Assembly: GCA_963920705.1 (NCBI GenBank)
Contig: CAWUCO010000060.1
Location: 1,178,001-1,242,000, forward strand
Length of the DNA stretch: 64,000 bases
Direction of reading: 5' to 3'
Origin: Odiellus spinosus
Taxonomy: Eukaryota > Arthropoda > Arachnida > Opiliones > Phalangiidae
Part shown: one piece after another, positions 1-64,000 of the stretch
How positions within the stretch are numbered: position 1 is the first letter of the stretch
How the letters are laid out: each line of letters begins with the position of its first letter
The notes under the pieces: generated by a model
Told to the model about the DNA's origin: nothing
The model's database searches: none
Seen by the model: only the letters and a program-made list of their open reading frames with translations
Program-made: the position numbers and the translations under genes

Positions 1-3000
1 ATACTTGGAAAATTTGTAAATCTATACTTGGGAAATTTGTGGATCTATACTTGGGAAATTTGTGGATCTATACTTTGGAAATTTTTGGATCTATACTTGG
101 GAAATTTGTGGATCTATACTTGGGAAATTTGTAAATCTATACTTGGGAAATTTGTAAATCTATACTTGGGAAATTTGTAAATCTATACTTGGGAAATTTG
201 TAAATCTATGCTTGGGAAATTTGTAAATCTATACTTGGGAAATTTGTAAATCTATACTTGGGAAATTTGTGGATAAATACTTGGGAAATTTGTTTATAAA
301 TACTTGGGGAATTTGTGGATAAATACTTGGGAAATTTGTGGATCTATACTTGGGAAATTTGTGGATCTATACTTGGGAAATTTGTGGATCTATACTTGGG
401 AAATTTGTGGATCTATACTTTGGAAATTTGTAAATCTATACTTTGGAAATTTGTAAATCTATACTTGGGAAATTTGTAAATCTATACTTGGGAAATTTGT
501 AAATCTATACTTGGGAAAATTTGTAAATCTATACTTGGAAAATTTGTAAATCTATACTTGGGAAATTTGTAAATCTATACTTTGGAAATTTGTAAATCTA
601 TACTTGGGAAAATTTGTAAATCTATACTTGGAAAATTTGTAAATCTATACTTGGGAAATTTGTAAATCTATACTTGGGAAATTTGTAAATCTATACTTGG
701 GAAATTTGTGGATCTATACTTGGGAAATTTGTGGATCTATACTTTGGAAATTTGTAAATCTATACTTGGGAAATTTGTGGATCTATACTTGGGAAATTTG
801 TAAATCTATACTTGGGAAATTTGTAAATCTATACTTGGGAAATTTTTAAATTTATACTTGAGAAATTTGTAAATCTATACTTGGGAAATTTGTAAATCTA
901 TACTTGGGAAATTTGTAAATCTATACTTGTGAAATTTGTAAAACTATACTTGGGAAATTTGTGGATCTATACTTGGGAAATTTGTGGATCTATACTTTGG
1001 AAATTTGTAAATCTATACTTGGGAAATTTGTGGATCTATACTTGGGAAATTTGTAAATCTATACTTGGGAAAATTTGTAAATCTATACTTGGGAAATTTG
1101 TGGATCTATACTTGGGAAATTTGTAAATCTATACTTGGGAAAATTTGTAAATCTATACTTGGGAAATTTGTAAATCTATACTTGGGAAATTTGTAAATCT
1201 ATACTTGGGAAATTTGTAAATCTATACTTGGGAAATTTGTAAATCTATACTTGGGAAATTTGTAAATCTATACTTGGGAAATTTTTAAATTTATACTTGA
1301 GAAATTTGTAAATCTATACTTGGGAAATTTGTAAATCTATACTTGGGAAATTTGTAAATCTATACTTGTGAAATTTGTAAAACTATACTTGGGAAATTTG
1401 TGGATCTATACTTGGGAAATTTGTGGATCTATACTTGGGAAATTTGTAAATCTATACTTGGGAAATTTGTAAATCTATACTTGGGAAATTTGTAAATCTA
1501 TACTTGGGAAATTTGTAAATCTATACTTGGGAAATTTGTAAATCTATACTTGGGAAATTTGTAAATCTATACTTGGGAAATTTGTAAATCTATACTTGGG
1601 AAATTTTTAAATTTATACTTGAGAAATTTGTAAATCTATACTTGGGAAATTTGTAAATCTATACTTGGGAAATTTGTAAATCTATACTTGGGAAAATTTG
1701 TAAATCTATACTTGGGAAATTTGTAAATCTATACTTGGGAAATTTTTAAATCTATACTTGGGAAATTTGTGGATCTATACTTGGGAAATTTGTGGATCTA
1801 TACTTTGGAAATTTGTAAATCTATACTTGGGAAATTTGTAAATCTATACTTTGGAAATTTGTAAATCTATACTTGGGAAATTTGTAAATCTATACTTGGG
1901 AAATTTGTAAATCTATACTTGGGAAATTTGTAAATCTATACTTGGGAAATTTGTAAATCTATACTTGGGAAATTTGTAAATCTATACTTGGGAAATTTGT
2001 AAATCTATACTTGGGAAATTTGTAAATCTATACTTGGGAAATTTGTAAATCTATACTTGGGAAATTTTTAAATTTATACTTGAGAAATTTGTAAATCTAT
2101 ACTTGGGAAATTTGTGGATCTATACTTGGGAAATTTTTGGATCTATACTTGGGAAATTTGTAAATCTATACTTGGGAAATTTGTAAATCTATACTTGGGA
2201 AATTTGTAAATCTATACTTGGGAAATTTGTAAATCTATACTTGGGAAATTTGTAAATCTATACTTGGGAAATTTTTAAATTTATACTTGAGAAATTTGTA
2301 AATCTATACTTGGGAAATTTGTAAATCTATACTTGGGAAATTTGTAAATCTATACTTGGGAAAATTTGTAAATCTATACTTGGGAAATTTGTAAATCTAT
2401 ACTTGGGAAATTTTTAAATCTATACTTGGGAAATTTGTGGATCTATACTTGGGAAATTTGTGGATCTATACTTTGGAAATTTGTAAATCTATACTTGGGA
2501 AATTTGTAAATCTATACTTTGGAAATTTGTAAATCTATACTTGGGAAATTTGTAAATCTATACTTGGGAAATTTGTAAATCTATACTTGGGAAATTTGTA
2601 AATCTATACTTGGGAAATTTGTGGATCTATACTTGGGAAATTAATGGATCTATACTTTGGAAATTTGTAAATCTATACTTGGGAAATTTGTAAATCTATA
2701 CTTGGGAAACTTGTAAATCTATACTTGGGAAAATTTGTAAATCTATACTTAGAAAATTTGTAAATCTATACTTGGGAAATTTGTAAATCTATACTTGAGA
2801 AATTTGTGGATCTATACTTGGGAAATTTGTGGATCTATACTTTTTAAATTTGTAAATCTATACTTGGGAAATTTGTGGATCTATACTTGGGAAATTTGTG
2901 GATCTATACTTTGGAAATTTGTAAATCTATACTTGGGAAATTTGTAAATCTATACTTGGGAAATTTGTAAATCTATACTTGGGAAATTTGTAAATCTATA

Positions 3001-6000
3001 CTTGGGAAATTTGTGGATCTATACTTGGGAAATTTGTGGATCTATACTTGGGAAATTTGTAAATCTATACTTGGGAAATTTGTAAATCTATACTTGGGAA
3101 ATTTGTAAATCTATACTTGGGAAATTTGTAAATCTATACTTGGGAAATTTTTAAATTTATACTTGAGAAATTCGTAAATCTATACTTGGGAAATTTGTAA
3201 ATCTATACTTGGGAAATTTGTAAATCTATACTTGGGAAATTTGTAAATCTATACTTGTGAAATTTGTAAAACTATACCTGGGAAATTTGTGGATCTATAC
3301 TTGGGAAATTTGTGGATCTATACTTTGGAAATTTGTAAATCTATACTTGGGAAATTTGTAAATCTATACTTGGGAAATTTGTAAATCTATACTTTGGAAA
3401 TTTGTAAATCTATACTTGGGAAATTTGTAAATCTATACTTGGGAAATTTGTAAATCTATACTTGGGAAATTTGTAAATCTATACTTGGAAAATTTGTAAA
3501 TCTATACTTATGAAATTTGTGGATCTATACTTGGGAAATTTGTGGATCTATACTTTGGAAATTTTTGGATCTATACTTGGGAAATTTGTGGATCTATACT
3601 TGGGAAATTTGTAAATCTATACTTGGGAAATTTGTAAATCTATACTTGGGAAATTTGTAAATCTATACTTGGGAAATTTGTAAATCTATGCTTGGGAAAT
3701 TTGTAAATCTATACTTGGGAAATTTGTAAATCTATACTTGGGAAATTTGTGGATAAATACTTGGGAAATTTGTTTATAAATACTTGGGGAATTTGTGGAT
3801 AAATACTTGGGAAATTTGTGGATCTATACTTGGGAAATTTGTGGATCTATACTTGGGAAATTTGTGGATCTATACTTGGGAAATTTGTGGATCTATACTT
3901 GGGAAATTTGTGGATCTATACTTTGGAAATTTGTAAATCTATACTTTGGAAATTTGAAAATCTATACTTGGGAAATTTGTAAATCTATACTTGGGAAATT
4001 TGTAAATCTATACTTGGGAAAATTTGTAAATCTATACTTGGAAAATTTGTAAATCTATACTTGGGAAATTTGTAAATCTATACTTTGGAAATTTGTAAAT
4101 CTATACTTGGGAAAATTTGTAAATCTATACTTGGAAAATTTGTAAATCTATACTTGGGAAATTTGTAAATCTATACTTGGGAAATTTGTAAATCTATACT
4201 TGGGAAATTTGTGGATCTATACTTGGGAAATTTGTGGATCTATACTTTGGAAATTTGTAAATCTATACTTGGGAAATTTGTGGATCTATACTTGGGAAAT
4301 TTGTGGATCTATACTTTGGAAATTTGTAAATCTATACTTGGGAAATTTGTAAATCTATACTTGGGAAATTTGTAAATCTATACTTGGGAAATTTGTGGAT
4401 CTATACTTGGGAAATTTGTGGATAAATACTTGGGAAATTTGTTTATAAATACTTGGGGAATTTGTGGATAAATACTTGGGAAATTTGTGGATCTATACTT
4501 GGGAAAATTTGTAAATCTATACTTGGAAAATTTGTAAATCTATACTTGGGAAATTTGTAAATCTATACTTTGGAAATTTGTAAATCTATACTTGGGAAAT
4601 TTGTAAATCTATACTTGGGAAAATTTGTAAATCTATACTTGGGAAAATTTGTAAATCTATACTTGGGAAATTTGTAAATCTATACTTGGGAAATTTGTAA
4701 ATCTATACTTGGGAAATTTGTAAATCTATACTTGGAAAATTTGTAAATCTATACTTGGGAAATTTGTAAATCTATACTTGGGAAATTTGTAAATCTATAC
4801 TTGGGAAATTTGTGGATCTATACTTGGGAAATTTGTGGATCTATACTTTGGAAATTTGTAAATCTATACTTGGGAAATTTGTGGATCTATACTTGGGAAA
4901 TTTGTGGATCTATACTTTGGAAATTTGTAAATCTATACTTGGGAAATTTGTAAATCTATACTTGGGAAATTTGTAAATCTATACTTGGGAAATTTGTGGA
5001 TCTATACTTGGGAAATTTGTGGATAAATACTTGGGAAATTTGTTTATAAATACTTGGGGAATTTGTGGATAAATACTTGGGAAATTTGTGGATCTATACT
5101 TGGGAAATTTGTGGATCTATACTTGGGAAATTTGTTTATCTATACTTTGGAAATTTGTAAATCTATACTTTGGAAATTTGTAAATCTATACTTGGGAAAT
5201 TTGTAAATCTATACTTGGGAAAATTTGTAAATCTATACTTGGAAAATTTGTAAATCTATACTTGGGAAATTTGTAAATCTATACTTTGGAAATTTGTAAA
5301 TCTATACTTGGGAAATTTGTAAATCTATACTTGGGAAAATTTGTAAATCTATACTTGGGAAATTTGTAAATCTATACTTGGGAAATTTGTGGATCTATAC
5401 TTGGGAAATTTGTGGATCTATACTTTGGAAATTTGTAAATCTATACTTGGGAAATTTGTGGATCTATACTTGGGAAATTTGTGGATCTATACTTTGGAAA
5501 TTTGTAAATCTATACTTGGGAAATTTGTAAATCTATACTTGGGAAATTTGTAAATCTATACTTGGGAAATTTGTAAATCTATACTTGGGAAATTTGTGGA
5601 TCTATACTTGGGAAATTTGTAAATCTATACTTGGGAAATTTGTAAATCTATACTTGGGAAATTTGTAAATCTATACTTGGGAAATTTTTAAATTTATACT
5701 TGAAAAATTTGTAAATCTATACTTGGGAAATTTGTGGATCTATACTTGGGAAATTTGTGGATCTATACTTGGGAAATTTGTAAATCTATACTTGGGAAAT
5801 TTGTAAATCTAGACTTGGGAAATTTGTAAATCTATACTTGGGAAATTTGTAAATCTATACTTGGGAAATTTGTAAATCTATACTTGGGAAATTTGTAAAT
5901 CTATACTTGGGAAATTTGTAAATCTATACTTGGGAAATTTGTAAATCTATACTTGGGAAATTTTTAAATTTATACTTGAGAAATTTGTAAATCTATACTT

Positions 6001-6960
6001 GGGAAATTTGTAAATCTATACTTGGGAAATTTGTAAATCTATACTTGGGAAAATTTGTAAATCTATACTTGGGAAATTTGTAAATCTATACTTGGGAAAT
6101 TTTTAAATCTATACTTGGGAAATTTGTGGATCTATACTTGGGAAATTTGTGGATCTATACTTTGGAAATTTGTAAATCTATACTTGGGAAATTTGTAAAT
6201 CTATACTTTGGAAATTTGTAAATCTATACTTGGGAAATTTGTAAATCTATACTTGGGAAATTTGTAAATCTATACTTGGGAAATTTGTAAATCTATACTT
6301 GGGAAATTTGTGGATCTATACTTGGGAAATTAATGGATCTATACTTTGGAAATTTGTAAATCTATACTTGGGAAATTTGTAAATCTATACTTGGGAAACT
6401 TGTAAATCTATACTTGGGAAAATTTGTAAATCTATACTTAGAAAATTTGTAAATCTATACTTGGGAAATTTGTAAATCTATACTTGAGAAATTTGTGGAT
6501 CTATACTTGGGAAATTTGTGGATCTATACTTTTTAAATTTGTAAATCTATACTTGGGAAATTTGTGGATCTATACTTGGGAAATTTGTGGATCTATACTT
6601 TGGAAATTTGTAAATCTATACTTGGGAAATTTGTAAATCTATACTTGGGAAATTTGTAAATCTATACTTGGGAAATTTGTAAATCTATACTTGGGAAATT
6701 TGTGGATCTATACTTGGGAAATTTGTGGATCTATACTTGGGAAATTTGTAAATCTATACTTGGGAAATTTGTAAATCTATACTTGGGAAATTTGTAAATC
6801 TATACTTTGGAAATTTTTAAATCTATACTTGGGAAATTTGTAAATCTATACTTGGGAAATTTGTAAATCTATACTTGGGAAATTTGTAAATCTATACTTG
6901 GAAAATTTGTAAATCTATACTTGGGAAATTTGTGGATCTATACTTGGGAAATTTGTGGAT
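1..6960. repeat. Higher-order repeat of about 3.4-3.5 kb in the left array
   Basis: The variant order in 61-420 recurs at 3541-3900 (offset 3480), including the marker CTTTGGAAATTTTTGG and the GGATAAATAC / TTTATAAATAC / TTGGGGAATTT trio. The next ATTTTTGGAT markers of this kind fall near 6973, 10041, 12969 and 17336, so the large unit recurs at roughly 2.9-4.4 kb with internal gains and losses of monomers. Read by eye; not an alignment. Confidence 0.75.
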
Positions 6961-7549
6961 CTATACTTTGGAAATTTTTGGATCTATACTTGGGAAATTT
7001 GTGGATCTATACTTGGGAAATTTGTAAATCTATACTTGGGAAATTTGTAAATCTATACTTGGGAAATTTGTAAATCTATACTTGGGAAATTTGTAAATCT
7101 ATACTTGGGAAATTTGTAAATCTATACTTGGGAAATTTGTGGATAAATACTTGGGAAATTTGTTTATAAATACTTGGGGAATTTGTGGATAAATACTTGG
7201 GAAATTTGTGGATCTATACTTGGGAAATTTGTGGATCTATACTTGGGAAATTTGTGGATCTATACTTGGGAAATTTGTGGATCTATACTTTGGAAATTTG
7301 TAAATCTATACTTTGGAAATTTGTAAATCTATACTTGGGAAATTTGTAAATCTATACTTGGGAAATTTGTAAATCTATACTTGGGAAAATTTGTAAATCT
7401 ATACTTGGGAAAATTTGTAAATCTATACTTGGAAAATTTGTAAATCTATACTTGGGAAATTTGTAAATCTATACTTTGGAAATTTGTAAATCTATACTTG
7501 GGAAAATTTGTAAATCTATACTTGGAAAATTTGTAAATCTATACTTGGG

Positions 7550-9235
7550 AAATTTGTAAATCTATACTTGGGAAATTTGTAAATCTATACTTGGGAAATT
7601 TGTGGATCTATACTTGGGAAATTTGTGGATCTATACTTTGGAAATTTGTAAATCTATACTTGGGAAATTTGTGGATCTATACTTGGGAAATTTGTGGATC
7701 TATACTTTGGAAATTTGTAAATCTATACTTGGGAAATTTGTAAATCTATACTTGGGAAATTTGTAAATCTATACTTGGGAAATTTGTGGATCTATACTTG
7801 GGAAATTTGTGGATAAATACTTGGGAAATTTGTTTATAAATACTTGGGGAATTTGTGGATAAATACTTGGGAAATTTGTGGATCTATACTTGGGAAATTT
7901 GTGGATCTATACTTGGGAAATTTGTTTATCTATACTTTGGAAATTTGTAAATCTATACTTTGGAAATTTGTAAATCTATACTTGGGAAATTTGTAAATCT
8001 ATACTTGGGAAATTTGTAAATCTATACTTGGGAAAATTTGTAAATCTATACTTGGAAAATTTGTAAATCTATACTTGGGAAATTTGTAAATCTATACTTT
8101 GGAAATTTGTAAATCTATACTTGGGAAATTTGTAAATCTATACTTGGGAAAATTTGTAAATCTATACTTGGGAAATTTGTAAATCTATACTTGGGAAATT
8201 TGTGGATCTATACTTGGGAAATTTGTGGATCTATACTTTGGAAATTTGTAAATCTATACTTGGGAAATTTGTGGATCTATACTTGGGAAATTTGTGGATC
8301 TATACTTTGGAAATTTGTAAATCTATACTTGGGAAAATTTGTAAATCTATACTTGGGAAATTTGTAAATCTATACTTGGGAAATTTGTGGATCTATACTT
8401 GGGAAATTTGTGGATCTATACTTTGGAAATTTGTAAATCTATACTTGGGAAATTTGTAAATCTATACTTGGGAAATTTGTAAATCTATACTTGGGAAATT
8501 TGTGGATCTATACTTGGGAAATTTGTGGATCTATACTTTGGAAATTTGTAAATCTATACTTGGGAAATTTGTGGATCTATACTTGGGAAATTTGTGGATC
8601 TATACTTTGGAAATTTGTAAATCTATACTTGGGAAATTTGTAAATCTATACTTGGGAAATTTGTAAATCTATACTTGGGAAATTTGTGGATCTATACTTG
8701 GGAAATTTGTGGATAAATACTTGGGAAATTTGTTTATAAATACTTGGGGAATTTGTGGATAAATACTTGGGAAATTTGTGGATCTATACTTGGGAAATTT
8801 GTGGATCTATACTTGGGAAATTTGTTTATCTATACTTTGGAAATTTGTAAATCTATACTTTGGAAATTTGTAAATCTATACTTGGGAAATTTGTAAATCT
8901 ATACTTGGGAAATTTGTAAATCTATACTTGGGAAAATTTGTAAATCTATACTTGGAAAATTTGTAAATCTATACTTGGGAAATTTGTAAATCTATACTTT
9001 GGAAATTTGTAAATCTATACTTGGGAAATTTGTAAATCTATACTTGGGAAAATTTGTAAATCTATACTTGGGAAATTTGTAAATCTATACTTGGGAAATT
9101 TGTGGATCTATACTTGGGAAATTTGTGGATCTATACTTTGGAAATTTGTAAATCTATACTTGGGAAATTTGTGGATCTATACTTGGGAAATTTGTGGATC
9201 TATACTTTGGAAATTTGTAAATCTATACTTGGGAA
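7550..9235. repeat. Tandem 900-bp higher-order repeat (two copies)
   Basis: Sequence from about 7550 to 8335 recurs at 8450 to 9235 with a constant offset of 900 bp, about 39 monomers, and appears identical line by line. The second copy diverges where an extra A occurs in the first (about 8336). This is a recent local amplification, as expected from unequal exchange or replication slippage in satellite DNA. Confidence 0.85.
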
Positions 9236-12200
9236 ATTTGTAAATCTATACTTGGGAAATTTGTAAATCTATACTTGGGAAATTTGTAAATCTATACTTG
9301 GGAAATTTGTGGATCTATACTTGGGAAATTTGTGGATCTATACTTGGGAAATTTGTGGATCTATACTTGGGAAATTTGTAAATCTATACTTGGGAAATTT
9401 GTAAATCTATACTTGGGAAATTTGTAAATCTATACTTGGGAAATTTGTAAATCTATACTTGGGAAATTTGTAAATCTATACTTGGGAAATTTGTAAATCT
9501 ATACTTGGGAAATTTGTAAATCTATACTTGGGAAATTTGTAAATCTATACTTGGGAAATTTGTAAATCTATACTTGGGAAATTTGTAAATCTATACTTGG
9601 GAAATTTGTAAATCTATACTTGGGAAATTTTTAAATTTATACTTGAGAAATTTGTAAATCTATACTTGGGAAATTTGTAAATCTATACTTGGGAAATTTG
9701 TAAATCTATACTTGGGAAATTTGTAAATCTATACTTGTGAAATTTGTAAAACTATACTTGGGAAATTTGTGGATCTATACTTGGGAAATTTGTGGATCTA
9801 TACTTTGGAAATTTGTAAATCTATACTTGGGAAATTTGTAAATCTATACTTGGGAAATTTGTAAATCTATACTTTGGAAATTTGTAAATCTATACTTGGG
9901 AAATTTGTAAATCTATACTTGGGAAATTTGTAAATCTATACTTGGGAAATTTGTAAATCTATACTTGGAAAATTTGTAAATCTATACTTGGGAAATTTGT
10001 GGATCTATACTTGGGAAATTTGTGGATCTATACTTTGGAAATTTTTGGATCTATACTTGGGAAATTTGTGGATCTATACTTGGGAAATTTGTAAATCTAT
10101 ACTTGGGAAATTTGTAAATCTATACTTGGGAAATTTGTAAATCTATGCTTGGGAAATTTGTAAATCTATACTTGGGAAATTTGTAAATCTATACTTGGGA
10201 AATTTGTGGATAAATACTTGGGAAATTTGTTTATAAATACTTGGGGAATTTGTGGATAAATACTTGGGAAATTTGTGGATCTATACTTGGGAAATTTGTG
10301 GATCTATACTTGGGAAATTTGTGGATCTATACTTGGGAAATTTGTGGATCTATACTTTGGAAATTTGTAAATCTATACTTTGGAAATTTGTAAATCTATA
10401 CTTGGGAAATTTGTAAATCTATACTTGGGAAATTTGTAAATCTATACTTGGGAAATTTGTAAATCTATACTTGGGAAAATTTGTAAATCTATACTTGGAA
10501 AATTTGTAAATCTATACTTGGGAAATTTGTAAATCTATACTTTGGAAATTTGTAAATCTATACTTGGGAAAATTTGTAAATCTATACTTGGAAAATTTGT
10601 AAATCTATACTTGGGAAATTTGTAAATCTATACTTGGGAAATTTGTAAATCTATACTTGGGAAATTTGTGGATCTATACTTGGGAAATTTGTGGATCTAT
10701 ACTTTGGAAATTTGTAAATCTATACTTGGGAAATTTGTGGATCTATACTTGGGAAATTTGTGGATCTATACTTTGGAAATTTGTAAATCTATACTTGGGA
10801 AATTTGTAAATCTATACTTGGGAAATTTGTAAATCTATACTTGGGAAATTTGTGGATCTATACTTGGGAAATTTGTGGATAAATACTTGGGAAATTTGTT
10901 TATAAATACTTGGGGAATTTGTGGATAAATACTTGGGAAATTTGTGGATCTATACTTGGGAAATTTGTGGATCTATACTTGGGAAATTTGTTTATCTATA
11001 CTTTGGAAATTTGTAAATCTATACTTTGGAAATTTGTAAATCTATACTTGGGAAATTTGTAAATCTATACTTGGGAAATTTGTAAATCTATACTTGGGAA
11101 AATTTGTAAATCTATACTTGGAAAATTTGTAAATCTATACTTGGGAAATTTGTAAATCTATACTTTGGAAATTTGTAAATCTATACTTGGGAAATTTGTA
11201 AATCTATACTTGGGAAAATTTGTAAATCTATACTTGGGAAATTTGTAAATCTATACTTGGGAAATTTGTGGATCTATACTTGGGAAATTTGTGGATCTAT
11301 ACTTTGGAAATTTGTAAATCTATACTTGGGAAATTTGTGGATCTATACTTGGGAAATTTGTGGATCTATACTTTGGAAATTTGTAAATCTATACTTGGGA
11401 AATTTGTAAATCTATACTTGGGAAATTTGTAAATCTATACTTGGGAAATTTGTAAATCTATACTTGGGAAATTTGTGGATCTATACTTGGGAAATTTGTG
11501 GATCTATACTTGGGAAATTTGTAAATCTATACTTGGGAAATTTGTAAATCTATACTTGGGAAATTTGTAAATCTATACTTGGGAAATTTGTAAATCTATA
11601 CTTGGGAAATTTGTAAATCTATACTTGGGAAATTTGTAAATCTATACTTGGGAAATTTGTAAATCTATACTTGGGAAATTTGTAAATCTATACTTGGGAA
11701 ATTTGTAAATCTATACTTGGGAAATTTGTAAATCTATACTTGGGAAATTTGTAAATCTATACTTGGGAAATTTGTAAATCTATACTTGGGAAATTTTTAA
11801 ATTTATACTTGAGAAATTTGTAAATCTATACTTGGGAAATTTGTAAATCTATACTTCTGGAAATTTGTAAATCTATACTTGTGAAATTTGTAAAACTATA
11901 CTTGGGAAATTTGTGGATCTATACTTGGGAAATTTGTGGATCTATACTTTGGAAATTTGTAAATCTATACTTGGGAAATTTGTGGATCTATACTTGGGAA
12001 ATTTTTAAATCAATACTTGGGAAAATTTGTAAATCTATACTTGGGAAATTTGTAAATCTATACTTGGGAAATTTTTAAATCTATACTTGGGAAATTTGTA
12101 AATCTATACTTGGGAAATTTGTAAATCTATACTTGGGAAATTTGTAAATCAATACTTGGGAAATTTGTAAATCTATACTTGGGAAATTTGTAAATCTATA

Positions 12201-15200
12201 CTTGGGAAATTTGTAAATCTATACTTGGGAAATTTGTAAATCTATACTTGGGAAATTTGTAAATCTATACTTGGGAAATTTTTAAATTTATACTTGAGAA
12301 ATTTGTAAATCTATACTTGGGAAATTTGTAAATCTATACTTGTGAAATTTGTAAAACTATACTTGGGAAATTTGTGGATCTATACTTGGGAAATTTGTGG
12401 ATCTATACTTTGGAAATTTGTAAATCTATACTTGGGAAATTTGTGGATCTATACTTGGGAAATTTGTAAATCTATACTTGGGAAAATTTGTAAATCTATA
12501 CTTGGGAAATTTGTAAATCTATACTTGGGAAATTTGTAAATCTATACTTGGGAAATTTGTAAATCTATACTTGGGAAATTTGTGGATCTATACTTGGGAA
12601 ATTAATGGATCTATACTTGGGAAATTTGTAAATCTATACTTGGGAAATTTGTAAATCTATACTTGTGAAATTTGTAAAACTATACTTGGGAAATTTGTGG
12701 ATCTATACTTGGGAAATTTGTGGATCTATACTTTGGAAATTTGTAAATCTATACTTGGGAAATTTGTAAATCTATACTTGGGAAATTTGTAAATCTATAC
12801 TTTGGAAATTTGTAAATCTATACTTGGGAAATTTGTAAATCTATACTTGGGAAATTTGTAAATCTATACTTGGGAAATTTGTAAATCTATACTTGGAAAA
12901 TTTGTAAATCTATACTTGGGAAATTGGTGGATCTATACTTGGGAAATTTGTGGATCTATACTTGGGAAATTTTTGGATCTATACTTGGGAAATTTGTGGA
13001 TCTATACTTGGGAAATTTGTAAATCTATACTTGGGAAATTTGTAAATCTATACTTGGGAAATTTGTAAATCTATACTTGGGAAATTTGTAAATCTATACT
13101 TGGGAAATTTGTAAATCTATGCTTGGGAAATTTGTAAATCTATACTTGGGAAATTTGTAAATCTATACTTGGGAAATTTGTGGATAAATACTTGGGAAAT
13201 TTGTTTATAAATACTTGGGGAATTTGTGGATAAATACTTGGGAAATTTGTGGATCTATACTTGGGAAATTTGTGGATCTATACTTGGGAAATTTGTGGAT
13301 CTATACTTGGGAAATTTGTGGATCTATACTTTGGAAATTTGTAAATCTATACTTTGGAAATTTGTAAATCTATACTTGGGAAATTTGTAAATCTATACTT
13401 GGGAAAATTTGTAAATCTATACTTGGGAAAATTTGTAAATCTATACTTGGGAAATTTGTAAATCTATACTTTGGAAATTTGTAAATCTATACTTGGGAAA
13501 TTTGTAAATCTATACTTGGGAAAATTTGTAAATCTATACTTGGAAAATTTGTAAATCTATACTTGGAAAATTTGTAAATCTATACTTGGGAAATTTGTAA
13601 ATCTATACTTGGGAAATTTGTGGATCTATACTTGGGAAATTTGTGGATCTATACTTGGGAAATTTGTGGATCTATACTTTGGAAATTTGTAAATCTATAC
13701 TTGGGAAATTTGTGGATCTATACTTTGGAAATTTGTAAATCTATACTTTGGAAATTTGTAAATCTATACTTGGGAAATTTGTAAATCTATACTTGGGAAA
13801 TTTGTAAATCTATACTTGGGAAATTTGTAAATCTATACTTGGGAAATTTGTGGATCTATACTTGGGAAATTTGTGGATCTATACTTGGGAAATTTGTGGA
13901 TAAATACTTGGGAAATTTGTTTATAAATACTTGGGGAATTTGTGGATAAATACTTGGGAAATTTGTGGATCTATACTTGGGAAATTTGTGGATCTATACT
14001 TGGGAAATTTGTTTATCTATACTTTGGAAATTTGTAAATCTATACTTTGGAAATTTGTAAATCTATACTTGGGAAATTTGTAAATCTATACTTGGGAAAA
14101 TTTGTAAATCTATACTGGGGAAAATTTGTAAATCTATACTTGGAAAATTTGTAAATCTATACTTGGGAAATTTGTAAATCTATACTTTGGAAATTTGTAA
14201 ATCTATACTTGGGAAATTTGTAAATCTATACTTGGGAAAATTTGTAAATCTATACTTGGAAAATTTGTAAATCTATACTTGGGAAATTTGTAAATCTATA
14301 CTTGGGAAATTTGTAAATCTATACTTGGGAAATTTGTGGATCTATACTTTGGAAATTTGTAAATCTATACTTGGGAAATTTGTGGATCTATACTTGGGAA
14401 ATTTGTGGATCTATACTTTGGAAATTTGTAAATCTATACTTGGGAAATTTGTAAATCTATACTTGGGAAATTTGTAAATCTATACTTGGGAAATTTGTAA
14501 ATCTATACTTGGGAAATTTGTGGATCTATACTTGGGAAATTTGTGGATCTATACTTGGGAAATTTGTGGATCTATACTTGGGAAATTTGTAAATCTATAC
14601 TTGGGAAATTTGTAAATCTATACTTGGGAAATTTGTAAATCTATACTTGGGAAATTTGTAAATCTATACTTGGGAAATTTGTAAATCTATACTTGGGAAA
14701 TTTGTAAATCTATACTTGGGAAATTTGTAAATCTATACTTGGGAAATTTGTAAATCTATACTTGGGAAATTTGTAAATCTATACTTGGGAAATTTTTAAA
14801 TTTATACTTGAGAAATTTGTAAATCTATACTTGGGAAATTTGTAAATCTATACTTGGGAAATTTGTAAATCTATACTTGTGAAATTTGTAAAACTATACT
14901 TGGGAAATTTGTGGATCTATACTTTGGAAATTTGTAAATCTATACTTGGGAAATTTGTGGATCTATACTTGGGAAATTTGTGGATCTATACTTGGGAAAT
15001 TTGTAAATCTATACTTGGGAAAATTTGTAAATCTATACTTGGGAAATTTGTAAATCTATACTTGGGAAATTTTTAAATCTATACTTGGGAAATTTGTAAA
15101 TCTATACTTGGGAAATTTGTAAATCTATACTTGGGAAATTTGTAAATCTATACTTGGGAAATTTGTAAATTTATACTTGAGAAATTTGTAAATCTATACT

Positions 15201-18200
15201 TGGGAAATTTGTAAATCTATACTTGGGAAATTTGTAAATCTATACTTGTGAAATTTGTAAAACTATACTTGGGAAATTTGTGGATCTATACTTGGGAAAT
15301 TTGTGGATCTATACTTGGGAAATTTGTAAATCTATACTTGGGAAATTTGTAAATCTATACTTGGGAAATTTGTAAATCTATACTTGGGAAATTTGTAAAT
15401 CTATACTTGGGAAATTTGTAAATCTATACTTGGGAAATTTGTAAATCTATACTTGGGAAATTTGTAAATCTATACTTGGGAAATTTTTAAATTTATACTT
15501 GAGAAATTTGTAAATCTATACTTGGGAAATTTGTAAATCTATACTTGGGAAATTTGTAAATCTATACTTGGGAAATTTGTGGATCTATACTTGGGAAATT
15601 TGTTGATCTATACTTTGGAAATTTGTAAATCTATACTTGGGAAATTTGTGGATCTATACTTGGGAAATTTGTAAATCTATACTTGGGAAAATTTGTAAAT
15701 CTATACTTGGGAAATTTGTAAATCTATACTTGGGAAATTTTTAAATCTATACTTGGGAAATTTGTGGATCTATACTTGGGAAATTTGTGGATCTATACTT
15801 TCTAAATTTGTAAATCTATACTTGGGAAATTTGTAAATCTATACTTGGGAAATTTATAAATCTATACTTTGGAAATTTGTAAATCTATACTTGGGAAATT
15901 TGTAAATCTATACTTGGGAAATTTGTGGATCTATACTTGGGAAATTAATGGATCTATACTTGGGAAATTTGTGGATCTATACTTTGGAAATTTGTAAATC
16001 TATACTTTGGAAATTTGTAAATCTATACTTGGGAAAATTTGTAAATCTATACTTGGGAAATTTGTAAATCTATACTTGGGAAATTTGTGGATCTATACTT
16101 GGGAAATTTGTGGATCTATACTTTGGAAATTTGTAAATCTATACTTGGGAAATTTGTGGATCTATACTTGGGAAATTTGTGGATCTATACTTTGGAAATT
16201 TGTAAATCTATACTTGGGAAATTTGTAAATCTATACTTGGGAAATTTTTAAATTTATACTTGAGAAATTTGTAAATCTATACTTGGGAAATTTGTAAATC
16301 TATACTTGGGAAATTTGTTAATCTATACTTGTGAAATTTGTAAAACTATACTTGGGAAATTTGTGGATCTATACTTGGGAAATTAATGGATCTATACTTG
16401 GGAAATTTGTGGATCTATACTTTGGAAATTTGTAAATCTATACTTTGGAAATTTGTAAATCTATACTTGGGAAATTTGTAAATCTATACTTGGGAAACTT
16501 GTAAATCTATACTTGGGAAAATTTGTAAATCTATACTTAGAAAATTTGTAAATCTATACTTGGGAAATTTGTAAATCTATACTTGAGAAATTTGTGGATC
16601 TATACTTGGGAAATTTGTGGATCTATACTTTTTAAATTTGTAAATCTATACTTGGGAAATTTGTGGATCTATACTTGGGAAATTTGTGGATCTATACTTT
16701 GGAAATTTGTAAATCTATACTTGGGAAATTTGTAAATCTATACTTGGGAAATTTGTGGATCTATACTTGGGAAATTTGTAAATCTATACTTGGGAAATTT
16801 GTAAATCTATACTTGGGAAATTTGTAAATCTATACTTGGGAAATTTGTAAATCTATACTTGGGAAATTTGTAAATCTATACTTGGGAAATTTTTAAATTT
16901 ATACTTGAGAAATTTGTAAATCTATACTTGGGAAATTTGTAAATCTATACTTGGGAAATTTGTAAATCTATACTTGGGAAATTTGTAAATCTATACTTGT
17001 GAAATTTGTAAAACTATACTTGGGAAATTTGTGGATCTATACTTGGGAAATTTGTAAATCTATACTTGGGAAATTTGTAAATCTATACTTGGGAAATTTG
17101 TAAATCTATACTTGGGAAATTTGTAAATCTATACTTTGGAAATTTGTAAATCTATACTTGGGAAATTTGTAAATCTATACTTGGGAAATTTGTAAATCTA
17201 TACTTGGGAAATTTGTAAATCTATACTTGGGAAATTTGTAAATCTATACTTGGAAAATTTGTAAATCTATACTTGGGAAATTTGTGGATCTATACTTGGG
17301 AAATTTGTGGATCTATACTTTGGAAATTTTTGGATCTATACTTGGGAAATTTGTGGATCTATACTTGGGAAATTTGTAAATCTATACTTGGGAAATTTGT
17401 AAATCTATACTTGGGAAATTTGTAAATCTATACTTGGGAAATTTGTAAATCTATGCTTGGGAAATTTGTAAATCTATACTTGGGAAATTTGTAAATCTAT
17501 ACTTGGGAAATTTGTGGATAAATACTTGGGAAATTTGTTTATAAATACTTGGGGAATTTGTGGATAAATACTTGGGAAATTTGTGGATCTATACTTGGGA
17601 AATTTGTGTATCTATACTTGGGAAATTTGTGGATCTATACTTGGGAAATTTGTGGATCTATACTTTGGAAATTTGTAAATCTATACTTGGGAAATTTGTA
17701 AATCTATACTTGGGAAATTTGTAAATCTATACTTGGGAAAATTTGTAAATCTATACTTGGAAAATTTGTAAATCTATACTTGGGAAATTTGTAAATCTAT
17801 ACTTTGGAAATTTGTAAATCTATACTTGGGAAAATTTGTAAATCTATACTTGGAAAATTTGTAAATCTATACTTGGGAAATTTGTAAATCTATACTTGGG
17901 AAATTTGTGGATCTATACTTGGGAAATTTGTGGATCTATACTTTGGAAATTTGTAAATCTATACTTGGGAAATTTGTGGATCTATACTTGGGAAATTTGT
18001 GGATCTATACTTTGGAAATTTGTAAATCTATACTTGGGAAATTTGTAAATCTATACTTGGGAAATTTGTAAATCTATACTTGGGAAATTTGTGGATCTAT
18101 ACTTGGGAAATTTGTGGATAAATACTTGGGAAATTTGTTTATAAATACTTGGGGAATTTGTGGATAAATACTTGGGAAATTTGTGGATCTATACTTGGGA

Positions 18201-18479
18201 AATTTGTGGATCTATACTTGGGAAATTTGTTTATCTATACTTTGGAAATTTGTAAATCTATACTTTGGAAATTTGTAAATCTATACTTGGGAAATTTGTA
18301 AATCTATACTTGGGAAATTTGTAAATCTATACTTGGGAAAATTTGTAAATCTATACTTGGGAAATTTTTAAATTTATACTTGAGAAATTTGTAAATCTAT
18401 ACTTGGGAAATTTGTTAATCTATACTTGTGAAATTTGTAAAACTATACTTGGGAAATTTGTGGATCTATACTTGGGAAA

Positions 18480-18485
18480 TTTGTG
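18480..18485. repeat. Left target-site duplication TTTGTG
   Basis: TTTGTG directly precedes the AGTAGTAGG terminus and is repeated directly after the other terminus at 32481-32486. A 6-bp duplication is the hallmark of Polinton/Maverick integration by a retroviral-type integrase (family knowledge). Here it derives from the satellite core. Confidence 0.9.
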
Positions 18486-18492
18486 AGTAGTA

Positions 18493-18523
18493 GGTGAAAG
18501 GAGAGTTCACCCGCAGGAGCGGG
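18493..18523. other. Terminal hairpins, left end
   Basis: Starting 8 nt from the terminus, GGTGAA (18493-18498) pairs with TTCACC (18506-18511). The overlapping CCCGC (18510-18514) then pairs with GCGGG (18519-18523) across a 4-nt AGGA loop. The region is strikingly GC-rich in an AT-rich element. Its position suggests a terminus-recognition site for the replication or integration machinery; this role is inferred. Confidence 0.6.
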
Positions 18524-19478
18524 GGAGCAATATCCGCGCCTATTTAAAAGTGGAATATTTGTAATCTTATCTTTTTTTCTTTTTTATCTTAAGTTGTTAT
18601 CTGGGTTTTTAAGTTTATTTGCTATCTTAATTTTTTATTTTCTATCTTAAGTTGTTATCTGGGCTTTTAAATTAGGATATCTTTTTCCTCTTTCTAAATT
18701 ATTATATATTCATTAACTATTATATTTTTCTTTCTCATAGATAGTTTTAGTTGAATTTACGGTTTTCTAAGGTTTCTGCTCTCCAATTTGATCTCCAATG
18801 ATTTATATACTGCCAGAGGTAGACGGTTTTTCCAAAACGGACAAAATGTTTTTCTCCCGCTTAGAAAGGGGAACTCCGACCCTTTACAATAGATAAGACC
18901 CATTGTAATTGTGGCGTGCGTTCCGACTGTCAGATGTCTTCTTCTTCTCGATATCCCTTGTTCTATGTAGAGCACCATCTAGTGTTTGAAATCGGTAACT
19001 TTCGGCGGAAAAGCAGCCTTAACTATTAGTTTTTCTTTCTCCTAGATAAAAAGCCCTAAATTCAACTAAAAGTACGTTTTCTGCTCTCATATTTGATCTC
19101 TAACGATTTATATCTAGGTTTTCTCTTAAAGTAAAGCCCTTTTACCTAGACCCAGATATGTTCACTATGACTCATATTTACTAATGCTTGTATGTTTAAC
19201 ACTAAGATAAGAGACATTATTTTTGAAAATCAAATATATTTATTTGAAACACAACACCAAACCAGTTACACAATATTAGATATTTCAATTGGAACTATAT
19301 TAAGAAACACTTAAATTAAGACATTAAAAAAATTTGTTAAAACTAGTTTCAATTATCATTGAGGACTATTTTTAACAGAAAAACTCGTTAAATGGAATAT
19401 TATCAATACAATGTCATTCTTGTTATCATGGGTATAAAAGTCCGTATTTACACAACTTTGAGTGGAAAAAACCTTAAA
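18524..19478. other. Left non-coding subterminal region
   Basis: AT-rich DNA between the terminal hairpins and the end of the left polymerase pseudogene. It holds a short direct repeat (TTAAGTTGTTATCTGGG, near 18590 and 18647) and two imperfect copies of a 94-95-bp repeat at 18713-18807 and 19019-19112, mirrored in the right arm. A reading frame for 73 aa (complement 18757-18978) matches no family I know and is 64 aa in the other arm because of a single-base stop; I do not call it a gene. A TATTTAAA at about 18540 could be a TATA-like element. Confidence 0.6.
19239..19244 (-). terminator. Candidate poly(A) signal of the left PolB copy
   Basis: AATAAA on the minus strand, about 235 bp downstream of the original stop codon. 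It is conserved in position with the AATAAA at 31722-31727. The transcript reaching it would be broken by the nested transposon. Confidence 0.4.
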
Positions 19479-19756
19479 CTAATCGACTTCCATCGCGCTT
19501 TCATTAATCTTATAATGTCCATGAGCTAGTGTTGTTATTCCATCCGAAAGTATGTATCTCTTATCATCGGCAGCTGTCATCCCACACTTATTTTGTTGGA
19601 TGGTATATAGATCATGCACTGTAAAAAATAAAGGGTCGGATAAATACCTTTAAAGGTATTTCTGCTTGCCACCCCAGGCGCACCCTTTTAGGTACTTATT
19701 AATACCCTACTTTAGGGGTATTATAAAATACCTTCTATTAAGGGTATTAATGAAGA

Positions 19757-20230
19757 CCTTTGGGGTACTATTTAGCACCATATATGGTATTTTTTCAGAC
19801 TTCAAAAAAATACTATTGGGGTTCGAAAAAAGACCTTTTGGGTCATTAGGGGTACTAATTGGTACCATATATGGTATTTATCCAGACTTCAAAACTTCAC
19901 TTTAGGGGTACGAAATAATACCTTTTCGGCCATTAGAGGTACTAATTGGCACCATATAAGGTATTTATCCAGACTTCAAAACTTCGCTTTAGGGGTACGA
20001 AATAATACCTTTTCGGCCATTAGAGGTACTAATTGGCACCATATAAGGTATTTATCCAGACTTCAAAATTTCGCTTTGGGGTGTGAAAAAATACCTTTTC
20101 GGCCATTAGAGGTACTAATTGGCACCATATAAGGTATTTATCCAGACTTCAAAATTTCGCTTTGGGGTGTGAAAAAATACCTTTTCGGCCATTAGAGGTA
20201 CTAATTGGCACCATATAAGGTATTTTTCGG
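19757..20230 (+). repeat. Subterminal 86-87-bp tandem repeats of the nested transposon
   Basis: Six units start near 19757, 19834, 19921, 20008, 20094 and 20180; spacing is 77, 87, 87, 86 and 86 bp. Each contains a CCTTTT-type start, GGTACTAATTGGCACCATAT, GGTATTT and ATCCAGACTTCAAAA. The last four are very similar; the first two are degenerate. Such arrays near one end are typical transposase-binding subterminal repeats in CACTA-like elements, though binding is inferred. Confidence 0.85.
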
Positions 20231-21196
20231 GAAAATAAAAGATACTTCTTTCATTATTTAAATAGTAGCAAACCTGGAAGATTTATTTGTACAAAATAAT
20301 GGGTTATCATACATCACAATGATTTAAAAATCAAAATAAATCCAGATTTGTATTATGGTTTCATGCATTTGAAAAAGAGGTTTTAACACGAGTTTATGCA
20401 CTTTGAGAAATTGGTTTTTCACGAGGTTACAAGTTTGTTAACTTTAATTTTAGTACAAAGTTATGGGTTGGAAAAGAGGTTTATAACAAGTTTATGATTT
20501 TGGTTTTTAAAAGAAGTTCAGTAGTTTGGAAAAGAAAGCGTTTTATAAGACGTTTATGCATTTGAGAAAGATGGGTTTTATGGATTTTGAGAAATGGAAT
20601 TTTATCACAAATATATGAATATGTTAGTTTTTATCACATTTTTATGAATTTGATTCTATCATCAATAAATTTCAATCAGTCATAAAGCTTTAAATAAATT
20701 TAATCACTTTTATTGGTAAAATTGTGATTAATTTTAATTAAGATTAGGATTAGCTTCATCGATTAGATTTATTCTTGATTATATTTAAATTATAATTATT
20801 AAAATAGAATTAAGCGTTTAAACTGTGTTAATCGATTTTATCATAATTAAATTAAACTTCTTCATCATTGTTCGATTGTCACGTGAACTAAAATATTCTG
20901 TTTAAAATTCTGTTCGCCAAAGCATTTTCTATCGCTGGCAGCCAGTGTCAGTTATAATTTCAAACCAGTGGCGTTATTTTTTCGTTGTGATTTTCAGTCA
21001 ACACTTTCTACCCCATCCTCCCTTTGCGGTAAGCCTGATAAAGAAAAATTCTTCACTCCACTGCTCTGTATAATACAACAACGGTTGTTAAAAGCCTCCT
21101 CCATTCGATCCTTGCTTTTACATGTCGGAACCACAGGTCGGTTCTTGCCCTGCAGTTGGATTAGACCAACACTTCTGTTCTGCCATTAATAGACTC
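20231..21196. other. Left-central part of nested transposon, no gene seen
   Basis: This is AT-rich DNA (20231-20900) with degenerate repeats of the form GAAAAGAGGTTT...AAGTTTATG, followed by a less AT-rich stretch. The latter contains AACGGTTGTTAAAAGCCTCCTCCAT (split here by position: 21081-21105), with a diverged copy near 21324-21350. No coding region is recognised. Confidence 0.5.
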
Positions 21197-21202
21197 ATGT
21201 GT

Positions 21203-21275
21203 AGGCCTTGGTAGCTCAGTTGGTTAGAGTGTGGGGCAATTACTGAACCACCCTGAGGTGTGTCTTATGTTGTCA
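21203..21275 (+). other. tRNA-like 5' half with perfect A box (possible SINE head)
   Basis: GGCCTTGGTAGCTCAGTTGG followed by TTAGAGTG resembles the D-arm half of a tRNA. TAGCTCAGTTGG at 21212-21223 fits the Pol III A-box consensus TRGCNNAGYNGG. No T-arm or B box (GGTTCRANNCC) follows within about 100 bp and the anticodon arm cannot be folded convincingly, so this is not a functional tRNA gene. It may be the head of a tRNA-derived SINE, or a tRNA fragment captured by the transposon. Confidence 0.5.
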
Positions 21276-22204
21276 TCTCAGGATACCTGTTTATCCACTT
21301 AAATCATGTTTAAACCGTACCTAATGGTTGTTAAAAACCTTCTCCATACCATGTTATTCTATCTTTTAGGACAGTGATCGGCAGAATAAACTTTCCCTTT
21401 TCTGTTATATCAGAATCACATTCAGTTTGTTCCTGAAAAAATAAGAGTCCTTCACTCCTTCTTCAAGTTGAAATAACTAGCAAAGGCTTAAGCTTGATAG
21501 GATTATGCTAAGCAGCTAACATACTCGTGAAGGAATTATTGCATATGTTTCCCACTTGAAACTTGAAATTTGGAAAATCATGAAGATTTATAACATATAT
21601 AAATTAATAGATATGCCTACCTTTCAATCTGCGTTTCAGCAACCTTCGATTTCAAAGAGTTAAATACAAGTTAAGTGTGCGCCTAAATTTATGGCTCGGT
21701 CGCGTCGCGTCTCTACTATGAAGAGAACAGAGAGAATACTTAAACGAAGGAGGTGAAAGAGACTGCCCGTTTTCCCGTTCTAACGCGCTTACCGCTTATT
21801 GTGCGCTAGGTACGCTTCCACTCGTTTGTTACTCACTCAGAGATAGATATCACCTCCGCCAAAAAGTGACGCGGCACCAAGCGTTATTCTCTCGTCAAGG
21901 TTGCTACAGATAATTCGCTGGGTTCTAGTCTCCCGAGCGTTAACATTTGAATCACCAAAAATACAATTTAAACCTTGCGGCGCTTGTTTTAGTTTACCTT
22001 CTATTAATGACATTAGATATTTTACTTTTTTCCAATTAAGATCCCAATAAAACATTAATATCAACAATATGTATAATAAGACTTACAATGATTTTGGAAT
22101 AAAATCTCCAGCGTAGTTTTCATTTCGCGGGGCTTTCCGATTGTTAAGCCTAATTTGACAAAAGTAGGCTTAGGAAAGTAATTTCACGAGCTTGGTTCGA
22201 TAAT
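21276..22204. other. Right-central part of nested transposon, no gene seen
   Basis: Around 21690-21840 the sequence is unusually rich in CpG for this window (CGGTCGCGTCGCGTC and following), unlike the surrounding AT-rich DNA. This may be a captured host promoter or exon fragment. The 76-aa frame on the minus strand (21837-22067) has no recognisable motif. I assign no function. Confidence 0.4.
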
Positions 22205-22419
22205 ACCTTTTGGGGTTTTAAAAAAGACCTTCTTTACTCATAAAATACCCTTCGGAAGTCGAAAATACCCTAATGGTATTGAAAAGAACCCTTAAAAATT
22301 CTTAGGGTTTGTTTTAGCGCCATCGGTAGTACTAATAAATACCTTAAGGTGTTTTTCCATTAAAAGTACCTTTTAAGGCGTTTAAAACGACCCCAAAAAT
22401 ACCTTCATTTTTTACAGTG
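22205..22419 (-). repeat. Right subterminal motif cluster of the nested transposon
   Basis: Repeated ATACC(C/T)TT and GGTATT motifs occur in both orientations up to the right TIR, matching the motif type in the left 86-bp units but not arranged as a regular array. The left polymerase fragment reads into this sequence and acquires about 25 unrelated codons. Confidence 0.7.
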
Positions 22420-25400
22420 TGGTTATAACTCTGGATTTTTGTCATTTCCACTCTCTTAATTTCCTTCTTAAAAAGGCAGTCCCGATAGTTCTTGTGGTTT
22501 AAAGCATGTTTTACCACACTCTTACTCACACCCTTTGCCCGCTTAGACTCCACGCCTCCTTTAGCGTACGAATACAGTTTCGGTCTTAAGGCCACGAGTT
22601 CTGAGATAGGTTCACCGAAACTCATCTTTCATTTTGCCAAGTTTCTTCTTATTAACCTCACTGTGAAGGAAATGGGTCTTGGGCATATCTGAAGTGTCAT
22701 AATGGTAATAATGAAGCAGCATATCTTTGTAGATATCATCCGTCTCAATGCAATAGGTTAAAGAGTCGGTGTCCGTTAATAGCAGCTTAGCTTTATCACC
22801 ATACTGCATTCTTATTTGGTTGTAGTGAAAGTCATACATGAGGTACTTGCTTAGTTCGAGAATGCAAAAACCAACATATATAGGTCGGTTGAGGAGTAGC
22901 TTTTTCCGATAGCTACTAACAGCAACTAGATCTTCATTGAACACATTCACAGACTTGAATGATGGAGAGGCCGCAACCTTGGTGAGGCGCTTTTCGGTAT
23001 GAATAAGTTCCACATTCGATCGAATCCTCAAATTCTCCATCGTCTTGCCAAACACACTATTATTCATCAACTTGAAAAACGACTTTTCAAACTCATTATT
23101 TGCCAATTTTCTTTGTTCGGTATTGAAGTCGATGTATAACTTCATCCATGGAGATTGACTAAATTCGATCACTTGATGGATTTTGGTTAGTCGTATTCCT
23201 AAAGCTACATAGAGTTGAAGGTTGCGGTAATGTATGACGTAATCTGACTTGTCATTCAAATTGGGCAATAGTTTTTTGATATTAGGAGAGTGTTTCAGAC
23301 CTAATGTTTTTAACAACTCCGTAGAGTAAGGTGAAAGCATATCTTCAGTAATATTGACATTTTCAGGAGCTAATGGATAATCGCTATGACTGTCATGTAA
23401 AGAGGGAGGATACTCTAAATCTACTTTTAAAATGTAACCCTTAGCAGACTGTGAATCAACTTTTAAAAAATCAAGGCAGCTAATTTCTTCATCACTCAAC
23501 CAACGAAACCCACCAGTTGGCATGGGTTGGGACATTGCCCAACCGTAGAGATTATTAGCGTCATAATACATAATATATGTCTTAGGATCTGTGGGGTTAT
23601 AATCCTCTAAATAAGGGTTATTTGCCTTGGCATATCGATGAGATATCATCGAGATACCCCCACGAATCCCTTCTTCGCATAACAAATGCATATCAATATC
23701 GGTAAAAAGTTCGAGTTCAACATTCGACTTCTTAAGACAAGCCTGCCAAGCGAGACCGGGAGAAGTTAGAAAATATCCACCAGGATCCAATTCATAATGT
23801 TTCCTACATACATCCCTAAAATTCTCAAAAACATCAGCTAACAATAAAACGTCCGTTTTATTATATAATTCCTGATACGCCCCAAGATTTTCAATTTCGA
23901 AGCTTTCCCAAATTGACTTGGCAAAGTCATAATCATCTTGAGGGAGAGGTTCACTAGTAAGACTATTATGAAAAGCCTCTATAGGTGGTAGAGATGTTTC
24001 TAAAAACCCATCTTCACAATCTATATAATCATTAGGAAATACTCCTTTCCTGGTTAACATAGGGACCTTATCCAGAGGAATGCAAGAAGATAGAAGCTTA
24101 AAGTTCTGCAAGCCTGCTTTTGATAAATTATTCACAAGACTGTCTAAGGAACTAGACATAAACTGAAATGAATCAATAAATTTATACCCACCTATGGTGA
24201 ACGAGACATATTTCTCAACATTATTTGCAATGCATAACAACTTTCTATCTTTATACTTCCCAACGCTCGACATTAAAATGTGACTATTATAATTTCTTAA
24301 ATTGTGAAATACAACAGGGATGGTTTTGGAGGCTTTGAAATTTAAATTGCAAACGTTACAGGCAGGACCACGATATATACCAGTCATATGATCATGGTCC
24401 CTTACCTTATTTGTCAAATCATTCTTACAAATATGACACATAGTTGCATGTCTAAAGCTCTCCTCCTCCTCTTCAGATATAATCATAGGTTTGTTGATCC
24501 CAACCCTGCCTAAAAGTTCGGCCTCTATCTCCATTAAAGAGTCGAGAAACCTTTCGGAAGCATCACTCCCCCTATAGTTAACTGGTCCCTTATAAAGATC
24601 TCCATTGTAGTCAACAACGATATAACAGAAGCCTGAAGGGATATGTTTTCCAATTTTAGTAGTGGAGGGGATGTTAGGATTCGGTTTGCAAACAGATATT
24701 TTTGGAATCATGCATTCAAAATCTGCGTATATAATATAGGGAGTTTTAAAGGAATATCGATGGCCCTCAAATTTCAGTACATTCTCGCCAACTAAAGGCA
24801 ATGCAATTTTTTGAGCTGCATGTGCATTGCAGTTAATTGAATGCTGTTTAAGAATATCTCCATTACTAAATCTATGTAGACATCTTCTACAATAGAACTT
24901 CTTGCCATTATGCTTGGTTAATGATCCAAGTAGACGACTCAAACTTCTAATTGAGCAATAATGCTTTTGAAAACCATCAGATATAAGAAGCAAATCCACT
25001 TCCCTATCCTCTGTCACAATTTTCTCACTTACGAATAGTGGAATCACCTCACTATCTTCATATCCAAAAACATTAATTGACAAATTGTTCAACTCCTCAA
25101 ATCTAGAAACTTGAGAGATCTCCATCGGGAAGGAAAACCCTTTAACGTGAAGTTCATTCAGGAAAGGCTCATAGCTCGAAACACGATCGCTATCCTTCAC
25201 TATTTCTTTATGTAGAGAAGCTAGAATACTATAGATAAAACAACGAGAATCCTTGTTTTGAACATTAACAATTGCTTTCTTAGCCTTTAGAACGCTGGGT
25301 AGATCCACATAGCTAGACCCATACAGAGGAGTATACATCAAGATGTTTAAATCTAACCTTTCTATGGTGTCAACCACCCAACCACTCCCCATATGAATGA

Positions 25401-25889
25401 AATTACTACATAGATTTAAAATTTGAGCAAAAGATCGGTCTAACTTAAGATTAACACTATCTTTAGAAGTCAGAGTTACCCGACAAAACCCGTGAAAAAT
25501 CGAAGTAGTATATCTATCCCCACAAATATCTGAATCCATGGCTCGTATAAACCTAACAACTACGGCCACATACCATTTAACGGCCCTCTTACCTTCCTCC
25601 ATAACTCTCAAAATTTCACATCTAAGTTTTGGCTTAACTAGTTGAAAAAATTTGCTAAGATCGACAAATTCACCCTTTGGACGAAATTTATAGCAACCAA
25701 CCCGTCTATTAATGGCACTGACATTATCAAATAGTTCACATACATCTTCCAACTCACTACCTTCATCATACTTTACGTCAACCTCCGAATCTATATCTAA
25801 ACTACAACTACCGCAATTATGCGAATCCAAATCAAATTGGGTATCAAAATGCTTCGAGCATTGACTACAAACATGTTTAACGATCACAC

Positions 25890-25954
25890 CTAGAGAGAAA
25901 TAAATGATATAAGCCATCAACTGATTAGAATATTTAAATATTTGAGATACATAC
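25890..25954 (-). other. Intron of left PolB copy (65 bp)
   Basis: Mirror of the right-arm intron, with GTATGT donor, CTAAT branch-like motif and CTCTCTAG acceptor all preserved despite gene inactivation downstream. Confidence 0.8.
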
Positions 25955-26126
25955 CTAATAATCCTTCGTGCGAAATTCTATGCTTCTTCAAATTAGAAAG
26001 TCGTAAAAACGACTTGCTACAAATCTCGCATTTAAAAGCGGGTTTTTCACCATGTTGCTCCTTTTCGTGACGTTTCAGATTTTTCCGCTGTGAGAATGTT
26101 CTATCACAGTTAGTGCATGAAAACAT

Positions 26127-26610
26127 TATAAAATTAACGCAATAGTCAGAGACTTGGAATTTAGATGACTTTACTCTTCAAAGATCTGGCGTAGAATGAA
26201 TTTAAATGCAGCATCATCGATAGATATACCAAGATATAAGGAGGGTGTACTATGAACTGTGATATCAGTTTATCATGTTGACTTAGACAATAAGACAAAA
26301 TACATGTACGAATCGGGAGATTAAAATCGAGATGACTTCACTCTTCAAAGATCAGGCAAACAATAAATTTAAATGTGGACCGTCGCTAGACATACACCGA
26401 GATAACCAGGACTATATGATAAAATGAATTTACGAGTCAATACTTAAAGCAATCCGAATTTAAATACTAGATCGTTTAGGGAAAAACATCAGTCTTATCT
26501 TATCGATGTTGAAAATTTCAAATACTGCAATAACGGGGAAAATCCTATTTCGTCATTGTAAGTATGGAAAAACCCAATTCATGATGTCTTTATCACTAAA
26601 CTTAAACCAA
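26127..26610 (-). promoter_or_regulatory. Upstream region of left PolB with duplicated motif
   Basis: These 484 bp between the exon 1 ATG and the central hairpin mirror 27159-27642. They contain two imperfect direct copies of a block centred on AGATGACTT(T/C)ACTCTTCAAAGATC, 167 bp apart (from about 26163 and 26330). They presumably carry the left half of a divergent promoter, or an origin-associated repeat; neither can be shown here. Confidence 0.45.
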
Positions 26611-26799
26611 AGATATCTATTATCTATAAACAAGATAAAAAGGGCAATTCAAATTAATTTAAAAAAAGGGGGAAGGAGGGGGTCGTCCCTTTGCTCGCCA
26701 AGGCGAGCATCAAAAAGGTGCGGACGACCCCCTCCTTCCCCTTTTTTTTAAATTAATTTGGATTGCCCTTTTTATCTTGTTTATAGATAATAGATATCT
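26611..26799. repeat. Central 78-bp-stem hairpin at the axis of the palindrome
   Basis: Arms 26611-26688 and 26722-26799 are inverse complements with two mismatches over 78 bp. The 33-nt loop contains its own perfect palindrome GCTCGCC-AA-GGCGAGC (26693-26708). The G-rich/C-rich inner part (GGGGGAAGGAGGGGGTCGTCC, within 26668-26688) is far more GC-rich than its surroundings. The symmetry centre of the whole 14-kb element lies in this hairpin. As single strand or cruciform it would be very stable, so it could act as a snap-back priming site, a closed end or an origin. Confidence 0.93.
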
Positions 26800-27158
26800 C
26801 TTATCAGAGGTTTTTTCAAGTGTTTATCTACGATTAAGATAAGACAGGCTGCAAAGTGTCGAGAAATGAGCTTATCTGTGAATTTCTCCTCTCTTTTTAT
26901 CCTAATATTTGATATTTTCCTGGAAAAACCACCTCTTTGGTTTAAGTTTAGCGAATTGGGGTTTTCCCCTTTATTTGCGGGATTCCCCTGTTTATCTTGT
27001 TTGTAGATAAGAGATATCTCTTGTCGGAGGTTTTTTAATGTGTTTATCCTAAATATAGCGATCCTTAGGTTCTAGTTCCATTGTGCAATGTCGACTCGGG
27101 TTTTACCACAAGTTCAATCATACCGTTTTCGCAATATTTACTCGGAAAAACCACCTCT
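26800..27158. other. 359-bp right-arm-specific segment with internal tandem duplication
   Basis: This segment has no counterpart in the left arm. It begins and ends next to TCT (26797-26799 and 27156-27158), and the left arm keeps a single TCT (as AGA at 26611-26613), as expected of a 3-bp microhomology deletion on the left. Imperfect direct repeats lie 220-222 bp apart: TTTATCTTGTTT...GATATCTCTT at 26771 and 26991, and GGAAAAACCACCTCTTTGG at 26922 and 27144. No gene is seen. Confidence 0.8.
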
Positions 27159-27642
27159 TTGGTTTAAGTTTAGTGATAAAGACATCATGAATTGGGTTTT
27201 TCCATACTTACAATGACGAAATAGGATTTTCCCCGTTATTGCAGTATTTGAAATTTTCAACATCGATAAGATAAGACTGATATTTTTCCCTAAACGATCT
27301 AGTATTTAAATTCGGATTGCTTTAAGTATTGACTCGTAAATTCATTTTATCATATAGTCCTGGTTATCTCGGTGTATGTCTAGCGACGGTCCACATTTAA
27401 ATTTATTGTTTGCCTGATCTTTGAAGAGTGAAGTCATCTCGATTTTATTCTCCCGATTCGTACATGTATTTTGTCTTATTGTCTAAGTCAACATGATAGA
27501 CTGATATCACAGTTCATAGTACACCCTCCTTATATCTTGGTATATCTATCGATGATGCTGCATTTAAATTCATTCTACGCCAGATCTTTGAAGAGTAAAG
27601 TCATCTAAATTCCAAGTCTCTGACTATTGCGTTAATTTTATA
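27159..27642 (+). promoter_or_regulatory. Upstream region of right PolB with duplicated motif
   Basis: GATCTTTGAAGAGT(G/A)AAGTC at 27416 and 27583 are direct repeats 167 bp apart. Each is preceded by a related stretch with CATTTAAATT, so blocks of about 85 bp are duplicated. The second copy ends about 35 bp before the ATG of exon 1. Promoter function is inferred from position only. Confidence 0.45.
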
Positions 27643-30600
27643 ATGTTTTCATGCACTAACTGTGATAGAACATTCTCACAGCGGAAAAATCTGAAACGTC
27701 ACGAAAAGGAGCAACATGGTGAAAAACCCGCTTTTAAATGCGAGATTTGTAGCAAGTCGTTTTTACGACTTTCTAATTTGAAGAAGCATAGAATTTCGCA
27801 CGAAGGATTATTAGGTATGTATCTCAAATATTTAAATATTCTAATCAGTTGATGGCTTATATCATTTATTTCTCTCTAGGTGTAATCGTTAAACATGTTT
27901 GTAGTCAATGCTCGAAGCATTTCGATACCCAATTTGATTTGGATTCGCATAATTGCGGTAGTTGTAGTTTAGATATAGATTCGGAGGTTGACGTAAAGTA
28001 TGATGAAGGTAGTGAGTTGGAAGATGTATGTGAACTATTTGATAATGTCAGTGCCATTAATGGACGGGTTGGTTGCTATAAATTTCGTCCAAAGGGTGAA
28101 TTTGTCGATCTTAGCAAATTTTTTCAACTAGTTAAGCCAAAACTTAGATGTGAAATTTTGAGAGTTATGGAGGAAGGTAAGAGGGCCGTTAAATGGTATG
28201 TGGCCGTAGTTGTTAGGTTTATACGAGCCATGGATTCAGATATTTGTGGGGATAGATATACTACTTCGATTTTTCACGGGTTTTGTCGGGTAACTCTGAC
28301 TTCTAAAGATAGTGTTAATCTTAAGTTAGACCGATCTTTTGCTCAAATTTTAAATCTATGTAGTAATTTCATTCATATGGGGAGTGGTTGGGTGGTTGAC
28401 ACCATAGAAAGGTTAGATTTAAACATCTTGATGTATACTCCTCTGTATGGGTCTAGCTATGTGGATCTACCCAGCGTTCTAAAGGCTAAGAAAGCAATTG
28501 TTAATGTTCAAAACAAGGATTCTCGTTGTTTTATCTATAGTATTCTAGCTTCTCTACATAAAGAAATAGTGAAGGATAGCGATCGTGTTTCGAGCTATGA
28601 GCCTTTCCTGAATGAACTTCACGTTAAAGGGTTTTCCTTCCCGATGGAGATCTCTCAAGTTTCTAGATTTGAGGAGTTGAACAATTTGTCAATTAATGTT
28701 TTTGGATATGAAGATAGTGAGGTGATTCCACTATTCGTAAGTGAGAAAATTGTGACAGAGGATAGGGAAGTGGATTTGCTTCTTATATCTGATGGTTTTC
28801 AAAAGCATTATTGCTCAATTAGAAGTTTGAGTCGTCTACTTGGATCATTAACCAAGCATAATGGCAAGAAGTTCTATTGTAGAAGATGTCTACATAGATT
28901 TAGTAATGGAGATATTCTTAAACAGCATTCAATTAACTGCAATGCACATGCAGCTCAAAAAATTGCATTGCCTTTAGTTGGCGAGAATGTACTGAAATTT
29001 GAGGGCCATCGATATTCCTTTAAAACTCCCTATATTATATACGCAGATTTTGAATGCATGATTCCAAAAATATCTGTTTGCAAACCGAATCCTAACATCC
29101 CCTCCACTACTAAAATTGGAAAACATATCCCTTCAGGCTTCTGTTATATCGTTGTTGACTACAATGGAGATCTTTATAAGGGACCAGTTAACTATAGGGG
29201 GAGTGATGCTTCCGAAAGGTTTCTCGACTCTTTAATGGAGATAGAGGCCGAACTTTTAGGCAGGGTTGGGATCAACAAACCTATGATTATATCTGAAGAG
29301 GAGGAGGAGAGCTTTAGACATGCAACTATGTGTCATATTTGTAAGAATGATTTGACAAATAAGGTAAGGGACCATGATCATATGACTGGTATATATCGTG
29401 GTCCTGCCTGTAACGTTTGCAATTTAAATTTCAAAGCCTCCAAAACCATCCCTGTTGTATTTCACAATTTAAGAAATTATAATAGTCACATTTTAATGTC
29501 GAGCGTTGGGAAGTATAAAGATAGAAAGTTGTTATGCATTGCAAATAATGTTGAGAAATATGTCTCGTTCACCATAGGTGGGTATAAATTTATTGATTCA
29601 TTTCAGTTTATGTCTAGTTCCTTAGACAGTCTTGTGAATAATTTATCAAAAGCAGGCTTGCAGAACTTTAAGCTTCTATCTTCTTGCATTCCTCTGGATA
29701 AGGTCCCTATGTTAACCAGGAAAGGAGTATTTCCTTATGATTATATAGATTGTGAAGATAGGTTTTTAGAAACATCTCTACCACCTATAGAGGCTTTTCA
29801 TAATAGTCTTACTAGTGAACCTCTCCCTCAAGATGATTATGACTTTGCCAAGTCAATTTGGGAAAGCTTCGAAATTGAAAATCTTGGGGCGTATCAGGAA
29901 TTATATAATAAAACGGACGTTTTATTGTTAGCTGATGTTTTTGAGAATTTTAGGGATGTATGTAGGAAACATTATGAATTGGATCCTGGTGGATATTTTC
30001 TAACTTCTCCCGGTCTCGCTTGGCAGGCTTGTCTTAAGAAGTCGAATGTTGAACTCGAACTTTTTACCGATATTGATATGCATTTGTTATGCGAAGAAGG
30101 GATTCGTGGGGGTATCTCGATGATATCTCATCGATATGCCAAGGCAAATAACCCTTATTTAGAGGATTATAACCCCACAGATCCTAAGACATATATTATG
30201 TATTATGACGCTAATAATCTCTACGGTTGGGCAATGTCCCAACCCATGCCAACTGGTGGGTTTCGTTGGTTGAGTGATGAAGAAATTAGCTGCCTTGATT
30301 TTTTAAAAGTTGATTCACAGTCTGCTAAGGGTTACATTTTAAAAGTAGATTTAGAGTATCCTCCCTCTTTACATGACAGTCATAGCGATTATCCATTAGC
30401 TCCTGAAAATGTCAATATTACTGAAGATATGCTTTCACCTTACTCTACGGAGTTGTTAAAAACATTAGGTCTGAAACACTCTCCTAATATCAAAAAACTA
30501 TTGCCCAATTTGAATGACAAGTCAGATTACGTCATACATTATCGCAACCTTCAACTCTATGTAGCTTTAGGAATACGACTAACCAAAATCCATCAAGTGA

Positions 30601-31487
30601 TCGAATTTAGTCAATCTCCATGGATGAAGTCATGCATCGACTTCAATACCGAACAAAGAAAATTGGCAAATAATGAGTTTGAAAAGTCGTTTTTCAAGTT
30701 GATGAATAATAGTGTGTTTGGCAAGACGATGGAGAATTTGAGGATTCGATCGAATGTGGAACTTATTCATACCGAAAAGCGCCTCACCAAGGTTGCGGCC
30801 TCTCCATCATTCAAGTCTGTGAATGTGTTCAATGAAGATCTAGTTGCCGTTAGTAGCTATCGGAAAAAGCTACTCCTCAACCGACCTATATATGTTGGTT
30901 TTTGCATTCTCGAACTAAGCAAGTACCTCATGTATGACTTTCACTACAACCAAATAAGAGTGCAGTATGGTGATAAAGCTAAGCTGCTATTAACGGACAC
31001 CGACTCTTTAACCTATTGCATTGAGACGGATGATATCTACAAAGATATGCTGCTTCATTCTCACCATTATGACACTTCAGATATGCCCAAGACCCATTTC
31101 CTTCACAGTGAGGTTAATAAGAAGAAACTTGGCAAACTGAAAGATGAGAGTTTCGGTGAACCTATCTCAGAACTCGTGGCCTTAAGACCGAAACTGTATT
31201 CGTACGCTAAAGGAGGCGTGGAGTCTAAGCGGGCAAAGGGTGTGAGTAAGAGTGTGGTAAAACATGCTTTAAACCACAAGAACTATCGGGACTGCCTTTT
31301 TAAGAAGGAAATTAAGAGAGTGGAAATGACAAAAATCCAGAGTTATAACCATGATCTATATACCATCCAACAAAATAAGTGTGGGATGACAGCTGCCGAT
31401 GATAAGAGATACATACTTTCGGATGGAATAACAACACTAGCTCATGGACATTATAAGATTAATGAAAGCGCGATGGATGTCGATTAG
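27643..31487 (+). CDS. POLB: Protein-primed-type family B DNA polymerase, intact, two exons
   Basis: Exon 1 is 27643-27814 and exon 2 is 27880-31487; splicing keeps frame and gives about 1,259 aa. It would replicate the linear element, probably in the nucleus. Residues in the spliced product: C2H2 fingers at C4/C7/H20/H25 and C33/C36/H49/H53; a C2HC finger at 65-83; another finger at 391-411; Exo I D447xE449; an endonuclease VII-like zinc module (C542, C545, DHDH 555-558, C568, C571); Exo II region N587..Y591-N592, with Asn instead of Asp; Exo III Y733xxxD737; an IRGG motif at 799-802; polymerase motif A D834; motif B K997...NSVFG; motif C DTD 1097-1099; KxY at 1162-1164. The set matches Polinton PolBs. 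A block near 265-285 (DSRCFIYSILASLH) is typical of their N-termini; a papain/OTU-like fold there is only a guess. Further upstream exons cannot be excluded. Confidence 0.92.
27815..27879 (+). other. Intron of right PolB gene (65 bp)
   Basis: The donor is TTAG|GTATGT, a branch-like TTCTAATCAG lies 40 nt before the end, and the acceptor is a pyrimidine tract ending CTCTCTAG|GTG. Removal joins the zinc-finger exon to the polymerase exon through a split Gly codon with no stop. Without splicing the finger frame ends at 27852 and the polymerase frame would have to start at an unsupported ATG inside the intron (27849). Confidence 0.85.
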
Positions 31488-32442
31488 TTTAAGGTTTTTT
31501 CCACTCAAAGTTGTGTAAATACGGACTTTTATTCCCATGATAACAAGAATGACATTGTATTGATAATATTCCATTTAACGAGTTTTTCTGTTAAAAATAG
31601 TCCTCAATGATAATTGAAACTAGTTTTAACAAATTTTTTTAATGTCTTAATTTAAGTGTTTCTTAATATAGTTCCAATTGAAATATCTAATATTGTGTAA
31701 CTGGTTTGGTGTTGTGTTTCAAATAAATATACTTGATTTTCAAAAATAATGTCTCTTATCTTAGTGTTAAACATACAAGCATTAGTAAATATGAGTCATA
31801 GTGAACATATCTGGGTCTAGGTAAAAGGGCTTTACTTTAAGAGAAAACCTAGATATAAATCGTTAGAGATCAAATATGAGAGCAGAAAACGTAGTTTTAG
31901 TTGAATTTAGGGCTTTTTATCTAGGAGAAAGAAAAACTAATAGTTAAGGCTGCTTTTCCGCCGAAAGTTACCGATTTCAAACACTAGATGGTGCTCTACA
32001 TAGAACAAGGGATATCGAGAAGAAGAAGACATCTGACAGTCGGAACGCACGCCACAATTACAATGGGTCTTATCTATTGTAAAGGGTCGGAGTTCCCCTT
32101 TCTAAGCGGGAGAAAAACATTTTGTCCGTTTTGGAAAAACCGTCTACCTCTGGCAGTATATAAATCATTGGAGATCAAATAGGAGAGCAGAAACCTTAGA
32201 AAACCGTAAATTCAACTAAAACTATCTATGAGAAAGAAAAATATAATAGTTAATGAATATATAATAATTTAGAAAGAGGAAAAAGATATCCAAATTTAAA
32301 AGCCCAGATAACAACTTAAGATAGAAAATAAAAAATTAAGATAGCAAATAAACTTAAAAACCCAGATAACAACTTAAGATAAAAAAGAAAAAAAGATAAG
32401 ATTACAAATATTCCACTTTTAAATAGGCGCGGATATTGCTCC
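31488..32442. other. Right non-coding subterminal region
   Basis: Mirror of 18524-19478. It contains two imperfect direct repeats at 31854-31947 and 32159-32253 (offset about 305 bp) in which a 17-bp core (31893-31909) is exactly inverted in the second unit (32207-32223). The direct repeat ACCCAGATAACAACTTAAGAT / GCCCAGATAAC... lies near 32303 and 32359. A 64-aa frame (31988-32182) is not recognisable as a gene. Confidence 0.6.
31722..31727 (+). terminator. Candidate poly(A) signal of right PolB
   Basis: AATAAA lies 235 bp after the stop codon, in AT-rich DNA and with a T-rich stretch following. It is the only AATAAA I noticed in the immediate 3' region and is conserved in the left arm. Confidence 0.5.
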
Positions 32443-32473
32443 CCCGCTCCTGCGGGTGAACTCTCCTTTCACC
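32443..32473. other. Terminal hairpins, right end
   Basis: Exact inverse of 18493-18523: CCCGC/GCGGG and GGTGAA/TTCACC stems, ending 7 nt before the terminus CTACTACT. Confidence 0.6.
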
Positions 32474-32480
32474 TACTACT

Positions 32481-32486
32481 TTTGTG
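32481..32486. repeat. Right target-site duplication TTTGTG
   Basis: Second copy of the 6-bp duplication, directly after the CT terminus at 32480 and continuing into GGATCTATACTTTGG of the satellite. Confidence 0.9.
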
Positions 32487-33544
32487 GATCTATACTTTGG
32501 AAATTTGTAAATCTATACTTGGGAAATTTGTAAATCTATACTTGGGAAATTTGTAAATCTATACTTGGGAAATTTGTAAATCTATACTTGGGAAATTTGT
32601 AAATCTATACTTGGGAAATTTGTAAATCTATACTTGGGAAATTTGTGGATCTATACTTGGGAAATTTGTGGATCTATACTTGGGAAATTTGTGGATCTAT
32701 ACTTGGGAAATTTTTGGATCTATACTTGGGAAATTTGTGGATATATACTTGGGAAATTTGTAAATCTATACTTGGGAAATTTGAAAATCTATACTTGGGA
32801 AATTTGTAAATCTATACTTGGGAAATTTGTGGATAAATACTTGGGAAATTTGTTTATAAATACTTGGGAAATTTGTGGATAAATACTTGGGAAATTTGTG
32901 GATCTATACTTGGGAAATTTGTGGATCTATACTTGGGAAATTTGTAAATCTATACTTGGGAAATTTGTAAATCTATACTTGGGAAATTTGTGGATCTATA
33001 CTTGGAAATTTGTAAATCTATACTTGGGAAATTTGTAAATCTATACTTGGGAAATTTGTAAATCTATACTTGGGAAATTTGTAAATCTATGCTTGGGAAA
33101 TTTGTAAATCTATACTTCGGAAATTTGTAAATCTATACTTGGGAAATTTGTAAAACTATACTTGGGAAATTTGTGGATCTATACTTGGGAAATTTGTGGA
33201 TCTATACTTGGGAAATTTGTGGATCTATACTTGGGAAATTTGTAAATCTATACTTGGGAAATTTGTAAATCTATACATGGGAAATTTGTAAATCTATACT
33301 TGGGAAATTTGTAAATCTATGCTTGGGAAATTTGTAAATCTATACTTGGGAAATTTGTGGATAAATACTTGGGAAATTTGTTTATTAATACTTGGGAAAT
33401 TTGTGGATAAATACTTGGGAAATTTGTGGATCTATACTTGGGAAATTTGTGGATCTATACTTGGGAAATTTGTGGATCTATACTTGGGAAATTTGTGGAT
33501 CTATACTTGGGAAATTTGTGGATAAATACTTGGGAAATTTGTGG

Positions 33545-35338
33545 ATCTATACTTGGGAAATTTGTGGATCTATACTTGGGAAATTTGTGGATCTATACTT
33601 GGGAAATTTGTAAATCTATACTTGGGAAATTTGTGGATCTATACTTGGGAAATTTGTGGATCTATACTTGGGAAATTTGTGGATCTATACTTGGGAAATT
33701 TTTGGATCTATACTTGGGAAATTTGTGGATATATACTTGGGAAATTTGTAAATCTATACTTGGGAAATTTGAAAATCTATACTTGGGAAATTTGTAAATC
33801 TATACTTGGGAAATTTGTGGATAAATACTTGGGAAATTTGTTTATAAATACTTGGGAAATTTGTGGATAAATACTTGGGAAATTTGTGGATCTATACTTG
33901 GGAAATTTGTGGATCTATACTTGGGAAATTTGTGGATCTATACTTGGGAAATTTGTGGATCTATACTTTGGAAATTTGTAAATCTATACTTTGGAAATTT
34001 GTAAATCTATACTTGGGAAATTTGTAAATCTATACTTGGGAAATTTGTAAATCTATACTTGGGAAAATTTGTAAATCTATACTTGGAAAATTTGTAAATC
34101 TATACTTGGGAAATTTGTAAATCTATACTTTGGAAATTTGTAAATCTATACTTGGGAAATTTGTGGATCTATACTTTGGAAATTTGTAAATCTATACTTG
34201 GGAAATTTGTGGATCTATACTTGGGAAATTTGTGGATCTATACTTTGGAAATTTGTAAATCTATACTTGGGAAATTTGTAAATCTATACTTGGGAAATTT
34301 GTAAATCTATACTTGGGAAATTTGTAAATCTATACTTGGGAAATTTGTAAATTTATACTTGAGAAATTTGTAAATCTATACTTGGGAAATTTGTAAATCT
34401 ATACTTGGGAAATTTGTAAATCTATACTTGTGAAATTTGTAAAACTATACTTGGGAAATTTGTGGATCTATACTTGGGAAATTTGTGGATCTATACTTTG
34501 GAAATTTGTAAATCTATACTTGGGAAATTTGTAAATCTATACTTGGGAAATTTGTGGATCTATACTTGGGAAATTTGTGGATCTATACTTGGGAAATTTG
34601 TAAATCTATACTTGGGAAATTTGTGGATCTATACTTGGGAAATTTGTGGATCTATACTTGGGAAATTTGTGGATCTATACTTGGGAAATTTTTGGATCTA
34701 TACTTGGGAAATTTGTGGATATATACTTGGGAAATTTGTAAATCTATACTTGGGAAATTTGAAAATCTATACTTGGGAAATTTGTAAATCTATACTTGGG
34801 AAATTTGTGGATAAATACTTGGGAAATTTGTTTATAAATACTTGGGAAATTTGTGGATAAATACTTGGGAAATTTGTGGATCTATACTTGGGAAATTTGT
34901 GGATCTATACTTGGGAAATTTGTGGATCTATACTTGGGAAATTTGTGGATCTATACTTTGGAAATTTGTAAATCTATACTTTGGAAATTTGTAAATCTAT
35001 ACTTGGGAAATTTGTAAATCTATACTTGGGAAATTTGTAAATCTATACTTGGGAAAATTTGTAAATCTATACTTGGAAAATTTGTAAATCTATACTTGGG
35101 AAATTTGTAAATCTATACTTTGGAAATTTGTAAATCTATACTTGGGAAATTTGTGGATCTATACTTTGGAAATTTGTAAATCTATACTTGGGAAATTTGT
35201 GGATCTATACTTGGGAAATTTGTGGATCTATACTTTGGAAATTTGTAAATCTATACTTGGGAAATTTGTAAATCTATACTTGGGAAATTTGTAAATCTAT
35301 ACTTGGGAAATTTGTAAATCTATACTTGGGAAATTTGT
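33545..35338. repeat. Tandem 990-bp higher-order repeat
   Basis: 33545-34348 recurs at 34535-35338 (offset 990), including the rare order ATTTTTGGATC, GGATATATAC, GAAAATC, GGATAAATAC, TTTATAAATAC, after which the copies diverge. Related blocks recur near 32634-32882, 36614-36862 and 38397-38588. Confidence 0.85.
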
Positions 35339-38300
35339 GGATCTATACTTGGGAAATTTGTAAATCTATACTTGGGAAATTTGTAAATCTATACTTGGGA
35401 AATTTGTAAATCTATACTTGGGAAATTTGTAAATCTATGCTTGGGAAATTTGTAAATCTATACTTCGGAAATTTGTAAATCTATACTTGGGAAATTTGTA
35501 AAACTATACTTGGGAAATTTGTGGATCTATACTTGGGAAATTTGTAAATCTATACTTTGGAAATTTGTAAATCTATACTTGGGAAATTTGTGGATCTATA
35601 CTTTGGAAATTTGTAAATCTATACTTGGGAAATTTGTAAATCTATGCTTGGGAAATTTGTAAATCTATACTTCGGAAATTTGTAAATCTATACTTGGGAA
35701 ATTTGTAAAACTATACTTGGGAAATTTGTGGATCTATACTTGGGAAATTTGTGGATCTATACTTGGGAAATTTGTGGATCTATACTTGGGAAATTTGTAA
35801 ATCTATACTTGGGAAATTTGTAAATCTATACATGGGAAATTTGTAAATCTATACTTGGGAAATTTGTAAATCTATGCTTGGGAAATTTGTAAATCTATAC
35901 TTGGGAAATTTGTGGATAAATACTTGGGAAATTTGTTTATTAATACTTGGGAAATTTGTGGATAAATACTTGGGAAATTTGTGGATCTATACTTGGGAAA
36001 TTTGTGGATCTATACTTGGGAAATTTGTGGATCTATACTTGGGAAATTTGTGGATCTATACTTGGGAAATTTGTGGATCTATACTTGGGAAATTTGTAAA
36101 TCTATACTTGGGAAATTTGTAAATCTATACTTGGGAAATTTGTAAATCTATACTTGGGAAATTTGTAAATCTATACTTGGGAAATTTGTAAATCTATACT
36201 TGGGAAATTTGTAAATCTATACTTGGGAAATTTGTAAATCTATACTTGGGAAATTTGTAAATCTATACTTGGGAAATTTGTAAATCTATACTTGGGAAAT
36301 TTGTAAATCTATACTTGTGAAATTTGTAAATCTATACTTTTGAAATTTGTAAATCTATACTTGGGAAATTTGTAAATCTATACTTGGGAAATTTGTGGAT
36401 CTATACTTGGGAAATTTGTGGATCTATACTTGGGAAATTTGTGGATCTATACTTGGGAAATTTGTAAATCTATACTTGGGAAATTTGTAAATCTATGCAT
36501 GGGAAATTTGTAAATCTATGCTTGGGAAATTTGTAAATCTATACTTGGGAAATTTGTAAATCTATACTTGGGAAATTTGTAAATCTATACTTGGGAAATT
36601 TGTAAATCTATACTTGGGAAATTTGTGGATCTATACTTGGGAAATTTGTGGATCTATACTTGGGAAATTTGTGGATCTATACTTGGGAAATTTTTGGATC
36701 TATACTTGGGAAATTTGTGGATATATACTTGGGAAATTTGTAAATCTATACTTGGGAAATTTGAAAATCTATACTTGGGAAATTTGTAAATCTATACTTG
36801 GGAAATTTGTGGATAAATACTTGGGAAATTTGTTTATAAATACTTGGGAAATTTGTGGATAAATACTTGGGAAATTTGTGGATCTATACTTGGGAAATTT
36901 GTGGATCTATACTTGGGAAATTTGTGGATCTATACTTGGGAAATTTGTGGATCTATACTTTGGAAATTTGTAAATCTATACTTTGGAAATTTGTAAATCT
37001 ATACTTGGGAAATTTGTAAATCTATACTTGGGAAATTTGTAAATCTATACTTGGGAAAATTTGTAAATCTATACTTGGAAAATTTGTAAATCTATACTTG
37101 GGAAATTTGTAAATCTATACTTTGGAAATTTGTAAATCTATACTTGGGAAATTTGTGGATCTATACTTTGGAAATTTGTAAATCTATACTTGGGAAATTT
37201 GTGGATCTATACTTGGGAAATTTGTGGATCTATACTTTGGAAATTTGTAAATCTATACTTGGGAAATTTGTAAATCTATACTTGGGAAATTTGTAAATCT
37301 ATACTTGGGAAATTTGTAAATCTATACTTGGGAAATTTGTGGATCTATACTTGGGAAATTTGTAAATCTATACTTGGGAAATTTGTAAATCTATACTTGG
37401 GAAATTTGTAAATCTATACTTGGGAAATTTGTAAATCTATGCTTGGGAAATTTGTAAATCTATACTTCGGAAATTTGTAAATCTATACTTGGGAAATTTG
37501 TAAAACTATACTTGGGAAATTTGTGGATCTATACTTGGGAAATTTGTGGATCTATACTTGGGAAATTTGTGGATCTATACTTGGGAAATTTGTAAATCTA
37601 TACTTGGGAAATTTGTAAATCTATACTTGGGAAATTTGTAAATCTATACTTGGGAAATTTGTAAATCTATGCTTGGGAAATTTGTAAATCTATACTTGGG
37701 AAATTTGTGGATAAATACTTGGGAAATTTGTTTATTAATACTTGGGAAATTTGTGGATAAATACTTGGGAAATTTGTGGATCTATACTTGGGAAATTTGT
37801 GGATCTATACTTGGGAAATTTGTGGATCTATACTTGGGAAATTTGTAAATCTATACTTGGGAAATTTGTAAATCTATACTTGGGAAATTTGTAAATCTAT
37901 ACTTGGGAAATTTGTAAATCTATGCTTGGGAAATTTGTAAATCTATACTTGGGAAATTTGTAAATCTATACTTGGGAAATTTGTAAATCTATACTTGGGA
38001 AATTTGTAAATCTATACTTGGGAAATTTGTAAATCTATACTTGGGAAATTTGTAAATCTATACTTGTGAAATTTGTAAATCTATACTTTTGAAATTTGTA
38101 AATCTATACTTGGGAAATTTGTAAATCTATACTTGGGAAATTTGTGGATCTATACTTGGGAAATTTGTGGATCTATACTTGGGAAATTTGTGGATCTATA
38201 CTTGGGAAATTTGTAAATCTATACTTGGGAAATTTGTAAATCTATACATGGGAAATTTGTAAATCTATGCTTGGGAAATTAGTAAATCTATACTTGGGAA

Positions 38301-41300
38301 ATTTGTAAATCTATACTTGGGAAATTTGTAAATCTATACTTGGGAAATTTGTAAATCTATACTTGGGAAATTTGTGGATCTATACTTGGGAAATTTGTGG
38401 ATCTATACTTGGGAAATTTGTGGATCTATACTTGGGAAATTTGTGGATATATACTTGGGAAATTTGTAAATCTATACTTGGGAAATTTGAAAATCTATAC
38501 TTGGGAAATTTGTAAATCTATACTTGGGAAATTTGTGGATAAATACTTGGGAAATTTGTTTATAAATACTTGGGAAATTTGTGGATAAATACTTGGGAAA
38601 TTTGTGGATCTATACTTGGGAAATTTGTGGATCTATACTTGGGAAATTTGTGGATCTATACTTGGGAAATTTGTGGATCTATACTTTGGAAATTTGTAAA
38701 TCTATACTTTGGAAATTTGTAAATCTATACTTGGGAAATTTGTAAATCTATACTTGGGAAATTTGTAAATCTATACTTGGGAAAATTTGTAAATCTATAC
38801 TTGGAAAATTTGTAAATCTATACTTGGGAAATTTGTAAATCTATACTTTGGAAATTTGTAAATCTATACTTGGGAAATTTGTAAATCTATACTTGGGAAA
38901 ATTTGTAAATCTATACTTGGGAAATTTGTAAATCTATACTTGGGAAATTTGTAAATCTATACTTGGGAAATTTGTGGATCTATACTTGGGAAATTTGTGG
39001 ATCTATACTTTGGAAATTTGTAAATCTATACTTGGGAAATTTGTGGATCTATACTTGGGAAATTTGTGGATCTATACTTTGGAAATTTGTAAATCTATAC
39101 TTGGGAAATTTGTAAATCTATACTTGGGAAATTTGTAAATCTATACTTGGGAAATTTGTAAATCTATACTTGGGAAATTTGTAAATCTATACTTGGGAAA
39201 TTTGTAAATCTATACTTGGGAAATTTGTAAATCTATACTTGGGAAATTTGTAAATCTATGCTTGGGAAATTTGTAAATCTATACTTCGGAAATTTGTAAA
39301 TCTATACTTGGGAAATTTGTAAATCTATACTTGTGAAATTTGTAAATCTATACTTTTGAAATTTGTAAATCTATACTTGGGAAATTTGTAAATCTATACT
39401 TGGGAAATTTGTAAATCTATACTTGGGAAATTTGTGGATAAATACTTGGGAAATTTGTTTATTAATACTTGGGAAATTTGTGGATAAATACTTGGGAAAT
39501 TTGTGGATCTATACTTGGGAAATTTGTGGATCTATACTTGGGAAATTTGTGGATCTATACTTGGGAAATTTGAGGATCTATACTTGGGAAATTTTTAAAT
39601 TTATACTTGAGAAATTTGTAAATCTATACTTGGGAAATTTGTAAATCTATACTTGGGAAATTTGTAAATCTATACTTGTGAAATTTGTAAAACTATACTT
39701 GGGAAATTTGTGGATCTATACTTGGGAAATTTGTGGATCTATACTTGGGAAATTTGTGGATCTATACTTGGGAAATTTGTAAATCTATATTTGGGAAATT
39801 TGTAAATCTATACATGGGAAATTTGTAAATCTATACTTGGGAAATTTGTAAATCTATGCTTGGGAAATTTGTAAATCTATACTTGGGAAATTTGTGGATA
39901 AATACTTGGGAAATTTGTTTATTAATACTTGGGAAATTTGTGGATAAATACTTGGGAAATTTGTGGATCTATACTTGGGAAATTTGTGGATCTATACTTG
40001 GGAAATTTGTGGATCTATACTTGGGAAATTTGTGGATCTATACTTGGGAAATTTGTAAATCTATACTTGGGAAATTTGTAAATCTATACTTGGGAAATTT
40101 GTAAATCTATACTTGGGAAATTTGTAAATCTATACTTGGGAAATTTGTAAATCTATACTTGGGAAATTTGTAAATCTATACTTGGGAAATTTGTAAATCT
40201 ATACTTGGGAAATTTGTAAATCTATACTTGGGAAATTTGTAAATCTATACTTGGGAAATTTGTAAATCTATACTTGTGAAATTTGTAAATCTATACTTTT
40301 GAAATTTGTAAATCTATACTTGGGAAATTTGTAAATCTATACTTGGGAAATTTGTGGATCTATACTTGGGAAATTTGTGGATCTATACTTGGGAAATTTG
40401 TGGATCTATACTTGGGAAATTTTTAAATTTATACTTGAGAAATTTGTAAATCTATACTTGGGAAATTTGTAAATCTATACTTGGGAAATTTGTAAATCTA
40501 TACTTGTGAAATTTGTGGATCTATACTTGGGAAATTTGTTTATCTATACTTTGGAAATTTGTAAATCTATACTTGGGAAATTTGTGGATCTATACTTGGG
40601 AAATTTGTAAATCTATACTTGGGAAAATTTGTAAATCTATACTTGGGAAATTTGTAAATCTATACTTGGGAAATTTTTAAATCTATACTTGGGAAATTTG
40701 TGGATCTATACTTGGGAAATTTGTGGATCTATACTTTGGAAATTTGTAAATCTATACTTGGGAAATTTGTAAATCTATACTTGGGAAATTTGTAAATCTA
40801 TACTTGGGAAATTTGTGGATCTATACTTGGGAAATTAATGGATCTATACTTGGGAAATTTGTGGATCTATACTTTGGAAATTTGTAAATCTATACTTGGG
40901 AAATTTGTAAATCTATACTTGGGAAATTTGTAAATCTATACTTGGGAAAATTTGTAAATCTATACTTAGAAAATTTGTAAATCTATACTTGGGAAATTTG
41001 TAAATCTATACTTGGGAAATTTGTAAATCTATACTTGGGAAATTTGTGGATCTATACTTTGGAAATTTGTAAATCTATACTTTGGAAATTTGTAAATCTA
41101 TACTTTGGAAATTTGTAAATCTATACTTGGGATATTTGTAAATCTATACTTGGGAAATTTGTAAATCTATACTTGGGAAAATTTGTAAATCTATACTTAG
41201 AAAATTTGTAAATCTATACTTGGGAAATTTGTAAATCTATACTTGGGAAATTTGTAAATCTATACTTGGGAAATTTGTGGATCTATACTTGGGAAATTTG

Positions 41301-44300
41301 TGGATCTATACTTGGGAAATTTGTGGATCTATACTTGGGAAATTTGTAAATCTATACTTGGGAAATTTGTAAATCTATAAATGGGAAATTTGTAAATCTA
41401 TACTTGGGAAATTTGTAAATCTATGCTTGGGAAATTTGTAAATCTATACTTGGGAAATTTGTAAATCTATACTTGGGAAATTTGTGGATAAATACTTGGG
41501 AAATTTGTGGATCTATACTTGGGAAATTTGTAAATCTATACTTTTGAAATTTGTAAATCTATACTTGGGAAATTTGTAAATCTATACTTCGGAAATTTGT
41601 GGATCTATACTTGGGAAATTTGTGGATCTATACTTGGGAAATTTGAGGATATATACTTGGGAAATTTGTAAATCTATACTTGGGAAATTTGTAAATCTAT
41701 ACTTGGGAAATTTGTAAATCTATACTTGGGAAATTTGTAAATCTATACTTGGGAAATTTGTAAATCAATACTTGTGAAATTTGTAAAACTATACTTGGGA
41801 AATTTGTAAATCTATATTTGGGAAATTTGTAAATCTATACTTGGGAAATTTGTGGATCTATACTTGGGAAATTTGTTTATCTATACTTTGGAAATTTGTA
41901 AATCTATACTTGGGAAATTTGTGGATCTATACTTGGGAAATTTGTAAATCTATACTTGGGAAAATTTGTAAATCTATACTTGGGAAATTTGTAAATCTAT
42001 ACTTGGGAAATTTTTAAATCTATACTTGGGAAATTTGTGGATCTATACTTGGGAAATTTGTGGATCTATACTTTGGAAATTTGTAAATCTATACTTGGGA
42101 AATTTGTAAATCTATACTTGGGAAATTTGTAAATCTATACTTGGGAAATTTGTGGATCTATACTTGGGAAATTAATGGATCTATACTTGGGAAATTTGTG
42201 GATCTATACTTTGGAAATTTGTAAATCTATACTTGGGAAATTTGTAAATCTATACTTGGGAAATTTGTAAATCTATACTTGGGAAAATTTGTAAATCTAT
42301 ACTTAGAAAATTTGTAAATCTATACTTGGGAAATTTGTAAATCTATACTTGGGAAATTTGTAAATCTATACTTGGGAAATTTGTGGATCTATACTTTGGA
42401 AATTTGTAAATCTATACTTTGGAAATTTGTAAATCTATACTTTGGAAATTTGTAAATCTATACTTGGGAAATTTGTAAATCTATACTTGGGAAAATTTGT
42501 AAATCTATACTTAGAAAATTTGTAAATCTATACTTGGGAAATTTGTAAATCTATACTTGGGAAATTTGTAAATCTATACTTGGGAAATTTGTGGATCTAT
42601 ACTTGGGAAATTTGTGGATCTATACTTTGGAAATTTGTAAATCTATACTTGGGAAATTTGTGGATCTATACTTGGGAAATTTGTGGATCTATACTTTGGA
42701 AATTTGTAAATCTATACTTGGGAAATTTGTAAATCTATACTTGGGAAATTTGTAAATCTATACTTGGGAAATTTGTAAATCTATACTTGGGAAATTTGTG
42801 GATCTATACTTGGGAAATTTGTGGATCTATACTTGGGAAATTTGTGGATCTATACTTGGGAAATTTGTAAATCTATACTTGGGAAATTTGTAAATCTATA
42901 CTTGGGAAATTTGTAAATCTATACTTGGGAAATTTGTGGATCTATACTTGGGAAATTTGAGGATCTATACTTGGGAAATTTGTAAATCTATACTTGGGAA
43001 ATTTGTAAATCTATACTTGGGAAATTTGTAAATCTATACTTGGGAAATTTGTAAATCTATACTTGGGAAATTTTTAAATTTATACTTGAGAAATTTGTAA
43101 ATCTATACTTGGGAAATTTGTAAATCTATACTTGTGAAATTTGTAAAACTATACTTGGGAAATTTGTGGATCTATACTTGGGAAATTTGTTTATCTATAC
43201 TTTGGAAATTTGTAAATCTATACTTGGGAAATTTGTGGATCTATACTTGGGAAATTTGTAAATCTATACTTGGGAAAATTTGTAAATCTATACTTGGGAA
43301 ATTTGTAAATCTATACTTGGGAAATTTTTAAATCTATACTTGGGAAATTTGTGGATCTATACTTGGGAAATTTGTGGATCTATACTTTGGAAATTTGTAA
43401 ATCTATACTTGGGAAATTTGTAAATCTATACTTGGGAAATTTGTAAATCTATACTTGGGAAATTTGTGGATCTATACTTGGGAAATTAATGGATCTATAC
43501 TTGGGAAATTTGTGGATCTATACTTTGGAAATTTGTAAATCTATACTTGGGAAATTTGTAAATCTATACTTGGGAAATTTGTAAATCTATACTTGGGAAA
43601 ATTTGTAAATCTATACTTAGAAAATTTGTAAATCTATACTTGGGAAATTTGTAAATCTATACTTGGGAAATTTGTAAATCTATACTTGGGAAATTTGTGG
43701 ATCTATACTTTGGAAATTTGTAAATCTATACTTTGGAAATTTGTAAATCTATACTTTGGAAATTTGTAAATCTATACTTGGGATATTTGTAAATCTATAC
43801 TTGGGAAATTTGTAAATCTATACTTGGGAAAATTTGTAAATCTATACTTAGAAAATTTGTAAATCTATACTTGGGAAATTTGTAAATCTATACTTGGGAA
43901 ATTTGTAAATCTATACTTGGGAAATTTGTGGATCTATACTTGGGAAATTTGTGGATCTATACTTTGGAAATTTGTAAATCTATACTTGGGAAATTTGTGG
44001 ATCTATACTTGGGAAATTTGTGGATCTATACTTTGGAAATTTGTAAATCTATACTTGGGAAATTTGTAAATCTATACTTGGGAAATTTGTAAATATATAC
44101 TTGGGAAATTTGTAAATCTATACTTGGGAAATTTGTGGATCTATACTTGGGAAATTTGTGGATCTATACTTGGGAAATTTGTGGATCTATACTTGGGAAA
44201 TTTGTAAATCTATACTTGGGAAATTTGTAAATCTATACTTGGGAAATTTGTAAATCTATACTTGGGAAATTTGTAAATCTATACTTGGGAAATTTGTGGA

Positions 44301-47300
44301 TCTATACTTGGGAAATTTGTGGATCTATACTTTGGAAATTTGTAAATCTATACTTGGGAAATTTGTAAATCTATACTTGGGAAATTTGTAAATCTATACT
44401 TGGGAAATTTGTAAATCTATACTTGGGAAATTTGTGGATCTATACTTGGGAAATTTGTGGATCTATACTTGGGAAATTTGTAAATCTATACTTGGGAAAT
44501 TTGTAAATCTATACTTGGGAAATTTGTTAATCTATACTTGGGAAATTTGTAAATCTATACTTGGGAAATTTGTAAATCTATACTTGGGAAATTTGTAAAT
44601 CTATACTTGGGAAATTTTTAAATTTATACTTGAGAAATTTGTAAATCTATACTTGGGAAATTTGTAAATCTATACTTGGGAAATTTGTAAATCTATACTT
44701 GTGAAATTTGTAAAACTATACTTGGGAAATTTGTGGATCTATACTTGGGAAATTTGTGGATCTATACTTTGGAAATTTGTAAATCTATACTTGGGAAATT
44801 TGTAAATCTATACTTGGGAAATTTGTAAATCTATACTTTGGAAATTTGTAAATCTATACTTGGGAAATTTGTAAATCTATACTTGGGAAATTTGTGGATC
44901 TATACTTGGGAAATTTGTGGATTTATACTTGGGAAATTTGTAAATCTATACTTGGGAAATTTGTAAATCTATACTTGGGAAATTTGTAAATCTATGCTTG
45001 GGAAATTTGTAAATCTATACTTGGGAAATTTGTAAGTCTATACTTGGGAAATTTGTAAATCTATACTTGGGAAATTTGTGGATAAATACTTGGGAAATTT
45101 GTTTATTAATACTTGGGAAATTTGTGGATAAATACTTGGGAAATTTGTGGATCTATACTTGGGAAATTTGTGGATCTATACTTGGGAAATTTGTGGATCT
45201 ATACTTGGGAAATTTGTAAATCTATACTTTGGAAATTTGTAAATCTATACTTGGGAAATTTGTGGATCTATACTTTGGAAATTTGTGGATCTATACTTTG
45301 GAAATTTGTAAATCTATACTTGGGAAATTTGTAAATCTATACTTGGGAAATTTGTAAATCTATACTTGGGAAATTTGTAAATCTATACTTGGGAAATTTG
45401 TGGATCTATACTTGGGAAATTTGTAAATCTATACTTGGGAAATTTGTGGATCTATACTTGGGAAATTTGTGGATCTATACTTGGGAAATTTGTAAATCTA
45501 TACTTGGGAAATTTGTAAATCTATACTTGGGAAATTTGTAAATCTATACTTGGGAAATTTGTAAATCTATACTTGGGAAATTTGTAAATCTATACTTGGG
45601 AAATTTGTAAATCTATACTTGGGAAATTTGTGGATCTATACTTGGGAAATTTGTGGATCTATACTTTGGAAATTTGTAAATCTATACTTTGAAAATTTGT
45701 AAATCTATACTTGGGAAATTTGTAAATCTATACTTGGGAAATTTGTGGATCTATACTTGGGAAATTTGTGGATCTATACTTGGGAAATTTGTAAATCTAT
45801 ACTTGGGAAATTTGTAAATCTATACTTGGGAAATTTGTAAATCTATACTTGGGAAATTTGTAAATCTATACTTGGGAAATTTGTAAATCTATACTTGGGA
45901 AATTTGAAAATCTATACTTGGGAAATTTGTAAATCTATACTTGGGAAATTTTTAAATTTATACTTGAGAAATTTGTAAATCTATACTTGGGAAATTTGTA
46001 AATCTATACTTGGGAAATTTGTAAATCTATACTTGGGAAATTTGTAAATCTATACTTGGGAAATTTGTAAATCTATACTTGGGAAATTTGTAAATTTATA
46101 CTTGAGAAATTTGTAAATCTATACTTGTGAAATTTGTAAAACTATACTTGGGAAATTTGTGGATCTATACTTTGGAAATTTGTAAATCTATACTTGGGAA
46201 ATTTGTAAATCTATACTTGGGAAATTTGTAAATCTATACTTGGGAAATTTGTAAATCTATACTTGGGAAATTTGTAAATCTATACTTGGGAAATTTGTAA
46301 ATCTATACTTGGGAAATTTGTAAATCTATACTTGGGAAATTTGTGGATCTATACTTGGGAAATTTGTGGATCTATACTTTGGAAATTTGTAAATCTATAC
46401 TTTGAAAATTTGTAAATCTATACTTGGGAAATTTGTAAATCTATACTTGGGAAATTTGTGGATCTATACTTGGGAAATTTGTGGATCTATACTTGGGAAA
46501 TTTGTAAATCTATACTTGGGAAATTTGTAAATCTATACTTGGGAAATTTGTAAATCTATACTTGGGAAATTTGTAAATCTATACTTGGGAAATTTGTAAA
46601 TCTATACTTGGGAAATTTGAAAATCTATACTTGGGAAATTTGTAAATCTATACTTGGGAAATTTTTAAATTTATACTTGAGAAATTTGTAAATCTATACT
46701 TGGGAAATTTGTAAATCTATACTTGGGAAATTTGTAAATCTATACTTGGGAAATTTGTAAATCTATACTTGGGAAATTTGTAAATCTATACTTGGGAAAT
46801 TTGTAAATTTATACTTGAGAAATTTGTAAATCTATACTTGTGAAATTTGTAAAACTATACTTGGGAAATTTGTGGATCTATACTTTGGAAATTTGTAAAT
46901 CTATACTTGGGAAATTTGTAAATCTATACTTGGGAAATTTGTAAATCTATACTTTGGAAATTTGTAAATCTACACTTGGGAAATTTGTAAATCTATACTT
47001 GGGAAATTTGTAAATCTATACTTGGGAAATTTGTAAATCTATACTTGGGAAATTTGTAAATCTATACTTGGGAAATTTGTAAATCTATACTTGGGAAATT
47101 TGTAAATTTATACTTGAGAAATTTGTAAATCTATACTTGGGAAATTTGTAAATCTATACTTGGGAAATTTGTAAATCTATACTTGTGAAATTTGTAAAAC
47201 TATACTTGGGAAATTTGTGGATCTATACTTGGGAAATTTGTGGATCTATACTTTGGAAATTTGTAAATCTATACTTGGGAAATTTGTAAATCTATACTTG

Positions 47301-47544
47301 GGAAATTTGTAAATCTATACTTTGGAAATTTGTAAATCTATACTTGGGAAATTTGTAAATCTATACTTGGGAAATTTGTGTATCTATACTTGGGAAATTT
47401 GTGGATTTATACTTGGGAAATTTGTAAATCTATACTTGGGAAATTTGTAAATCTATACTTGGGAAATTTGTAAATCTATACTTGGGAAATTTGTAAATCT
47501 ATGCTTGGGAAATTTGTAAATCTATTCTTGGGAAATTTGTAAAT

Positions 47545-50500
47545 CTGTACTTGGGAAATTTGTGGATAAATACTTGGGAAATTTGTTTATTAATACTTGG
47601 GAAATTTGTGGATAAATACTTGGGAAATTTGTGGATAAATACTTGGGAAATTTGTGGATCTATACTTGGGAAATTTGTGGATCTATACTTGGGAAATTTG
47701 TGGATCTATACTTGGGAAATTTGTGGATCTATACTTTGGAAATTTGTAAATCTATACTTTGGAAATTTGTAAATCTATACTTGGGAAATTTGTAAATCTA
47801 TACTTGGGAAATTTGTAAATCTATACTTGGGAAATTTGTAAATCTATACTTGGGAAAATTTGTAAATCTATACTTGGAAAATTTGTAAATCTATACTTGG
47901 GAAATTTGTGGATCTATACTTGGGAAATTTGTGGATCTATACTTTGGAAATTTGTAAATCTATACTTGGGAAATTTGTAAATCTATACTTGGGAAATTTG
48001 TAAATCTATACTTTGGAAATTTGTAAATCTATACTTGGGAAATTTGTAAATCTATACTTGGGAAATTTGTGTATCTATACTTGGGAAATTTGTGGATTTA
48101 TACTTGGGAAATTTGTAAATCTATACTTGGGAAATTTGTAAATCTATACTTGGGAAATTTGTAAATCTATACTTGGGAAATTTGTAAATCTATGCTTGGG
48201 AAATTTGTAAATCTATTCTTGGGAAATTTGTAAATCTGTACTTGGGAAATTTGTGGATAAATACTTGGGAAATTTGTTTATTAATACTTGGGAAATTTGT
48301 GGATAAATACTTGGGAAATTTGTGGATAAATACTTGGGAAATTTGTGGATCTATACTTGGGAAATTTGTGGATCTATACTTGGGAAATTTGTGGATCTAT
48401 ACTTGGGAAATTTGTGGATCTATACTTTGGAAATTTGTAAATCTATACTTTGGAAATTTGTAAATCTATACTTGGGAAATTTGTAAATCTATACTTGGGA
48501 AATTTGTAAATCTATACTTGGGAAATTTGTAAATCTATACTTGGGAAAATTTGTAAATCTATACTTGGAAAATTTGTAAATCTATACTTGGGAAATTTGT
48601 GGATCTATACTTGGGAAATTTGTGGATCTATACTTTGGAAATTTGTAAATCTATACTTGGGAAATTTGTGGATCTATACTTGGGAAATTTGTGGATCTAT
48701 ACTTTGGAAATTTGTAAATCTATACTTGGGAAATTTGTAAATCTATACTTGGGAAATTTGTAAATCTATACTTGGGAAATTTGTAAATCTATACTTGGGA
48801 AATTTGTAAATCTATACTTGGGAAATTTGTAAATCTATACTTGGGAAATTTGAAAATCTATACTTGGGAAATTTTTAAATCTATACTTGGGAAATTTGTA
48901 AATCTATACTTGGGAAATTTGTAAATCTATACTTGTGAAATTTGTAAAACTATACTTGGGAAATTTGTGGATCTATATTTGGGAAATTTGTGGATCTATA
49001 CTTTGGAAATTTGTAAATCTATACTTGGGAAATTTGTAAATCTATACTTGGGAAATTTGTAAATCTATACTTTGGAAATTTGTAAATCTACACTTGGGAA
49101 ATTTGTAAATCTATACTTGGGAAATTTGTAAATCTATACTTGGGAAATTTGTAAATCTATACTTGGGAAATTTGTAAATCTATACTTGGGAAATTTGTAA
49201 ATCTATACTTGGGAAATTTGTAAATCTATACTTGGGAAATTTGTAAATTTATACTTGAGAAATTTGTAAATCTATACTTGGGAAATTTGTAAATCTATAC
49301 TTGGGAAATTTGTAAATCTATACTTGTGAAATTTGTAAAACTATACTTGGGAAATTTGTGGATCTATACTTGGGAAATTTGTGGATCTATACTTTGGAAA
49401 TTTGTAAATCTATACTTGGGAAATTTGTAAATCTATACTTGGGAAATTTGTAAATCTATACTTTGGAAATTTGTAAATCTATACTTGGGAAATTTGTAAA
49501 TCTATACTTGGGAAATTTGTGTATCTATACTTGGGAAATTTGTGGATTTATACTTGGGAAATTTGTAAATCTATACTTGGGAAATTTGTAAATCTATACT
49601 TGGGAAATTTGTAAATCTATACTTGGGAAATTTGTTAATCTATACTTGGGAAATTTGTAAATCTATACTTGGGAAATTTGTAAATCTATACTTGGGAAAT
49701 TTGTAAATCTATACTTGGGAAATTTTTAAATTTATACTTGAGAAATTTGTAAATCTATACTTGGGAAATTTGTAAATCTATACTTGGGAAATTTGTAAAT
49801 CTATACTTGTGAAATTTGTAAAACTATACTTGGGAAATTTGTGGATCTATACTTGGGAAATTTGTGGATCTATACTTTGGAAATTTGTAAATCTATACTT
49901 GGGAAATTTGTAAATCTATACTTGGGAAATTTGTAAATCTATACTTTGGAAATTTGTAAATCTATACTTGGGAAATTTGTAAATCTATACTTGGGAAATT
50001 TGTGGATCTATACTTGGGAAATTTGTGGATTTATACTTGGGAAATTTGTAAATCTATACTTGGGAAATTTGTAAATCTATACTTGGGAAATTTGTAAATC
50101 TATGCTTGGGAAATTTGTAAATCTATACTTGGGAAATTTGTAAGTCTATACTTGGGAAATTTGTAAATCTATACTTGGGAAATTTGTGGATAAATACTTG
50201 GGAAATTTGTTTATTAATACTTGGGAAATTTGTGGATAAATACTTGGGAAATTTGTGGATCTATACTTGGGAAATTTGTGGATCTATACTTGGGAAATTT
50301 GTGGATCTATACTTGGGAAATTTGTGGATCTATACTTTGGAAATTTGTAAATCTATACTTGGGAAATTTGTGGATCTATACTTTGGAAATTTGTGGATCT
50401 ATACTTTGGAAATTTGTAAATCTATACTTGGGAAATTTGTAAATCTATACTTGGGAAATTTGTAAATCTATACTTGGGAAATTTGTAAATCTATACTTGG

Positions 50501-53500
50501 GAAATTTGTGGATCTATACTTGGGAAATTTGTAAATCTATACTTGGGAAATTTGTGGATCTATACTTGGGAAATTTGTAAATCTATACTTGGGAAATTTG
50601 TAAATCTATACTTGGGAAATTTGTAAATCTATACTTGGGAAATTTGTAAATCTATACTTGGGAAATTTGTAAATCTATACTTGGGAAATTTGTAAATCTA
50701 TACTTGGGAAATTTGTGGATCTATACTTGGGAAATTTGTGGATCTATACTTTGGAAATTTGTAAATCTATACTTTGAAAATTTGTAAATCTATACTTGGG
50801 AAATTTGTAAATCTATACTTGGGAAATTTGTGGATCTATACTTGGGAAATTTGTGGATCTATACTTGGGAAATTTGTAAATCTATACTTGGGAAATTTGT
50901 AAATCTATACTTGGGAAATTTGTAAATCTATACTTGGGAAATTTGTAAATCTATACTTGGGAAATTTGAAAATCTATACTTGGGAAATTTGTAAATCTAT
51001 ACTTGGGAAATTTGTAAATCTATACTTGGGAAATTTTTAAATTTATACTTGAGAAATTTGTAAATCTATACTTGGGAAATTTGTAAATCTATACTTGGGA
51101 AATTTGTAAATCTATACTTGGGAAATTTGTAAATCTATACTTGGGAAATTTGTAAATCTATACTTGGGAAATTTGTAAATTTATACTTGAGAAATTTGTA
51201 AATCTATACTTGTGAAATTTGTAAAACTATACTTGGGAAATTTGTGGATCTATACTTGGGAAATTTGTGGATCTATACTTTGGAAATTTGTAAATCTATA
51301 CTTGGGAAATTTGTAAATCTATACTTGGGAAATTTGTAAATCTATACTTCGGAAATTTGTAAATCTACACTTGGGAAATTTGTAAATCTATACTTGGGAA
51401 ATTTGTAAATCTATACTTGGGAAATTTGTAAATCTATACTTGGGAAATTTGTAAATCTATACTTGGGAAATTTGTAAATCTATACTTGGGAAATTTGTAA
51501 ATTTATACTTGAGAAATTTGTAAATCTATACTTGGGAAATTTGTAAATCTATACTTGGGAAATTTGTAAATCTATACTTGTGAAATTTGTAAAACTATAC
51601 TTGGGAAATTTGTGGATCTATACTTGGGAAATTTGTGGATCTATACTTTGGAAATTTGTAAATCTATACTTGGGAAATTTGTAAATCTATACTTGGGAAA
51701 TTTGTAAATCTATACTTTGGAAATTTGTAAATCTATACTTGGGAAATTTGTAAATCTATACTTGGGAAATTTGTGTATCTATACTTGGGAAATTTGTGGA
51801 TTTATACTTGGGAAATTTGTAAATCTATACTTGGGAAATTTGTAAATCTATACTTGGGAAATTTGTAAATCTATACTTGGGAAATTTGTAAATCTATGCT
51901 TGGGAAATTTGTAAATCTATTCTTGGGAAATTTGTAAATCTGTACTTGGGAAATTTGTGGATAAATACTTGGGAAATTTGTTTATTAATACTTGGGAAAT
52001 TTGTGGATAAATACTTGGGAAATTTGTGGATAAATACTTGGGAAATTTGTGGATCTATACTTGGGAAATTTGTGGATCTATACTTGGGAAATTTGTGGAT
52101 CTATACTTGGGAAATTTGTGGATCTATACTTTGGAAATTTGTAAATCTATACTTTGGAAATTTGTAAATCTATACTTGGGAAATTTGTAAATCTATACTT
52201 GGGAAATTTGTAAATCTATACTTGGGAAATTTGTAAATCTATACTTGGGAAAATTTGTAAATCTATACTTGGAAAATTTGTAAATCTATACTTGGGAAAT
52301 TTGTGGATCTATACTTGGGAAATTTGTGGATCTATACTTTGGAAATTTGTAAATCTATACTTGGGAAATTTGTAAATCTATACTTGGGAAATTTGTAAAT
52401 CTATACTTTGGAAATTTGTAAATCTATACTTGGGAAATTTGTAAATCTATACTTGGGAAATTTGTGTATCTATACTTGGGAAATTTGTGGATTTATACTT
52501 GGGAAATTTGTAAATCTATACTTGGGAAATTTGTAAATCTATACTTGGGAAATTTGTAAATCTATACTTGGGAAATTTGTAAATCTATGCTTGGGAAATT
52601 TGTAAATCTATTCTTGGAAAATTTGTAAATCTGTACTTGGGAAATTTGTGGATAAATACTTGGGAAATTTGTTTATTAATACTTGGGAAATTTGTGGATA
52701 AATACTTGGGAAATTTGTGGATAAATACTTGGGAAATTTGTGGATCTATACTTGGGAAATTTGTGGATCTATACTTGGGAAATTTGTGGATCTATACTTG
52801 GGAAATTTGTGGATCTATACTTTGGAAATTTGTAAATCTATACTTTGGAAATTTGTAAATCTATACTTGGGAAATTTGTAAATCTATACTTGGGAAATTT
52901 GTAAATCTATACTTGGGAAATTTGTAAATCTATACTTGGGAAAATTTGTAAATCTATACTTGGAAAATTTGTAAATCTATACTTGGGAAATTTGTGGATC
53001 TATACTTGGGAAATTTGTGGATCTATACTTTGGAAATTTGTAAATCTATACTTGGGAAATTTGTGGATCTATACTTGGGAAATTTGTGGATCTATACTTT
53101 GGAAATTTGTAAATCTATACTTGGGAAATTTGTAAATCTATACTTGGGAAATTTGTAAATCTATACTTGGGAAATTTGTAAATCTATACTTGGGAAATTT
53201 GTAAATCTATACTTGGGAAATTTGAAAATCTATACTTGGGAAATTTTTAAATCTATACTTGGGAAATTTGTAAATCTATACTTGGGAAATTTGTAAATCT
53301 ATACTTGTGAAATTTGTAAAACTATACTTGGGAAATTTGTGGATCTATATTTGGGAAATTTGTGGATCTATACTTTGGAAATTTGTAAATCTATACTTGG
53401 GAAATTTGTAAATCTATACTTGGGAAATTTGTAAATCTATACTTTGGAAATTTGTAAATCTACACTTGGGAAATTTGTAAATCTATACTTGGGAAATTTG

Positions 53501-56300
53501 TAAATCTATACTTGGGAAATTTGTAAATCTATACTTGGGAAATTTGTAAATCTATACTTGGGAAATTTGTAAATCTATACTTGGGAAATTTGTAAATCTA
53601 TACTTGGGAAATTTGTAAATTTATACTTGAGAAATTTGTAAATCTATACTTGGGAAATTTGTAAATCTATACTTGGGAAATTTGTAAATCTATACTTGTG
53701 AAATTTGTAAAACTATACTTGGGAAATTTGTGGATCTATACTTGGGAAATTTGTGGATCTATACTTTGGAAATTTGTAAATCTATACTTGGGAAATTTGT
53801 AAATCTATACTTGGGAAATTTGTAAATCTATACTTTGGAAATTTGTAAATCTATACTTGGGAAATTTGTAAATCTATACTTGGGAAATTTGTGTATCTAT
53901 ACTTGGGAAATTTGTGGATTTATACTTGGGAAATTTGTAAATCTATACTTGGGAAATTTGTAAATCTATACTTGGGAAATTTGTAAATCTATACTTGGGA
54001 AATTTGTGGATTTATACTTGGGAAATTTGTAAATCTATACTTGGGAAATTTGTAAATCTATACTTGGGAAATTTGTAAATCTATACTTGGGAAATTTGTA
54101 AATCTATGCTTGGGAAATTTGTAAATCTATTCTTGGGAAATTTGTAAATCTGTACTTGGGAAATTTGTGGATAAATACTTGGGAAATTTGTTTATTAATA
54201 CTTGGGAAATTTGTGGATAAATACTTGGGAAATTTGTGGATAAATACTTGGGAAATTTGTGGATCTATACTTGGGAAATTTGTGGATCTATACTTGGGAA
54301 ATTTGTGGATCTATACTTGGGAAATTTGTGGATCTATACTTTGGAAATTTGTAAATCTATACTTTGGAAATTTGTAAATCTATACTTGGGAAATTTGTAA
54401 ATCTATACTTGGGAAATTTGTAAATCTATACTTGGGAAATTTGTAAATCTATACTTGGGAAAATTTGTAAATCTATACTTGGAAAATTTGTAAATCTATA
54501 CTTGGGAAATTTGTGGATCTATACTTGGGAAATTTGTGGATCTATACTTTGGAAATTTGTAAATCTATACTTGGGAAATTTGTGGATCTATACTTGGGAA
54601 ATTTGTGGATCTATACTTTGGAAATTTGTAAATCTATACTTGGGAAATTTGTAAATCTATACTTGGGAAATTTGTAAATCTATACTTGGGAAATTTGTAA
54701 ATCTATACTTGGGAAATTTGTAAATCTATACTTGGGAAATTTGAAAATCTATACTTGGGAAATTTTTAAATCTATACTTGGGAAATTTGTAAATCTATAC
54801 TTGGGAAATTTGTAAATCTATACTTGTGAAATTTGTAAAACTATACTTGGGAAATTTGTGGATCTATATTTGGGAAATTTGTGGATCTATACTTTGGAAA
54901 TTTGTAAATCTATACTTGGGAAATTTGTAAATCTATACTTGGGAAATTTGTAAATCTATACTTGGGAAAATTTGTAAATCTATACTTGGGAAATTTGTAA
55001 ATCTATACTTGGGAAATTTGTAAATCAATACTTGTGAAATTTGTAAAACTATACTTGGGAAATTTGTAAATCTATACTTGGGAAATTTGTAAATTTATAC
55101 TTGAGAAATTTGTTAATCTATACTTGGGAAATTTGTAAATCTATACTTGGGAAATTTGTAAATCTATACTTGTGAAATTTGTAAAACTATACTTGGGAAA
55201 TTTGTGGATCTATACTTGGGAAATTTGTGGATCTATACTTTGGAAATTTGTAAATCTATACTTGGGAAATTTGTAAATCTATACTTGGGAAATTTGTAAA
55301 TCTATACTTTGGAAATTTGTAAATCTATACTTGGGAAATTTGTAAATCTATACTTGGGAAATTTGTGTATCTATACTTGGGAAATTTGTGGATTTATACT
55401 TGGGAAATTTGTAAATCTATACTTGGGAAATTTGTAAATCTATACTTGGGAAATTTGTAAATCTATACTTGGGAAATTTGTAAATCTATGCTTGGGAAAT
55501 TTGTAAATCTATTCTTGGGAAATTTGTAAATCTATACTTGGGAAATTTGTGGATAAATACTTGGGAAATTTGTTTATTAATACTTGGGAAATTTGTGGAT
55601 AAATACTTGGGAAATTTGTGGATAAATACTTGGGAAATTTGTGGATCTATACTTGGGAAATTTGTGGATCTATACTTGGGAAATATGTGGATCTATACTT
55701 GGGAAATTTGTGGATCTATACTTTGGAAATTTGTAAATCTATACTTTGGAAATTTGTAAATCTATACTTGGGAAATTTGTAAATCTATACTTGGGAAATT
55801 TGTAAATCTATACTTGGGAAATTTGTAAATCTATACTTGGGAAAATTTGTAAATCTATACTTGGAAAATTTGTAAATCTATACTTGGGAAATTTGTGGAT
55901 CTATACTTGGGAAATTTGTGGATCTATACTTTGGAAATTTGTAAATCTATACTTGGGAAATTTGTGGATCTATACTTGGAAAATTTGTGGATCTATACTT
56001 TGGAAATTTGTAAATCTATACTTGGGAAATTTGTAAATCTATACTTGGGAAATTTGTAAATCTATACTTGGGAAATTTGTGGATCTATACTTGGGAAATT
56101 TGTGGATCTATACTTGGGAAATTTGTGGATCTATACTTGGGAAATTTGTAAATCTATACTTGGGAAATTTGTAAATCTATACTTGGGAAATTTGTAAATC
56201 TATACTTGGGAAATTTGTAAATCTATACTTGGGAAATTTGTAAATCTATACTTGGGAAATTTGTAAATCTATACTTGGGAAATTTGTAAATCTATACTTG
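47545..56300. repeat. Nested higher-order repeats of 691 bp and about 4.4 kb
   Basis: The block with ATCTGTAC, GGATAAATAC, TTTATTAATAC recurs at 47551 and 48242 (offset 691, about 30 monomers) and again at 51946 and 52637 (offset 691). The two pairs lie 4,395 bp apart. Rare variants inside (CTATATTTGGG at 48973 and 53343, CTACACTTGG at 49088 and 53460) are 4,370-4,372 bp apart, so one monomer was gained or lost. Further copies start at 54156 and 55538 (1,382 = 2 x 691). Confidence 0.82.
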
Positions 56301-56839
56301 GGAAATTTTTAAATTTATACTTGAGAAATTTGTAAATCTATACTTGGGAAATTTGTAAATCTATACTTGGGAAATTTGTAAAACTATACTTGGGAAATTT
56401 GTGGATCTATACTTTGGAAATTTGTAAATCTATACTTGGGAAATTTGTGGATCTATACTTTGGAAATTTGTAAATCTATACTTGGGAAATTTGTAAATCT
56501 ATACTTGGGAAATTTGTGGATCTATACTTTGGAAATTTGTAAATCTATACTTGGGAAATTTGTAAATCTATACTTTGGAAATTTGTAAATCTATACTTGG
56601 GAAATTTGTAAATCTATACTTGGGAAATTTGTAAATCTATACTTGGAAAATTTGTAAATCTATACTTGGGAAATTTGTGGATCTATACTTGGGAAATTTG
56701 TGGATCTATACTTGGGAAATTTTTGGATCTATACTTGGGAAATTTGTGGATCTATACTTGGGAAATTTGTAAATCTATACTTGGGAAATTTGTAAATCTA
56801 TACTTGGGAAATTTGTAAATCTATACTTGGGAAATTTGT

Positions 56840-58734
56840 AAATCTATGCTTGGGAAATTTGTAAATCTATACTTGGGAAATTTGTAAATCTATACTTGGG
56901 AAATTTGTGGATAAATACTTGGGAAATTTGTTTATAAATACTTGGGAAATTTGTGGATCTATACTTGGGAAATTTTTGGATCTATACTTGGGAAATTTGT
57001 GGATCTATACTTGGGAAATTTGTAAATCTATACTTGGGAAATTTGTAAATCTATACTTGGGAAATTTTTAAATTTATACTTGAGAAATTTGTAAATCTAT
57101 ACTTGAGAAATTTGTAAATATATACTTGGGAAATTTGTAAATCTATACTTGTGAAATTTGTAAAACTATACTTGGGAAATTTGTTTATCTATACTTGGGA
57201 AATTTGTGGATCTATACTTTGGAAATTTGTGGATCTATACTTGGGAAATTTGTGGATCTATACTTGGGAAATTTGTAAATCTATACTTGGGAAAATTTGT
57301 AAATCTATACTTGGGAAATTTGTAAATCTATACTTGGGAAATTTTTAAATCTATACTTGGGAAATTTGTGGATCTATACTTGGGAAATTTGTGGATCTAT
57401 ACTTTGGAAATTTGTAAATCTATACTTGGGAAATTTGTAAATCTATACTTGGGAAATTTTTAAATCTATACTTGGGAAATTTGTGGATCTATACTTGGGA
57501 AATTTGTGGATCTATACTTTGGAAATTTGTAAATCTATACTTGGGAAATTTGTGGATCTATACTTGGGAAATTTGTGGATCTATACTTTGGAAATTTGTA
57601 AATCTATACTTGGGAAATTTGTAAATCTATACTTGGGAAATTTTTAAATTTATACTTGGGAAATTTTTAAATTTATACTTGAGAAATTTGTTAATCTATA
57701 CTTGGGAAATTTGTGGATCTATACTTGGGAAATTTGTGGATCTATACTTTGGAAATTTGTAAATCTATACTTGGGAAATTTGTAAATCTATGCTTGGGAA
57801 ATTTGTAAATCTATACTTGGGAAATTTGTAAATCTATACTTGGGAAATTTGTGGATAAATACTTGGGAAATTTGTTTATAAATACTTGGGAAATTTGTGG
57901 ATCTATACTTGGGAAATTTTTGGATCTATACTTGGGAAATTTGTGGATCTATACTTGGGAAATTTGTAAATCTATACTTGGGAAATTTGTAAATCTATAC
58001 TTGGGAAATTTTTAAATTTATACTTGAGAAATTTGTAAATCTATACTTGAGAAATTTGTAAATATATACTTGGGAAATTTGTAAATCTATACTTGTGAAA
58101 TTTGTAAAACTATACTTGGGAAATTTGTTTATCTATACTTGGGAAATTTGTGGATCTATACTTTGGAAATTTGTGGATCTATACTTGGGAAATTTGTGGA
58201 TCTATACTTGGGAAATTTGTAAATCTATACTTGGGAAAATTTGTAAATCTATACTTGGGAAATTTGTAAATCTATACTTGGGAAATTTTTAAATCTATAC
58301 TTGGGAAATTTGTGGATCTATACTTGGGAAATTTGTGGATCTATACTTTGGAAATTTGTAAATCTATACTTGGGAAATTTGTAAATCTATACTTGGGAAA
58401 TTTTTAAATCTATACTTGGGAAATTTGTGGATCTATACTTGGGAAATTTGTGGATCTATACTTTGGAAATTTGTAAATCTATACTTGGGAAATTTGTGGA
58501 TCTATACTTGGGAAATTTGTGGATCTATACTTTGGAAATTTGTAAATCTATACTTGGGAAATTTGTAAATCTATACTTGGGAAATTTTTAAATTTATACT
58601 TGGGAAATTTTTAAATTTATACTTGAGAAATTTGTTAATCTATACTTGGGAAATTTGTGGATCTATACTTGGGAAATTTGTGGATCTATACTTTGGAAAT
58701 TTGTAAATCTATACTTGGGAAATTTGTAAATCTA
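56840..58734. repeat. Tandem 944-bp higher-order repeat
   Basis: Sequence from about 56840 to 57790 recurs at 57784 to 58734 with offset 944, including CTATGCTTGG (56844/57788), TTTATAAATAC and GTAAATATATAC. The copies look identical by eye, which implies recent duplication. Confidence 0.83.
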
Positions 58735-58899
58735 TACTTGGGAAATTTGTAAATCTATACTTGGGAAATTTGTAAATCTATACTTGGGAAATTTGTAAAT
58801 CTATACTTGGGAAATTTGTAAATCTATACTTGGGAAATTTGTAAATCTATACTTGGGAAATTTGTAAATCTATACTTGGGAAATTTTTAAATTTATACT

Positions 58900-61800
58900 T
58901 GAGAAATTTGTAAATCTATACTTGGGAAATTTGTAAATCTATACTTGTGAAATTTGTAAAACTATACTTGGGAAATTTGTTTATCTATACTTGGGAAATT
59001 TGTGGATCTATACTTTGGAAATTTGTAAATCTATACTTGGGAAATTTGTGGATCTATACTTGGGAAATTTGTAAATCTATACTTGGGAAAATTTGTAAAT
59101 CTATACTTGGGAAATTTGTAAATCTATACTTGGGAAATTTTTAAATCTATACTTGGGAAATTTGTGGATCTATACTTGGGAAATTTGTGGATCTATACTT
59201 TGGAAATTTGTAAATCTATACTTGGGAAATTTTTAAATCTATACTTGGGAAATTTGTGGATCTATACTTGGGAAATTTGTGGATCTATACTTTGGAAATT
59301 TGTAAATCTATACTTGGGAAATTTGTGGATCTATACTTGGGAAATTTGTGGATCTATACTTTGGAAATTTGTAAATCTATACTCTGGAAATTTGTAAATC
59401 TATACTTGGGAAATTTGTAAATCTATACTTGGGAAATTTGTAAATCTATACTTGGGAAATTTGTAAATCTATACTTGGGAAATTTGTAAATCTATACTTG
59501 GGAAATTTGTAAATCTATACTTGGGAAATTTGTAAATCTATACTTGGGAAATTTTTAAATTTATACTTGAGAAATTTGTAAATCTATACTTGGGAAATTT
59601 GTGGATCTATACTTGGGAAATTTGTGGATCTATACTTTGGAAATTTGTAAATCTATACTTGGGAAATTTGTAAATCTATACTTGGGAAATTTGTAAATCT
59701 ATACTTGGGAAATTTGTAAATCTATACTTGGGAAATTTGTAAATCTATACTTGGGAAATTTGTAAATCTATACTTGGGAAATTTGTAAATCTATACTTGG
59801 GAAATTTGTATATCTATACTTGGGAAATTTTTAAATTTATACTTGAGAAATTTGTAAATTTATACTTGAGAAATTTGTAAATCTATACTTGGGAAATTTG
59901 TAAATCTATACTTGTGAAATTTGTAAAACTATACTTGGGAAATTTGTGGATCTATACTTGGGAAATTTGTGGATCTATACTTTGGAAATTTGTAAATCTA
60001 TACTTGGGAAATTTGTGGATCTATACTTGGGAAATTTGTAAATCTATACTTGGGAAAATTTGTAAATCTATACTTGGGAAATTTGTAAATCTATACTTGG
60101 GAAATTTTTAAATCTATACTTGGGAAATTTGTGGATCTATACTTGGGAAATTTGTGGATCTATACTTTGGAAATTTGTAAATCTATACTTGGGAAATTTG
60201 TAAATCTATACTTGGGAAATTTGTAAATCTATACTTGGGAAATTTGTAAATCTATACTTGGGAAATTTGTGGATCTATACTTGGGAAATTAATGGATCTA
60301 TACTTGGGAAATTTGTGGATCTATACTTTGGAAATTTGTAAATCTATACTTTGGAAATTTGTAAATCTATACTTGGGAAATTTGTAAATCTATACTTGGG
60401 AAATTTGTAAATCTATACTTTGGAAATTTGTAAATCTATACTTGGGAAATTTGTAAATCTATACTTGGGAAATTTGTGTATCTATACTTGGGAAATTTGT
60501 GGATTTATACTTGGGAAATTTGTAAATCTATACTTGGGAAATTTGTAAATCTATACTTGGGAAATTTGTAAATCTATACTTGGGAAATTTGTAAATCTAT
60601 GCTTGGGAAATTTGTAAATCTATTCTTGGGAAATTTGTAAATCTGTACTTGGGAAATTTGTGGATAAATACTTGGGAAATTTGTTTATTAATACTTGGGA
60701 AATTTGTGGATAAATACTTGGGAAATTTGTGGATAAATACTTGGGAAATTTGTGGATCTATACTTGGGAAATTTGTGGATCTATACTTGGGAAATTTGTG
60801 GATCTATACTTGGGAAATTTGTGGATCTATACTTTGGAAATTTGTAAATCTATACTTTGGAAATTTGTAAATCTATACTTGGGAAATTTGTAAATCTATA
60901 CTTGGGAAATTTGTAAATCTATACTTGGGAAATTTGTAAATCTATACTTGGGAAAATTTGTAAATCTATACTTGGGAAATTTGTGGATCTATACTTGGGA
61001 AATTTGTGGATCTATACTTTGGAAATTTGTAAATCTATACTTGGGAAATTTGTGGATCTATACTTGGGAAATTTGTGGATCTATACTTTGGAAATTTGTA
61101 AATCTATACTTGGGAAATTTGTGGATCTATACTTGGGAAATTTGTAAATCTATACTTGGGAAAATTTGTAAATCTATACTTGGGAAATTTGTAAATCTAT
61201 ACTTGGGAAATTTTTAAATCTATACTTGGGAAATTTGTGGATCTATACTTGGGAAATTTGTGGATCTATACTTTGGAAATTTGTAAATCTATACTTGGGA
61301 AATTTGTAAATCTATACTTGGGAAATTTTTAAATCTATACTTGGGAAATTTGTGGATCTATACTTGGGAAATTTGTGGATCTATACTTTGGAAATTTGTA
61401 AATCTATACTTGGGAAATTTGTGGATCTATACTTGGGAAATTTGTGGATCTATACTTTGGAAATTTGTAAATCTATACTTGGGAAATTTGTAAATCTATA
61501 CTTGGGAAATTTTTAAATTTATACTTGGGAAATTTTTAAATTTATACTTGAGAAATTTGTTAATCTATACTTGGGAAATTTGTGGATCTATACTTGGGAA
61601 ATTTGTGGATCTATACTTTGGAAATTTGTAAATCTATACTTGGGAAATTTGTAAATCTATACTTGGGAAATTTGTAAATCTATACTTGGGAAATTTGTAA
61701 ATCTATACTTGGGAAATTTGTAAATCTATACTTGGGAAATTTGTAAATCTATACTTGGGAAATTTGTAAATCTATACTTGGGAAATTTGTAAATCTATAC

Positions 61801-64000
61801 TTGGGAAATTTTTAAATTTATACTTGAGAAATTTGTAAATCTATACTTGGGAAATTTGTAAATCTATACTTGTGAAATTTGTAAAACTATACTTGGGAAA
61901 TTTGTTTATCTATACTTGGGAAATTTGTGGATCTATACTTTGGAAATTTGTAAATCTATACTTGGGAAATTTGTGGATCTATACTTGGGAAATTTGTAAA
62001 TCTATACTTGGGAAAATTTGTAAATCTATACTTGGGAAATTTGTAAATCTATACTTGGGAAATTTTTAAATCTATACTTGGGAAATTTGTGGATCTATAC
62101 TTGGGAAATTTGTGGATCTATACTTTGGAAATTTGTAAATCTATACTTGGGAAATTTGTAAATCTATACTTGGGAAATTTTTAAATCTATACTTGGGAAA
62201 TTTGTGGATCTATACTTGGGAAATTTGTGGATCTATACTTTGGAAATTTGTAAATCTATACTTGGGAAATTTGTGGATCTATACTTGGGAAATTTGTGGA
62301 TCTATACTTTGGAAATTTGTAAATCTATACTCTGGAAATTTGTAAATCTATACTTGGGAAATTTGTAAATCTATACTTGGGAAATTTGTAAATCTATACT
62401 TGGGAAATTTGTAAATCTATACTTGGGAAATTTGTAAATCTATACTTGGGAAATTTGTAAATCTATACTTGGGAAATTTGTAAATCTATACTTGGGAAAT
62501 TTTTAAATTTATACTTGAGAAATTTGTAAATCTATACTTGGGAAATTTGTGGATCTATACTTGGGAAATTTGTGGATCTATACTTTGGAAATTTGTAAAT
62601 CTATACTTGGGAAATTTGTAAATCTATACTTGGGAAATTTGTAAATCTATACTTGGGAAATTTGTAAATCTATACTTGGGAAATTTGTAAATCTATACTT
62701 GGGAAATTTGTAAATCTATACTTGGGAAATTTGTAAATCTATACTTGGGAAATTTGTAAATCTATACTTGGGAAATTTGTATATCTATACTTGGGAAATT
62801 TTTAAATTTATACTTGAGAAATTTGTAAATTTATACTTGAGAAATTTGTAAATCTATACTTGGGAAATTTGTAAATCTATACTTGTGAAATTTGTAAAAC
62901 TATACTTGGGAAATTTGTGGATCTATACTTGGGAAATTTGTGGATCTATACTTTGGAAATTTGTAAATCTATACTTGGGAAATTTGTGGATCTATACTTG
63001 GGAAATTTGTAAATCTATACTTGGGAAAATTTGTAAATCTATACTTGGGAAATTTGTAAATCTATACTTGGGAAATTTTTAAATCTATACTTGGGAAATT
63101 TGTGGATCTATACTTGGGAAATTTGTGGATCTATACTTTGGAAATTTGTAAATCTATACTTGGGAAATTTGTAAATCTATACTTGGGAAATTTGTAAATC
63201 TATACTTGGGAAATTTGTAAATCTATACTTGGGAAATTTGTGGATCTATACTTGGGAAATTAATGGATCTATACTTGGGAAATTTGTGGATCTATACTTT
63301 GGAAATTTGTAAATCTATACTTTGGAAATTTGTAAATCTATACTTGGGAAATTTGTAAATCTATACTTGGGAAATTTGTAAATCTATACTTGGGAAATTT
63401 GTAAATCTATACTTGGGAAATTTGTGGATCTATACTTGGGAAATTTGTGGATCTATACTTTGGAAATTTGTAAATCTATACTTGGGAAATTTGTGGATCT
63501 ATACTTGGGAAATTTGTAAATCTATACTTGGGAAAATTTGTAAATCTATACTTGGGAAATTTGTAAATCTATACTTGGGAAATTTTTAAATCTATACTTG
63601 GGAAATTTGTGGATCTATACTTGGGAAATTTGTGGATCTATACTTTGGAAATTTGTAAATCTATACTTGGGAAATTTGTAAATCTATACTTGGGAAATTT
63701 GTAAATCTATACTTTGGAAATTTGTAAATCTATACTTGGGAAATTTGTAAATCTATACTTGGGAAATTTGTAAATCTATACTTGGGAAATTTGTGGATCT
63801 ATACTTGGGAAATTAATGGATCTATACTTGGGAAATTTGTGGATCTATACTTTGGAAATTTGTAAATCTATACTTTGGAAATTTGTAAATCTATACTTGG
63901 GAAATTTGTAAATCTATACTTGGGAAATTTGTAAATCTATACTTGGGAAATTTGTAAATCTATACTTGGGAAATTTGTGGATCTATACTTGGGAAATTTG
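58900..64000. repeat. Higher-order repeat of about 2.93-2.97 kb at the distal end
   Basis: The TTGTGAAATTTGTAAAAC-led blocks at 58947 and 61872 are 2,925 bp apart, and those at 59914 and 62885 are 2,971 bp apart. The rare GGGAAATTAATGG variant at 60290 and 63261 also has offset 2,971. The 46-bp difference is two monomers. Confidence 0.78.

Follow-up and report, generated by a model that had tools for sequence, protein, structure and literature searches.

A family of palindromic single-gene transposons, probably derived from Polintons, in the genome of Odiellus spinosus

Results

A palindromic element in satellite DNA

The window (the whole stretch of DNA analysed, 64,000 nucleotides of the Odiellus spinosus genome) contains a palindromic element, here called C72, whose features are listed in Table 1. 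Its two halves are inverted copies of one another: BLAST pairs 22621-26613 with 27156-31148 (3,993 nt, 99.57% identity) and 18486-19616 with 31350-32480 (1,131 nt, 99.47% identity). These identities, and the same TSD on both sides, show that the inverted duplication reported in a preliminary description is real. The arm length of ~5.4 kb given there is too low: arms of sister copies in the same subfamily (A) measure 5,767-5,775 nt, and the left arm of C72 is short of ~356 nt beside the centre, which accounts for an apparent 542-nt "spacer". The four other subfamily A copies measured (C1, C4, C11 and C5a; C137 was left out) are symmetric throughout apart from a loop of ~40 nt. In these symmetric copies the repeat is the entire element save the loop. 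Such a layout, one half doubled symmetrically and bearing one kind of end, is that of a snap-back (self-complementary) defective replicon.

Table 1. Features of the palindromic element in the window (plain coordinates) and of two fold-back elements elsewhere in the genome (contig:coordinates)
Feature	Position	Strand	Remarks
Whole palindromic element, copy C72	18486..32480		ends AGTAGTAGGTGAAAGG...CCTTTCACCTACTACT
TSD TTTGTG, left	18480..18485		sequence match to right copy
TSD TTTGTG, right	32481..32486		sequence match to left copy
Left arm of C72	18486..26704	+	broken by nested insert; short beside centre
Right arm of C72, 5,776 nt	26705..32480	-
Central hairpin of C72	26611..26799		78-bp arms, 33-nt loop
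Nested DNA insert in left arm, 2,803 bp	19617-22419		ends CACTGTAAAAAA...TTTTTTACAGTG = CACTG..CAGTG; TSD TG
Right-arm PolB frame, 1,212 aa, open	27849..31487	+	Endonuclease_7-like stretch within it
Left-arm PolB frame	22612..25920	-	frameshift from 2-nt difference near 22620
Probable first exon, C2H2 zinc fingers (by eye)	27643..27814	+	left-arm mirror within 25917-26177
Putative 65-nt intron	27815-27879		splice sites by inspection
Tail-to-tail palindromic PolB element, 14.1 kb	C12:8005092-8019209		TSD TGTATC
Fold-back (half-way) Polinton	C2:11039930-11053024		TSD GATCAT

The element lies in a 23-bp satellite of constant orientation (540 forward and 0 reverse units in the left flank, 977 and 0 in the right), and the empty site, with the element removed, is uninterrupted satellite. 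The insert nested in the left arm has ends that we take to be CACTA/EnSpm-like.

A conserved polymerase is the only recognised gene

The sole Pfam match of the window PolB is to Endonuclease_7 (PF02945, residues 492-527), a domain also listed for many of its relatives; PF03175 gave no match at E<=0.01. An AlphaFold model of residues 301-1212 (pLDDT 92.6) was searched against the PDB: the nine best chains are phi29 polymerase (best E 2.1e-17, 11-13% identity), and the first non-phi29 family-B chain follows at E 4.7e-9. At the level of fold, the predicted structure is closest to phi29 polymerase (protein-primed type). Residues C227 and H320 are invariant across a 23-sequence alignment and would fit a cysteine-histidine pair; a passage of PMC11071296 describes an N-terminal OTU-like domain in adintovirus PolB.

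Comparisons between subfamilies indicate purifying selection on PolB, with dN/dS of 0.11 between A and B, 0.09 between A and C8 and 0.09 between B and C8; values within subfamilies are higher (0.26-0.52) and come from 5-10 substitutions. PolB and its C2H2 exon are all that is conserved between A and B arms, with no further shared frame, and no integrase, ATPase, protease or capsid gene was recognised among the frames conserved between them. Within each arm ~1 kb is without a recognised gene. Apart from PolB and the finger exon, no A-arm frame with a start codon is longer than 64 aa, which leaves no room for an adintovirus-type Hexon gene.

The palindrome is dispersed as a family

At least 14 head-to-head palindromic insertions are spread over 12 contigs of the 443-Mb genome. 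All 14 have AGTAGT..ACTACT ends that stop at the same base, and each is flanked by an exact 6-bp TSD, no two of them the same. Polinton/Maverick termini begin with 5'-AG; in the corresponding test AGTAGTAGGT was present at all 14 copies. When the 300-bp flanks were compared between copies by BLASTN (1e-5, with low-complexity filtering; the right flank of C137 comprises 84 bases only), the only pair to match was C72 and C8, both of which lie in the same satellite. The decisive check on the preliminary description was whether second palindromic copies with different TSDs exist; these 14 copies bear out its claim of transposition as a single unit, and confirm that C72 belongs to a family and is not a one-off.

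The PolB search returned at least 46 matches grouped into 18 places, counts that are lower bounds because 38 of 656 candidates were scored. These places comprise the 14 head-to-head palindromes, one tail-to-tail palindrome and three placed in neither group. Three subfamilies are distinguished, with PolB identities to that of the window of ~99, 88 and 81-82%. By eye the centres of subfamilies A and B look homologous, and the palindrome would therefore be older than the A/B split.

Arms within a copy evolve largely in concert

Within subfamily A the substitutions between a copy's own arms number 0 in C1, 1 in C4, 0 in C11, 3 in C5a and 22 in C72, and at 14 informative sites there is no within-copy disagreement (C72_L has a gap at one). 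The arms of C72 differ from C1 by 22 and 18, as much as from each other. C8 has 474 private substitutions common to both arms and 27 confined to one (one-arm differences: 35 over 4,029 sites). At 482 columns a fixed difference separates all the A arms measured (10) from all the B arms measured (12). C5b and C14 (both arms) and C274 (the arm measured) show zero differences. In subfamily B the arms disagree at 5/20 informative sites in C5c and 2/20 in C12; at columns 945, 1680 and 3146 a change is present in one C5c arm and in both C12 arms, and columns 5712 and 5742 carry arm-specific differences common to these two copies. The arms of one copy thus evolve largely in concert, which means that the palindrome moved as a unit with its arms mostly equalised before insertion; the disagreements in C5c and C12 show that equalisation is incomplete.

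Other fold-back elements and co-resident Polintons

Two further elements have folded back (Table 1). The PolB of the tail-to-tail element has stops within its matches and a frame in pieces, from either introns or decay. In the fold-back Polinton, an inverted copy of the element's own other end stands in place of the protease/integrase/capsid-like part. This element matches a longer Polinton (C22) at 99.4% over 1,254 columns, up to the start of its 3.4-kb TIR, and the inner boundary of this enlarged TIR is also where the fold-back junction falls. Both elements have TSDs of 6 bp. Together these elements show that fold-back occurred repeatedly in this genome and that the palindromic variant formed at least twice. 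A further inverted duplication of PolB, at C4:1735200-1743400, has arms of ~3.5 kb (99%) and an ATPase-like frame at its centre; its ends lie beyond the stretch read and it was left out of the palindrome count.

The AGTAGT tip is present at 5/5 left ends checked among copies of the longer Polinton, and in all five an integrase match lies 5-6 kb from the PolB match. The palindromes share with these integrase-bearing Polintons the first six bases only, and with the tail-to-tail element five only (AGTAG).

The immediate parent is missing: genome searches, with listings that are lower bounds, found no Polinton with the palindrome PolB or exactly these ends. One candidate, C2:2278531 (PolB 74%, single, open), was rejected because L033 contains no end like AGTAGTAGGTGAAAGG with <=4 mismatches, and no Polinton-type gene was recognised by eye among the frames of 6 kb on one side (L044); on the other side 1.5 kb was read.

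Relatives in other sequences

A scan of viral contigs with a single PolB gave no match; with alignment A1 it returned two PolB relatives, L045 (41% identity) and L046 (38%), a likeness to adintoviruses and Polinton-like viruses. L045 also carries an rve integrase and an A32-type ATPase. Gene layout makes virion genes likely; Pfam gave no match for the two frames tested. These contigs differ from the palindromes in having one PolB each on the stretch examined, with no inverted repeat >46 bp, and are not palindromic there. Among MAG contigs, 11 carry PolB relatives at 29-49%; inverted repeats there reach 76 bp at most (L049), with an imperfect one of ~70 bp in L054. Since the MAG and viral contigs are short, this absence says little about other species.

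Discussion

Our data support, with good confidence, a now lasting family of fully palindromic one-gene transposons derived from Polintons by snap-back. The likeness to Polintons/Mavericks (polintoviruses) lies in the phi29-like PolB fold, the AG..CT ends and the 6-bp TSD, and the AGTAGT tip recurs at left ends of Polintons of this genome. In contrast, Polintons encode an rve integrase and capsid, protease and ATPase genes, none of which was recognised in the arms, and their TIRs flank a unique gene region, whereas here the whole gene set lies inside the inverted repeat. We found no description of a palindromic Polinton in the open-licence PMC literature. Teratorn (PMC6431247) likewise is large and mobile and has long inverted repeats, but is a piggyBac/herpesvirus fusion with unrelated enzymes. 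Another analogy is offered by the snap-back genomes of AAV, presented in PMC8235507 as self-complementary duplications of one genome half that still replicate with helper functions. These, however, are subgenomes in a virus population with another type of replication, while the palindromes are inserted at dispersed sites, retain a conserved gene and fall into diverged subfamilies.

Each element consists of two inverted ~5.8 kb copies, each comprising a terminus, ~1 kb with no recognised gene, PolB and half of the short central loop. The palindrome may have arisen during protein-primed strand-displacement synthesis: at the central hairpin either the polymerase or the strand being displaced would have turned back, so that one half was copied again and the other genes were lost. 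The separate fold-back Polinton, with its junction at the inner boundary of the enlarged TIR, lends weight to the snap-back origin that had been proposed; for the palindromes themselves we infer it. In multiplication, PolB would start at the identical ends and the self-complementary displaced strand would fold into a full-length hairpin, where mismatches between arms might be repaired, or synthesis might switch arms, and the arms would thereby be equalised; the equal arms could instead reflect gene conversion in a master copy. The rve integrase of AGTAGT-tipped Polintons would join the linear palindrome to the chromosome. Action in trans is suggested because no integrase was recognised in the arms while AGTAGT-tipped, integrase-bearing Polintons are present; it is consistent with the data and unproven, and since only tip bases are shared, the ends argue weakly for mobilisation by these Polintons.

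That C72 is a one-off chromosomal inverted duplication or an assembly artefact is scarcely credible. The arms are near-identical and satellite flanks are a usual setting for misassembly, but the presence on 12 contigs of 14 head-to-head copies that have individual TSDs and stop at the same base contradicts such an origin; the satellite is not inverted across the element and its empty site is unbroken, which also disfavours a missed-adapter or read-palindrome artefact extending beyond it. It is very unlikely that the element is autonomous, with PolB also integrating it through the Endonuclease_7-like domain: the PF02945 match and the lack of another recognised conserved gene would suit such a role, yet many PolB relatives are listed with the domain, and the tail-to-tail and fold-back elements share the TSD length. 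TSDs of 6 bp are, moreover, given as the typical product of rve integrases in a passage of PMC12220804.

Two readings concern the arms. Instead of being copied whole, the palindrome might be assembled afresh at every insertion, starting from a half-element intermediate, as would fit the lineage-level substitutions, most of them shared by both arms, and the zero differences in C5b, C14 and C274. We consider this improbable, since the asymmetric loop and the arm-specific differences common to C5c and C12 indicate that two distinct arms travelled together through transposition. Y-chromosome palindromes undergo arm-to-arm gene conversion within the chromosome. Formation of a single palindrome, passively inherited and with its arms kept alike by such conversion, would agree with the seemingly homologous A and B centres and would likewise yield substitutions common to both arms; nevertheless, steady conversion should have removed the one-arm differences that the most diverged copies, C72 and C8, retain, and we rate it as rather unlikely.

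A stronger version of the preferred reading, transposition of a snap-back palindrome as a unit, would make the elements a distinct class. The unit of heredity would be the half-element, a single polymerase gene with an end for replication and integration on one side and a hairpin centre on the other; the arms would correct each other through the full-length hairpin every cycle, so that the palindrome is actively maintained, and such elements would form repeatedly from Polintons by fold-back and spread with a borrowed integrase. We regard this as evenly balanced, and the label "distinct class" given earlier goes beyond the evidence: a variant of Polinton-type elements fits better.

Our findings suggest that self-replicating transposons may fold back, double one half and keep jumping. 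They provide a natural and repeated record of stable new transposons arising by fold-back synthesis, a process known from defective viral genomes (AAV is one example). Replication would here be uncoupled from integration in Polinton-type elements, and two questions become testable: which ends the integrase needs, and whether the hairpin is the replicon. Palindromic elements can escape surveys that start from capsid genes, as some do according to part of PMC10120064, or that require an insert of 6-80 kb between the TIRs, as in PMC12220804. Finally, the concerted arms offer a built-in clock: shared changes record the lineage, and changes in one arm the time since insertion.

The window element and its family

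The palindromic element of the window (copy C72) lies within a 23-bp satellite that fills the remainder of the window; the same satellite hosts the C8 palindrome. The two halves of the element are inverted copies of each other; the satellite keeps its direction from one side to the other, and removal of the element along with one TTTGTG joins the satellite site perfectly. Each arm has one recognised gene, PolB, with C2H2 fingers upstream (fingers by eye). The right-arm PolB is an open frame; the left arm is frameshifted near 22620, lacks ∼356 nt near the centre and carries a nested insert, itself containing an array of 87-bp repeats. Apart from indels, 22 positions distinguish the arms.

Searches covered the one genome that contains the window (443 Mb, 286 contigs; searched as assembled sequence), and their counts are lower bounds. 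The window PolB gave at least 46 matches (38 of 656 candidates scored), which group into 18 places: 14 divergent pairs, one convergent pair and three others. With both ends read, all 14 divergent-pair copies show an exact 6-bp duplication, each copy its own. The first 16 bases of the ends are AGTAGTAGGTGAAAGG in 13 of the 14; those of C8 are AGTAGTAGGTAATAGG. Elements measure 11,543–11,550 bp in four subfamily A copies and 11,717–11,728 bp in six of subfamily B; C17 spans 16,315 bp (outer span only) and C137 is rearranged near its centre. A 215-base end query, for which 28 of 28 candidates were scored, returned 42 matches. Two of them fall outside the A and B palindromes, namely a solo fragment corresponding to arm positions 1–1,297 (C8:5501783) and one partial match (C137:503762); the rest lie at those palindromes. 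The diverged end of the C8 palindrome was missed by this query. No description of such an element was found in literature searches of open-licence PMC papers.

Palindromic and related elements, with features of the window (TSD as read at the locus)
Feature	Location	Details
Window element (C72)	window 18486-32480	subfamily A
Satellite	both flanks of element, window 1-64000	23-bp unit ATACTTGGGAAATTTGTAAATCT
Nested insert	window 19617-22419, C72 left arm	2.8 kb; CACTG ends; TSD TG
Subfamily A	C72, C1, C4, C11, C5:4.98 Mb (C5a), C137	divergent PolB pairs
Subfamily B	C5:9.44 Mb (C5b), C14, C7, C5:3.53 Mb (C5c), C12:17.4 Mb, C274, C17	divergent PolB pairs
Outside A and B	C8:2.84 Mb	divergent PolB pair
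Convergent palindrome	C12:8005092-8019209 (C12:8.0 Mb)	14,118 bp; ends AGTAGATATAAAAGG; TSD TGTATC; convergent PolB pair
Not shown palindromic	C2:2.28 Mb, C3, C5:2.26 Mb	C2 alone of the three examined
Fold-back Polinton	C2:11039930-11053024	inverted repeats 3,399 bp, 99.94%; TSD GATCAT

Arms of a copy evolve largely in concert

Sequence comparison indicates that the arms of a copy evolve largely in concert. In subfamily A, substitutions between arms of one copy number 0, 1, 0, 3 and 22, compared with up to 26 between copies; for C72 the arm-to-arm count (22) is about that against C1 (22 and 18). At 14 informative sites arms of the same subfamily A copy never disagree (the C72 left arm is gapped at one). 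Private changes common to both arms number four in C5a, five in C72 and one in C11; those limited to one arm number 22 in C72, three in C5a and one in C4. For C8 the counts are 474 shared by its two arms and 27 confined to a single arm. The tree pairs same-copy arms of C8 (support 1.00), C72 (0.956), C5a (0.948) and C7 (0.788), with C11 arms paired as identical sequences; arms of C1, C4, C5b, C14 and C274 are too similar for it to decide.

Arms of C5c and of the subfamily B copy on C12 are unpaired, and disagree at 5 and 2 of 20 informative sites, respectively. Three changes confined to one arm of C5c are shared by the two arms of C12; a further two, close to the centre, are split between arms in each of these copies. 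Subfamily B shows equalisation caught half done. Since diverged copies retain one-arm differences, steady conversion within the chromosome is disfavoured, and equalisation is placed mainly before insertion. In the two subfamilies compared, A and B, the loop sequences look homologous by eye, and the palindrome is therefore taken to predate the A–B split.

Maintenance of the PolB gene

The PolB frame is free of stops across the aligned range in 21 of 28 arms, those with a full-length match, the other seven matches being short, split or with stops; both arms are open in nine of 14 copies. The dN/dS ratio is 0.11 for A versus B (dS 0.50) and 0.094 for A versus C8 (dS 1.06); values within subfamilies (0.26–0.52) rest on only 5–10 substitutions. 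Between A and B arms identity is high across PolB and the finger exon, mostly 0.3–0.5 in the remainder, and returns to 0.71 at arm positions 5601–5700 of 5,775. Judged from its sequence, the gene is kept. The predicted fold of residues 301–1212 is closest to phi29 polymerase. Inside the window PolB (residues 492–527), and listed for many of its relatives, is a Pfam Endonuclease_7 domain, for which branched DNA or hairpins are possible substrates. A single PolB relative at C2:2278531-2282121 (74% identity, open frame of 1,320 codons) is possibly a host-kept gene.

Integrase matches and a proposed mode of replication

The arms have no recognised integrase, which places the element outside the usual definition of a Polinton (PolB, rve integrase and TIRs; PMC12220804); it is a Polinton derivative. 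A Polinton-type integrase query found at least 129 scored matches elsewhere, at 22–32% identity and many open; some lie in frames of 1,226–1,725 codons, which may be retrotransposons. The genome is heavily laden with Polinton-type genes: scoring 77 of 571 candidates gave at least 161 PF03175 matches, of which a single gene often accounts for two. All five checked left ends of C22-type Polintons (C22, C84, C6, C8:4.83 Mb and C7:10.44 Mb) begin AGTAGTAAAGTACGC, so the tip in common with the palindromes is six bases.

Replication and integration probably run as follows. Protein-primed synthesis would begin at the identical ends, displacing one strand; that strand, being palindromic, would fold back into a full-length hairpin, in which repair or strand switching would make the arms equal. 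The linear duplex would then be joined to the chromosome by an rve integrase, an enzyme type that typically produces 6-bp duplications (PMC12220804). The element would work like a snap-back defective genome (PMC8235507) but, unlike it, is inserted, dispersed and selected.

Other palindromic and fold-back elements

The route to palindromes is repeated in this genome. In the convergent palindrome the PolB genes (42–55% identity in the PolB search, with the frame in pieces) aim at the centre, and the other side of the gene was retained as the element's end. The fold-back Polinton has PolB, BIR and dUTPase frames (Pfam) and an A32-type ATPase frame slightly under the Pfam cut-off; no integrase was found in it among the matches listed (129 of 1,228 candidates scored). 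A longer Polinton on C22, described short of its right end, matches it at 99.4% over 1,254 columns, and the match stops at the base where the inverted repeat of the fold-back element starts. Beyond that base the C22 Polinton has frames that look protease-like and capsid-like by eye, together with an integrase, matched at C22:368147. In the fold-back element the integrase/capsid-like part is replaced by a second, inverted copy of that element's left end. At C4:1735200-1743400 a further PF03175-type PolB inverted duplication, read across its interior, has an ATPase-like frame at its centre.
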